From Liolophura sinensis (lineage: Eukaryota; Mollusca; Polyplacophora; Chitonida; Chitonidae), in the NCBI RefSeq assembly GCF_032854445.1, contig NC_088302.1:32147979-32211978 (forward strand): a DNA stretch of 64,000 nt, in the 5' to 3' direction. A program made the translations under genes and the position numbers. The notes below the pieces were generated by a model, which was not told where the DNA came from, did no database searches, and saw only the letters and a list, made by a program, of their open reading frames with translations. Below, one piece after another: positions 1 to 64,000 of the stretch. How positions within the stretch are numbered: position 1 is the stretch's first letter; each line of letters opens with the position of its first letter.

Positions 1-1090
1 CAGCAAAGGTTCCCTGTCTTACCATCTTCCAGGCACACAAATAACATCTCTTTCCTTTAGAAACTTCTCAAGTTCACTAACATTCACCTCCTCACTTTTC
101 TGCATCATTTGTTTACCCTAAATCACTTTTTGCAAAACCTTTTTCACATGCTCATAGTAAATGTGATAAGAAATAGTTGCATAAAATTTTGACACGACAT
201 ATGATACAGTAGGATTTTTTTATTTAATTTTTTTCTTTTAACCAATAAAAGAGTTCTAACTCAAAACTGCCCTTTTGCTTGGGAGGAGGACAGCACCCTT
301 AAAATTTCTTCAAGTTCATACATTTTATTGAGAGTTTACATAACATTGTACAGTATACTGGTCATGCAATGGCAGTCACATGTAGTTAACTGTACTGAGC
401 TATAAAAAACCAATCTCCTTTCGCCAAGTAACTAACAAACTTTCAGATATTAATATCTAGATTTGGGACCTCATTGGTCAAAGGCCGGAGGCCTGCAGTA
501 CCGACAACATTCTCTCCAGAAACTTAACTGAAATGGGCGGTTTGGAAAACTGATGTCTAAAATCTACCTCTACCACCATCATTTATTTAAATGCTTGCTT
601 GATTGATTTATATATTTGATTGGTGTTAAGAATATTTCACCTCTATGACGCCGACCAGCATTATGAGAGGAGGAAACCGAGGTGAAACCCACGACTATCC
701 GCAGGTTGCTGCCAGACCTTCCCCGCATATGGCCGGAGAGGAAGCTAGCATGAGCTGGACCTGAGCTCACAGTGACCGCACTGGTAAGAGGTTTCTGGGT
801 CATTGTGCCAAGCTGACCACCTCAGCCATGAAGGCCCCTTTATTTATTTGATAACTGCTGACGAAATACGAAGAATCTTGTGAGAGGAAATGGCACTGCT
901 GTTGTTCTTGGGCATGTTTTATGGTCCTTTATTTTGTCGAGCTTGTGATAGCAAATGAAGCAGTTTTTGTCTGGTTCAATTGTGTACAGTGAGTTTTATA
1001 AAGGGAGGGAATCAGGTTGCATGGAGACAACAGCATCTAAACTTTCATACCAAGAAAAAAAACAAACAAAAAAAAACAAGGAAAACTCAC
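1..1090. other. LARS1 intron 8 (part)
   Basis: Intronic sequence between LARS1 exon 8 and the window edge. I searched both strands for the next LARS1 exon (the rest of the editing domain) and saw none. A minus-oriented SINE lies at 581-838; the remainder has no feature I can name. Confidence 0.6.
581..838 (-). mobile_element. tRNA-derived SINE, family A
   Basis: Near full length in LARS1 intron 8. Family A runs: tRNA-like head (A box TGGCTCAGTTGG, B box like GAGTTCAAGTCC), a body ending GTGAAATATTCTTGAGTACG, then GCGTAAAACACCAATCAAAT and an (AATA)n tail. In this copy the head is decayed. Confidence 0.85.
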
Positions 1091-4000
1091 CTGTCCAACA
1101 AGATCCAGTAGGATATCAATTTTGCCATTCTCCTTGGTGAAACCCTGGTAACTCATGTTACGCGCAGCTCTCCTGGTGCTGATGAACACCTCCCCACCCA
1201 CCAGCTCATAAGCGATGTATTTCATGGTGGGGTGCACCCAGCAGTTGGTCTGTCCGTACATGGTCTCGGGGCGGAGGGTAGCAGCCACAAGGTAGACATC
1301 CTTACCCTCCACAGGGCTCAGGGCCTTGGGGTAGGGCTTGACAACCTTCATCTTGATCAGAGTGTACTCCTGTGGGCCTACATTCTGTGAGGAGACAACC
1401 ACACAGATAACAGCGGTAACACTGATTTGGTTATTGGTTTACTAATTTGATTTATTTATTTATTTGATTGGTGTTTTACGCCGTACTCAAGAATATTTCA
1501 CCTCTACGAGGCCAGCCAGCATTATGGGAGGAGGAAACCGGTGGGAAACCCACGACCATCCGCAGGTTGAAGACAGACCTCCCCACACACATCCAGAGAG
1601 AAAGCCAGCATGACAGCGACCGCATTGGTGAGAGACTCTTAAGTCATTACGCTGCGCTAGCCAACTGAACCACGGAGGCCCCGTTTACTAATTTGATTAG
1701 GATTATTAGCTCCAAATGTACCGGGCAATTGCACAGGTGTTTAGGGTGGCTTGATGGAGAAAATGCTAGAGACAGCATAAAAAAAAGAATATTACTGACA
1801 AAGTTGTGAAAAGAAATAATAGACCCAACATTTGGGTCTTGGTTCTTTACCTTAAGCACTAATTTTCATTTAGCACCTTGCTGTTTGTGTGTCAACAGTG
1901 AATCACACGTTTAATATAGCAATCAATTCTGAAGTCGAGGCTACACCTGTGTTAAGCCCATAAAGTCAGTTTCGTAATCCAGGGGCCTGGCCCAATGACC
2001 ACGAAGCAGTCTTAGACTTCAGTCAGTCTTAAGTCAGTTTACTGCACTGAATTTGTGACTCGCATTAAAATTTTTTATTTAAATGCTAGGAGCTTTCTTA
2101 GCCCTTCATGATAATAATGAAATCATGAAATTAGCTTTTATGTTAAAAACCAATTTCAGGAACAATATCATAAGGACTTACTTCGCCTGCACTTCTGTCG
2201 TGGTCCATACATGGCTGGTCATCTTTTGGAGAAAATATTGTGTATCTGAGAAAAACAGAAGAAAAAATGTTACAGATGTAAACTGTATCTGATAAGGCAT
2301 ATGGGTTCAATGAAAAAGTCCTTGCAAACTACAACATACATGTAAGAACATTCCTGTTTACACCAAAAACCTTTTTTTCTCCAACATGACAAGAAATAGA
2401 ATTTACACGAGTCCTGTTTACAGGTATAACACAAACTTTCTGCAAGTATTGCTTTCACAATACATATGACTGTCCTTACCAGTTTAAGCCATCAAACTAA
2501 CAGCAGTCAATGTCCATAATGGTTCAGAAGGACCATAATTTCATTGAAAATGAACAAAATAGAGCAAAACTTGAATATCATCTGTAATTTGTCATGGTGA
2601 AGCAACACATCAGGTTTTAGTTCAATATAACAAGTCATTTTGAAGAAAAACCCAAAACTGGTTTACCCCTTGTTCTCACATTTATCCTCCATCAAGCCAC
2701 TATGTCGGCCCAACAGAGTGGTAACATGAGAAAGTTTCTGTAGCACAGGCTACCAAGTGTCTAGTGTGAGGAAATACACTGTCACTTGAGGAATGTGCAT
2801 AACCAATTGACAACATTAAAGACTGATTAATTTTAGTGAAAGCTTAAGTCATCAATTCATGGTTTATGATCCATCCTTCAGTTCAAAATCGGAGAAATCT
2901 GTCATAACCCAATTTTTGCTTGGTGTTCCAATTAAAAAATAAGCTCTCAAATCTTAAATATATTCATTTGATTGTTGTTTGATTTATTTATTTATTTAAT
3001 GCGGCCAGCATTATGGCGGGAGGAAACCGGGCACAGCCCGGTGGAAACCCACCACCATCCGCAGGTTGCTAGCAGACCTTCTCACCTATGGGCAGAGACA
3101 AAGTCAGCATGAGCTGGACTTGAACTCACAGTGACTGCATTGGTGAAAGGCCCCAGGGTCATTACGCTGCGCTAGCGCGCTAACCAACTGAGCCACGGAG
3201 GACCCTGATTGTTGTCTGAAGTCACAGAAGACTTTTTTTAACATGACAGTCACTTCATGGGTGGAGGAAACTAGAGAGCCTGGGGTAACTCAGTGAGCTT
3301 GGACAAGTTACTAGCAAAATTGATCATTTATGATGTACATGTACAGATATGCAGGTCATATAATACAATGAATTAGTGGAAGTTTGGCCACATAGGCGCA
3401 TAGTCAACTGCTTTTTGTCATCACTGCCCCATAAACAAAGAGAGCAACTTTTGTGTACGTCACATTAAACAGAAATGGCTGAAGGATCCTGTATTTTTGC
3501 TATTCATTTTATTTTTCATCAATGTTTTTACACATTTAAGACTACTTCACAGGTGTGACTATAGTTTGATTTATGTATGGAGAAAACAGAGCGCAGTATA
3601 TCATGCCATCAACAGGCTCATCAAACATCCCGACTGAAAGCCAGAGTCTAGCCAGCAAGAGATGGGACTTTAAAGTCATACCATTCCTTCTTAATAAATT
3701 TAGACGTATTTTCAGAAAATGTATACCACAATGCCTTGCCCGGACTGTTGTCTTAAGTCGTACACTCTTGAGAAGAGGTGGGCAAATTCAAGACAATTCT
3801 GCGTATATATGCCTAACGTGGTAAGGTCTTGAATGTTTCCTTGTAAATAATGCCATACAACCATCTACATTAAATATCAGATAGTATAGTTTGTAGAAAA
3901 CCGGCCAGAAAAAAATGGCTTGGTGAGTGTTTTTTTTTTTTTTTACTTTTTCAACAAGGGTGTATACTGAAAAAGGACATTCTGATTTCATGTTAATAAG

Positions 4001-7000
4001 CTGTTGAGACAGGCTGGCTTTATACACGTAGGCCTAGTCAGGCCTGTACTCCAGCTCACATGCTGATAGCACTCGCTGTGAGCGCCTCGCTGGAGACTCC
4101 TCTGATCTACCCACTTGCTCTCAGTATTAGTGAGTGCCTGTAGTTATTGTGATGGTGCGGTAAATTCAAACACAGCTAAAATTAAAATGTTTTGCTCTAG
4201 GAAGTTTAAAATTTGTAAACGTTTCTTTACTGCATAACGATGTACTAACCACAGAACTAACCTACCTGTTCTGAGCTTGGCTTTTCAAGCACATGCAATT
4301 TATGACTTAGTCTTATGAAAATCGCTTGATCATATGGAGTATAATAGCTGTCAAAACAGCTTTGTTATCAGGAGAGCCCAAATTAAGGGCTAAGCCGGTC
4401 CGGGGTTTCAAGTATGTTCCTAGTTGACATCCTTTTTTTAATATTTCTGACCACTGATGGGAAATATCAATAAAATAGAGGGATTATTAAGAAATATAAA
4501 ACATGCCTCAAAAATGAAACTTTCATGGCATATCTTTACATTCCTTAAAGACCATAATCTTCATTTCATAGTACCCTTGTCACATCTTTTAAGTCTCATA
4601 TGAACCAAGACTACAGAACACATAAGCTGAAAAGCGTATATGCTGTACCTTTTGCCAAACTTGACTTTACCCCTTTCTTTAAGGCGCAGGTACTGCCATC
4701 TGACAAAGCTGTCGTAGTACGGGTTGTAGTCAGTGGTGATAAATGTTCGTCTCCAATCCACCTGTGATTGAGATATTTTGTAGGTAAGTTTGTAAGCAAG
4801 GAATGTGAGCCAATATCAGCTATAAACTCTTGATTAAAACATAGTTAGCACTGTATTTATTATTTATTTGATTGTTCAGTGTCAAATTAATGAAGTCTTC
4901 ACTTACATAATGGTGGTCAGTTTTATGGGTGAAGAAAACCACAGTGGCTAGGAATAAACCACAGACTTTGGGCAAGTTACTGATAATCTTCCATATGTGT
5001 CACATACAGATATGTACTCTCCCTCACACAGGGAGAGCATGGGGAACTACAAATTCCTGTCCAAGGTTGCAATGATGATGGAAGTACTCCTAATTTCTGA
5101 TTATCTTACCTTCAGTCCCATCTTCTGTAAATCTGCTTTACAATGAGGGGGAAAGTACTGGAGCCAGTATTCATGGTTTGCGAACTTTTTTATCTCTTCA
5201 TCACCCAAGCCAAGAGACGCCATGATCTGCCACTGGTACTTCAGACCACCTGTCTTGGCCTTCAGTTTTGTCTGAAATTAGAAAGCTAAGAGCTGAAGGA
5301 CTAATACACGAGGGACATGCAGATACACTTTTGTGGAACCAGGGGATAGACTTTTGAGGAACAGGGAGATGCGTTTTCATGAAACAGACAGATACACTTT
5401 TGTCGAACAGGGGGATACACTTTTGTGGAATGGGGGATACAATTTTGTGCAACAGGGGATACACATCTGTGTAACAGGCATACTCTAACACAAGAGCTCT
5501 GGATTTACCTTCTTTCCTTTTGACTTGTCTTTGATGACAGGTTCTTTGTCATCTTTACTCTCTTCTGTCTGATCCTCCTCAGCAGGGAATACAGGAGGAT
5601 ACCCATAATCCTCCATTTCTCGTTTCAATTTGTCAGCACATGCCTGCAGATGACAGAAATGAAACAGTTAATTAGTAATCAAACAAATGCAAAATTGTTC
5701 GACTCAAAAGTGTTGCGCACGTTTTATCAAATGATTATGATCAGTCATGATCTGGTAGAATTTTGCAGTGACAATACCGTACCTAAAAATTTGTCGTTTT
5801 CAATGGGTCCAAGAATGGCTGGCTAAATAACTGTTACCTCAGTCAGTCAAGAGGTTAAATTGATGGGAAATTTTGTGTAATGTACTAGTAGTAAAATAGT
5901 AGAATTTGAGGATGGAGAAAAGCACTCAGAACTCTTTCTTAAGAATCCACTAAATCTAAACTTAAAGCTTTGACTGAACCCACAGCAAATGAACCGTAAA
6001 CCATGAAGTGCTAGGGATCTTCGTGTATTTATTTATTTGATTGGTGTTTTACGTCGTACTCAAGAATATTTCACTTACACAACGGCGACCAGCATTATGG
6101 TGGGAGGAAACCGGACAGAGCCTGCAAGAAACCCATGACTATTCGCAGGTTGCTGGAAGACCTTCCCAGTTACAGCCGGAGAGGAAGCCAGCATGAGCGA
6201 ACGCATTGGTGAGAGGCTCCTGGATCATTACGCTGCACTAGCACGCTAATGAACTGAGCCACAGAGCCCCCCCGGGATCTTTTTGTAGAATGTATGTATC
6301 TATGTACACTTGGGCTTTTACCTCATAGTTAACTTGTCAGTTACATGATGACCAAGAGTTGTCATACGACGACGCAGAGTCATTAGGTATGTGTACATAC
6401 ACGGTGCCTCTTTGTGGCAGGGTGAGTCCATGCCACCAAAGTTCTACCACCACTAAAAACGCAGGTTCGGTTCCAGGTCTCAAAACTTCGAGGCTTACAC
6501 TCTAACCATTAGGTCACTTCATGTAGAAGCAAGAACTTCGCTCAAACGGTTGGCAAAACAGGAAAAACAAACAATTCCAATATGATGACTTACTTTGATG
6601 GGCATGCCTGTACAGTGGAGGCCAAACGGATACAAGCATCTTTTACCCCTTAGACGTTGAAAACCTGCAGCGAACTGAAAAAAAATTTTTACATTTTTTA
6701 TTTGATTGGTGTTTTACGCCATACGCAGGAGTGTTTCACTAACGTGACGGTAGCAAAATTATGCTGGAAGGAAACAGGGCAGGGCTCCTGTAAAGTTTAC
6801 GACTATCGGCAGTTTGCTGGCAGACTTTCCAACATACGACCCAAACCAACATGAGACTAAGCATCTTGGTTTTCATTTCTTAATATGCTGTAGGTTAGGT
6901 GGCCTAACTTATACAAGTGCAAAAAAGCTTGTCAGCTTTATGCCCGGGTGTAAAACAACTTCAAACTACGATTTTGCTAAGGCCCCTATGGTCTATCTGG

Positions 7001-9692
7001 AAATTGCTGTGGTGATGTCAAAGGCATGATTGCTGTCAAAGAAGTACTAATCAAATAAATCAAAATACCTTTACCAAGTATGTCAACAGTTCACCCGCTA
7101 TTATTTTGGCCAATTTATTAACAGCAAAACTGAGAAAGAAGCTAACATGTTGAGATGGTCATGTCTAGGTGTGACATGTCTAGGTGTGACATGTGGCAAT
7201 CAAGTCTTCCATGTGACAGTATCATGGATATCTTACCTCTGCTTTGGCCAGTGTAAAAGTGTGTCCCAAGTGAAGGCGGCCATTCATGTAGGGGTAGGGA
7301 AATGTCACCATGTACTTCTCCTGTCTACAGATAAACAGTAATCATTCATGCAGGAGTAGGGAAATGTCACCATGTACTTCTCCTGTCTACAGATAAACAG
7401 TAATCATTCATGTAGGGGTAGGGAAATGTCACCATGTACTTCTCCTGTCTACAGATAAACAGTAATCATTCATGTAGGGGTAGGGAAATGTCACCATGTA
7501 CTTCTCCTGTCTACAGATAAACAGTAATCATTCATGTAGGGTAGGGAAATGCCACCATGTACTTCTCCTGTCTACAGATAAACAGTAATCATTCATGTAG
7601 GGGTAGGGAAATGTCACCATGTACTTCTGTCTACAGATAAACAGTAATCATTCATGTAGGGGTAGGGAAATGTCACCATGTACTTCTCCTGTCTACAGAT
7701 AAACAGTAATCATTCATGTAGGGGTAGGGAAATGTCACCATGTACTTCTGTCTACAGATAAACAGTAATCATTCATGTAGGGGTAGGGAAATATCACCAT
7801 GCACTTCTCCTGTCTACAGATAAACAGTAATCATTCACGTAGGGGTAGGGAAATGTCACCATGTACTTCTTTTGTCTACAGATAAACAGTAATCATTCAT
7901 GTAGGGGTAGGGAAATGTCACCATGTACTTCTCCTGTCTACAGATAAACAGTAATCATTCATGTAGGGGTAGGGAAATATCACCATGTACTTTTCCTGTC
8001 TACAGATAAACAGTAATCATTCATGTAGGGGTAGGGAAATGTCACCATGTACTTCTTTTGTCTACAGATAAACAGTAATCATTCATGTAGGGGTAGGGAA
8101 ATGTCACCATGTACTTCTTTTGTCTACAGATGAACAGTAATCATTCATGTAGGGGTAGGGAAATGTCACCATGTACTTCTTTTGTCTACAGATAAACAGT
8201 AATCATTCATGTAGGGGTAGGGAAATATCACCATGTACTTCTCCTGTCTACAGATAAACAGTAATCATTCATGTAGGGGTAGGGAAATGTCACCATGTAC
8301 TTCTTTTGTCTACAGATAAACAGTAATCATTCATGTAGGGGTAGGGAAATACCACCATGCACTTCTCCTGTCTACAGATAAACAGTAATCATTCATGTAG
8401 GGGTAGGGAAATGTCACCATGTACTTCTCCTGTCTACAGATAAACAGTAATCATTCATGTAGGGGTAGGGAAATGTCACCATGTACTTCTCCTGTCTACA
8501 GATAAACAGTAATCATTCACGTAGGGGTAGGGAAATGTCACCATGTACTTCTTTTGTCTACAGATAAACAGTAATCATTCACGTAGGGGTAGGGAAATGT
8601 CACCATGTACTTCTTTTGTCTACAGATAAACAGTAATCATTCACGTAGGGGTAGGGAAATGTCACCATGTACTTCTCCTGTCTACAGATAAACAGTAATC
8701 ATTCATGTAGGGGTTGTTAAATGTCACCATGTACTTTTTCTGTCTACAGATAAACAGTAATCATTCACGTAGGGGCAGGGAAATGTCACCATGTACTTCT
8801 TTTGTCTACAGATAAACAGTAATCATTCATGTAGGGGTAGGGAAATGTCACCATGTACTTCTTTTGTCTACAGATAAACAGTAATCATTCACGTAGAGGT
8901 AGGGAAATGTCACCATGTACTTCTCCTGTCTACAGATAAACAGTAATCATTCATTTACATGTTATTTGACACCATACTCATTAAATTCATATATTAGGCT
9001 GAAGTCTAGTTAGTTATATGAAGATAATATCTGTTTACCAAAGACTTCATAGTCATGAAGAAAGCACAGAGCTTCGGTAAGACAACGCCAATTTTATTTA
9101 AAAAAAAATATGACTGTAAATCCATCTTTTTATTTTGTAGAAGATTTTTGATGACATAAATATTTCTTAAACTACACAAATTGCTGGGGAATTCCAAATT
9201 TCACACAAATGAGATGATTTCAAAGTTCAAACTTTTTCAAAACATGGAGCACTTTGACCTGTAATCTTACAAGCGACAAACTGGAAATGTACACAACTTC
9301 CTTCTTATAACTGGACAAAGCTGAAGCAGTATGTCTTTCTATTTGTATACAAGTATATTTTTAGAATGATCACTCAACTGCAATTGACTTTCATTTGAAT
9401 CAGTCAACCAACCAACTGAAATTTCTTTTTCAATTTATATATGGCATGAAAGAACATCTCAGCTAACCACACAAAAGAATAAAAAATACAACTTTTAACA
9501 ATTTTAAGAAATGTACATGCTGCGCATTAATGATGTTAACGGAAATACATCTCGAACCGACACTTACTTCGCCTCTTTTGAATTTGGTGCAGGAGCATCT
9601 TCTTCAAATGTCTTCTCTCGTTCCCATTTTTCCTGCATACATCTTTCTATTTCTAACAGTTCGCTCAGCTTTGCAGTTCCCTTCCGCTCCAT
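1091..9692 (-). CDS. LARS1: Cytosolic leucyl-tRNA synthetase, 5' portion (8 coding exons, first 354 residues)
   Basis: Class I synthetase that charges tRNA-Leu with leucine in the cytosol. Exons in transcription order: 9568-9692, 7237-7324, 6594-6674, 5509-5643, 5110-5271, 4649-4761, 2182-2245, 1091-1384; all junctions are GT-AG and keep frame (phases 2,0,0,0,0,2,0). The start [17 protein letters not shown] resembles the animal LARS1 N-terminus. Residues 50-63 hold [14 protein letters not shown], the HIGH signature of the ATP site. Exon 8 enters the CP1 editing domain, with [12 protein letters not shown] at about 292-302. The human protein is about 1,176 residues, so roughly 70% of the gene, including KMSKS, lies off the left edge. 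Intron 1 holds an array copied from exon 2, and introns 2, 4, 6 and 7 hold repeats. It faces NUDCD2 head to head. The family assignment is certain; the 5' UTR is not resolved. Confidence 0.96.
1451..1682 (-). mobile_element. SINE family A
   Basis: In LARS1 intron 7, about 70 bp from exon 8. The tail, body and head are recognisable; there are internal deletions in the body and in the head around GCGCTAGCCAACTG. Confidence 0.88.
2980..3206 (-). mobile_element. SINE family A, internally deleted
   Basis: The head is well kept (TTAGCGCGCTAGCGCAGCG on the minus strand), but the conserved 3' segment with GTGAAATATTCTTGAG is missing between tail and body. Confidence 0.87.
3237..3365 (-). mobile_element. 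SINE family B fragment
   Basis: Matches the body of a second family, marked by 'gggtggaggaaac' and 'acaagttactagcaaa' on the plus strand, also seen at 4858 and 46840. It abuts the family A copy ending at 3206. Confidence 0.5.
4858..5050 (-). mobile_element. SINE family B
   Basis: Starts with an (AATA)-type tail and carries the family B body (tttatgggtgaagaaaacc ... gggcaagttactgataat) in the LARS1 intron between exons 5 and 6. The head is hard to define. Confidence 0.55.
5318..5484. repeat. Minisatellite, about 27-bp unit, 6-7 copies
   Basis: Diverged tandem copies of a unit like GATACACTTTTGTGGAACAGG lie in LARS1 intron 4, within 50 bp of exon 5 on one side and 30 bp of exon 4 on the other. 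Confidence 0.8.
6025..6272 (-). mobile_element. SINE family A
   Basis: Near full-length copy in LARS1 intron 3 with a clear tail, body and head; the B-box region is partly deleted. Confidence 0.88.
6330..6520 (-). mobile_element. SINE family C fragment
   Basis: Resembles the third family seen at 13734, 15800 and 36825. It shares the gtgtgtacat/tggcagggtgagtccatg block and a tRNA-like end with a B-box-like stretch (ggttcggttccaggtct). Confidence 0.6.
6690..6842 (-). mobile_element. SINE family A, 3' half, abutting LARS1 exon 3
   Basis: The truncated copy's tail lies within about 15 nt of the splice acceptor of LARS1 exon 3 (exon edge 6674), so its A-rich end runs into the T-rich tract before the AG. 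Confidence 0.8.
7325..8949 (-). repeat. 62-bp tandem array built from LARS1 exon 2 start plus its 3' splice site
   Basis: About 26 extra copies of a 62-bp unit fill the exon-proximal half of LARS1 intron 1. On the coding strand each unit is ATGAATG, then attactgtttatctgtag (intron end), then the first 37 nt of exon 2 (ACAGGAGAAGTACATGG onward), ending just before the next ATGAATG. Only the copy nearest exon 3 continues into the HIGH signature, so only it is the true exon. The intronic part and AG are almost unchanged in every copy. Variants (TCCT or TTTT before the splice site, two units shortened by 3 bp, Met-to-Val and Thr-to-Ile changes) are shared by some units, as expected from unequal exchange. 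Reading through units is not open in frame, because 62 is not a multiple of 3 and TGA appears in the next unit. Confidence 0.95.
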
Positions 9693-9794
9693 GGCTCAAT
9701 CTTCAAAATAATGACACGAATGATAAATATTATGTTTGATAAGTCTGAAAAACGCAGGCTAATCCCGAGGAACACTTAATGGATATCTGCTGAT

Positions 9795-9905
9795 TATTTA
9801 TTTGATTGTTGCTCAAAGACTTTTCCACTCGTACGATGGCAGTCGGGTTTATAAGACACACGGGTGGAAACAGTAAATCTCCACCCTGTCTTTCAAGAAG
9901 GGACC
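9795..9905 (-). mobile_element. SINE family B fragment
   Basis: Tail 'tatttatttgattgttg' followed by the decayed family B body (acgatggcagtcgggtttataagacacacgggtgg). Confidence 0.5.
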
Positions 9906-9939
9906 CCTGTTAGACCTTGTATCGTTAGTAGCCCTGGAT

Positions 9940-10395
9940 GACTAAGTTTGCCTCTTTATATTTGTTCTGGCGCTTGCATACGTTCAACCCAGTAGAAAGC
10001 TTCGTAAAGTGTCAGAAAACACTTAATTACCTCACCGACCTGTCCAGTTACTCGTTTACAATGCTTAGGGTCCTAGTTCTGGCGACCAGGATAAGCACCA
10101 TGCTTAAAATACAACAGACAGAAGACAGTGGCCATTTTTGGAATTTGGAATCAGCGTACAGGATGAGCTTGCTGGAATATGGAAGGATATTTATCTTTGG
10201 GATGATCAACAGCAAGTGATTTTATCAGTCTGGTGTTCTAGCACCCAGAGCATTGTAAAGAAGTAACTGGACAGGCCGGGTAGGTTAGTAATCAACTTTG
10301 TTCTGACACTTTATGAAGATTCCTACTGGGGTGAAAGGGAACTAGCCATGATATATGTGAGGGCCAGAATAAATATAAACAAGCAAACTTAGTCA
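9940..10395. mobile_element. Foldback (long inverted repeat) element, MITE-like
   Basis: The ends are complementary: gactaagtttgcctctttat at the left pairs with ataaacaagcaaacttagtc at the right. Complementarity continues inward for about 165-185 bp per arm (cttcgtaaagtgtcag against ctgacactttatgaag; gtccagttactcgtttacaatgct against agcattgtaaagaagtaactggac). A loop of roughly 100 bp follows. A related partial copy lies at 51115-51340. No transposase and no clear target-site duplication were seen, so 'MITE-like' is an inference. Confidence 0.75.
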
Positions 10396-10539
10396 AGCGA
10401 AACAAGCGAATTCAGACAACCAGAGCTATATTGTTAGCCTAGAACGTCTAATTCATTGGAGATACATTCTATTTGCTCCCCACTGGCCAATGTGGGAGTC
10501 CACTGGAGGACAACATGGCCGCCAATGAGTCTGACATTG

Positions 10540-10985
10540 GTGGGGTTCACGCCATGCCCGATAAGTCCTTTCTAAACAATGGCTGCAATCCAAAAGTGGT
10601 GTCAACTTTGGCTCTTATCTGTAAACTTGCACGCACACACAACATCCCTGGCATATTCCATTCTGTAATGGCACACCAGCCTCATATTCATGACACAACA
10701 GACCATTTCAATACAAGGCGGCCATTAGGTTCGTCTTTTCAGGTTTTACATGCATACACCATCTATAGCTTTCTCAAGACTCATAGCTGTGGCAAAGACA
10801 AAATGGCTGCTGCTTTAGTGATGACTGTGAGGTGAATTTGGGTCTTGTGTGTCCTTACCAAGTGGAATATATGCGAGATGTTGCGCTTGCATGTAAGCTG
10901 AGAGGTAAGAGCCAAAGTTAACACCAGTTTTGGACTGCAGCCACTGTAAAGAAAGGACTCCCCCTGGGGCTACGATACTCCACCA
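10540..10985. repeat. Long imperfect inverted repeat
   Basis: Core arms at 10563-10742 and 10787-10960 face each other across a 44-bp spacer. On opposite strands both read 'tggctgca(a/g)tccaaaa' then 'aactttggctctta'. Identity is roughly 70%, so it is older than the neighbouring foldback and shares no obvious sequence with it. Confidence 0.75.
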
Positions 10986-11520
10986 GCCAAATATAAAGAG
11001 AGGAGTTGAAGTAGCCACCTACTTAGGGGCTAGACCAGGTAAGTTGGATAAGCTACTATGAATTGTTTGATCTCTGGGCATCTGTCGCGTAAGGCTCATA
11101 CCCCATCCTACCCGCGCCAAGCCGCCTTGGACTGTTGACAAAGTACAGGCAGTGATTTACCGGTGTCGTTGTTGTACAGGTACACAGTGTTGTGGAAGTC
11201 GTTGCCTTGAACTGTTGAACACTTTTGAACGGGTGTGGTCGGTCGGCTGGCTGGTCCACCACAAAGTTGTGCAAGTGTGCTAAGATTGCTACTTCTTATA
11301 TCCACATATGCTGATTATGTAAACAACTGGCTTAATAATTACTCCAGCAGACGACGTGCTGATGCAACCAATGGACATAAAACTCTGAGTGGCCCAGCCA
11401 TCTGGCGTCGTCGTCCTCCATGTGGCAACAGCTCTTAGAGCGCATGCTCACATTACTTTCCGTTTGCTCTCCTTCCAGAGGTGTTGTATTGGTGCAACAT
11501 AGTAAACAAACAACTCTGCA

Positions 11521-11836
11521 CAGATTCTACACCTAATGCTGTCTGCTAGCAAATCTTTTGGGAGCTAGGCAAAGATGANNNNNNNNNNNNNNNNNNNNNN
11601 NNNNNNNNNNNNNNNNNNNNNNNNNNNNNNNNNNNNNNNNNNNNNNNNNNNNNNNNNNNNNNNNNNNNNNNNNNNNNNNNNNNNNNNNNNNNNNNNNNNN
11701 NNNNNNNNNNNNNNNNNNNNNNNNNNNNNNNNNNNNNNNNNNNNNNNNNNNNNNNNNNNNNNNNNNNNNNNNNNNNNNCAGATTCTCCACCTAATGCTGT
11801 CTGCTAGCAAATCTTATGGGAACTTGGCAAAGATGA
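11521..11836. other. Assembly gap (200 N) flanked by a 58-bp duplicated edge
   Basis: N run at 11579-11778. The 58 bases before it (11521-11578) repeat after it (11779-11836) with about five differences; both end in ggcaaagatga, which holds the NUDCD2 start codon. This looks like two overlapping contig ends, probably different haplotypes, not merged. Confidence 0.9.
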
Positions 11837-14497
11837 CACATTTTGACGAACGTAGTGGTATTGTTCCTTGTTTTACACCGTGGGGGAAATGGTGGCAGAC
11901 ATGCGATGAAATCTGCATGCTGATAAATGTGGAGGAAGGGACAAGCATAAAGGACATCAAGTGCACCTTCAAACCCCGTCACGTAAAAATTGTTGTGCGT
12001 GGTAAAATCATTGTAGAGGTTTGTAAGATGAACGTTTTATAGCACCAGACTTCTTACTCCAACTAGATGAACTGACATTCACTCACCTTAACACTGAGTC
12101 CATCCAGGTAGACTACAGACTTTAGTGATTATCTAACCACCACCAAATGCTATCATTAGAATGTCAGTAATTACTAACTATCATCCCTACCCATTATTAA
12201 ATTTCGGTATGTTTTCCTGTTGATAAATAAAACGGCCAGCCATTAGAAAACTGTTGAGAGTTTTTTTATAAGTTCGATTCGGATGATTGCAAGGTGTATA
12301 TGTGTTTAATTTTAGGCTATGTCAAAACATGTTTTCCCAAGTTAACCTGTTTAATTTATTAGTAAATGCCATAGCTCAGTACTTTCCACTAAACTGAACC
12401 GCTAAAGGTAAGAGAAAACCTGACATTGGGATTTAAATAAATTAGTAAATATATAACAATTGCTCATAAACATTGTTTGTCTCTTGTCCTCTATTTTGAC
12501 AGGGTGAGTTTCCTGAACCAGTTCATTCAGATGATGTCATATGGACACTAGGTAAGATGTGGATACTGGTATTATCATTGTTTGAGATTGCACTTTCCAG
12601 GTATAACACAGTTTCTTGTCCCAAAAATAGCTGACCCATCAGTTAGCACGCACGCGTCGCAATGACCCAGGAGCCTCTGGCCAATGCGGTCGCTGTGAGC
12701 TCAAATCCAGCTCATGCTGTCTTCCTCTCCGACCATACGTGGGAAGGTCTGTCAGCAACCTGCGGATGGTTGTGGTTTACCCCCAAGATCTGGCCTGTTT
12801 CTTTCCACCATAATGCTGGCTGTCGTCGTATAAGTGAAATATTCTCAAGTACGGCATACAACATTAATCAAATAAATGAATAAATAGATATAACCTCTGA
12901 ATCAGACACCTTTAATTTTCACCATCAGAAAATGTGTACTACCTTGATATTTTGGCCACTATGTGCCTTTTCCCCAGGAAGTAGACTTTTATACATAAAA
13001 ATATACATAACCTTTTGATGATTTTGGGGAAAACAGCTTCCTTATGCTCAAAGTATGATTATCACAATAGTGGACATCATTTACAAAGTTCATAGTAAAT
13101 ACAGAATTATTTATTTGTAGGTATGATGCGCTTAAGGTTGAATACAAGATAGCAACTTAAGAAAATTTTATTTGTCATTATTAAGGAAAACAGTCAGTTT
13201 TTAATTCATGCATCATAAATTAAGTTAAGTTAGACACAAATGTACACACGAAGAAAAACACCAGAATTTCTGTCTTGTATAGTATGCACTCAGTGGCTTG
13301 AGTGTTCTATAATTGTTCATTGATGGAAAGCCAAAATACTGTGCTGGTCTGGCTTACAGTCACCAACCAGCAACATAATATGTCAGCTCCTATATACATC
13401 ACACCTCATGTAACATGCGACACATATAGCAAGGTAATGAGGGAGAGGTGTATTTATATGCATCTGTAATTACTCTGCTATCAGGCTTGTATTTTGTTTT
13501 TACAGAGGATAGAAAAGCCATCAGTATCTGCATACCCAAAAGCTTAGCAACAGCTGACCATTGCTGGAAGTCCTTACTAGTTGATCAGTATGCAGCTGAC
13601 CCATTTGTCTACAATGAAATGCAAAAGAAGCTTACTCTACAAAAGTTTCAGCTTGAGGTATATAAATACATGCATTTATTTTTAATGTGAGTTTGATTGA
13701 AATTAAAATAATTTCAATTGAAGAAAATCGTCTTCGCTGGCCTAATGGTTTAGAGCATATCGTCTCGTAGTCAGAAGATCTGAGATCAAACCTGGGTTGG
13801 GCCACACCAAATACCTTAAAAGTGTTGCTTGTTAGGCTTGGCAAGAGGATAGAGCAGGCAAGCAGAACTGGTTGGCCTGCTGTTGGCATAATATGACTGA
13901 GTGGAGTGTCATGTCTGGTGTCTGCAGCATGATACTTCTGTGGTGGCAGCACCTGGGCGGCCCTGGTCTCGCCCTACCAGAAGAAGACACAATATAAATA
14001 CAAACACACTTAATGACTTGTCGTCATATGACATATTATTAAGTATGATGTAAAACCCCAAGCCGGCATACATAATTGAAAAGCTTTTCTACAACTTAAA
14101 AGGCCATTGCCATGTGAAAATGGTGACATGATGTACCAGTATCAAAGTTCATGCATCAACTTAACTTTATATCTGTATACTATTATTCATTTATTTTGTT
14201 TTCAATACCATACTGGAAGAGTTTTTCATTTATATGACAGAAGCCAAATTTATAAGTGGAGCCAAGAAAAACAGAAATACACCCTTCGCCAAACATACCC
14301 TCTCTCAAAACCTCTAAACCTAAATATTTGTATATACATCATGTAAAGTACAAAATTGTATATTGGACATATGTGTCGTATTCCTGTTTGTTATAATATT
14401 TTTTTTTTTGCTTTTTTTGTTTCAGAACCCTGGCTTTGATTTTAGTGGTGCAGATGTAAGTGGGAATTATCATGGGGGTGGCCCCAAACTGCCATGA
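11833..14497 (+). CDS. NUDCD2: NudC domain-containing protein 2 (152 aa, 4 exons)
   Basis: Small CS/p23-fold co-chaperone-like protein of the NudC family; in vertebrates it works with Hsp90 in stabilising dynein-pathway factors such as LIS1. Exons: 11833-12018, 12503-12551, 13506-13657, 14426-14497; phases 0,1,0. The protein begins MTHFDERSGIVPCFTPWGKW, close to the human FEERSGVVPCGTPWGQW, and ends NPGFDFSGADVSGNYHGGGP, matching the human C-terminal motif. The CS domain covers residues 6-105; the central WTLEDRKAISI strand is typical. Length is close to human (157). A second copy of the start-codon region lies across the assembly gap. The intron between exons 2 and 3 carries a SINE. Identification is secure. 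Confidence 0.95.
12633..12892 (+). mobile_element. SINE family A
   Basis: Near full-length copy in the NUDCD2 intron between exons 2 and 3, ending in (AATA)-type repeats at 12868-12892; the first bases of the head are decayed. Confidence 0.88.
13734..14080 (+). mobile_element. SINE family C
   Basis: The best copy of the third family. A tRNA-like head (ctaatggtttagagcatatcg for the A-box area, agatcaaacctgg for the B box) is followed by a body with a tgagtggagtgtcatgtctg block and a 3' end like 'gtatgatgtaaaaccc'. It lies in the last NUDCD2 intron. Confidence 0.75.
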
Positions 14498-15799
14498 TAA
14501 AGCCGGTCCCTGATGAAAGTCACAAAAGCAGCATTCCCCCTTGTATTTATTTCATCTTAGAACTATCGAGAGTTGTCTGAAATTCATCTCAACCAAAACT
14601 ATACACCAGTCTGTCTTTGAATGCTGACTGCTGGCAGTTGGATTATCATGGTTTTTATGTTGTACATGTTGGTTGTTCTGTTTATCTCCCTTGTTCGGAC
14701 CAGCTTGACAAGTATATATCCTCCAGTATTTTTTATGGCTGATGTTTTATGCAGTATCCAAGGATATTTCATGCAAGAAAGTATGAGATTAAGAAGAAAT
14801 ACAAATGAAACAGTTTTTGCAGAATACCACTATAGATACTGAAGTTGACCTGAAACAAATGTGATTAGACCAGGATTAGATCTCACTTTCGCTTTGGTGA
14901 GAACTTTCATTAAATTCTCACAGCATCAGAGCTGCTAGTTAATTATGTACATTATTATGACTTATCTATATATTTCATATTTTGATCACATTTAACTTCT
15001 GATTGACATGATGAGATTTTGAGTTATACACACAGTTACTTTTCAAAACATAAATGTAGATGGGAAGACAGTGTATAACATCTTTTCTGTCACAAAATTT
15101 TAACATTGAACTGTATTCTTTGGAATAGAAGTACTAGAAGTGGTTTAAACCAAATATTAAAGGCATGTAGTAATGTATTAAAGATACAACAGATAACTTT
15201 AAGAAACTGTTTTCAATTGTGTTTTTTTTATTTCTAAGCATCCTCAGGCAAAATAGGTCTTTACCTGAGACAGTAAATGATGAGATCACACTTGAATCCA
15301 CCTCAGACTTACTTAATCTGTGGAGTTACATGTGCAGTTGATTTCAGTCTGCCTAGTTTCCTCCGCCAAGAATTCTGCCCAAGGTTAAATAAGGGAAGTA
15401 TTGCTCAGTAAGTTGCCTTAAAAGAGCATGTTGGAAATACACAGAAATGCATCAGTGGGTGATGCCCATTACAATGCAGTCAACATACATTCAGGTACAA
15501 AAAAATATATTTCCAGACAAGTAGTTTTGTGAGTTTTGCCTGCCTGCACTATTTTCCATATCTTGCTGAAAATAACAGTAACACTTGTATTGCCATTTAG
15601 GTAGTCATACATGAAGCTAGTAGATCACTTGCCTTCCACTTATATGATTTACAATTATAATGATCCCATAGCTAGGGTGTGGAATTATATGTCTCCATAA
15701 TTTGCAAAAGGTCAGTGGTTTTACTCTGAGCACTCCACTCTCCTTCATCCACGACTCAGGAGTGCTTGAGTACAGCTTCAGTTCAAGTCTGTGCAGTGT

Positions 15800-16115
15800 C
15801 ATATTAAGTGTCTGTAGAATGACAATTCATTATGTAAGCACCATATTAAGGAGTACATGTAATGGCAGTAGGAATGAATGAATTCTTGGGTCATATGACG
15901 ATGAGGAGTTCTTAGGGGTGTGTACATGTAATGTCTCCTCTTGTGGCAGGGCGAGTCCATGCTGCCAAAGTGCTGCCACCACTGAAGTATCGTGCCTAAG
16001 ACACCAGACAAGACACCCCAACAAGTCACCTTATACTGACACTGGGCCAACCAGTCCTGTTTCCTTGCTCTAACCTCTCGGTGCTTAGCTTCAAGTAAGG
16101 CAGCAACAAGTACCA
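15800..16115 (-). mobile_element. SINE family C
   Basis: Minus copy with the block gtgtacatgtaatgtctcctcttgtggcag and the body 'accactgaagtatcgtgcct', matching the reverse complement of the copies at 13734 and 36825. The head is truncated. Confidence 0.72.
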
Positions 16116-16586
16116 CAAAGTCTTTGGTATAACCCGACTAGGGTAATGGCATTTGGAGATATGGATGTTGTGTTCATATATAATAAATGACTTTGCATAG
16201 ACTTCAGTAATGTTGACAGCAACATGTAGACAGTGTATTCTTACGTGAAAGTGAAAGAGGTCTTTAATATTTTTATGGTAATAAACAACAATCAAAAGCA
16301 ACAACAAAAATCAGTCAAAGCAAGTACAAAATTTGTTGTTACTCTGGTACCAATCTGATTTGGAGGGAAGATTTGTTGACTTCCTGAGCTTGAATTCAAT
16401 AATGTGGCCTTAATAGGCTGTATAATGTTAGATAAAGTCAAATTGTTGTTATAATAAATATACCCTATTAAATAATGACCAATAATGGAAGTTGAAATTA
16501 GGCAAGAATTCCGGCCATGGAATAACAAAAAATGTGTTATGATAAGGTCGAACATTTTTTTTTTTTAAAGTTTCTGATTATTAAAC

Positions 16587-16728
16587 CTGGGAAGGTCTTG
16601 CAGCAACCTGCAAATGGTCGTGGGTTTCCCCCGGGCTCTGCCTGGTTCTTCCAGCATAATGATGGCTGCTGCCGTATAAGTGAAATATTCTTGAGTACGG
16701 CGTAAAACTCGAATCAAATAAATAAATA
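16587..16728 (+). mobile_element. SINE family A, 3' half
   Basis: 5'-truncated copy with an intact conserved end (gtgaaatattcttgagtacg, then the tail to 16728). Confidence 0.85.
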
Positions 16729-18068
16729 GTATTAAACCTATATAGCACTTTAAATGCAGATATTCACCATTTCTAAGACCAGCATAATCTAATTCTATCT
16801 TTAAGGGTGAGACATAAACTTCAGGAAGAAGAAATATTATTAAATACAAAACGGGATTTTAAATGACTGCATCATATATATTTCATTCAGCAAATTCTGA
16901 CTGCAAAATTCCGGGCGCACTAAGGGGCGACAACTGAGGACAAGTGCATACAACGGAGCTCTTCTGTGTTGTAAGGTCAAATACTACTCATTTGAAGTAA
17001 CTTCGCGCTCAGACTTGCCTCACGCAAGCCAAATAATAACACGTTAGCGAAGAGAACATCGTAAACCTTAGGTTAGTTTAAATGTTGCAACTGTTAAGTC
17101 GAGAGGCTTATTCCGAATGACAGTTTGCTTTATTTGCATGTGGAAGTAGTTGCGGTGGAATTCTGTGAGTGAGAATACGTCACTGAGAAATTGGAAGAAA
17201 CCAATGACAGTGCGACTGAATTTGTTCGTCACGATCACGCCAAGAGATATTGCTGCTTGCTTTTAAAGCGCTGCTCTGTGTCACACACACACCCATAACA
17301 TTTATAAACCGAAGGGTTTAATTTGCTAGTCTTGGGAAATATGGGAAACCGTTTCTGAGAACGGCTGGCGTAAAAAGACGAAGTCTCTGTCTGAAACTAA
17401 TAGAAAGTAGCAGTTGCATAAATCTCACTCCGTCGTACAACAACGGTAAAAATGTTAGTGTAACTGTAACAGATAGCCTGGAAGGCAACAAAAATTGGCA
17501 AATATGTCACCTATCAACTGAATATCTCTTTACAAGGTCGAATAATACACAATTGTTGCTTGACTGGAAGAAAAGAATCGTATGCACATCTAGATTTAAA
17601 GTATATGTATGCATTCCTTACTTATTTGAGAGGATGATAAAATCTCAAAGATGGAAGTTTTCTGAAAGTAAACTGAGCAACAGCTATGCTGGCTGTCAGA
17701 TACCTTTTAACCTTAGCAGGTGCAGACATGGTCTTGACCTTATTTCAGTTAGGAACTGAAGAACCCCAAATCAGTTAACTAACAAACATGAAATTTGAAC
17801 TCAGGTTGAAGCAGTGGCATGTGTGTGGTTGATGGAAGCGATGGCATGAGACAAAGCAATGAAGTTTGATGTTTCACCGTTAGCATACCTGTAAGCTATG
17901 ACAATAAAGTGTTTACAATTTCAAAATTGTCATAGCCAAGAGTTCTCATCTATATTGAAGATGTTTGTCAGGTGTTCATTATTGTCAATAATTTTGAATT
18001 TACTGCATTTTGTTCTTATATTTTCATGTCATTATTGAAGCTTATATGCACTCTTTCATGTCTTTTAG

Positions 18069-21000
18069 ATGATGGCAACTGGTGATATGACCAATAACTT
18101 GAGAAATTTACAGAAGGCATTGAAACTTGTCAAATATGAAGATACAGTTGACATCAGTGGGTATGAAAATATTTTAAATTTTTACATTCAGCATAGTATA
18201 GAGATGGTAATGAAGGCTGAACAGTTTCCTCCCTCCTTTGTGGGCTCTTCAGATAGAAATAGATTAGTACCATGTGAAACTAGGTATAATGGCCTGGAGA
18301 GATTCAGTTTAAATGATGCACATGTAACATGCATAATTACAAGCCTGATTCAACGTTCCAGAAATCTGAGATAAAATTATAGTTTGATTCTTCATGATTT
18401 GGACTATCATAACCATTAATTTTAGGGGAACTCTGCATTTCAAGTGTACTATATTGAAATCATAAAAACGTCAGTGAAATTTATTTTCAGGCTATCAAAG
18501 GGCATTCCAAACCATTTCCTGCCCATCTACCATTATGCGTTCACTATGTTTAGTGCGGTCGTTGCAGAAAAGATTGCTGACATGGATGTAGAGCTGTTTG
18601 GAAAATCGGATCTCAAATTTATGGAAGGAGTGTATAAGGTTTGTTCAGTAACATGTATGATTGAAACAGATATTATGACGATGATACTTGTTAGTTGAGG
18701 TAAACACAAGAACACACCATCTATGGACAGCATTATGCATAATGACCCTTGCTGGCTAAGGCCAGCACAGCAATAAATGTTAGCTGAGTTCAGTGCAATA
18801 ACATGTTAGCCCAGGTCAGAACAGTGGGATGTGTTTGCAGGGATCCGCACAATAACATGTTAGTTACGGTCAACACATTAACGCATGTTAGTTATGGTCA
18901 GCACAATAATGCATGTTAGTTACAGTCAGCACAGTAATGCATGTTAGTTTCGGTCAGCATAGTAACACATGTTAGCAGAGGTCAGCACAGTAACACGTTA
19001 GCTGAGGTCAGCACAATAAAACATGTTAGCCAAGGTCAACACAGCGCATGTTAGTGAAAGGTTAGCACAGCACACAGTATTAGCCTGGGAGGTGTGATTT
19101 TCAAAAAGATGGCCTAATTTTGCTGAGGTCAGCACAATAACACAACAACCAGAGTAACACATGTTTATAGTGTAGGTCAGCACAATAGCACGTTGGGAGA
19201 GGAAAGGCAATGTTAGCACGGAAGCACAAGTTAGTTTGTCAGTTCAATAATGCGGAACCTCCCCAGCTTAAGTAACTTGAGCCTAACCTGTGTAGTCTGA
19301 TGTTCATTCCTGCCTTGTGATGACGATCTGTGGGTAAACTGGTTATGTAGTACCCAGTGGTCAATCTAGCTTGGGCCCAAGTATCCATTGCACAGGAAAA
19401 AGTAAGTAAATTCAATGTTGGCTTAGTATCATGTTAACTGAGGTCTGTACCAGAATACATTCCAGATCACTTGCCATCTACTTGTTGTCTTTATCTGCTA
19501 ATGTCTGTTATCCAGGTACTGCGGGATCTGTTTGGTTATAAGCCCCCGATAACCAGAGATCAATTTTTCTCAAAGGGATTTGCTGAGAGGAAAGTAATCA
19601 TGTGTGCAGAGGTGATCAACCTCATACACAAGAAACATCGCAGTTTGTGCCCTAAAAGAGAGGCCTCGGGGAGCTTTAGAGCCAATGCCAGTCGTGATAC
19701 CTCTGCCAATTTGGGGCCTAAGGTAGAATACCGTTTTAAAGACAGTCATATATTATAATTGCTGGTGTAAATATTTGTATTGGATCCCCTGACCAATGGG
19801 GTTGCAGGGTCAAATGCAGCCTCTCACTAGTTCAGCTAAGCCTAGAAAGGCAGAAAGTTTGTGAGGTACCTGGCAAAGGGCAGGGTTCACTTTTTGTTTA
19901 GACAACGTACCGTACCAACCTATTCTCCCTTTCAGTGCCTGTAGTTTGTGAGCTGAGTGCTATGATATTACACTTCGACAGCAGTGATGGGTCGCATGAG
20001 AAAATTCATTGTGTATATACTGTGTGCCTGTATATGCATTTGATGTCTCTATTCTTTGTGTAGTGCAGGTCTGGCTGAAGTAGTAGAATACACAGTAATT
20101 GTATCCAACTTCAGAGAATTAATTCATTTATTTATTTCATTGGTGTTTTAAGCTGTATTCAAGAATATTTCAATTATTCTATGACAGGCAGAAAATTATT
20201 CTGCTCTCTTTCCCTCAGGTACATGTATCATGAATTTAGGGTGTTTGTTTTTTTAGCTAATGCATGGTTTGAAAGCGATCCATTTATTTATTTTTTTATG
20301 TCAGAAATATAATTCATGTACATGATTTTGTACTCCTGGTGTCTTGCTCTGTTAAATGATTGACAGATAATCTGTTGGAAGGGGGGGGTGGCTGCAAAAG
20401 ATCATTTGATAATTCCAAACGTGTAGTTCTATTGCTGTTCAAGTATTGAGGATTAGTGACATGCTCTCAAGTGTTTTACTTAGTGATAGCTTCTGTGCTG
20501 TTGGTCATATCAGGTTGGATTCCAAAGACCCAAGACACAAGAGTGGCGAGTGGAGAGAGCAGACAGTATCCCCTCAGGTAATCTGAGAGCCTATCCTATC
20601 AAAAGGCCTGTCAGTTGTTATGTTTTACAACACAGCGATGCTATTTGCGCTGCATTAAATATTGCCTCCCATATCAGTCAAAGACATATCTTATCTCACT
20701 TGGGCATAAAAGCCAATGGTGATAATTGTCAAGGAAAACATTGCAAGGAAGAGTTATTTTAATACCCTCATTAAACATGACGGTGAGAATTTACGCATTT
20801 GACTGATGTTATTAGGACACTTTAGTGGCCTCCGTGGTTAGTGATCACTATGAGTTCAAGCCCAGCTCATGCTGGCTTCCTCTCCGGTTGTACAAGGATG
20901 AGTGTCCAGATTGGTTATTTCTTCATAATTAGCTTCCCCTGTATATATTGTTAAATTGAGTGTAAAAAAATATTGGAAAAAGTACAGTAATCTGAGTAAT

Positions 21001-24000
21001 ATGGCATTAAAACAACTACATAATGAGGCTGGGTTTATGTATTTTTTCCGCCAACACTCAGTGGTCTCCTCTGAATGACGTCATACAAGTTCAACCTTTA
21101 CCGGCTGTCAGAGCTTCGCCATTTAGTTCAATGTTAAAAAACCACACAACAGTCACAACAAGCATATCAAATTTCTCCACAAAATGGTTTGCTGTTTACG
21201 GTTGTAAAAACAGGTCATCGAGGAACCCTGGAGTTAGTTTTTTCAAGTTTCCAGACGATTTGGCCCTCAGGAAAGCTTGTATTCACGCCACAAGACAGAA
21301 GGTTTTATACCCACCAGACATAGCCAAATCTTTGCTGGGATGGTAGGAGTTGGGATAAGAAATCCTGGCAGGCAGACATCTCTTTGAATACTGCTCAGGG
21401 TAGATGGGAAAATAATCTTACATACCGGTAGTGATAATCCATACCCCACTGTTTAAATCTCTGAACAAGATTACGAGGATTAGCGACTCCGCAAGAATCA
21501 AAAGAGGATTAAAGTTACCCTTCTTAATACCTGTTTGACATACTTGAGTAATTCCGGCCATAATATAACTAGGAAAATTAAACAGTTGTAAGAGTCTTTT
21601 TTTTCAGTATTGCCTTGAGTAAATGCATGAAAATTAATTCCTGCGTACTCATTTTTGAAGTAAATCCATTTGGGGAATAAAATGATATTTATTGTGAAGT
21701 GGACAGAAGGAAAGAATAGTAAATATTAAATCTTATATTCACACGAAATGTAGATTTACAGTGTAACACAGGATAAAACTATAGCTTAATAGTCCATATT
21801 GCCAGTGCGGTTGGAAATGGCGGGACAAAGATCAAATTCCACTTCTGAAAACTTGTAATCTGAAGTCTGACCAGAGATGTCATTGTCATAAATGTTAGCT
21901 TCAATATCGCCCACTATGGGCTCAAATTGATACAGCATTATATTTGCTTCTGTGTAACTAGAATCCATCTAGAAGCTGACATCATGTTGATACGATAGGT
22001 TCATAGGTTATAAATGCCAGTGAGACATAGGATGGTCATCTATGATGTCATCCACTGAGCTTTACTGGCAGCCGGCTGGATATAAGCTAGGGCAGTAAAT
22101 CTGTTGTTTTTTTCGTGGATTTGAAGTCATAATTATTTTTCTCAGAGGCCCTACAGGTTGCTACTTAGTACAAGTTGCTAAATCTGGACAACTAATCCTT
22201 TAAGTAAACACATGAAAATTATGGTTGTGGATGAGGCAGTTAGTGTGCCAGCACGGCACAATGACCCAGGAGCCTCTCGCCAGTCTGGTCACTGTGAGGA
22301 AAGTCCAGCTTATGCTGACTTCCTCTCTGGCCGTACTTCGGAAGGGCGCAGCAACTTGTGGATTGTCCTGACTGTTTTTTCCCGCCATAATGCTTTCCAC
22401 AGTCGTATAATTGAAATATTCTTGAGTACAACATGAAACACCAATGAAATAAATCAATAAATAATTCAAATCTGCTTCATCTCTGTTAAATGTGAGTGTG
22501 TTTTACAGTTTCACAGGTGGTACGTAAAAGAGCAGACCGTGGTCCCAGTCGCCCAAACAGTGCTCGCTCGAACCATCCTGGAGGTGCTGGTCAAGATACA
22601 AGTCAAGCTGGGAAGAGTTCCTCACCAGAGTCAGCCTTGAATAATATAGCAGTTCCCAAAACCCCAGGAATCCTTAAAGCAAAGACTTCAGCTGTGCAAG
22701 TTGTCTATGTTCCCAGAGGTATATTTTTTTATGAAGAACATTGCTTGAAATAACAATTACACTTTGTTATTTTGAATTCTCTTTCAATTGCCCAAGGTGG
22801 TTAGCACACCTGTGCAGTGCAATGATCTGGGTGACTCTGACCAATGCAGTCGCTGTGAGTTCATGCTGGCTTCCTCTCAGTCCGTACATGGGAAGGTTTG
22901 CCAGCAACCTGCAGATGATCGTGCGTTTCCGCCAGACTCTGCCAGAAATTTTCTTGAATACGGTGTAAAACACCTATGAAATCAATAAAATAAATGGTAT
23001 TTATAAAGTAAATATATGGTGAAAAGAAAAATCATTCTTAAGGATACAGGAAAAGTGTTGTAAAGTGAAGACTATGGTTTTACCCAAAATGAAGAAAGAT
23101 TTGACAAAAGAATGAGAAAATAATTCCTCCATTTCCGTGAGTGGTCATAAATATTCAGAGATCATGTCACTGATAAACATACTGAAAATGTGGCATCAGG
23201 TTAGCACCCCCAATATGAGCTCTCCCCCTAACACAGTTGGTGTTGACGTCATCACAGCAAGCTGCTTAATTTCCTGAGTGGCTGCTAGGGCCTCTGGGAA
23301 ACTGTAGTGTAAAGACATTTTTGCACCTCAAGATGAAAACTGGGGAGATTTTTCATACCTGCTCCTTACTAAGAAATAAAAGCTAATCGTTTTATGTATC
23401 TTTCAACCTGTCATAGGCAGTTTACTGCATAAAACTGCTTTTCCAAAATGTTAAAATGAATAAACTTTTGTGTTGGGATGATAAATGTAGGAATATTTCT
23501 TGTCCATTTTACATATTTTATGGTAATTAAACAAGTCTATGTTTGTTTGTACACTTTCCATGTCACACATGGGAGAGTTTGTTATATGTTACCAAAGGTC
23601 AGTGTTTTATCGCAGGCACTAAACTTTCCTTATCCCATTAAAAAATTGACTGCCACTGTAAAATGTCGTCGTTAAAAATATAATGCAAGCTGCCGTCATA
23701 TTAGTGAAATATTCTTGAGTAAGGCGTAAAACACCTTTTAAATGAATAAGATAAAAAGAATTGTTTGGTTTTTTTAGCGGACTTCTATTTACATGTTACC
23801 TTCTTCTCAGCTGCCCCTGCAGATACTGAAGACAAGCAGCCAGTGGAAGTGTTGGCCATGTCACCTTCAGCAGGTGTGGACCAGGGTAAGGTGGTGGAGG
23901 TAAACACACAGTCAGAGCAGTTGTCTCAGGTGCTGGCCCAGAATTCCACAACACACAAGGTAAGTCCTACCAGGATGTAGATCATAATCCCAGCACCTGT

Positions 24001-27000
24001 ATCAAAAGTCGACCCCAAAAAACCCAAGATGGGCAAAGATTTCTAAGTAGATGGTTTCCTAAATGACCCTTTGATTTATCTAAGATGGACATAAATTGAT
24101 AAGAGGGTGGTGATCTCAGTCACCATGAACTATCCAAGGTGTATGCAAATTTACAAGTGGTTAGTGTGCTAGTGCAACATAATGACCCATGAGCCTCTCA
24201 CCAATGCGGTGGCTGTGAGTTTAAGTCCAGCTCATGCTGGCTTCCTCTCCGGCCATACGCAGGAAGGTCTGCCGGCAACCTGCAAATAGTAGTGGGTTTC
24301 CTCTGGGAACTGCCTCGTTTCCGTCCACCATAATGCTGGCCGCCCTCGTATAAGTGAAATAATCTTGAGTATGGCGTAAAACACAGTCAAATGAATAAAT
24401 AAATAAATTTACAAGTGCATGGTTTCCTGTGAGGCGCTGTGATTTTTTCAAAGTGGATACTCCAAATTGAAAAAGTTAATAATTTCAACAAAATGTTGTG
24501 TTATGTTGAGGAAAAATATAAATATAAGATGCTGTCATTTGGTGTCATGGTGTTTTTTCAGAGATGAGATAACATACTGAGCAGTGTTTCACAAATTTGA
24601 AATCAGAGATGAGATAACGTACTGAGCAGTGTTTCACAAATTTGATTGTAAATACCGTGCCAACATACGTTTTAACACGTGGTTGCCGTGGTAACTACAT
24701 TCTGCTTAGCCTGCAATTGGTTTAAGGAACATGACTCCAGGGTTTGTGTGGAGACAAACATTACTTTGCCTGTGTTCAAAATATTTCCTATAAATGAGTC
24801 AAATTTTGTGTGTCTTTTAGGCAACACAAGTTTTAACTTTTGTTTTACGAGTGTGCTGACACTACAAAAATCCAAGAAAGAAATAAAACTAAAAATCTAC
24901 CTTTTTATTTTGTCTGGTTTTGATGGTTTGTTTATGATTTTGCTGTTTTCCAAGATTTTCTGGTCATGTAAATATGTCTTCAACAGGGAAAAATTGTCAA
25001 GACAGTCAACATTTTCCACAGATTAGTTTTTTTATTTTCATGCCTTCCGCCAACATTGAGAAAACATTTATTCTGCCTGTAAAACAACAATAAAATATAG
25101 TGTGGACTTATTTATGAATAAAAAAAATGCAGTACATTTTTTATAGTGGAAAACATGATGACTTATTTCTCCTCCATGAATATAATCAGTGTAATATATT
25201 CAGTGTAAAAAATGATATAGGATACAGTTATAACAGAAAAATATGTAAAAAATTCTATAAAGTTTTTAAAGCCGAGAAGATAAATTTCAGCATTGGGGAT
25301 GTGCACTGACAGACAATTCACTCTGAGTAGCCATGTTGTAGAAGCACTTATGAACTTGGCCAATTACTAGAGCTGAAAGTATCGTGTGATAGTTGGTGGT
25401 CACATCCAAAAACCTATTAGCTCTCAATTGTCAGTGTGGTTTCTTACACTGGATAGACAGACATTGATGCAATAAAATTGGATTTTGCGGTTAGTTTAAG
25501 TGTTAATCTGATGCATTTTGAACCACACATTTATGAGCAGGGAACTGAGAATGGCTGCCCGTGTTAAAATGCGTTCATGTTTGGCAGGATACAGCAGTTA
25601 CTTGTCAGGGTGAGCTGGCAAGAAAACTGCCTTGCGAGAGTCATTGCTAGTGACTTTTCATTATTTTTCCTTATCAAATTCAGATTTATTACGAAAAAAT
25701 CTTCCCATAATCTGAATGAAAGGGTCTGTTATCAGTCAGAAGATCCTGGTATGTTGGGTAAATTTCCTGAAGTCGGTACAGCCAGCTATGCTAAATGCGT
25801 ACACTTGTGTACGTCGATGGTGAGCAGGACTGCTCAAAAATGTCACTTGTGTCCATGAATATGTCCCTGACAGAATGCCAAACTGAAAGAAATATCGGCC
25901 CTTTGAACACGGAACAGAGCTGATACTCTTTGGTTGGGTGTCAGGCTTTTTTGTTTGTATTTCCTCATTCTCACATTGTTTAATACCGATGTTACAGCAG
26001 AGCTCCTGGGTTTTTCTGACGTAACTCTAGATAGTTACATCATGGCAAAATCGCATCACAAAATTAGCGGGTAGGTACTGTCAAATGTGTGCTATTTATT
26101 TTGTTGATAAGCGGTGTAGAATTATTTTTAAATATTTTTTAGAACATTTCTGGAATACAGTTTTATTAATTAATTCAGCTTTAGTGGCTGACTGTATGTT
26201 CACTTCAATCCCCCGTCCTTTATGTGGTAGTTCTGACAAGTCAAGTTCTGCAGAATTCTGTTTATGTTGCAGACAGTTGAGCTGTTAACGGAGCGAGTAA
26301 TGAAACTGGACGAATATATGACAGCGGTTAAGCTTGATCTGGAGAAATTCGTTCACAAAGAGGGAAGAAACAGCGAGGAAAACAGAGAGACAATGGCAGC
26401 ATTTATGTCATCTGTAAATAGTAAAATAGATAACATAACAGCCCGTCTTCTGCTGGCAGAGAACAGGGTGGCCATTCTGGAAAGTAAGGTAAAGGCCTCT
26501 TGAACTTAAAAGAAAGGACAACACTAGGCCAGATGTATATATGCATCCATGAAGTGTCCCACATAATGTTAATAGAGTAAACCTTTTTATTTTTGAGATA
26601 TTGCTATTCAAATTAAGTGAAATTACACATGTGTAGACGAAAGCACCGCTATCTTATAAATTTTAACAAATTTGGCGTGTGTTATTTTGATAGCCCGAGA
26701 ACACATTTGTTTCAGGTCATGTCATCCGAATTATGTCTTAACCATATGAGTAGGGTGGTGGTGAGGCGACATCATATTCACTGTTTCTCAAACATGGCAT
26801 CTCCCGTGGCGTCATAAGAATTACAGATTCATAATTGATTTACAGAGTTACAAAGTTCGTCAAAACAAATCTGCCTTGGTAACTGGCAAAGTCTGGAAAA
26901 AGAACTGTTGAAAGTTCCAAATACAACAGCATAAACATGCCGTTAGTGAACTGTTTGTACTTTTGCAATTTGAAGATAGAATTAGAACTTGTCTGAATGA

Positions 27001-29448
27001 AGTGAGATCTTGTCAGTGCAACAAATAATGGCATGTTACACTTCGGACAACATGGAACAGTTTCTATATGGTTTTCACCAAGCATTAAACCTGATTGCAA
27101 TAATGCATGTGAAGAATTTATAAGTATGACATATTGTGAAAAAGACTCAAAGATTACACTATATCCATTGTTTGCACAATGCACAGATACTGTCCAGCTA
27201 CTCCACAGCACCGTCAAATGGTTACCCAGAAAGTGACCAGACTACAAGACAATACCCAACAATAGGTAACTTTTGTTTATTTCTCACTTTTATGAGGAAA
27301 AGTCTGGTTTTAATAATGCTGCCTTACTAGAGAACCAATTCCACGTAGAGTAATTCTCATCCAACCTGTGTAATGTGAAGTTCACAGTACCTTTGCAGTG
27401 ACGAGTTGTGGGTAATATAGTACTTGTGTGACAGTTTTCAGGCCAGGTTGGACCTGAATTGCTCTTGAGTATAAAAAGTACATGCCTTATTCTGTAAACT
27501 CTTTTGCCTTTAATGAAAGGTTACACACTCATGTTTAATATTAAAAAAATCATTGTGATTAGGTAAATTAGGTAAAAATTTATGGGTCGTAATATTTAAT
27601 TTTTTGGGGGGGGGAGGGGAGGTTGGTGTTTTACGTTGTGCTCAAGAATATTTCACTTATACGAGGGAGAAAGAAAACCACAACCATCCGCAGGTTTCTG
27701 CCAGATCTTCCCATGTACCAGTCTGAATAGACTGACGTAAGAACGTGTTAAATTATATATGAACATATAACAGGGCTGAGGAATGCTGGGAATCACTTCT
27801 TGGCCAAATGACCATCCATAATGGCGCCAAGATCACAGTATTTATTTGACACACATGCTTGTAACTGTCACAGTGAATTTGGTAGCTGTCATGTGAAGAT
27901 AATGGTGCACCAATTTTTGTAGGAGTTGATCATAAATACTTTAAAGGTAAAAGAAACACTAACATGAAGTAAAAGTCAAGTGAGAATCCTTTGAACACTG
28001 TTCTGAAAAACTGATATCGATCTTTTTTTTTTTTTTTTCTTTTTCGAGAATTTTTTCAAGTGAGGAAAGTGTATTTAAAACATCAGATTCTGTGGTGATC
28101 TTTTTGGACCCAGTGGGCATCAATGACATCACATCCATGACTTCAGCTAAAAAAAAGGCATTCATCCTTCTGTATGTAAGATACTTTGTACTTCAATATA
28201 CATTTTGAATCCTGCACTCTAGCAATCTGTGTATAAAGCTGCAAAAGTCTGAGCCGTGGTTGGAAAAATTCAGAAGAAATAAATCAAACTTCTTGGACAG
28301 TATTTAGTGGCCTCTCATCTGACATTTACTTCGTGTTAGTGTTTTCTATACTTTTAATCAAATCTTTTTTCTGAAGTGGTCATCATGTTCATTTATCACC
28401 AGTGTGGGTTTTTCCCATGGCTCTGCCGGGTCTGCGCCCACCATAATGCTGGCTGTCATCATATAAGTGAAATATTCTTGAGTACGGCATAAAATACCAC
28501 ATACATAAATACTGTAAATCTTCAAACTTTTTAACCACTAGAGCACTTTTTTCAGTGGAATTTATGCCTTTAATTATCTCGAAAATGACAGCAAAAATTA
28601 TTAGTTTCTGTCAATAAAGGCACAAGCTTCACAAAACTGTGCAGACTATTTCTTTTCACCCCATAGTTCTCTCAGAATGTTTCAGAATATTTGTTGAATG
28701 GTGGTTGAAAAGTTTGGAGAATTAGGGTAAATAAAATAAATAAACCAGTCATCAAAAACCGATTAAGATTTCTCATTTTTGAAATTTAACTTTCCCAGCA
28801 TCTACCCCAGGTCCCAGAAACATGATGGTGAATGGTGTCAGCCCCTCACCTATTAAACAGTCACAAGATGCCGAGACAAACGGTCACTTGGCAGGGGAGG
28901 AGCAAGTCACACCCGTTGCCGTGGAAACCAAGGAAGTCCGTTCAAGCACACCAGTGGATAAGGCCCAGAATGCACCTCTGGCCTTCACCTGCCTTCATTC
29001 AGCCACACAGGAGCAAGCAGAGCGGTTAGAGGCATTGTAAGTTTTGTCCTGTCTGATACACATTTACAATGTCAGCTGTTCTTTTTAGCTTTGTTACAGG
29101 CTACTCTTTTGATTGTTCCATGCTCCAATTGCCGGTAGTTTGACCAAGTTAGGATCATCCAATGAAATCTCTTGGAACATATCTTCCCCCGGGGCTCTGT
29201 CCGGTTTCTTCCCACCATGATGCTGGCTGCCGTCGTATGAGTGAAATATTCTTGTGTACGGCATAAAACACCAGTCAAATAAATAAAATAAATAAATTGA
29301 TGGCTGCAGACATTTCAACATTTTGTTCTGTGATTTACTCTCCTGAGATATTCATACGTTTTGTTGCTTTTTCAGAATGACGGACACCGATGACATTCTG
29401 AAAACGGCTGGGCAGATTGCAGGAAATATCATCAATGGGAGAGAATGA
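18069..29448 (+). CDS. CEP44: Centrosomal protein of 44 kDa (467 aa, 9 coding exons)
   Basis: Centriole protein that in vertebrates binds inner centriole microtubules and supports centriole-to-centrosome conversion. Exons: 18069-18160, 18491-18638, 19516-19722, 22517-22718, 23811-23959, 26273-26488, 27187-27265, 28799-29036, 29376-29448; phases 2,0,0,1,0,0,1,2, all in frame. The start MMATGDMTNNLRNLQKALKL matches human MATGDLKRSLRNLEQVLRL. The N-terminal CEP44 domain covers about residues 1-130 (DLFGYKPPITRDQFFSKGFA). The middle is low-complexity and Ser/Pro-rich; residues 267-338 (exon 6) form a coiled coil (LLTERVMKLDEYM...LLLAENRVAILES). ILSSYSTAPSNG matches the human SSGYSTASSDS region. 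It is longer than human (390 aa), mainly in the disordered part. The ATG follows the acceptor directly, implying an untranslated upstream exon. Confidence 0.94.
18745..19260. repeat. Minisatellite in CEP44 intron, about 30-bp unit
   Basis: About 15 diverged copies of a unit like GGTCAGCACAATAACACATG followed by TTAGCTGA fill the intron between CEP44 exons 2 and 3. Unit length varies by several bases. Confidence 0.85.
20117..20215 (-). mobile_element. SINE family A, 3' end fragment
   Basis: Tail and conserved 3' end only (atttatttatttcattggtg, caagaatatttcaatt), diverging after about 90 bp. Confidence 0.7.
20823..20908 (+). mobile_element. SINE family A, head fragment
   Basis: Carries the tRNA-like head (gtggcctccgtggttagtg, gagttcaagcccagctc) and the first part of the body (ggcttcctctccgg), then stops. 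Confidence 0.75.
21184..21346 (+). pseudogene. THAP zinc-finger domain remnant
   Basis: The frame reads AVYGCKNRSSRNPGVSFFKF followed by PDDLALRKACIHATRQ, the front half of a THAP domain (expected M-V-C-x-V-x-G-C-K-N-R). The Met-Val-Cys codons lie directly upstream but one frame over, so the start is broken, and the later Cys-His pair and AVPTIF-type end are not seen. It lies in sense orientation in CEP44 intron 3. THAP domains occur in host regulators and in P-element-like DNA transposases; which one this came from cannot be told. Confidence 0.6.
22226..22464 (+). mobile_element. SINE family A
   Basis: Near full length, ending about 50 bp before CEP44 exon 4 (22517), so its tail sits at the likely branch-point zone. 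Confidence 0.85.
22797..22998 (+). mobile_element. SINE family A
   Basis: Begins about 80 bp after CEP44 exon 4. Deletions in the body remove part of the GTGAAATATTCTTGAG block. Confidence 0.82.
23686..23757 (+). mobile_element. SINE family A, 3' end fragment
   Basis: Only the conserved 3' end (gtgaaatattcttgagtaag) and tail, about 55 bp upstream of CEP44 exon 5. Confidence 0.8.
24155..24410 (+). mobile_element. SINE family A
   Basis: Near full-length copy (head from tggttagtgtgctag, tail to 24410) in the CEP44 intron between exons 5 and 6. Confidence 0.88.
24560..24645. repeat. Short direct duplication, about 45 bp, two copies
   Basis: The block agagatgagataac then 'tactgagcagtgtttcacaa' occurs twice in a row with one base difference. 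Confidence 0.85.
25207..26202 (+). repeat. Dispersed repeat of about 1 kb, copy 1
   Basis: Aligns along its whole length, by eye at about 75-80%, with the reverse complement of 62047-62985. Shared blocks include acagaaaaatatgtaaaaaa, tggatagacagacattgatg and ctttggttggg. Both copies have short non-identical open frames around a shared 'GAGTCTGTTA(C/T)CA(A/G)TCAGAAG'-like stretch, none convincing. No inverted ends were found. The repeat stops about 70 bp before CEP44 exon 6. Confidence 0.8.
27610..27725 (-). mobile_element. SINE family A fragment
   Basis: 3' end and part of the body (ggtgttttacgttgtgctca, catccgcaggtttctgcc); the usual tail is replaced by a G-rich run. Confidence 0.75.
28400..28510 (+). 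mobile_element. SINE family A, 3' end
   Basis: 5'-truncated copy from the ccatggctctgccgggtct region to the tail, in the CEP44 intron before exon 8. Confidence 0.82.
29180..29298 (+). mobile_element. SINE family A, 3' end
   Basis: 5'-truncated copy in the last CEP44 intron, about 80 bp before the final exon, with a long (AATA)n tail. Confidence 0.85.
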
Positions 29449-30507
29449 TGGCTAGTGCTGGAAAAATGTCCAAAATTTGTATTAATAACCTCATTTCACT
29501 TTGTAATCGGAAATGGACAAAGATGTGATGGCATCTTCCTAGTTGATTAGCTGCAAAGTGTTGAACTACAGAGATGCAGTGTTAATCAAATCTGCAACAG
29601 TCACATCATTAGAAGGCAGCATTGCTATTTTCTGATGTAACATTGCCAAATCTGCTTAAGAAGAACACTTTACGTTTTTGTAACTGGACACCATATTTCA
29701 GTATTGTGATTGACTTTCATGCTAAGGTTCAGTTAGTGCTTAAAGTTGAGTGTTAGTGAAGGTGGAGTTTTGTTGGTTTTTTTATTTTTTTTTTACAGCA
29801 CTTGAATAGTTTTAGTAGTGATGTTTGCTTGAAACGTTCACATGTGATTGCTTTGTTCATTTGACTGTTGTACATTTTTTGCTCATTTGGTCATCTCCAT
29901 TGAACAACACAGTTTTCTCAAATGTGCATCGCCATAAAGATCTTTGTTCACAAAACTTCTGAAGCCTGAGCAGTGATACAGCCTTGCAATGCCCATCTCT
30001 GGGTGTCATTGAGTAATCTTTCCCTTTAATCGCCGCTCATTTTAATATCCATTTATACATCATCCCATGGTCTGCGCATTTTTCATTAAAATATTTTTGT
30101 TAAATCGATAGTATTTATCAGCATCATCACCAATTGTTTCACATTTATTCGTTGTCTTTATCCTTCACCACTGCCAGAACTTGATAGCATTCATAAATAA
30201 CTTATAGAATACGTACAAACTGTCCAAAAGTCTTTAACCAAAATCACTTTGTTACAGTCCAAATGTTTATAAATGCCTTTGAGGCACTTCAGAATGAATA
30301 AGAGGAGCAAGAGCGGCATGTAAGAAAAAATCTGGCAGATGAAAGAAAATTATAAAAAAAAAAAAAATGTGATCTTCACTGATGGGAGATTGGAAAGTTT
30401 GCTTTGCTGTTTATTTGTACAGTTTACCGTTTTTGAATCTCTCTGATATTTTTCAGCCGTCTTTAGATACAATGAACAGGGTTCATAATATGAAAGATAA
30501 ATTCTTA

Positions 30508-30561
30508 AATAAAGCTATGTATACATTTATTTGCCTGTGATCATTGTGTTCTGTAATAAAA
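30508..30561 (+). terminator. CEP44 poly(A) signals
   Basis: Two AATAAA hexamers (30508-30513 and 30556-30561) lie about 1.1 kb after the CEP44 stop, with no other gene before them. The implied 3' UTR is about 1.1 kb; usage is not shown by the sequence. Confidence 0.5.
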
Positions 30562-31029
30562 CAGAAGTGGTAAGATCAAATGTGCACTGGTTGTGGTCAC
30601 CATTTAGCTTCACAGTATGTTGAAGTGGTAGATGCTATTTGTCAACTGACAGAAAAACTGTTTAAGAATAATGTCTTCGCCTGATTCTTACTAATGTGAA
30701 AGGGCAGAATGTACTGTCTATGTGCAACTGGTCCAATGACAGAAGCACAGGCTTATGGTCCCAGTGGTTGTTGGTTTCAGACCTGCGCTGTTTTTCAAGT
30801 GTGTGCAGTTGATTTATTAATTTGATTATTGTTTTACGCTGTGCTCTAGAATATCACAATGGTATGAAGTTGGATAGCAAATCTACTGATTTCTACCTGA
30901 CTGGAGATGAGAAATTTAATGATTCTATTACCCAGGCTCACCCTACCCTGTGCCCCAGTGTCACCCATCTTGAATGTTGAGGACAAATCCTGAATATCGT
31001 ATGCAAACATGTGGGAATGTCTGTTAGTG

Positions 31030-31150
31030 TTCTGCAAAGGTCGGTGATTTACCCAGGCACTCCGGTTTCCTTCATCCATAATCGCTATCGTATATGTGAC
31101 AAATTCTTGAGTATGGTGTTAAACAACCGTCAAATATATAATTAAAAATA
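31030..31150 (+). mobile_element. SINE family B, 3' part
   Basis: Body ggtgatttacccaggcactc and end gacaaattcttgagtatgg, then an AT-rich tail. Its 3' end is similar to family A, but its body differs. Confidence 0.55.
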
Positions 31151-31599
31151 AAGGATGACTCGCATCCAATTGAAGTGAGGTTTGTGCTAAGCATGCTCAC
31201 CCTGAGTGCATCCAGAGATGAATAGACTGAAAACCTGGAGTGGATGTAGATTTGGACTCCCAAATAATGGGCGATTCGAGGACGAGTCACACAAAAGGTC
31301 CAAATGACAGTAGGACGCATCATTTTCTTCTGTGGCGTTGCAGTGCGTGTGTACTTCGTACATGTTTTACGAGCACATGTACACTGTTAATTGTGAGGTA
31401 ATAAAGGAATGGATAAATGAGTTCACAGCTTTGGACCATCTTGATACAGGCGGGAAGGAGTTTTACAATTTCCCGATTAACAGTAGGATATGCTTTCACC
31501 CTGAGTTCCAGTTACACAACTGGAATTTCCCATAACACATTTTGTTACATTTTGTAAACACAGTCTTGCAGTATCAGTGCCAGTACATTTATCATGCTG

Positions 31600-31735
31600 C
31601 CAAAATGAAACACCGTGTCAGACACCAGACATGACAGATTAATGGAACACTGTCACAAACACCAGACATGACAAGTTAATGCAACACTGTCTCGTGGACA
31701 CCAGACATGACAGGTGAATGGAACACTGTGTCACC
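31600..31735. repeat. Tandem repeat, about 42 bp x 3
   Basis: Three copies of a unit holding acaccagacatgaca and 'atgGAACACTGT', with small differences. Confidence 0.85.
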
Positions 31736-31885
31736 AGGGCCAGATTTTACAAAAAGTTTTTTCCCTTAAGCAAATGTGTTTTGTTTAAGCAACGTATAAT
31801 AATTTACTTATGTAATGCTTGACTTAAGTTTTCTTCGAGAAAACAAGGTACCGGTACCTTGACTTTTTAAATTTAATCAAGTGAC
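31735..31885 (+). repeat. Dispersed 'gggccagattttac' repeat, copy 1
   Basis: Opens with agggccagattttac and runs into CTTAAG-rich sequence; weakly similar blocks occur at 41220 and 44858. The family and its limits are unclear. Confidence 0.35.
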
Positions 31886-33414
31886 ATTGGCTTTAAATGA
31901 TCACTTAGCGCGTCAAATGAAGAACAGGTTTAGAATACTCTTTCGTCACATTTTGAAATTCTGTCTCAGTCGTTGTAATGCTTTCTGTAAGTAATGGTCT
32001 TTTATATACAGTCACCGTATATGCTTGGCGCCAAATAAGAGTTTGACAAAACAGCACACCTGTTGAGAAATGTACGCGTCAAATGTACGAGTGTGAATAG
32101 CTCCACGTCATTTTAGGCCAACATGTTGTTATTTTGTCACTTCAGCCAACCCACGTTAGACCTCCTTATACTTAGTTATCTGTGAATACCAGGCGTCTTC
32201 TCAAGTTGGCTGACATCCCGCGTACCTCTGGTAAGACAAACATCTAATCACACACATCAGTTTTTTGCCAGCTGACTGTAGCAAGAAAGCGCCCTCTACC
32301 AGAGAAGGCATTTCTGTAAAGGTGAAGGTCACCGTTCTGTCAGTTGTCAACTTTCGGATAAATCAGACGTTTTGGTTCGCTGTGAACCCACATCTGTTGG
32401 TAAGTTGAGGCTAGAAGTAGCCGATTAATAAATTAAGCCCACTTTTGTGCTGTTGGTTGCAGTGTCACTGCGATAAGGCAGTTTTCTTCGAAGTAAAACG
32501 TCAGAATTGAATGAACTTCGTGATGTTTGGAACATGTGCTGTCTTAGTCTTTGCACCCTGCTCAAACTAGAATCAAATTGGTTATCCAAGGAGGCAAAGA
32601 CTTGTGCAGAAGTTAATTACAACGTTTGAAGTGATAACAAGAGCTAGATTTCTTTGAAATTAGGAAATTCCAGTACAGTATAAAACCGGCTCAAAGTGGA
32701 ATGAAATCAATTGTATCGGCCTACACATATGCATGGCTAGATGAAATCTCTCCACTCCACTCCACTGCATTACATCTGGAATAATAATAACAGGCAGTGA
32801 TTATTGTTGTAAACATTAATGCCATTACATACATGTAAATTTATCTCTTATTTCTTCAGTTGATAGAGAATATAATACGTTTGTAGAATTACATGTGGAC
32901 AGAGTTAAAGTAAATCGACCTGGATCCACTGTGTGGAACGGAGATTAAATTTTGAATCAATAATGTTTCATACAGACATACAAATGTATGTCATAATTAT
33001 AATGAAGGAAACATTTGCCAAATTTCAAAGTACATGTATATGAATTCGCTTAGATACGTGTAAGCTCAGACTGGAAAAATATTGAGTAAAAGTGAGCACT
33101 GTCTGCGTGCCGTGTTTTCCCTGAGGCCTCTGTACAGTTTCCTCCCACCAGAATTCAAATAAATGAATAAATCGCCTTAACAATGTAAAATGTGAAATAT
33201 TTATCATGCATGACGAAGCAATTGATAGGAGTGTTAAAAGTACATTGCTGCTGACATTTCCTGCTCTGTCTGACTAGCATATAAGAGCACTAGCATATAT
33301 GAAAGCCTTTGTGTGTTGTATTCAACAGTAAATCTGTATAAAATGTGTTGATATGAGTAAATCTTTAAAAGTATGTTGAGTGCATATCCGTGTGTTACTA
33401 GTCGGAAAGTTCAT

Positions 33415-33600
33415 CAGTTACAAGTCCAGATCCTGCTGGTTTTTCTCTGGTCATATATGGGAAGGTCTGTCAGCAACCTTCAAATGATCGTGGATTTCCC
33501 TGGGCTTTGCGCGGTTTCCTCCCACCATAATGCTGGCTGCCGTCACATAAGTGAAATATTCTTTAGTACGGCTTAAAACACCAATCAATAAATAAATAAG
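33415..33600 (+). mobile_element. SINE family A, head partly lost
   Basis: Runs from the B-box region (ttacaagtccagatcctgctgg) to a good 3' end and (AATA)n tail; the start is truncated. Confidence 0.85.
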
Positions 33601-33602
33601 TA

Positions 33603-33795
33603 ACTTGGCAATGATTTATCCTGGGCAGTCTGGTTTCTTCCACCCATAAAACTGACCACTGTTGTATAAGTGAAAAATACTGTCCGGAGAATGACCTTGA
33701 ATGACATTCAAATAAACAGATGAATAAATAAACAAAACTATGTGAAGAATTCTGGAGTATGGCATTGAATGGCAATCAAATAAATAAATCAATGC
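33603..33795 (+). mobile_element. Family B SINE fragments in tandem
   Basis: Two successive tails (attcaaataaacagatgaat and ggcaatcaaataaataaatc) after body pieces such as ttcttccacccataaaactg, joined directly to the family A copy upstream. Confidence 0.5.
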
Positions 33796-33972
33796 TTTGT
33801 AACTGAAACTGTTGAAATCATATATGTGTTGCAGAAAATGGGAACATAAACACTTGTACGAGTACAAGTGACGTGGCCTTGCCTGTCTACATGTACATAC
33901 CTGTGCCGGCCTATCTCTCTATGTGTGGGGTGTGTTGGCATTACAAGCAGCTGAGTTGGCTGGAAAATCGGT

Positions 33973-36900
33973 ATGGGCCAGATCCTGCGACGTCTACAGG
34001 AAGTAGATGGGGAGTTCCATTGGGAGGAGATGGTAGTGCCCCGCAGCTGTGCCAGTGAGGCACGGAAAACTCGCGCCCCAACGCGGAGGAAGTCGGCTCA
34101 GTTCCCAGACCTGACCAAACTCCCTCCTGAGCTAAGCCTGTGTGTACTCTCATATCTCAACCCAACTGACCTCTGCCTGGCAGCCTGTATCTGGGATGGA
34201 CTAGCGAACGATGAAGTGCTCTGGATGAGGTACATTGTCTCAGTGTATTAAAACAAAAAATCCTTGGTTCAGTTTCATGTAATTGCTGTTATAAATTCAT
34301 TTTCTCGTATGTTTTATTCCTTTCTGAAATGATGGGTCATATTATGGTATGGCATTGTTCATCCAACTGCGCATCTGCCAACTTTTTGGTGTTCCTACTT
34401 TGTCTACAGAACCCCTTCATTTCGAGTTATTAAATTAGTTCAAGTCCAGCTCATGTTGTCTTCCTCACCGGCTGTACGTGGGAAGGTATGTCAGCAACCT
34501 GCAAATGGTTGTGGGTTTCCCCTGGGCTGTGCCCAGTTTCCTCCCACCATAATGCTGGCCACCGTCATAGAAGTGAAATATTCTTGAATACGGCGTAAAA
34601 CACCAATTACATAAATAAGTAAATTAAATTGATTCACCATTTGTCATACTACAAGGAAAAATGCCCAGGTTGACACGAAGTCACATTCATTGCTTCCAAA
34701 TTTACGGAGTTGTGCCCCTTTGTGCGATATGCTGTTCTTTTTTTTGTGTGTGTATATGTTTGTTTTATTGTCAACACATCAAGTGAACTTCTTCTCTTAA
34801 AGATTTTGAAATAGTTTGGAAGCCAAGCCTGATGCATTATCGCTTATTCCCTCTGCTGATTGGTGTATCTTGAGGTTATTGGTTAGCTTGCCCTAAGGCA
34901 TTGAAATTTAAGCCTGTTGAAAATCATATGGTGTTCAGTTGTACAACTCAATAGGTGTTTGACTAATGATGGCACATTTTCTACTCCAGTTGTTCCATCC
35001 ATAACGCTGACTGCAATCTTAACAGATTTTTTTGCAGTACAGCCTGACAGTGTAGAACACCAGAAAGAAAAATGTATAGAAATTGGTAGTGTTTAGACTT
35101 GTGTTATTTGACTGTGGATGTCTTTAGCGTGTTGTATAAAAGTTATCCTCATGTTTGATTTGCAGGCAGTGTGTTTCATCCTGGCGCTGCGTGACAATTT
35201 ACAACCACTGTAGGTTTATCCCAGGTTTCTCTTACAAGCAACTCTTCATGTTATTGGATGAAGCCTCCGTTACATTCAATGCGGAACCAGAAATGGTAAA
35301 TAATCTTTGTCAAGAATCAAGGTTTGATTGCCCATATTTAGAATGAGTATATTAGCCAGGATTTAGATTGTGCATTCCAAACAAACTCAATTTAGATTTC
35401 TGCCAGTCTAGTTTCTGTTTTTCTGTATCTGTTTTAGGTTAAAGTCACAAAAAGCACGACGTTGTTTCATGTGTTTAGTGGCATTGTAGGTTTCCTTGTA
35501 ATATTTATTTTAAATTTAATGTTTATTCACTTTCTTACATCCTCAGTCCGAGACATTTAATGCCTGTGCAAAACTTTTTGAAATGGCTTAACCATGCTTT
35601 AAAGCATGTAAATGTCGCCCGCTGTTGTCAGTCTATTTAAGGAATTTATATAGCAAAGGTGTACCTAAAACTTGGAATATGCGTTTAGTAAAAATGCTTC
35701 ATTGTCTGAAAATTATATGAAAATTCCTCAGTAATGTTGAGTTTTAAGCCCATGCATTAGTATCTCGACCAGTTTGGGGGCCTCTGTGGCTTAGTTGGTT
35801 AGCGCGCTAGCGCAGCGTAATGACCCAGGAGTCTCTCACCAATGCGGTCGCTGTGAGTTCAAGTCCAGCTCATTCTGGCTTCCTCTCCAGCCGTACGTCA
35901 GCAACCCGCGGATGGTCGTAGGTTTCCCCCGGGCTTTGCCCAGTTTCCTCCCACCATAATGCTGGCCGCCATCGTATAAATGAAATATTCTTGAGTACGG
36001 TGTAAGACACCAATCAAATAAATAATTAAATAAATAAATCTCGACCAGTCATTAGGTAGCTATTGTTATGCAGTTTGTATCCTTTGCAGCAAAAGCGCCA
36101 TACATTCATACATTATTTTCAGATTTTTTATGTATATATTGATTAATAATATGTTTAATACATGTATGTTTCTATTCCACAGGGCATGGAGTACTTACAT
36201 CAAAAGAACTTGGTGGCCAATGACCCACTAGAAATAGCCAGGTTTTTACATACCACCAAACGACTGAGAGCACTGAAGAAGAGAGAGTTTCTAAATCAAA
36301 GGTACCATTTGTGTCTTTCTTGAATTTAGTGCAAATTTTAATGAGCTGTAACTGTTTTTTTTTTGTTTTTTTTTTGTCAGGGAAGACATCTCTGTCTATA
36401 AGTGACATCAAAGGTCATGTGAGCATGTATTTAGAGAAATATCTGCATGTATTTTTCAGTCTTTTAAACCCAAAATTCAGGATTTTGCCTAAAGCATATA
36501 CTCTGTATTTTCTTTCAGAAGAGACGTATTAGAGAAACTTATTGAGCTTCAGAGTTATGAGAATATTTTTTTGCCCAATGCTTTGCGACAGTTTTTTGGA
36601 GAAATTTCTGCTCCCACCGAAAGAGGAAGTTACCTAGAGGACATGATTGATCGGTTTTCTGATCGCTTCTGTGCCTGTAACCCACAACTGGGGCTGCAGA
36701 AAGGTAATATCATTATAGGTCACACTTTTTGTAGGCTGTTTGTCGGGTGAAACTTATAACAACATCTTCATCTCCTGTATGAAACATAATTTTCATAAAG
36801 TGTTTAAACACATCATATAAATAGAAGAGAGACCTAATGATGCGAGTGCCTGCCTCAAAGTCAGGAGACCTTAGGTCAACCCCATGTTGGGTTATGCCAA

Positions 36901-37676
36901 GAACTTTAAAAATGGTACTTGCTACTGTCTCTCTTGGCGCTCAGCAGGACTGGTTTATCTGGTGTCAGTATAATGTGACTGTATGGGTTGTCGTGTCTGG
37001 TGTCTTCAGCATGATACTTCAGTGGCGACAACACTTGCAGCATGGCCTCTCCCTGCCAAAAGAAGACACAATATATGTACACACATCTAATGATTCCTCG
37101 TTGTTATAATGACTGAAAAATTCTTAAGTATGACGTAAAACCCAAGCATGCATACGTAACTTTCTGGTTTTCTTGAAAAGTATGTCTAAGACTTCGAAAC
37201 AGCACTCTGGGTACTTCATTTAGTACCCAACATGAGGGGATTAGCTACATAAGTACTGACCCTGATACTGGTTAAAAAATTCTTCTTGGTGTCTTCTGCA
37301 TGTAGTTCCAGTGAGGCAGCATGATATGTATATCCACTTTGCTACAAGTAGACACTATCATGGCTTAACTGAAATTTGGTCAGAAGGCTGATAAACCCAA
37401 ATAAAACAAGCAAATGAACAAATGGTTCCGGAAATTTTTGGCAGTAGTATAATTCTTGATTATTTACTGTGTTGCTTTTCAGACACTGTGTATGTGCTGT
37501 GCTTCTCCCTTATCATGCTGTCAGTGGATTTGTGCAGCCCACATGTGAAGAACAAAATGTCCAAAAGGGAGTTTATCAGAAATACCCGACAGGCAGCTCA
37601 TGGTGTGAATGATGACCTGGCAGGCCATCTCTATGACAACATTTACCTGGTGGGTCACGTGGCCACAGAGGTGTAA
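33973..37676 (+). CDS. FBXO8: F-box only protein 8, F-box plus Sec7 domain (294 aa, 5 exons)
   Basis: Substrate adaptor of an SCF-type ubiquitin ligase; the human protein has been linked to ubiquitination of ARF6. Exons: 33973-34229, 35166-35295, 36183-36301, 36519-36703, 37483-37676; phases 2,0,2,1. The F-box is at residues 48-90 (LPPELSLCVLSYLNPTDLCL). The Sec7-like domain runs from about 125 to the end, with SPHVKNKMSKREFIRNTRQA and GHLYDNIYLVGHVA nearly as in human. Where active ARF exchange factors have the F-R-x-P-G-E glutamate finger, this protein reads IFLPNALRQFF, so exchange activity is doubtful, as in human FBXO8. The ATG is the first in frame (a stop lies seven codons upstream), and MGQ matches the human start. 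It follows CEP44 on the same strand. Confidence 0.96.
34436..34625 (+). mobile_element. SINE family A, 5'-truncated
   Basis: Starts at the B box (gttcaagtccagctcatg) and runs to the tail, about 200 bp after FBXO8 exon 1. Confidence 0.87.
35777..36039 (+). mobile_element. SINE family A, full length, young
   Basis: Among the least diverged copies: head ggcttagttggttagcgcgc, B box gtgagttcaagtccagctc, conserved end and long tail. It lies in FBXO8 intron 2, about 145 bp before exon 3. Confidence 0.92.
36825..37150 (+). mobile_element. SINE family C
   Basis: In the last FBXO8 intron. Head: cctaatgatgcgagtgcctg and ggtcaaccccatgttgg; body: gtcgtgtctggtgtcttcag; 3' end: gaaaaattcttaagtatgac. Closely matches the copy at 13734. 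Confidence 0.75.
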
Positions 37677-38844
37677 ATATAACTTTGCACAAAGACAGGT
37701 GTGAAATGTTGAACACAGTCTTTACACCTCTTTTTCACCCTTTGCAAATGAGGAAAGTTCTCTTTTTGCCGTGCCTTTGGTAGTCTGTTTGTTTGTTTGT
37801 TTTTATTATTATTTTACATAATACGATATATGATAAATGTATAAGCGGAATGAAATCGTTATATTTCTAAACAAGTTTAGGATAATGACTAGCTGTACTG
37901 TTCTCAAGTGAAAAGTTCAGATACTGTGTCAGCTGTTGTTGTTATTTTTCTGTTGTGAAGTTTAAATGTCCTGCACTCATAGTTTCAGTGAATGAACAAT
38001 GATTGAATGCAACAACCTTACTAAAAGGTTACATAAATTTAGTTTTAGGGGAACTGAAGGGGTTTGCCAGCCCATGTGCAGCCAGAAATACATGATGACT
38101 TTCAGAGGGTTACTGTAAGACACCCTGGGGCTACCTAAATTTAAATTTGCAAGACCCAGAAGGGGTTACAGTTGAAAACATTCATTCACACCCCTGCACT
38201 CAAAACTGCTATCTGATATATTCAGGATATATTTAAGGGATTTTTAATCTTTCATGTATTCAACATGGATAAATTAAATGCCTTAAAATATTATGACTTT
38301 TTGAACTGTCTCTGTAGAGCTGTTATTCTATGTGCCAAACATTTTGTTATAAATTGTTAAACTTCAAACACTGCATGTGAAGATGGTTTAAATGTGTGTG
38401 TCTTCTGTTGTTTTTTTTTTTTTTTTGAAATGGGAGGAGGGAGCATATATAGTCTGTCTTTATTATCACATGCAGTATGTACCAATGATGGTTTAAAAAC
38501 CAAAAAAAGAAGATGTAAAGGCTTACATTGTAATATTATGACTGGTGTATGAAATTACATGTATTAAGTATGAATTGTATTAACTAAAAGTAGAGTGTTT
38601 GGGTTAGTGAGGCCTATTCTAGAGATTTGTTTGATGCTAAGTGTTTTTGTTTGTGCTGCTGCATTTTTTCAGGTTAAGTCTGATTTCACCACAGATTGCA
38701 TTCAGACAGCTGATGTTACATATTTTTCAGGTGTTCGGCTGAAGATTATTTTCTGCTTTTGATGTTTAATGCAAAGGTAGAAAAAATCTGATAATTTCAT
38801 GAGCTTTAAGAAGAAAGGCTTTCCCTAGAGATATGACAAGGGGG

Positions 38845-38905
38845 CTGATGTGGTTAGCGTGCAAGCGCAGTGCAATGACCCAGGAGCCTCTTTCCAGTGT
38901 GACGA
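38845..38905 (+). mobile_element. SINE family A, head fragment
   Basis: Only the tRNA-like head remains (tggttagcgtgcaagcgcag, caatgacccaggagcctctt). Confidence 0.8.
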
Positions 38906-39289
38906 TAAATGAATAGAGATAGGAAAAATGATTGAAATAATTAAAACTCAAATATGTAAAATTTTACTTCAAACAATTCTAATTAGGCTTTTTATTGTGG
39001 TCTGTTGCCAATAAGCCTTTACAAGGATATTTTATACCCGTGACTTCTCGTTGATTGTATTCCACATAACACATGGTTACTTACTAATCGATATAACTTT
39101 CTGACGTGTGTTGAAATGTGCAGGATATGATATACCCACTGGATTTTGATCTTAAGTTACATGTATAACAGTATAAACAATAATCTCTTTGTTTTTAGGG
39201 TTACGTTGTGGGTGTACATTTTATAAGTTTGCTTTTGATAATTTTGTTTATTGTTTGTATTATAAACATTATGACCATCAGCTGGAGAG

Positions 39290-39415
39290 CTGGTACTACA
39301 CGACACTAAGGCCCTAAGCGTGACATGTCACTTGAGGAACCTCTCTTTCACACATCACTGATGTCCTAAACGTGACACGTCATTTAAGGGACCTATCTAC
39401 CACATATCACACACC
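39290..39415. repeat. Two-copy tandem, about 58 bp
   Basis: The unit holds ccctaagcgtgacatgtcac and the second copy reads cctaaacgtgacacgtcatt, each followed by a similar 'gg(a/g)acctatct'-type stretch and cacatatcac. Confidence 0.7.
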
Positions 39416-40864
39416 TTACTTGAGTTCGGTAATACCGGTATCTGTACAGCTCCATTAGTAGAGAAAGTCTAGCACATGGCAGTTTGGCCGATGGGACTTC
39501 AATTTGAACTTTAACCACCGAGAAAGTCCTTCTGGAGAAAAGTATAACACTAAAGCCATCAAAAGCCTGTCTTCATTTATTGTTTTATGTATTTCTGTAC
39601 TTATTTATTATTCGCAATATGTTTGCAATATGTTTTATTTAGTACGTCTCTGCATTAATATTGGGTGTATATTTTCCTGCATTTATACGTATAGATGTTT
39701 TTAACTGACAGTTGTGAAAGGTTGAAAGCATGTTATCAAATAGGATAAATCTTGTTAGTCTTAGTTTGATCTTTGCATTTGGGCTTAAGCACAAATCCCT
39801 GAAGAAAAAAAATGTGCTGTCCTAAGGATTTGAACTCTTGTCAGTTTTGATAAGGGAGAGATTTTTTGTAAGTGATGTAATCTGCGTCTTTTTATAAGTA
39901 TGTAGAGAGATGTAGAGTTAATATTTGTGGTATTTCCCAGCATCTTAATGCCACTTTTGAGTGTTGACTTCAAAGAATCCCTTGTTGACAACTGTTTTAA
40001 CTCACTATCCAAGTCCCTCAACTTTTTGTTTTTTTTTTTTTGCTGCTTCTTCCATTCATTGAAGAGGATATTTCTAACAAGTGATTTCGATGAAACAACA
40101 TGCACAGTTTAATGCACATATACATGTATGCAGTGCCATGTGGGGGGTTATTTTATAATAAAATAATTTATATTTAATGCACATATAAGGGTTTCCCAAC
40201 TGTACAGACGTGTATGATATAGTTAGCCACCTACACTTTTCACTTAATGCCCTTGTTTCGCAGAATAACAAGCGAGTTAAGTTTATCCGTCTAGGGCTGC
40301 GGTATGGAATGTTCCGATAATCAAGAGTTTATAGTCTTGTCTCAAGGAAGGTTTCAATCTCTGCACGGATGTTAAACCGGCGTAATAAGTACCACTCCCA
40401 AAATAACCAAGATGCGGTCCAAATGGGATCAGTGTGGTCAATTCGAAGTGACCGCTTCGACAAATATGGTTCCAAAGGTTTGCGTGCACTTTAATGATGC
40501 CGAAAGTATAATAGCTTTGTTAAAACGAAATATGTCCGCGAACTAAAATATATGTTACATCTTCACTTGTTTACTATTTTAACCCAAGCATGTAAAGATA
40601 TGTTACACTTTGCTTTCTAGTTGTTATTTGACTTGTATAATCCGTAGTTTGTGCCATGGCTGGTGTTAACTGCATGACGGAAACTACCAGGTTGCTCCAA
40701 GTTCTGTTACAGTGACATCGGCTAGCTTATAGAAACCAAATGTCTGTGATCATTCATTTTCAATTTTTATACAATAAATACAATAATAACATTGTTTGCC
40801 TCTGTATTTTGCGTTTGGTAACTTGTAGATTTAGTTTTAGTTTGTTTATTCTCCTCAATCCTGC

Positions 40865-40948
40865 GTTTATTTATTTATTTGAGTTGTTTTACGCCTTACG
40901 CTATTCACTGATATTTCACTTATACGACGGAGGAAACCGGGTAGAGTA
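40865..40948 (-). mobile_element. SINE family A, 3' end fragment
   Basis: Tail (tttatttatttatttgag) and 3' end to ggaggaaaccgggtagag, then lost. Confidence 0.8.
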
Positions 40949-41099
40949 ATGCTTCGTTTACACGGTGCGATGTGTGCTTATGTATTCTTCATTTTAAAAT
41001 AGGACAGGCTCGATTTCGTAAGGCTTGTTCCAACATTATCTTTTGCTGAATGTTGTCAGCATCTGTGAAGTAGTGTGTATTCTGTTTTCGTTCAGGTCC

Positions 41100-41350
41100 G
41101 GTTTCACGAAACTTCTAAAGTTTAGTAAACTGTTCAGGTTGTTTCCAACATGTCACATTTCTTGACCCAACTTATTTAAGTCAAACCCTTAGAACTTGAA
41201 AAGTTTCTTCAAACCGGCCCTGGGGCAGATTTTACGAAGCCATTTCTGACTTAAGTCAAAATTTAAAATACAATTTTAGTGCTTATTTTTGGGCCCTAGA
41301 AATCAATGTTATTACACGTGTCAAATTTTATCTTCCTATACCAAAAACCA
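41100..41350 (+). repeat. Dispersed 'ggggcagattttacg' repeat, copy 2
   Basis: Two blocks, ccggtttcacgaaacttcta and gcagattttacgaagccatt, then 'tctgacttaagtcaaaat'. The second block matches 44858 (ggccaattccacgaaaccat, tctgatccaagtca). Confidence 0.45.
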
Positions 41351-41639
41351 AGTAATTTGACGAAATTTGAAATCTTGCCTTAATTCAGAAATGCTACACC
41401 TTCCTTAGAATTGGATTAGTCTCGATCATCGTTGAAAGCCTAATTCCTGGATTATCGTTTGCAGAGTATAACTAAAAAAGTGATTGGCTCCATCAACCGA
41501 AACATCGAAATCAAACACACTGCAATGTTTCCGTATACATGTATATGGTGTTGTCCTAATGATACGTGCAAGGCGGAGTACTAATTCCACCTATCGTGAT
41601 TTTGGGTTCGTGGACACGTGATTCTGTTGCAGTGGCGGC

Positions 41640-41966
41640 TCACAAGTCGTGCGGGAATCGTGACGACGGCGTGGTACAATCGTGACCATTCTTTGCCGTC
41701 GAGTTACGTCGTAGTAGCGTCTTTTTGACGTCGTGGTACATTCTTATGTTGTTGGCGTCATAAAACTTATAGCCTTTTCGTATCCACGCATCTGACATAT
41801 CATTATCCATCGTGGTTCTAAGCTGATTCGTGTTCATGTTATGTGGTATAGCGGTCATAGCAGATCGTAACAATACTTCGTCCAAAATCTTGGGGAGCGG
41901 GTCGCGCCCGCGAGTGGTTGAAGACAATGACCTTTTAGTCCCAATGACTGGTTCAATCTCTGCCAT
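41640..41966 (-). CDS. Unassigned open reading frame (108 codons)
   Basis: Starts MAEIEPVIGTKRSLSSTTRG and ends RRNSTAKNGHDCTTPSSRF plus five residues. It sits in locally GC-richer DNA than its neighbours. I recognise no domain, signal peptide or membrane segment, and there are no evident splice partners. It may be chance, a decayed transposon frame or a small gene. It is listed because its length and composition stand out in this gene-poor stretch. Confidence 0.2.
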   Translation of the reverse strand: MAEIEPVIGTKRSLSSTTRGRDPLPKILDEVLLRSAMTAIPHNMNTNQLRTTMDNDMSDAWIRKGYKFYDANNIRMYHDVKKTLLRRNSTAKNGHDCTTPSSRFPHDL

Positions 41967-42164
41967 GGACAGGGAATTCGTACACTCCTCGGCCTCACTG
42001 TTTTCGGAGCCTTAGTGACAATAAGCTGTCGATGATGCTCGTAAGACTGTTTGCGCAGTGTACAGTTCGTTAAAGATCACTTTTCTTCCACCATTATGAT
42101 GTGCATATTTGTACGTCACACGTCACAATTTCATCAGTAAATTACCAAGTTACCAGCTGCCAGT

Positions 42165-42275
42165 AACTTAGGTCGGTAGTTTACGCCGGGTTTCATCCAC
42201 CCATAAAACCGAAAGATATCGTATAAGAGAAAAATTGTTCAGTGTGATATAAGAAACAATCAAATAAATAAATGC
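42165..42275 (+). mobile_element. SINE family B, 3' part
   Basis: Body gtttacgccgggtttcatcc and acccataaaaccg, then 'caatcaaataaataaatg'. Confidence 0.55.
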
Positions 42276-42576
42276 ATGCCACTGTAAGGCCATTTTCCAC
42301 AAAAACGATCGAATGCTCAAGCTAACGAACTATGAAGAGACCACATGTCACGGCACAATAACAATTCCGTCATTTCATACGACGATCCGAAACAAGCGCA
42401 CGAAGCGCGAAACGCAAAAACGTGCCCCGAGGAAAAGGGGCTGACTTGATTGCGAACCTTTGATAGTGTTTAGAACTTATGCAACCCGTCTACATTATGC
42501 CCATTAGTTATCCACGATTTGACATTTGCGTAAAGAAATCGTCAAGGTGGAAAACAGGTTTACTTTAGAGGGCAAC

Positions 42577-42582
42577 TTTATT
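42577..42582 (-). terminator. Poly(A) signal of FAS1 gene 1
   Basis: AATAAA on the minus strand about 105 bp after the stop codon at 42686. Confidence 0.55.
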
Positions 42583-42685
42583 ATGAGAATAAACAAAATT
42601 GAGAAGGAAAGCCACAAGCAGGTATTTGTAATTAAGTATGTCAAAATACATAGGCAATTAGCAATGTGACTTTATCTGATACAAT

Positions 42686-45311
42686 CTAACCGAGAGCAGA
42701 TATGGTCTTGGCGAGATCAGGGGGCAACAAGAGATGGTCGATCACGTGGATGACGCCATTGGTGACATCAACGTCTTCAGTTGACAACTGAGCGTCGTTT
42801 ACGTATTTAAAAAGACCTGCAAAGAACAAATGCATGCAAGTGTGAACCCAAAGTACTGCAGACGAATTCTATCACGAATTTCCACATTATAATTTGCACA
42901 GTCAATCAAAGGAGCAATTGCCGATCAGAAAGCTGTTGGATAATTCGTGAATAGCTGAGAGTTCGTCAAGGGTTCATCCTGTAAATATCTGACATCATCA
43001 GGCTAAGGGTGACCCAGTTTTTTTTTTGTCTTTTGGTCAAAATATGTCCCTTTTCAACGAAACTGTTTGTTACCCAGTCAGTGAAATCAATAAAGTAAAT
43101 GTTGCTTTATATAGGCTTTACACACTGTTGCAGGAATGTAAGTTGCAGCCAGTAAGTTATGTGTACAAATGACCGCCCTGGTATCCCATAATTATCGCTG
43201 TAGATACTGTATGAAGACATAGTATAATACAGGTTTAAGAGTCTCTGTACGTAATATGCTTATACAACTGACCACGGCTATGTACAAGCCTTTCATATTA
43301 CCGGCAATAACGCCCCCCCCCCCCCCCCCCCACCACCACGATATGTCTGACATATTGTGGCATTAAACATCATTCTTTCGTTCCTTTATTATCCGCAACG
43401 GAACCTATTTCTGAATAGCTGCGAAAAAAAAGAGCAAAAGCCATGAAATAATTCTTACCGAAGAACTGGAAGGTAATGCGGAGTTGTTCTCCGTGGTCGA
43501 GAGTCCGCACGTAGCCAGAATGCATACCGCTGGTGAAGAGAGCTCCCGGGATCACGTGGTACTGAAGCACCTCTGTTATCACACAAAATACTATTGCATG
43601 GAGGTGACTGTCCCAAAAAGTAAACTATTTTGATTGAATTTTGACTTTAAGCCACATGTGTTCTTCGCGTTGTCACATAAAATTTACCTTATTACATATT
43701 ACAGGGACACTCGATGGCGAATGCCTGGAATAATTTTAAATAATATTTAAGGATCCATTAGCGTGGAAATAAACATTCGTATTTCAAAAGTCAACCATAC
43801 CAGTCGTTCTACGTGTATAATCGCAAGAATAATTTCGCAAAACAACGTTCAATTCAAATGACCAAAGACGACACCAATGGTAACACTCTGTGTTTACGGC
43901 TGACATATTCTTCAGAAAAGCACCACATTACACAAAGTATGAGAAGGTATTATTCGCAATGCTGTTCCATTGAATTTTGGAGCCCGTTAGTTTTAATGAT
44001 ATAGCATGGGATATGCGAATCTATGTTGTGACGATACAGCGTGGGATGAGAAAATGCCCTTCATGCAAAAATACAGCAATAAATTCCAATAATATTGCAT
44101 GGATTATCCAAAGCCATGACTTGGAATCATCGATGCATGTTAATTGCAATGATTCCAAAGACTCCAACATTCCGTTCAATGCAATGATATGGCATAAATT
44201 ATCCGACCGTGTTATTATATTATTTATCAGAAACCACTGGTTGAAATACTTGACATTCCATTAGCTGTATTACTCCTAGGCAAGAATTACAAGAACGCTC
44301 TCGTATTAAGACTATAGTCTCTAATACTGTCGGGTAGAGAAATCTAATTGCAAGTTATGTCTTCAAACCATGGCAACTCTTTCTAACTACTTGTCATTTT
44401 TAAATCTTACGGGTAAGCTTTGCTTTGTCTGCCAAAAGTTTGTCGAGAACTCCAGGGTCCAGGCGTCCGAAGGCAGCATCATTGGGAGCGAGGAGGGTCA
44501 GAGGCTCGGCTGAAACCAAAACAAGGAACAGATTTATTCATTTATTTAAATGTTGTTTAAAGCCATACCTGAGAGTTTTTCACCAGCTATGTACAAATGC
44601 GGTCAATGGGCTGGTTTGTACGACTGCCATTGTCTGACTTTTATAGAAGCACTTCAGACCTGATATATATAAAGAGTTATTTCACAGTTTTTCCACAATA
44701 CCTGATTTTAAAGACTATTGTCTAGATTTGTGATTACCTGTAAATTAGCATTTTGTGAGATTTTAGACATTTCGTTCGTTCATACAGACGTTACAAATTG
44801 CTTTAACCGTATATGCTTCCAACGTTTACAAATGGCACAATCTGGGAACTGTGATGGGGCCAATTCCACGAAACCATTTCTGATCCAAGTCATCATATAA
44901 AACCTCGTCACAAATACTTAATTTTTGGCATTGGAAGTTGAAATTTTGACACATTTGTAAAATTTTTATTTATTGCCCCTCCCACCCTTCCAAAATGAAC
45001 TGAAAATTTGTATTTCACATTTTGACAGGGATTCGTAAAAATTAATTCTAAAACGAAATTATCACAATTTTACAGCTATCAGCTAGTTTTGACTGCAGGC
45101 CACTTAATTTCTGGAATGAAAGCTAGGGCTTTAGAAAGACTACAGTTTATAATCATTTTTATTCCCATTCCTACTTCCCACCATAAAGAGCAAGGCTGAG
45201 AATTTTCCTTGTACTGTATATATTATGACACATCCTAAAGTGTATATTAAGAAACAAAAACCATACGTTTCATGCATCCCTCAAATCAGAAATGGCTTAA
45301 TAGGTTGCCGG

Positions 45312-45409
<98 letters not shown>

Positions 45410-47321
45410 TCACCCTGTAGGGCGGACTGAATCCCAGCTGTGTTAATGGCTTTCTTCAGGATGGTCAATCCGTTCTTGTCGTTGTTGATGTAGTCTAACA
45501 TGCTGCCTGTTGGTGGTGACATGGGGGTATCAAGAAGCCAAATGACGCCATTGCTGGCAATCTCGTCGGCACGATACACGGGAGCCCCTTCCGCCGAGAT
45601 TTTCTGCACATTGAACGATAAGACTAAAGCAATCTTGAATCATTGTGCATATCTTAGAACACGCTAAATTTCTGGAAGCATTTCTACGTACAGATAGAGT
45701 TTAAAATCAAGCCAGATTTTGAAACTGGATTTTTACACGTTAGGATTTTATGGATCTCTCACATAGGTGTTTAGATAGTGAACACAGCCACTCTTAAGTA
45801 TATACTACTGTGCTGTCGTTTTAGATTATATTATTCGCCTTTAAATCATAACAAGAGCCAATCAATTCTGAAAAACGATAATTTTTTATCCAACTGCCAC
45901 TTTTCTTTTCAACCTCATACAGCTTACTAGTATCTGTGGGAGTGGAAGAATATACCGCGTGGAATAAAGTAGCAGGTCATGTTAAAGTAATTTATATCTT
46001 TATTGATCATGCTATTTCATTGGAGGATTATTTGCCATCTATATTTACATGGATTCTGTGTGAAGACATTACCTAAAAACCTCTGAATAAGCCTAAAATT
46101 GATACACAATGTGATGTATTACACATTCTCGTAATTTTGTGTATTAGCTACTGAAATAAATTTTTGAAATATATGACAAGGTACTATATTACGTCACAGT
46201 TGCCACAGACGTAAACATATGTCCTACGGCAAGATTTCAAAGCTATGAGTCTGTTACAAGCGTTTAAACGATTGCTCTCGAGTCGACCATTTCATTCACT
46301 GACTTGCATTAGGACTTACGTTGGTGTGAGCATAGCGGTTAATTCTGATGGCCGGTCCTAGAAGACTGGTCAGTTTCTGCTCGTTGTAAACATCAGCACC
46401 TTTGTAGGTCCCAGAAACCACGTGGTACTTGAGCAGCTTTGTTACCGCTGCCGTGTCGTTCAGTTGGCCACCGTCAAGCTTGCCAAAGGCATTGTCACTC
46501 GGAGCAAACAATGTATACGGACCTGAAATATTAAGGGAGTGTACGGACCTGAAATATACAATGTAGTTGTATCGAAAAACTTGAAGTGTTGGGAAAGTTG
46601 CATGAGAAACTGATTATAATGTGTCGGAAGCCACATTTACTGCATCTTCACACGCGCATTAAATCTCCACTGGCGTAAATCGATGTCAACCGAATGGTCC
46701 CCATAATCAACTAACCTGTTCTGACTCTAGTCGAACCAAAAACTATCCATGACAACCGCACATATTCAATTCATAAATCAATACATTTATCTTTCACGCG
46801 TGGCTTTAGATTAAACTAGCTTAATCACAAAATTGATTGATTGATTGATTGTTTCAGGGTAGTGCTCAGTTTTACGTGTGGAAGAAACCATAGCGACCGC
46901 GGCAAACCACTAACTTTACTTCATGTGGGGGGGCTTATCCATTGCCCGGTAAATTTATGTGATGAGGGTGCTACATAAAGGTATGTGGTAAACTACCGAC
47001 CTTTGTCAGGTTACTGACAAACTTTCCCAGGTGTGACATCCAAGTTTTACACGCCATATTGGTCGAAAACAAGCAATCTTCAACGAGCCTAGATTAGACT
47101 ACGCAAATAGAAAGATTAAGTCTTCGTATGAAAAATGTCATTATTTCTCCCATTTTGGGTGTAAGGTATTTACCCCCTGTGGCCAAAGTGTCGGCCAAAC
47201 CAGTAGCCTGGAGCTGCTTGACGAGAATGTTCAGGCGAAGGGACTGCGCCAGCTGGACCAAGTTCTGATCAGCCCCGAGGACCTGGTGAAGGCACAGAGC
47301 GAAGAGCACCAGACACTTCAT
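42686..47321 (-). CDS. Secreted protein with two fasciclin (FAS1) domains, gene 1 (294 aa, 6 exons)
   Basis: Predicted extracellular adhesion/matrix protein of the FAS1 family (as in TGFBI, periostin and insect fasciclin I, but only two domains). Exons in order: 47174-47321, 46320-46522, 45414-45603, 44411-44509, 43459-43572, 42686-42816; phases 1,0,1,1,1. The signal peptide is [17 protein letters not shown]. Domain 1 covers about 20-150 with [15 protein letters not shown] (H1), LLKYHVVSG (H2) and [10 protein letters not shown]; domain 2 covers about 155-292 with [24 protein letters not shown] and [16 protein letters not shown]. No EMI domain, RGD, anchor or membrane segment is seen. An array of about 45 TA units begins six bases into the intron after exon 3. 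The divergent neighbour at 49071 is its paralogue. The biological role is unknown. Confidence 0.93.
43313..43332. repeat. Poly(C) tract
   Basis: About 19 C in a row in the fourth-to-fifth exon intron zone of FAS1 gene 1 (after exon 5 on its strand). The length is likely unstable or mis-sequenced. Confidence 0.8.
44858..45080 (+). repeat. Dispersed repeat, copy 3
   Basis: Begins tggggccaattccacgaaac and runs through attttgacacatttgtaaaa; similar to 41220-41350 and lying in a FAS1 gene 1 intron. Confidence 0.45.
45316..45407. repeat. (TA)n microsatellite, about 45 units
   Basis: Uninterrupted TA repeat next to the splice donor of FAS1 gene 1 exon 3 (exon edge 45414, donor gtgagg at 45408-45413). 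Confidence 0.97.
46320..47321 (-). other. Signal peptide and first FAS1 half-domain exons of gene 1
   Basis: Exon 1 encodes the signal peptide plus helix [20 protein letters not shown] and ends inside the Gly-Gly before PYTLFAP. Exon 2 carries the H1 and H2 motifs. Gene 2 cuts its coding sequence at the matching Gly-Gly in the same phase, which is the strongest sign of common origin. Confidence 0.85.
46840..47045 (-). mobile_element. SINE family B
   Basis: Tail ttgattgattgattgtttca and the family B body (gtttta then acgtgtggaagaaacc; ctttgtcaggttactgacaa), in intron 1 of FAS1 gene 1. Confidence 0.6.
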
Positions 47322-47627
47322 GTCGACCAGGGAGCAGTTAGGGCGATGGACTGGAGGTGAAAAGAAACTCGTCACCAAGACAGTATACTCATATATCATC
47401 GCGATCACGTGACAAGGGCACGCGTGGCAAGTAGAACACCGGTTGACTTTGGACGAAGGTCGGGGCGCTGATAAGAATGGTAAAACGTGAAAAGTTGAAT
47501 ATATGGTGCATTCGACTTAAAATAGTTTCGGAGTGAAACTTTCACCATATGGGAAACCTTTCACTGCAATATGTACTTGCGAGATGAAACGTAGCTAACA
47601 TAAGGAGTTCAACAAAGTGCGGACGGT

Positions 47628-47680
47628 CGTGGGTCCGGACAACGTAAAACACCAATCAAATAAATAAAATAAATATAAGG
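47628..47680 (+). mobile_element. SINE family A, 3' end fragment
   Basis: A deleted copy: ggtcgtgggtccgg is joined straight to acgtaaaacaccaatcaaat and the tail. Confidence 0.75.
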
Positions 47681-47882
47681 AGTTCGCTTCTACTCTTAAG
47701 CTTGAAGGTCATCATGGAGTTTTGTCTTGAAAACTATATGCAGATCACTATTCTATAATTAATTAATATATACCAGTTGGGACACTGTACTTTGGATTCA
47801 TAAACACGTCAGGGAACATATACATGAACCTACTAATTACATTTCAATTGTATATATCACTCTGGATTGCACTGGATTATTG

Positions 47883-48152
47883 ATTTATTTTATTTATTCA
47901 TTTGATTGGTGTTTTACGCCGTATTCAAGAATATTTCACTTATACGATGGCGGCAAGCAATATGGTGGAAGGAAACCGGGCAGAGCCCGGGGGAAACCCA
48001 CGACCATCCGCAGGTTGCTGGGAGACCTTCCCACTTACTGCCGGAGAGGAAGCCAGCATAAGCTGGACTTGAACTCACAGTGACCGCACTGGTGAGAGGC
48101 TCCTGGGTCATTACGCTGCGTTAGCGCGCTAACCAACTGAGCCAGGGAGCCC
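47883..48152 (-). mobile_element. SINE family A, full length, young
   Basis: Well preserved from the tail (tttattttatttattcattt on the plus strand) to the head (ttagcgcgctaaccaactga), in the promoter space between the FAS1 genes. Confidence 0.92.
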
Positions 48153-49070
48153 CCGCTCTCCCCATTTATTATTGAGTGTCTGTTTTTACCAACATTGCTT
48201 CATTACATTTATAACGAGTTCATGTTCCATTCCCACACAAAAACCATATGATCATGTTAAGAAGGCGTCACATTTTTTTAAAACGTTTCTTACTCTAAGT
48301 TTAATGATTTTATAGTTAAATCATACTCGTTATTCTGTACTGGCGATATCACTTTGTAAAACTAAATCGAGTCGAGTCCCTTAATTCACAGCATTTTCAC
48401 CAGCTATATTCACTTGATAGCCTGCTCTTCCGACTCCCTCGCACAACTCTTACTGGATAAATGACATCCCCAAGCGGGGAGTGGGCGTCAACCACTACAC
48501 TGCTGCGTAAGTTCATGACTTCTTTTAACTTTTGACCATGACATCAGTTTAACTCCAGTGGCGTTTGGTTAACGTTTGTTTCTGTCAAACCCCAATGTCA
48601 CTATGACCTTTACACACTTAGTGCTGTGACAAAGCAAAATTATGTGATTTCCAGTAATTACTTGTTGTAGTCTGGTCCACAGAATTCCTACAGATGGGAA
48701 TAAATTAAAATTGCTACAACAACGGTGAAAAAAACTGACATATATACATGCACCCCCAAAAGAAAAAGAAAAAAAGAATGAGAATTATATGTCTCCATGC
48801 AATAGGTTAAGTAACATGGGACATGTTTGTCTGTGCACTTGACGAAGTACGCGGGAACATTTGCTTAACGCCCACCTGGCGTCGTGATATCTCAAAACGT
48901 TTCAGTGATAAGATGAGCACTCCTCCTTTTGGTCCAACAGATACCGGTGCTTTCTACGATAAGAACTTATGACGTACGCAGAGTGGAAATTTAAAACATA
49001 TGTTCCCTGCTCACTGGTTTCTTTGCTCTCTGGACGTATCTTTTGGTCACATCCCAATCTTCGATCAAAT

Positions 49071-52000
49071 ATGAAGGAACTGTTGTTGGTAGCTGCCCTG
49101 GTGCTGGGTGCGCAGGCCGGAAACCTGGTGGAGGAACTTCAGAAGCTGAATGTCTCCACCTTGATCCAGTTGGCAACAACGGCTGGATTGGCTGACACCC
49201 TCACAAATGGAGGTAAATTGTCATTTTTATTTTACTGGTATTTTTTAACGTTATAACTGAAATGCCAAGTGAAACTGGCGAGATTTTGCGAACTCATAAA
49301 TACTGACGTACTTAAAAATGGTTTGCTAGTGAAGCAGGCGGGGTTCTGTATTCGCTTTCCCCATACAAGTGGGATACAACGCAACCGTCACCACAGACGC
49401 AGGTTAAACTTAAGTTTTAGACTGGGGGAAATGCTGGCCGATAGTTTATCAAAGTGTAAGGATCTTTAAAAATGGCTCGATGATGACGCACTCATGTATC
49501 TACCGGATGACTTTGAGGTTTTTGTGCTCGATTGCACCATATGTTTCGGATTCACTAAAGCCACCGGTTTAAAAACAGACAGCTCTTCTCCAAACCCAAC
49601 TTCGAGTTTTGGAGGGATTTTCGAATCTTTGACGTTGCAGATCTATTCGTAATTTTTTATGTTCGATACCATAACACAGTTGGTTTAATCTTACAAAACC
49701 AAATCTGGTAACCACTCACTATACTGACTTGTCGCCAACTAAAAGTCTGGAGAAAAACAATTCTGAGCCCGTCCACTGTTGGTTAAATTAAAATCCAGTT
49801 TCCGCCTTTTATCCCACTCATTTGTGTACTGAAACGACAATTCTGATTGGTACGAAGGTTATTACATCTCGAAGGCTATTGGACAAGCTTGGAGGAGACA
49901 GATCCACTATCGGCTTTGTCTGTTCTAAACTTTTCGTGCCATTTGATTAACATGGTGTTAAATATCTTTCCAAACAATAATTTACAGATATTTTGCTATT
50001 TTTTTCCCTCCTGTTCTAATCATCACTCTTACTTAGTTGTTATTAGCGGTACGGTAGCAGTGTTGATGTGTGTCTGTGCAATGTAGGGATACTCACTGAA
50101 GGTTTTCACATTTAGCGCTGCTAAAATAGCGCTGCTAAAATAGCGCTATGTAACAGCTAGCTATGAAAGACGCTGCCTGTGCGAATATAACGAAATGACA
50201 ATATATTCGCTATTGGTTGATAGAACAATATGTCTACCTGTGTAGAAGCTAACCATCTATGAAGACAGCTGGGCAGATTTGATGGAAGAGCAATATATTC
50301 TCTGTTTAGCGCCGCTTCCATAGCGCTATGCAGAAGCTAACTATCAAGGAGGCGATCTATGAGGATTTCTTGAAGGACAATGTATTCGCTATTTAGCGCT
50401 ACATATAAGCTAACTATCACAGACGCTCTGTGTGTATTTGTTGAGAGGACAATACATTCGCTATTTAGCGCTACATATGAGCTAACTATCACAGACGCTC
50501 TGTGTGTATTTGTTGAGAGGACAATATATTCACTATTTAGCGCTGCTATGATAGCGCTGTTTAGAAGCTAAACTATCAGAGGCCATCTATGGGGATTTCT
50601 TAAAGGACAATACATTCGCTATTTAGCGCTGCTATGATAGCGTTATGTAGAAGCTAAACTATCAGAGGCCATCTGTGGGGAATTCTTAAAGAACAATACA
50701 TTGGCTATTTAGCGCTGCTATGATAGCGCTATGTAGAAGCTAACTATCAAAGATGCCTACTGTGCGTTATGGTTGACAGAACAATACATGCATATGGGCT
50801 ATTTAGCAGAGGTGGTGGTGCCGTACAAAAGCGAGCGGAATGAATATCTCAAAAATCAAAAAAGTCAAAAATGAATTCAGACATTTATTGCTTCTTTATT
50901 ATGCTGGTTATGAAGTCCTTTCGTTATTGTGTGATCACGCGTTGGCTGGTACATCTCACCACTCTCAGCCCCCTTGCCTTTAGATGGATAAATAGCGCGT
51001 CAGAGAACCAAACTACAGTATGTGTCATCGTTTTGATATGCGTGACCTCCACAAATGAAGCCGGTAAGGGTCAGCCGTTTCTTATCCAGCTGCCTGGCCG
51101 TGCATGCGCGCAGTGTAGATGACGGCAATTTCGTATAGGAAGAATCAGTGGAGAGGGCGACTTTAATAAATACGGATGAATATTTACCTCTGGGATGATC
51201 GACATCTCAGGATTTTAACAATCAGGTGCCCTGGGACCCTAGGCATTGTAAAGGAGTAGCTGGGTGAGCGAGATAAGGTATGATCGACTCTTTTCCTAAA
51301 TTTTACCATTCATCCCAGCGGGCTGAAAGGAGGCCCAATCATGACCACGGGAGGCCCTACGAGCATTCTCATCTAGGGCTAACCACGGCACTAGTTTAAC
51401 AAGGCTTGTGTGGATTTATCATTGATAACTTATGGCCATGAGAAGTCTATAAGAATGTACAGTACACCAGCGCTAGCTGCTCTCCAATTAGTGAATTTTC
51501 GCATCGCATAGTATTGCTGTACGGGGTAACATGCATCGGGGAGCAATTTAACAGGGCTGCTCCCATATTAGACCATAAGTGGCAGAATCATCCGAACGCT
51601 ATTTACACCTAATGTATAGGTATAAATAGTGTTCGGTAGATTCTTCCACCTGTGTATTAGACCCAGTTTAGATCCACTTGGAAAATTTTACTCAAAACAA
51701 CAACGTAAATCTCACCAAACATTTCGAATTCCCCGCTTCCTTGAAAAACGCCCTAAAATATAGGAATTTTGGGCAAGTCAGGAATTCCCAAGTCAGGAAT
51801 TCACTAATTTACGTTATTTAAAATGCACACAGTCAATCAGGGATGGAATTTCCCCTCCATCTCCATGTTAATGTGTGCTACATGTGTGCAAACCCTTAGC
51901 TCAATATATGCAGTACTTGTTAAGATACCACCCCTAACATTTTGTTGAAGATGAAGCGAGTCTGGGTGAATTGGGAAACGGTAGAGTTTTGTAAGAAAGA

Positions 52001-55000
52001 AAAGAAAAGTGCAGGGGACAATATATCCCGTCGAAAGTTGCCTAGTGGACTGCATATTTTGGTGCATATGTAGTTATTGCGTCACCTAATACTTTCGTGT
52101 GTGTAACTTACTATCCGTCAAGATACGTGCTATGTCAGTAATGAAATATTTTCTCAAATACTGCATGTGGATAAAGTGAACAATGTTTATTATACACTGA
52201 CGAAAGTACAATTATCAGGCCTGTCACCGGCAGGGTGGAAAGGTGGTGGCGTCGTACAAAAGCAAGTAGAATGACTATCCCAGCTAATTATAGGCGAGGG
52301 TGCAGGGATCGCTCAGGCATCACAAGCACCTGCACTACCCGGGCCCCACCCCAACCCCAATTCCTACGCCACTGCAGCTTGTTCACATGACCTTGAAAAT
52401 ATGTGCATAAATTCTAGAACGCAGTGGTAAAGAAATACATTCAAGAAAGTTATCAATGTTAATCAATGAGCCCCCCTTTTTAAATTGTTCATTTTAAAAA
52501 GCTTGTTCTTTATTGAACTGACGTAACTCTACCATTGGACAGCAACTTCAAGTATAAAATTCCCCTAACCTGATCTTCCATGTAGGTTGCCTGAACCAAA
52601 AATAGTAAATGGTAATAGCACAAATGGGCAAAAACAGACCATTTTCAGGGTCTACCCTGCTGTGGTCACCATCTCGATTTGTTGTAGACACCTGATTAGT
52701 GTGGCCACTGAAAATACCATCAAGGAGAATAATCCCCGCACTCAAATATACATCTGTCTGTATTTAGGTTGATAAAGGTCAGGACCTGAGGGTCTATACA
52801 GTGTATCTATAGTGTACATTCATAATAATACTGTTAATGCAGCATGATGGAGGCGGGCTCACTAACTGCTATGGTATAGGCTCGGAAAATTTGAATGACA
52901 TGGACCCTTTCAGTTAAGCGAAACTCTCAACAGGCTACTTAACTAAGAGACCACATTATTGAGGATGATTTGTGATGGGGAAGTTTTGAAAGACAAGACA
53001 GTACTTGACCAAATGTATATTTGCATCGATTAAGTATCCCATAGAAAGTTTTGTTTAAGAGGCAAAAGGGGTTATATTGTCCAAAGATATTTACGACGAA
53101 TAACACTATTTGCCCCCTACAGTTGAAGAGTCCTCATCAACAAAACGTAACATTTTCATGATGTAATAATATTCTTTATGGGACGCTGAATCAGGTAGAT
53201 GTGACGTTGAGTAAGGAAGTTATGCTGGCATGACGTCATGTGCATTTAAAAATATGACGGCATTTGTTGCCATACGTCAGCAATGGGTGACGCCACGTGT
53301 TTTTGCATGACGTAACAGCAGGCAAAATTTGAAACGACAGAAAACTTTTTGTCCATATCATCATGAAAACAACAACGCGAATCCTAACTTACATTTGTAG
53401 GCTGTTGTAAACACTGGGGTTACATTTACGTGTGATTTTCTATGTCACTACTTAGGTCAGTCCATTCATATTTCGCTGTGTGAGGCTGGCCAAATATGGC
53501 GGAGACACTTTTCAGATGTAGTTAACATGACACAGGCATGTGACACACGCACATCCGCATTTAACCCTTACCATGTACATCTGTATTACAGGCGTCTAAA
53601 AACCACGTTCTAGCACATCAGTTCGAGTGATTTAAGAAATAGACTACGGACCCGACATGCAGTCTGATGGAAGTTCCACTCCAGAGCATTTCGAAACAAG
53701 TAAATCCTTTCAGAAAGAGAATAAATCGCAAAGCAATGTCATCAATGACAGGGACACGTAACAGACAAACACTAAAATGTTGAACGTTTCATGCGCGCTG
53801 TCTTTCTTTGTATGTAAATTGAACATCTCCCCATTCAATTTCAACCAACGAAAAATCAGTAAAAGCACGTGACCGTGGAGAAAAAATGACGACAGAATGC
53901 ACATGAAAATCCAAACGTAAATATAACCCTAGTCCTTACAACTCCCCCTGCCAGTGTCAATAACTATAAAGGTACTTTGACCTTTGTAAAGTTCAACCTG
54001 ACTGGGCCGTGAAATGTGCACATTTATACAACGAAAGTTCAGGGCTTTGTTGGGTTAGTATGGTTCAGTAAATCAAGGTAGATGATGTCAGAAATCGCCG
54101 GTTTGAATAAATGAATTTATTATGATATAATAATAGATATATATGTGCTGCAATGAGAGCAAAGACGAATCAGCTTTATTTCAAGAAACTAACATGTTTC
54201 AAGTGTGAGTTGAGAATCCCTATGACATACGCTAGGACTTGTCCCAAAAAACCTGCTACACAATCATTAATTTAATGAGAGTTAGGGAAGAGGTCGTGAT
54301 GAAATGAAACTTTCTTTCTGTCTGAAGTAATGCCAGTTTAATAATCTTTTCTTTCTGTTTATATATTCATTCAATATGTTTTAATTATCAAAGTTTGTTG
54401 ACACAATGGTTTGAAAGTTCTCTGTTTTAACTCATCTCTGCGCTTTATTGGAGTCAAAAAGAGATTATAAATATTCTGACGGTTTTGGTTGTAGACATCC
54501 ATGGTTGTATGGTTGGCTTGTCTGATTGGGGTTTGACCTAGCTATAAACATTATTTCAGTGATATCACAGTGGTGTCTACTTTTAGCCAGTTGGACTGAA
54601 TTAATGTTTCAGCCCAATGTAGCGCTTATGTGGATAACAGTTTCAAATTTTTAATTAGCAAATATATTGTGTTGTAAAGATAACAATAAGGTCCCTCGGA
54701 GTGATAGTTTAGACATCTTTTTAGACAATACTTTCAACTTGCTAATTAGCAAATATATTGTATTGTTCTGATTACTTTCCCTGGCTCTGCTAGTTAGCAT
54801 CTATTTAGACAATACTTTGAAATTCTCAGAAGATATATACAGTATTCTGGTCATTCTAGTTTGCAGCTATTTAAAGTAGATTTGAAATGCTAACTTGGAA
54901 ATATATTGTAACAGGGAATTCTACTGAGAAATGCTGTTTACATGCAAACTATTGCTAGAAATGCTAAAAGCCGATAGTGCACCTTAATAGCTTGGAGCAG

Positions 55001-58000
55001 GTGTTACTTCAGATCTAGTTTGCCCTACAGATCAGTAAAGGCAGTGGTAAACATTACAAATATATATCGTAATGATGAGAAATTTTCTTTTCAGCAACAA
55101 ATGTGCAATGGGATACCATGTTTTTAAATTTGTATATTGGATTCTCGGGATCTCTGATGCACTGACACGTTGCACATTACAGGCCCGTTCACCCTGTTGG
55201 CACCCACTGATGCCGCCTTTGGAAAACTGCCTGAAGCGACCTTGAGCAGTTTGCAGTCAGACAAAGCTGCTCTCACTGATGTCCTTAAATACCATCTCAT
55301 CCAGGGAGACATTTTCAGCTGGGATTTGCTCAGTGGGGACAGGTTCACCACCCTCAATGGCCGTCGGGTCAAGGTCACTACCAGTGGCACGGTAAGGGAT
55401 AGGACGATTTCCTGATCGTCGTCATCTGAAAGAATGCACCGTGGCCATCTATAGAGCTAGTCTAGATTCTCTTTAATATTTATTTATTTATATTTTACTG
55501 ACTGTTATAATGTCGTATTAAAGATTTTTCTATTGATTCTGAGGCTGTATGTTTTATGAGTGGAGTATACCGGAGTTAGTGGTGTAATCCACTAGCCTTC
55601 AACAGGCTCCTGGCAAACCTCTTAACTAAAAGTCCAACTAGCCAGAGCAGGATCAGAAATTGCGACCTCACTGGCCAGGGTTTTTAACATGTTCTAAAAA
55701 TTGTCAATTTCAAAATCTGAGTTAAAAGGTGAGTGTTAATGAAAGTGAGTGACAAAAACAAAAACACATATATTTGAGACATTTGATAACATGCATGACA
55801 TAGACTTCTAAAAACATAGAATATAAGAATGGAATAAAATATTGTAAGTGTTGAGAACTCAATTTTTAACCTTGAGAAATCAATTTTCTACCTTAAGAGA
55901 ACTATGTCCACCCACGAGAAGCCGTTTTCGCCATAGAGGAAGTGATTTAAGGTTTAAGGTTAACGATAGTTCAGTGTATAGAGCGGTTTATTACAGATAA
56001 TAATGTATTCTTCAGTGAAACCCAAACATATAGACTAACAGGTTATTGGTGCGTTATGAAAACGGATGTTTTATATCCACTGTAGTATAAGTGAAATATT
56101 CTTGAGTACGGCGTAAAACACCAATCAAATAAAATGGATGTTTGTACAGGGTCGCTATTTCCATTGGTTGACAAGTCAACGGGATATAGGTACACAATTC
56201 TTAAACATTACCGGGCTACAAGAGACTTTGATTAACGCCTTGAAATTACTTTTGCAGACCACCATGTTTAATGGTGCTAAAGTTTTGGTTCACGACAACG
56301 TGGCGTCCAATGGTGTGATCTACCTTATTGACACTGTGCTCACTGTTCCCGAGGCATCCATCTTCCAGGCCATCAGCAACCGTCCGGAGCTGAGCACGTT
56401 CGTTGACGCTCTCACCAGAGCCCGTCTAGACACCTCTCTCAACGCTACCAACATTAGATACCGTACGTCTGTTTAAACACAAATTGTTTTTTTTTTTTGG
56501 GTACCGCAGTTTAGCCGTGCCGATATTGAGTCCATTCAAGAAACTTAGATTGGCACGATTTTGGGCTCTTGAACGCCACCAAAAATATACCCAACATTTA
56601 AAGAAAAACTGTTTTGCTTTTGGTAGTGACAATTTGACCTCACCAGTATTAAGTATTCTTTAATTTAACTTTTTCCTATTAGCACACCTTGTCCATTTCT
56701 GTCTGAAATTTGTTTCTGTCTACGTTCGTTTGGGGTTGACTAAGCGTCGCTTTCAACAGTATCTCGACCATGATGGTGGTCAGTCCAATGTCGACGTATT
56801 AGAAATCCGGCCTCACTGCTACGACAACACAAGACACGACGAGCCCTCCAGTCACAATACAAAGAGCTTTTTAGCCCATACAGTCTCTTTGGGGCCCAAA
56901 CTATTAAATTATTAATTTTCACTTTACATATACTTTCAATAATTTCGGAGGTTTGGAATATATACTCATTCATGCATTTTATCATTTCAGCCTACACTGT
57001 CTTCGCCCCAACCAACACAGCCTTCTCTAAACTGACTACAGAGCAGCTTAACCACATCCTGGAAAGCCGCTATCTTTTGCTAGGTAAGTGTCTCAATAGT
57101 GTAAATTTCAGGCGAAGTCTTCAGGTGAGCAAACATTGCGTGAAATATAACTTATGCAATACATGTATATCGTTTCTTGAACGTTATTTCGCAAGGGTCG
57201 AGTGACAAGAATTAGCATACAGATTGGTCACCGAAATGTCTGAAACAATTGAGTTTTGCATAAGCTAACCAATCAAAGGAACTGTTCAGTCTAAAGGAAT
57301 CATGCAAGCTCTCAGCTATCATTGTTTTTGGCAATGTTTTTTTCCCAGAGCTTGTTGATTACCATATTCACCTAGGCCAACTGCACAAAGGCAGCCTTAC
57401 ACACAACGGTCGCATCACTACCCGTTACAGTGGACACTACATCACAGTTACTATTACAGGTAAGTGATGGCAGCTGATATGGCCAAACAATTTTGGCCAA
57501 ACTTATGCCCCTTGTATTAAGTTGTACTAACTAGGTTTTCTAAATGTTTTACTATCTAATATTGTGACCACTATTAACTCAGATTTCAGTTCAGTATTTT
57601 TACTGAACAACCATACTATGCATCATTGTAATGTACTTTATGTTAACAGATATTTAAACTGTCTTTACATCTTGAATTCATGTGATATATAGTATGATAA
57701 TAAATTAATTTAAATCTGAGTATAAAACAATTTAATTTCGACAATTTAAGCAATTTGGGCGATTCATAGCGTGTCTGCGTTTTGTGCCTGCAATATATCA
57801 TGAATATATTTGAGTGCCCTCGCTGGCTCCTATCGCCATATCAAGCCCTTGGACAGTGAGTCACTTGTTCGGATCCAGCTCTGGCTGTTTCGGCTGTGGC
57901 TTTAAGTCAGGATGTTTTACAGATACCTGATGAATGACGGTGGTTTCCTTCAGGCTCTTCGGTTTCCTCTACCTCATAAACCTGACCACCGTCACAAAAG

Positions 58001-58201
58001 TGACAAATTTTTTTGTAAAATACGTAAACACCAAATCAAATAAATGCAATAAATTATAATTTTAAACTTCCTACAGACGGAGAGCCTATTCTGAATCACG
58101 TAGCGCACCTGTCTGAAGCTGATATCGAGGCGGAGAATGGCTTAGTTCACGTGATCGACCACCTTCTTTTGCCCTCTTCATTGGCTTCTATAATTGGTTA
58201 A
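49071..58201 (+). CDS. Secreted protein with two fasciclin (FAS1) domains, gene 2 (294 aa, 6 exons)
   Basis: Paralogue of the gene at 42686-47321. Exons: 49071-49212, 55183-55391, 56258-56462, 56991-57083, 57349-57459, 58077-58201; phases 1,0,1,1,1, the same as gene 1. The signal peptide is MKELLLVAALVLGAQA; an in-frame upstream ATG at 48969 would bury it, so 49071 is preferred. Domain 1 has PFTLLAPTDAAFGKL, VLKYHLIQG and SNGVIYLIDTVL; domain 2 has PYTVFAPTNTAFSKL, LVDYHIHLG and [16 protein letters not shown]. Possible N-glycosylation sites are NVS (residue 27) and NAT in the linker. Domain 2 seems less conserved than domain 1, with basic and aromatic residues around H2. Intron 1 is 6 kb, against 0.65 kb in gene 1, and is filled with repeats. 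Role unknown. Confidence 0.93.
50110..50800. repeat. Minisatellite, about 75-90 bp unit, with a built-in palindrome
   Basis: About eight imperfect units share acaatacattcgctatttag, agaagctaactatca and a near-palindrome TAGCGCTGCTATGATAGCGC plus TA. Shorter units (from about 50395 and 50460) lack one arm of the palindrome and are almost identical to each other. Confidence 0.88.
51115..51340 (+). mobile_element. Partial copy of the foldback element at 9940-10395
   Basis: Shares gcattgtaaaggagtagctg and tttacctctgggatgatc with the loop and right arm of the first copy (gcattgtaaagaagtaactg, tttatctttgggatgatc). The left arm is absent. Confidence 0.65.
51579..51649. repeat. 33-bp hairpin with a 5-base loop
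   Basis: Arms 51579-51611 and 51617-51649 pair at 28 of 33 positions around loop ATGTA; the inner 20 bp have two mismatches. It could be a small MITE remnant or an RNA hairpin. Confidence 0.85.
53200..53318. promoter_or_regulatory. Cluster of CRE-like TGACG sites
   Basis: A perfect TGACGTCA at 53231-53238 lies within 120 bp of four further TGACG motifs (TGACGTTG, TGACGG, TGACGCC, TGACGTAA). CREB/ATF factors bind such sites. Enhancer function is an inference. Confidence 0.35.
54610..54925. repeat. Diverged tandem repeat, about 95-bp unit
   Basis: Three to four copies share 'tagacaatactttcaa' and ttagcaaatatattgt; the last two are much decayed. Confidence 0.65.
56082..56135 (+). mobile_element. 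SINE family A, 3' end fragment
   Basis: Well-kept last 50 bases (gtgaaatattcttgagtacg to caatcaaataaaa), about 120 bp before FAS1 gene 2 exon 3. Confidence 0.85.
57815..58055 (+). mobile_element. SINE family B, most complete copy
   Basis: Starts tgccctcgctggctcctatc with a B-box-like ttgttcggatccagctctgg, a body with tttcctctacctcataaacc, and the tail ccaaatcaaataaatgcaat. The tail ends about 20 bp before FAS1 gene 2 exon 6. Confidence 0.7.
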
Positions 58202-58308
58202 TTTGAATTGGAGCTTATTGGCAAGACATACCGCCCTCCTCGCTTGTTGGCATTTTTGCCGGTTTGAATTATGCTGTATTGAACATGTATACGTAGGTAT
58301 GATCTAGA

Positions 58309-58314
58309 AATAAA
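58309..58314 (+). terminator. Poly(A) signal of FAS1 gene 2
   Basis: AATAAA about 108 bp after the stop codon, almost the same spacing as in gene 1. Confidence 0.6.
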
Positions 58315-60494
58315 AAGAATTTCGATTATTTGATATTATTTTATTACGTAAAGTCGTATTGTCTTTAATGTTTCACATGTATACGTATGTATAATCTGAA
58401 ACCTCTGAGTACAAAACTGAATACATCAGGTTTGACATATAGTGTAACCAGTCCCTGCGTATTCAGTGGTGAGTGAATTCATGTTCATATCAACGAATGA
58501 ATCGAAAGCACAAACATTCGTCACAGATAAATGTTTACAGATTCCTTCACTACAGCGCGGCTACCGATGATTTCCAATATGCTCTTGTATACTGTTTTGA
58601 AAAAGTTCCAGATCCAGGTCACCACTAACATGTAAAGGATTGGCGCAGGAAATTTTATCTAAATCAATTCAATGCATAGCCTCCTTGGCGAAGGTAACCA
58701 CATATATATATAGGTACACGTTTAGTCTGGTTAAAACAGTCAAATTTCACGTTGCCGCATGTCCAGCGTTGAAAACGCAGATGACGTCAGGGAGTTGTGA
58801 TTGGATTCGAACCCTGCACCATGACGCCCACGGTGCGTTGAGAAATTTAAAAAGTGGGGTATTAAAATGATAGACTATTAAAATTTAGTAACACACTGGC
58901 TCCATTGTTTGCCGCGGGTCATTCATCCTACGTACACACCAATTTGCTTGCGGATCGCAGATGTTCAAGCGATGTACCGGGTGTGTAAGTGAAGTGTGCC
59001 GGGTGTTGTGACGAACTGATTTTGGAGATTCCATTTAAAAATTGGCAGTTTCACTTATTGGGATATGAAATCGGATCTCCATGTTAGTAGTTCAACTCTC
59101 TACCATCTCAGCTATTGGGTATTCTGCTAGTATAAGCGCTAGAAAGCTGGTCCCGTTACACCCTTCTGTGGAAGCCGGGTAAGGCCATCATGATATCATG
59201 GTAGGCTACTATTTTTTCTTCCCTAGTGACACTTGTCAACAACAACAACAACACCGCATCAAGCATAACTCCCTTTGACTTAACTGTTTCAAACAACTGA
59301 AGATAGGGCCTAAAGATTTTTCCACTTTCAGTATAGTGGATTAAATTTTACGAGTAATTGGATTTATTTTTTGAAGTAAATTTGTTATTTGAAAATATCT
59401 AATAAAGCCTCTAAATGAATTGTTTTATGTATCTGCACAAATTATTCATTTGAAGCGGTACGTAGTAGATTGCTGGGGATTTTTTTTTTGGCCTGTGGTA
59501 TTTGTTCAGATAAATTGCCGTGCTGAGAAATATCATTTTCCTTGAGTCTCTCAATGGATCAAACTCTGCTGGTAAAAAGTAGTTGAAGGCTATATAAACA
59601 GAAATTTGCATCATTCTTTCAGCCTATCGTAAGTTAAACTATTTGGTACCTTTAAACTCGAAAAACTTACTAGATTGGTTAGTGAGAACTTAAACGATAA
59701 TACGAGGTAAACTTATGTGGTAAACCTACGTAGTTTGCCACGGCACCATGTGTAATGGATAACGTCTTAAGAGCTTCATATAAGACCACACCAGTATCGC
59801 TAATGTATCAGTGAAATGCATAGTTTTACAAGCCTATGCATGTGCGTTGCATACGTATTCATTAAGGTGAATTTCAGTATTCAGAAAAATTCGTGCGACT
59901 TTAGTCGCTAAAACAGCGATTTCATGAAACGAATTACTCTTGCCAAACACTGAAACCACTGTGTAAATCAGTTATCGCCTGTGGTTTAGGTGTGTAAGCT
60001 GGGTGATCACCCAGTCTTGTAAGAATACAATACTTTGGAGCAATTTGTTAAAGATGGAAATGAGTTTTAAAGATCCAAAGTGAACCGTTCCATATTATCC
60101 AGCAGATAGTATAATCAAATCATTGTATGTTCTCTGAAGTTTAGTCGACGCTCGGTGACAATATGATGCAGAAGATGGTAGCTAATATAAAAACCACATT
60201 CATATACGGTATAATCAATGTTCACATCATCGCTTTGAGCCATTGAGATTCTTGTATTTTAAACATCCACTGCCAACCTGCTCTCTGAAGGCCAAATGTA
60301 TCGAGTTCTAGGACGTAAGACCATATATACTGGTATACATGTTTTCTAACTCTGTCTGACCACAGAAAAAGTATCGAGTATCAAGTAAAATCTCAAACAT
60401 ATGTACATTCTATCGGTACGTGTCAAGACTACGGCAAACGGTGATATCTATAATTTATCTTTGACTGTTGTGTAATTTGAAACCATCCTTGAGA

Positions 60495-60600
60495 ATTATT
60501 CATTTTCACAACGGCGATCAGGTTTATGGGTGGAAGAAACCTGAGTGATGGAGTAAACAACCACCTTCATGACCTTAGACTGGTAAGTTCCTGACGATCG
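60495..60600 (-). mobile_element. SINE family B fragment
   Basis: Body acaacggcgatcaggtttat followed by gggtggaagaaacctgag, as in 4858 and 46840; no clear tail. Confidence 0.5.
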
Positions 60601-62046
60601 TGCTATCACATGTGCGATGTACCAGTACTGATATGATTACAACACCAGCTTATTATCACCAAGGCCCCAAGAACAGTGAGCGCGGAGGGATATACTTCCT
60701 TTCCGCTTTGATTTCGCACTTCGCGCATCCTTAAAAGGCAAGCTCATTGAACCACTCGGTCCCTCCCCCATCTCATCTATATAATTTAATAACGGACAGG
60801 TGTTCCTGTAACGGATGTAGTCCTTTTTCAGTAGACTATGGAGCGTTGCAAAGAACATTTATTTAAAAGCACTGTCTTTAAAAGATCTATCTGGGTGATA
60901 TGTACATCCTTAGAAACGTTAACATAGCATGCAGGTGGGCGGTTCATGGATCCATGTACCAAATACACCACGTGCCAGGGCGGTGCCGCACTGTGCCATC
61001 TCACCGCTACGTTTTGGAGCTATTCTAACAAACTATGGAATTTTAATAATGTCCATCATTCAATATCTTTTTCTTTTACTAAAAAACAACAACAAACATA
61101 CATGTATATTATACATATACCGTGTGTGATGCTCCTTAGTTAACCCGGGTAGGCCTATATGATTTAAAAAAAAATAAACTGAAATGTGCAGAAACCACGT
61201 GGTAATTCATTTAAAAGTTGCATGTTACTTTTCATTTTCATGTTGTTTCTTTGGCTGCTGTATGTCTGTAAAAAATCTAAATGTGTAAAAGATTAAGAAT
61301 TCCAGCCATGTTACTAGAAAACTAAAAAAGAAATAAGTATAGCTATAATCCAAAACAGGACTCATATAGTTCCCAAAATGAACTATGCAGTATCGCCAAT
61401 ATGTGGCCAAGACAAGTTGTCACGCACTTAAACTGTTACAGGTTAAATGGTCAAATGGAGATGCACGAAAAACTGAAAACTGGACATTGACCTGTAAACC
61501 TCTACATTAAACACCAGTTCCATGTGTCCCCGTTCTAACTTTTAACCTACTTGACGTACATGTTAGAGATAAGAACTGAACCATATTTTTTAGTTCTCAC
61601 ACCAACAGATTCTCGTTAAGTGGTTCAGTTGGTTTAACACCCAGCACAAGAATGTTTAAATCGGCGTTAAGGTGTTCAGTTTTGTGAATATTACTTTATT
61701 TTGATTGGTCTTTATTAATCCGTAGGCCTATAATTAGTCTCCAAGGCACCTAGAAATATAAGACTATCTCCAAATATAATATAATTTTGCCAAACATATT
61801 GCACAATGAATGTCAGCGTGGTAAAGTGTAAGATAAGTAATAAGCGATAAATTAATTTTCGATGTTTATCCAACATGTTCAAGTGAGCTGCTTTATTCCA
61901 GCAAGTCCAGTTCCCTTTTCTTTTGCACAAACCTGACAGTGAAAAACATCTTGAGTGTATGGTCTCAGTAAGTTAATGTGAAGGACGTAGTTCCACCTCA
62001 GGCCATGGGCAACTTTCAACGCCTACGTGTCAAAGCCTTAAAGTGA

Positions 62047-62985
62047 ACATAAAGTCTGCAACTAAAGCTCAATTAATTAGTAAAGTATTATCCCAGAAAT
62101 GTTCTAACATATTTAAAATATTCTACACCGATTATTAACAAAATAAACAGCAAACAATCGCCAGTACCTAGCCACTCATTTGGTGACACCATTTCACCAT
62201 GTTGTAGCTGTCTAGAGTGACGTCACAAAACCTAGGAGCTCTAGTACCATCGGTATTAAACAATGTGACAATGACAAAATACAAACAAAAACGCCTCATA
62301 CCCAACCAAAGAGTGTCAGCCCTGTTCTGTGTTCAAAGGACCGATGTTTTGGTTTGGTGCTCGGCCAGGACGATGTACGTAGACACATAACGGTCTTGCT
62401 CCTCCGCGTCCTGTATGGGTGTAAGCATTTGGCCAAGATGGCAGTACGCAGGACCTTCTGATTGGTAACAGACTCTTTCATGCCGATTTTGGGAAGATAT
62501 TTTCATTACAAATCTGACTTTGATAAGGAAAAATAATGCAAAGCCTCGATATTTTTCTTCAAGCAATTACAGCTCACTCTATCAAGTCAGTGCAGTTTCC
62601 TGCCCAATATGTACGCATTGTGACATGGGCAGCTGTACTCAGTTTCCTGTTCATAAATGTGTGCTCCAAAATACATTGGTTTAACACTTAAAGAAACTGC
62701 GAAATCCAACTTATTGCATCAATATCTGTCTATCCACTATAAAAAACCACACTGACAATCAAGAGCGAATAGGTTTTTTGACGTGACTGCCAGTTATCAC
62801 GTGACCCTTCCCTTGCTAGTTATTAGCCAAGTTCTTAAGGGCTTCTACAACATGGCTACTAGGAGTGAATTGTAGGTACGTATCATATCCCCAATGATGA
62901 ACTTCATCTTCTTGGCTTTAAAAACATTATAGAATTTTTTACATATTTTTCTGTGATAACAGTGCCCTATATCATTTTTTTTTAT
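62047..62985 (-). repeat. Dispersed repeat of about 1 kb, copy 2
   Basis: Reverse-complement partner of 25207-26202. The outer limits are set where similarity is lost on both sides. Confidence 0.8.
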
Positions 62986-63290
62986 GTACATATAGTGTCA
63001 GACTTAATGTCCAATTATTGTAAACGAATTGTAGGGGCAAACAAGATAACAAAACAGGGGTCTGTTTCACAAAGCACACATACCCCTTACATCTACAGTA
63101 CTAGTACTGGTCACATTAAGTGAATGAAAGGCAAGCACCTCAACCACTGAATCATGACTTTTTACTTTGATGAGAACTTTAAGGTAGCCTTGGAAGGGAA
63201 TTATCCATATCCAATCCAAGATCATCCTTGAGGGATTACTATTATACATTGTAACTGCACTGGGGCCATTGTAGTTTAAAACCTCCTATT

Positions 63291-63671
63291 TTGCTAAACA
63301 ATATTCCAGTATTACATGTATTGTTCATCTCCAAATACTTTATTGACAACTCATTCAGACTATGTGTAGTTTCAATTGATGCAAATCCCTTGACCTTTGC
63401 CTTTTCTTTACTATTTCCCTTAAAACTAAAGAACACTATGGAAAAACTTGAAATTGCCTCCATGTATCTTGGTTTGATAGGGATCACACTGGTTTTGTAT
63501 ACAAGTTTGTTATTCCCTAAAGACACTCATGCGGCTAATAAAGAGAGGGCGTATTTCTCACGCTGTTTCTTGAGTTGTCAGTCATGCCCCACGAAGCTCT
63601 ATGGAAGAAGCAAGCCTGGAGTCTGGAATAACCTGCAATGTCACTTCAGATTCTCATCCCTGGATAACTGA
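63291..63671 (+). CDS. Unassigned open reading frame with a hydrophobic segment
   Basis: 126 codons. From the internal MEKLEIASMYLGLIGITLVL onward it reads like a signal anchor followed by a Cys-containing tail (FLSCQSCPTKLYGRSKPGVW). No family is recognised, the first half is not protein-like, and no splice partners are visible, so it may be chance. Confidence 0.15.
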   Translation: MLNNIPVLHVLFISKYFIDNSFRLCVVSIDANPLTFAFSLLFPLKLKNTMEKLEIASMYLGLIGITLVLYTSLLFPKDTHAANKERAYFSRCFLSCQSCPTKLYGRSKPGVWNNLQCHFRFSSLDN

Positions 63672-63699
63672 TTCAGGTATTATCCTCATTGTCTTTTCG

Positions 63700-63967
63700 A
63701 AGCCTCTGTGGCTCAGTTGGTTAGCGCGCTAGCGCAGCGTAATGACCCAGGAGTCTCTCACCAATGCGGTCGCTGTCGAGTTCAAGTCCAGCTCATGCTG
63801 GCTTCCTCTCCGGCTGTATGTGGGAAGGTCTGTCAGCTACCTGCAGATGGTCGTGGGTTTCCCCCGGGTTCTGCCCGGTTTCCACCCACCATAATGCTGG
63901 CCGCCGTCTTATAAGTGAAATATTCTTGAGTACGGCATAAAACACCAATCAAAAAAAAAAAAAAAAA
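63700..63967 (+). mobile_element. SINE family A, full length, young
   Basis: Complete copy: A box tggctcagttggttagcgcg, B box gagttcaagtccagctcatg, conserved end gtgaaatattcttgagtacg. Unusually it ends in a run of about 17 A instead of (AATA)n. Confidence 0.93.
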
Positions 63968-64000
63968 TCATTGTCTTTTCTAACCTGCATAGTTTATCCC

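Follow-up and report, generated by a model that had tools for sequence, protein, structure and literature searches.

A 27-unit tandem array of the intron 1/exon 2 junction in LARS1 of the chiton Liolophura sinensis

The boundary between intron 1 and exon 2 of LARS1 is present in the chiton Liolophura sinensis as 27 head-to-tail units on the minus strand (8947-7281), which run from the end of the intron into the exon; positions are those of the window, the whole 64,000-nucleotide stretch of DNA that was analysed. LARS1 is generally regarded as an essential gene, and protein synthesis depends on it. The array very probably represents a tolerated splice-boundary minisatellite of the 'mirage' type, which would have been born by slippage or microhomology and whose extra acceptors would mostly be ignored. 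The transcript would then carry 27 consecutive 3' splice-site modules ahead of a single exon 2 donor, and LARS1 message would come only from the last of them. The genome was published under the name Liolophura japonica, as given in the text of the genome report (PMC11068029), and the animal has been corrected to Liolophura sinensis (PMC12441733).

The array and its host gene

Tandem Repeats Finder reported one array at 7281-8954 with a period of 62, 27.1 copies and 95% matches; its score of 2998 is the highest of the 17 rows of the window, the runner-up having 394. Cutting of the array into units gave lengths of 62 bp (24 units), 59 bp (two units) and 61 bp (one unit), the last unit being taken as 62. 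The 62-bp unit consists of 22 nt from the end of intron 1 and 40 nt from the start of exon 2. The reading frame sets this division: exon 1 ends in phase 0 (AAG|GTAAG), and its frame continues only from ACAG|GAG or from the AG 3 nt beyond; use of the TAG 4 bases upstream of the real acceptor breaks the frame. The split of 25 intron and 37 exon bases given in the original prediction therefore has to be replaced. The copies were numbered outward from the real exon as C1 to C26, C0 being the real unit (Table 1). C0, which is also the commonest unit (7/27), reads ATTACTGTTTATCTGTAGACAG + GAGAAGTACATGGTGACATTTCCCTACCCCTACATGAATG, the first part being the intron end and the second the exon start, and we take ATTAC or TTTAT, by consensus, to be the candidate branch point of the 22-nt intron part (TGTTTATCTGTAGACAG).

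Table 1 Features of the array and of the adjoining part of LARS1 (window positions)
Feature	Positions	Strand	Basis
LARS1 exon 1, coding part (MERKGTAK...NSKEAK), donor AAG|GTAAGTG	9567..9692	-	translation, join, human LARS1 match
LARS1 intron 1, 2246 nt, including 1605 nt of extra array copies	7321..9566	-	exon joins
ATGAATG, 7 bp, in intron 1, adjoining the outermost copy; presumed upstream breakpoint homology	8948..8954	-	identical to the end of the real unit
The 26 extra copies (C26 to C1)	7343..8947	-	Tandem Repeats Finder, unit comparison
C0, genuine boundary unit (intron 1, 22 nt; exon 2, 40 nt)	7281..7342	-	unit comparison, reading frame
ATGAATG, 7 bp, in exon 2 (M, N and first base of next codon); presumed downstream breakpoint homology	7281..7287	-	
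LARS1 exon 2, 84 nt, 28 residues, acceptor ACAG|GAG, donor GAG|GTAAG	7237..7320	-	translation, alignment
LARS1 intron 2, 562 nt	7236-6675	-	length by subtraction
LARS1 exon 3, 27 residues	6594..6674	-	exon joins

C0 (7342-7281) continues unbroken into GCCGCCTTCACTTGGGACAC..., giving the protein MN-GRLHLGH; position 7237 is the last of the exon, and the donor GTAAG follows. The repeat ends on the first base of the codon that follows MN. The array terminates 8 nt upstream of the codons of HLGH, the class I HIGH-type motif of LARS1, which lies in the unduplicated part of exon 2 and stays single-copy. Exon 2 belongs to the catalytic core, of which the repeat takes in just 13 residues of this exon. 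The original prediction had described the unit as an intron end joined to an exon start, in an array that abuts the true exon and stops exactly where this exon continues to HLGH; unit cutting confirms the former, and the exon indeed runs on as GRLHLGH. The interval that it gave for the copies, 7237..8949, takes in 44 bp of exon 2 that are not duplicated.

A DNA search of the whole genome (632 contigs, 609,464,459 bases, very common words skipped) with a 320-bp stretch of the array gave seven overlapping matches, all at contig C8:32155259-32156935. A dispersed satellite family was therefore rejected, the array sequence being found at one genomic site only in this search with common words skipped. 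The earlier term 'satellite' gives way to local minisatellite, as the genome matches are confined to the array.

The joined 255-aa product, put together by eye from six exons plus a portion of the seventh, matches human LARS1 in PDB with an E value of 1.1e-117, which bears out the original assignment of the gene and of its exon 2. The join of exon 1 to exon 2 is gapless against human LARS1, the cytosolic leucyl-tRNA synthetase; against the LARS1 proteins of abalone, Gigantopelta and Lineus, a one-residue gap adjoins it. Exon matches to abalone LARS1 (P0138) cover 1161/1176 residues from contig C8:32157670 down to 32126120, about 31.5 kb, and those to LARS1 of the ribbon worm Lineus (P0129) cover 1130/1174 residues, with further exons lying beyond the window. 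LARS1 is near-complete here. Stops occur in three of the 37 abalone-matched pieces, each at an overrun of an exon end, and we read these overruns as probable intron sequence. The best protein match to chiton LARS1 has 77% identity, compared with 71-76% for named molluscs among the leading matches and 71% for Branchiostoma floridae, and an amphioxus source of the genome was rejected. COX1 of this genome is 94% identical to that of the chiton Acanthochitona defilippii, the top entry among the matches listed, which represent 90% clusters. In the exon 2 region, a 17-residue stretch is invariant in six animals, chiton included, but for one Y/F position.

Genome-wide searches with the leuS_arch profile and the 255-aa part as queries revealed no second LARS1. 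The sole other match in these searches lies on contig C7 and probably stems from a different class I synthetase: the family profile hit it at E 7.5e-9, and the protein showed 37% identity to it across 46 residues. The text of PMC12005716 reports that the genome of this chiton is partly duplicated, and these searches nonetheless showed LARS1 without a second locus. To look for further boundary arrays in LARS1, three other arrays were set against the whole locus: those at 5322-5478 in intron 4 and at L012 2608-2821 had no matches outside themselves and the sequence next to them, and the array at L012 9535-9579 gave three short matches over about 7 kb.

Reading frame and predicted splicing

Three acceptor positions in each of the 27 units, 81 in total, were considered; AG is present in 70 of them, and each of these was joined to exon 1 and followed through exon 3. 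Only two stay open through exon 3, both of them in C0, namely ACAG|GAG and the AG 3 nt further on. The remaining 68 meet a stop, including all 67 AGs considered in the upstream copies. Judged from the frame, choice of an upstream acceptor should lead to truncated products of 50-74 codons and to RNA open to nonsense-mediated decay. Any module other than the last would add 59-1609 nt and an early stop to the message, and such mis-spliced RNA would presumably be cleared by this decay.

The distance to the exon 2 donor is 84 nt for C0, 146 nt for C1, 208 nt for C2 and 270 nt for C3. C2 and C3 equal C0 over all 62 nt, therefore local sequence cannot separate them; they differ from C0 in their downstream sequence and in donor distance. 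The locus amounts to a natural competition experiment, in which one essential gene holds 27 successive 3' splice-site units and seven of these share the same 62 nt. Only the unit nearest the donor would give a usable message, and the fidelity with which the spliceosome picks it, and the rule that it follows, are open to study here. Competing duplicated splice sites have reportedly been studied in globin minigenes.

According to the text of PMC9225289, large flanking introns favour those splice sites that face each other across the exon at the shortest distance. For acceptors at least 20 nt apart, the same text finds that the upstream site is preferred overall, but that between sites of comparable strength this preference is 'significantly reduced' in the exon-definition class (PMC9225289). 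As this preference is reduced without a clean reversal, some use of C1-C3 is likely, and we expect splicing mostly to C0 with some leakage to C1-C3. The array would be tolerated because the long introns on either side of exon 2 (2246 and 562 nt) would bring about exon definition that favours the acceptor nearest the donor, and no selected function would be required for its persistence.

Three stretches folded in silico gave no special RNA fold (z = 0.43, -0.34 and 0.06), and no Rfam family matched in 5000-10000. RNA structure hiding the decoy acceptors was rejected, given these unremarkable z-scores and the lack of an Rfam match. The same two results would suit an ordinary intronic minisatellite with zero effect on splicing, a reading that overlaps with the tolerated boundary minisatellite and differs only in denying leakage. 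It is unlikely, since what is repeated is the sequence of the functional splice site, and competition would be hard to avoid.

The consensus of a good donor has G at +5. GT dinucleotides are present in every unit, the best by eye being ATG|GTGACA, 12 nt past the acceptor, which is without the +5 G; none of the four GTs of the unit is a GTRAGT donor. These GTs, together with the proposal in the text of the amphioxus globin paper that mirages are seeds of new introns (PMC3087553), would speak for an intron gain under way or an alternative protein, with some copies used as real exons or the array translated. We give almost no credence to this reading, as the 62-nt unit shifts the frame, the longest open stretch of array plus exon 2 in any frame is 39 codons, and each frame holds 33-37 stops. 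A translated repeat was rejected, stops being found in all frames of the array.

Variation among the copies and birth of the array

Six of the 26 extra copies equal C0 at every base (C2, C3, C6, C10, C18 and C19). The array holds 15 distinct unit sequences in all, each with 0-5 differences from C0, which rules out a chance origin. No lag from 1 to 13 units stood out as a period, that is, no higher-order repeat was found among the units over these lags. Both results bear on whether the assembler inflated one or a few real copies into the array. HiFi coverage is just 14x in the text of the genome report (PMC11068029), and contig C99 holds apparent concatenated mitochondrial genomes, therefore the assembly is not free of repeat errors. 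Such an artefact is highly improbable, however, in view of the diversity of the copies, the lack of a periodic lag, and the mean HiFi read length of 8,347 bp given in the same report (PMC11068029), several times the 1.67-kb array.

A GG to AA change, turning ACAG into ACAA, has removed the AG at the real position in 9/26 copies (C9, C12, C13, C14, C16, C20, C21, C24 and C25). The TAG 4 nt upstream is kept in 27/27 units and the real-position AG in 18/27. The AG is intact in all eight of the nearest copies and in nine of the 18 farther ones. The hypergeometric probability of no loss among the nearest eight is 0.016, assuming an independence that the copies do not have. As no AG-losing copy is found among these eight, there is no sign of near competitors having been disabled; the near copies have, if anything, kept their AG best. 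Variable columns were more frequent in the exon part of the unit (12/37) than in the intron part (1/19; p = 0.04, columns 20-25 excluded), a contrast to which no weight is given because changes pass between copies by exchange.

The intact near acceptors might suggest control of LARS1 dosage by poison acceptors, whereby a sizeable share of transcripts would join upstream copies, meet an early stop and decay, and copy number would tune LARS1 output; selection or drift on copy number would then change expression. The stop that follows every upstream AG and the six copies identical to the true unit fit this scheme, and a paper cited in PMC2630376 links in its title the human CBS 31-bp VNTR to reduced CBS activity. 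We consider dosage control distinctly unlikely, as exchange-driven homogenisation accounts equally for the intact near copies, and the loss of the real-position AG in 9/26 copies gives no sign of selection keeping the acceptors. The amphioxus results, as described in the text of PMC3087553, likewise suggest that mirages leave splicing undisturbed. The wider proposition, that the array is a copy-number-tunable brake on LARS1 varying between chitons and, in addition, that boundary minisatellites are general and have been overlooked in molluscs, is very unlikely.

Returning to the tolerated boundary minisatellite, its birth may be read from the two ends of the array. Minisatellites can arise between short direct repeats. 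To the left of the outermost unit the intron sequence is TAAATGAATG, and the exon sequence at the end of the repeat is CTACATGAATG, with ATGAATG common to both breakpoints. When positions separated by 62 bp were paired at random in the window minus the array, junction homology of at least 7 bases was found in 487 of 397,946 pairs (0.12%). Because ATGAATG stands at both original breakpoints, the array most likely started as a microhomology-mediated tandem duplication. Slippage or microhomology-mediated repair between two ATGAATG sequences, which stand on either side of the intron 1/exon 2 boundary at a distance of 62 bp, would have duplicated one 3' splice-site module, and later growth to 27 units with fair homogeneity might have proceeded by unequal exchange or further slippage. 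Alternatively, a further copy may have been cut off and have left the outer ATGAATG behind. The 7-bp repeat at both breakpoints hints at how boundary minisatellites start, a point left open by the amphioxus globin paper, whose text calls the mechanism unclear (PMC3087553).

Boundary repeats in other animals

Repeats of this kind have already been described, as amphioxus mirages, human CBS 844ins68 and the human CBS 31-bp VNTR. As far as literature searches go, what is new here is the mollusc host, the essential gene, the high copy number and the near-identical decoys. Searches of open-licence literature gave no boundary minisatellite of a mollusc, and the chiton array extends such repeats, within the same searches, from chordates to a mollusc.

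The chiton array has the anatomy that defines a mirage. Similar to the amphioxus cases (Adh3, BflGb6, BflGb9, troponin C and the similar repeats of PGBD5, as presented in the texts of PMC3087553 and PMC3902484), tandem copies of an intron-exon boundary lie beside the genuine one, and splice signals occur in many, not all, of the units. In BflGb6, too, the duplicated segment joins the 3' end of an intron to the 5' part of exon 2 (PMC3087553). Adh3 mirage units measure 10-72 bp in the same text, compared to 62 bp in the chiton, and two BflGb6 haplotypes carry 6 and 3 units (PMC3087553) against 27 here. The mirages of that literature belong to cephalochordates and the present array to a mollusc, a difference of known range and not of definition. 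RT-PCR was used on the amphioxus mirages (PMC3087553), whereas the chiton array was read from the genome assembly. According to the text of that paper, regular splicing is apparently undisturbed in Adh3 and the globins though many repeats hold AG/GT signals, and mirages show length instability, even somatic instability (PMC3087553). Undisturbed splicing is also stated for the mirages of lancelet troponin C, and the same is suggested for the imperfect ones of PGBD5, in the text of PMC3902484.

Local duplication that adds splice signals is likewise a feature of intron gain by tandem duplication and of internal tandem repeats at the exon-intron boundaries in human paralogs, as described in the texts of PMC2812944 and PMC2809761. 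Unlike the intron-gain cases (PMC2812944, PMC2809761), no new intron is evident in the chiton DNA.

In humans, two systems at the CBS gene are comparable. For the first of them, 844ins68, the title of Romano 2002 reportedly names the 3' splice site. The variant is a 68-bp duplication of the intron 7/exon 8 junction, in which two sites compete and normal mRNA is made via the distal one, and the text of PMC2630376 speaks of a 'donor' site. The chiton array shares with it the presence of at least two acceptors of the same local sequence before one donor, C2 and C3 being equal to C0; 844ins68 is a polymorphic human allele with two sites and the chiton array has 27. The second, the CBS 31-bp VNTR, is given as c.1444_1467+7 with 16-21 repeats (PMC2630376) and, like the chiton array, is a high-copy minisatellite, lying by these coordinates across an exon end and intron start. 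It is polymorphic, has a 31-bp unit and occupies the donor side, whereas the chiton array is placed on the acceptor side with a 62-bp unit and is represented by one assembled haplotype.

Tandem arrays in and beyond LARS1

Besides the main array of 62-bp units, LARS1 contains a second minisatellite in intron 4, which matched, on comparison with the LARS1 locus, only itself and its immediate surroundings, and no exon. A degenerate array, intronic by sequence, starts close behind a LARS1 exon in L012, a stretch of contig C8 beyond the window, and an array of 51-bp units in L013, another such stretch, lies about 1.5 kb past the final LARS1 exon match. The run of N upstream of the LARS1 start codon is either a masked stretch or an assembly gap.

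Features in the window, on C8 and on C99
Feature	Position	Strand	Details
Second LARS1 minisatellite	window 5322-5478		intron 4; unit 22-23 bp, ~7 copies
Degenerate array	L012 2608-2821 (C8:32130608-32130821)		~19-bp units
51-bp array	L013 6020-6577 (C8:32124020-32124577)		10.9 copies, 94% matches
200-N run	window 11579-11778		~1.9 kb upstream of LARS1 start codon
THAP-domain-like reading frame	window 21014-21346	+	Pfam, 23.1 bits, just below cut-off (23.9)
(TA)n tract	window 45315-45407		near fasciclin-domain exon 45412-45639
Fasciclin-domain exon	window 45412-45639	-	Pfam, below cut-off
Fasciclin-domain exon	window 56117-56476	+	Pfam, over cut-off
Fasciclin-domain exon	window 56774-57205	+	Pfam, over cut-off
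COX1 copies	C99:8348-9688, 23885-25225, 39496-40734, 54929-56269, 70450-71790, 85975-87315, 101504-102844		

Other coding matches in the window

Pfam matches elsewhere in the window comprise a THAP-domain-like reading frame and fasciclin-domain exons, the latter occupying both strands.

Mitochondrial copies in the assembly

Seven COX1 copies were found on a single contig of the L. sinensis assembly, C99, at a spacing of about 15.5 kb, and one further copy on C632. The C99 series probably represents the circular mitochondrial genome repeated head-to-tail, and these repeats are most likely an assembly concatemer.
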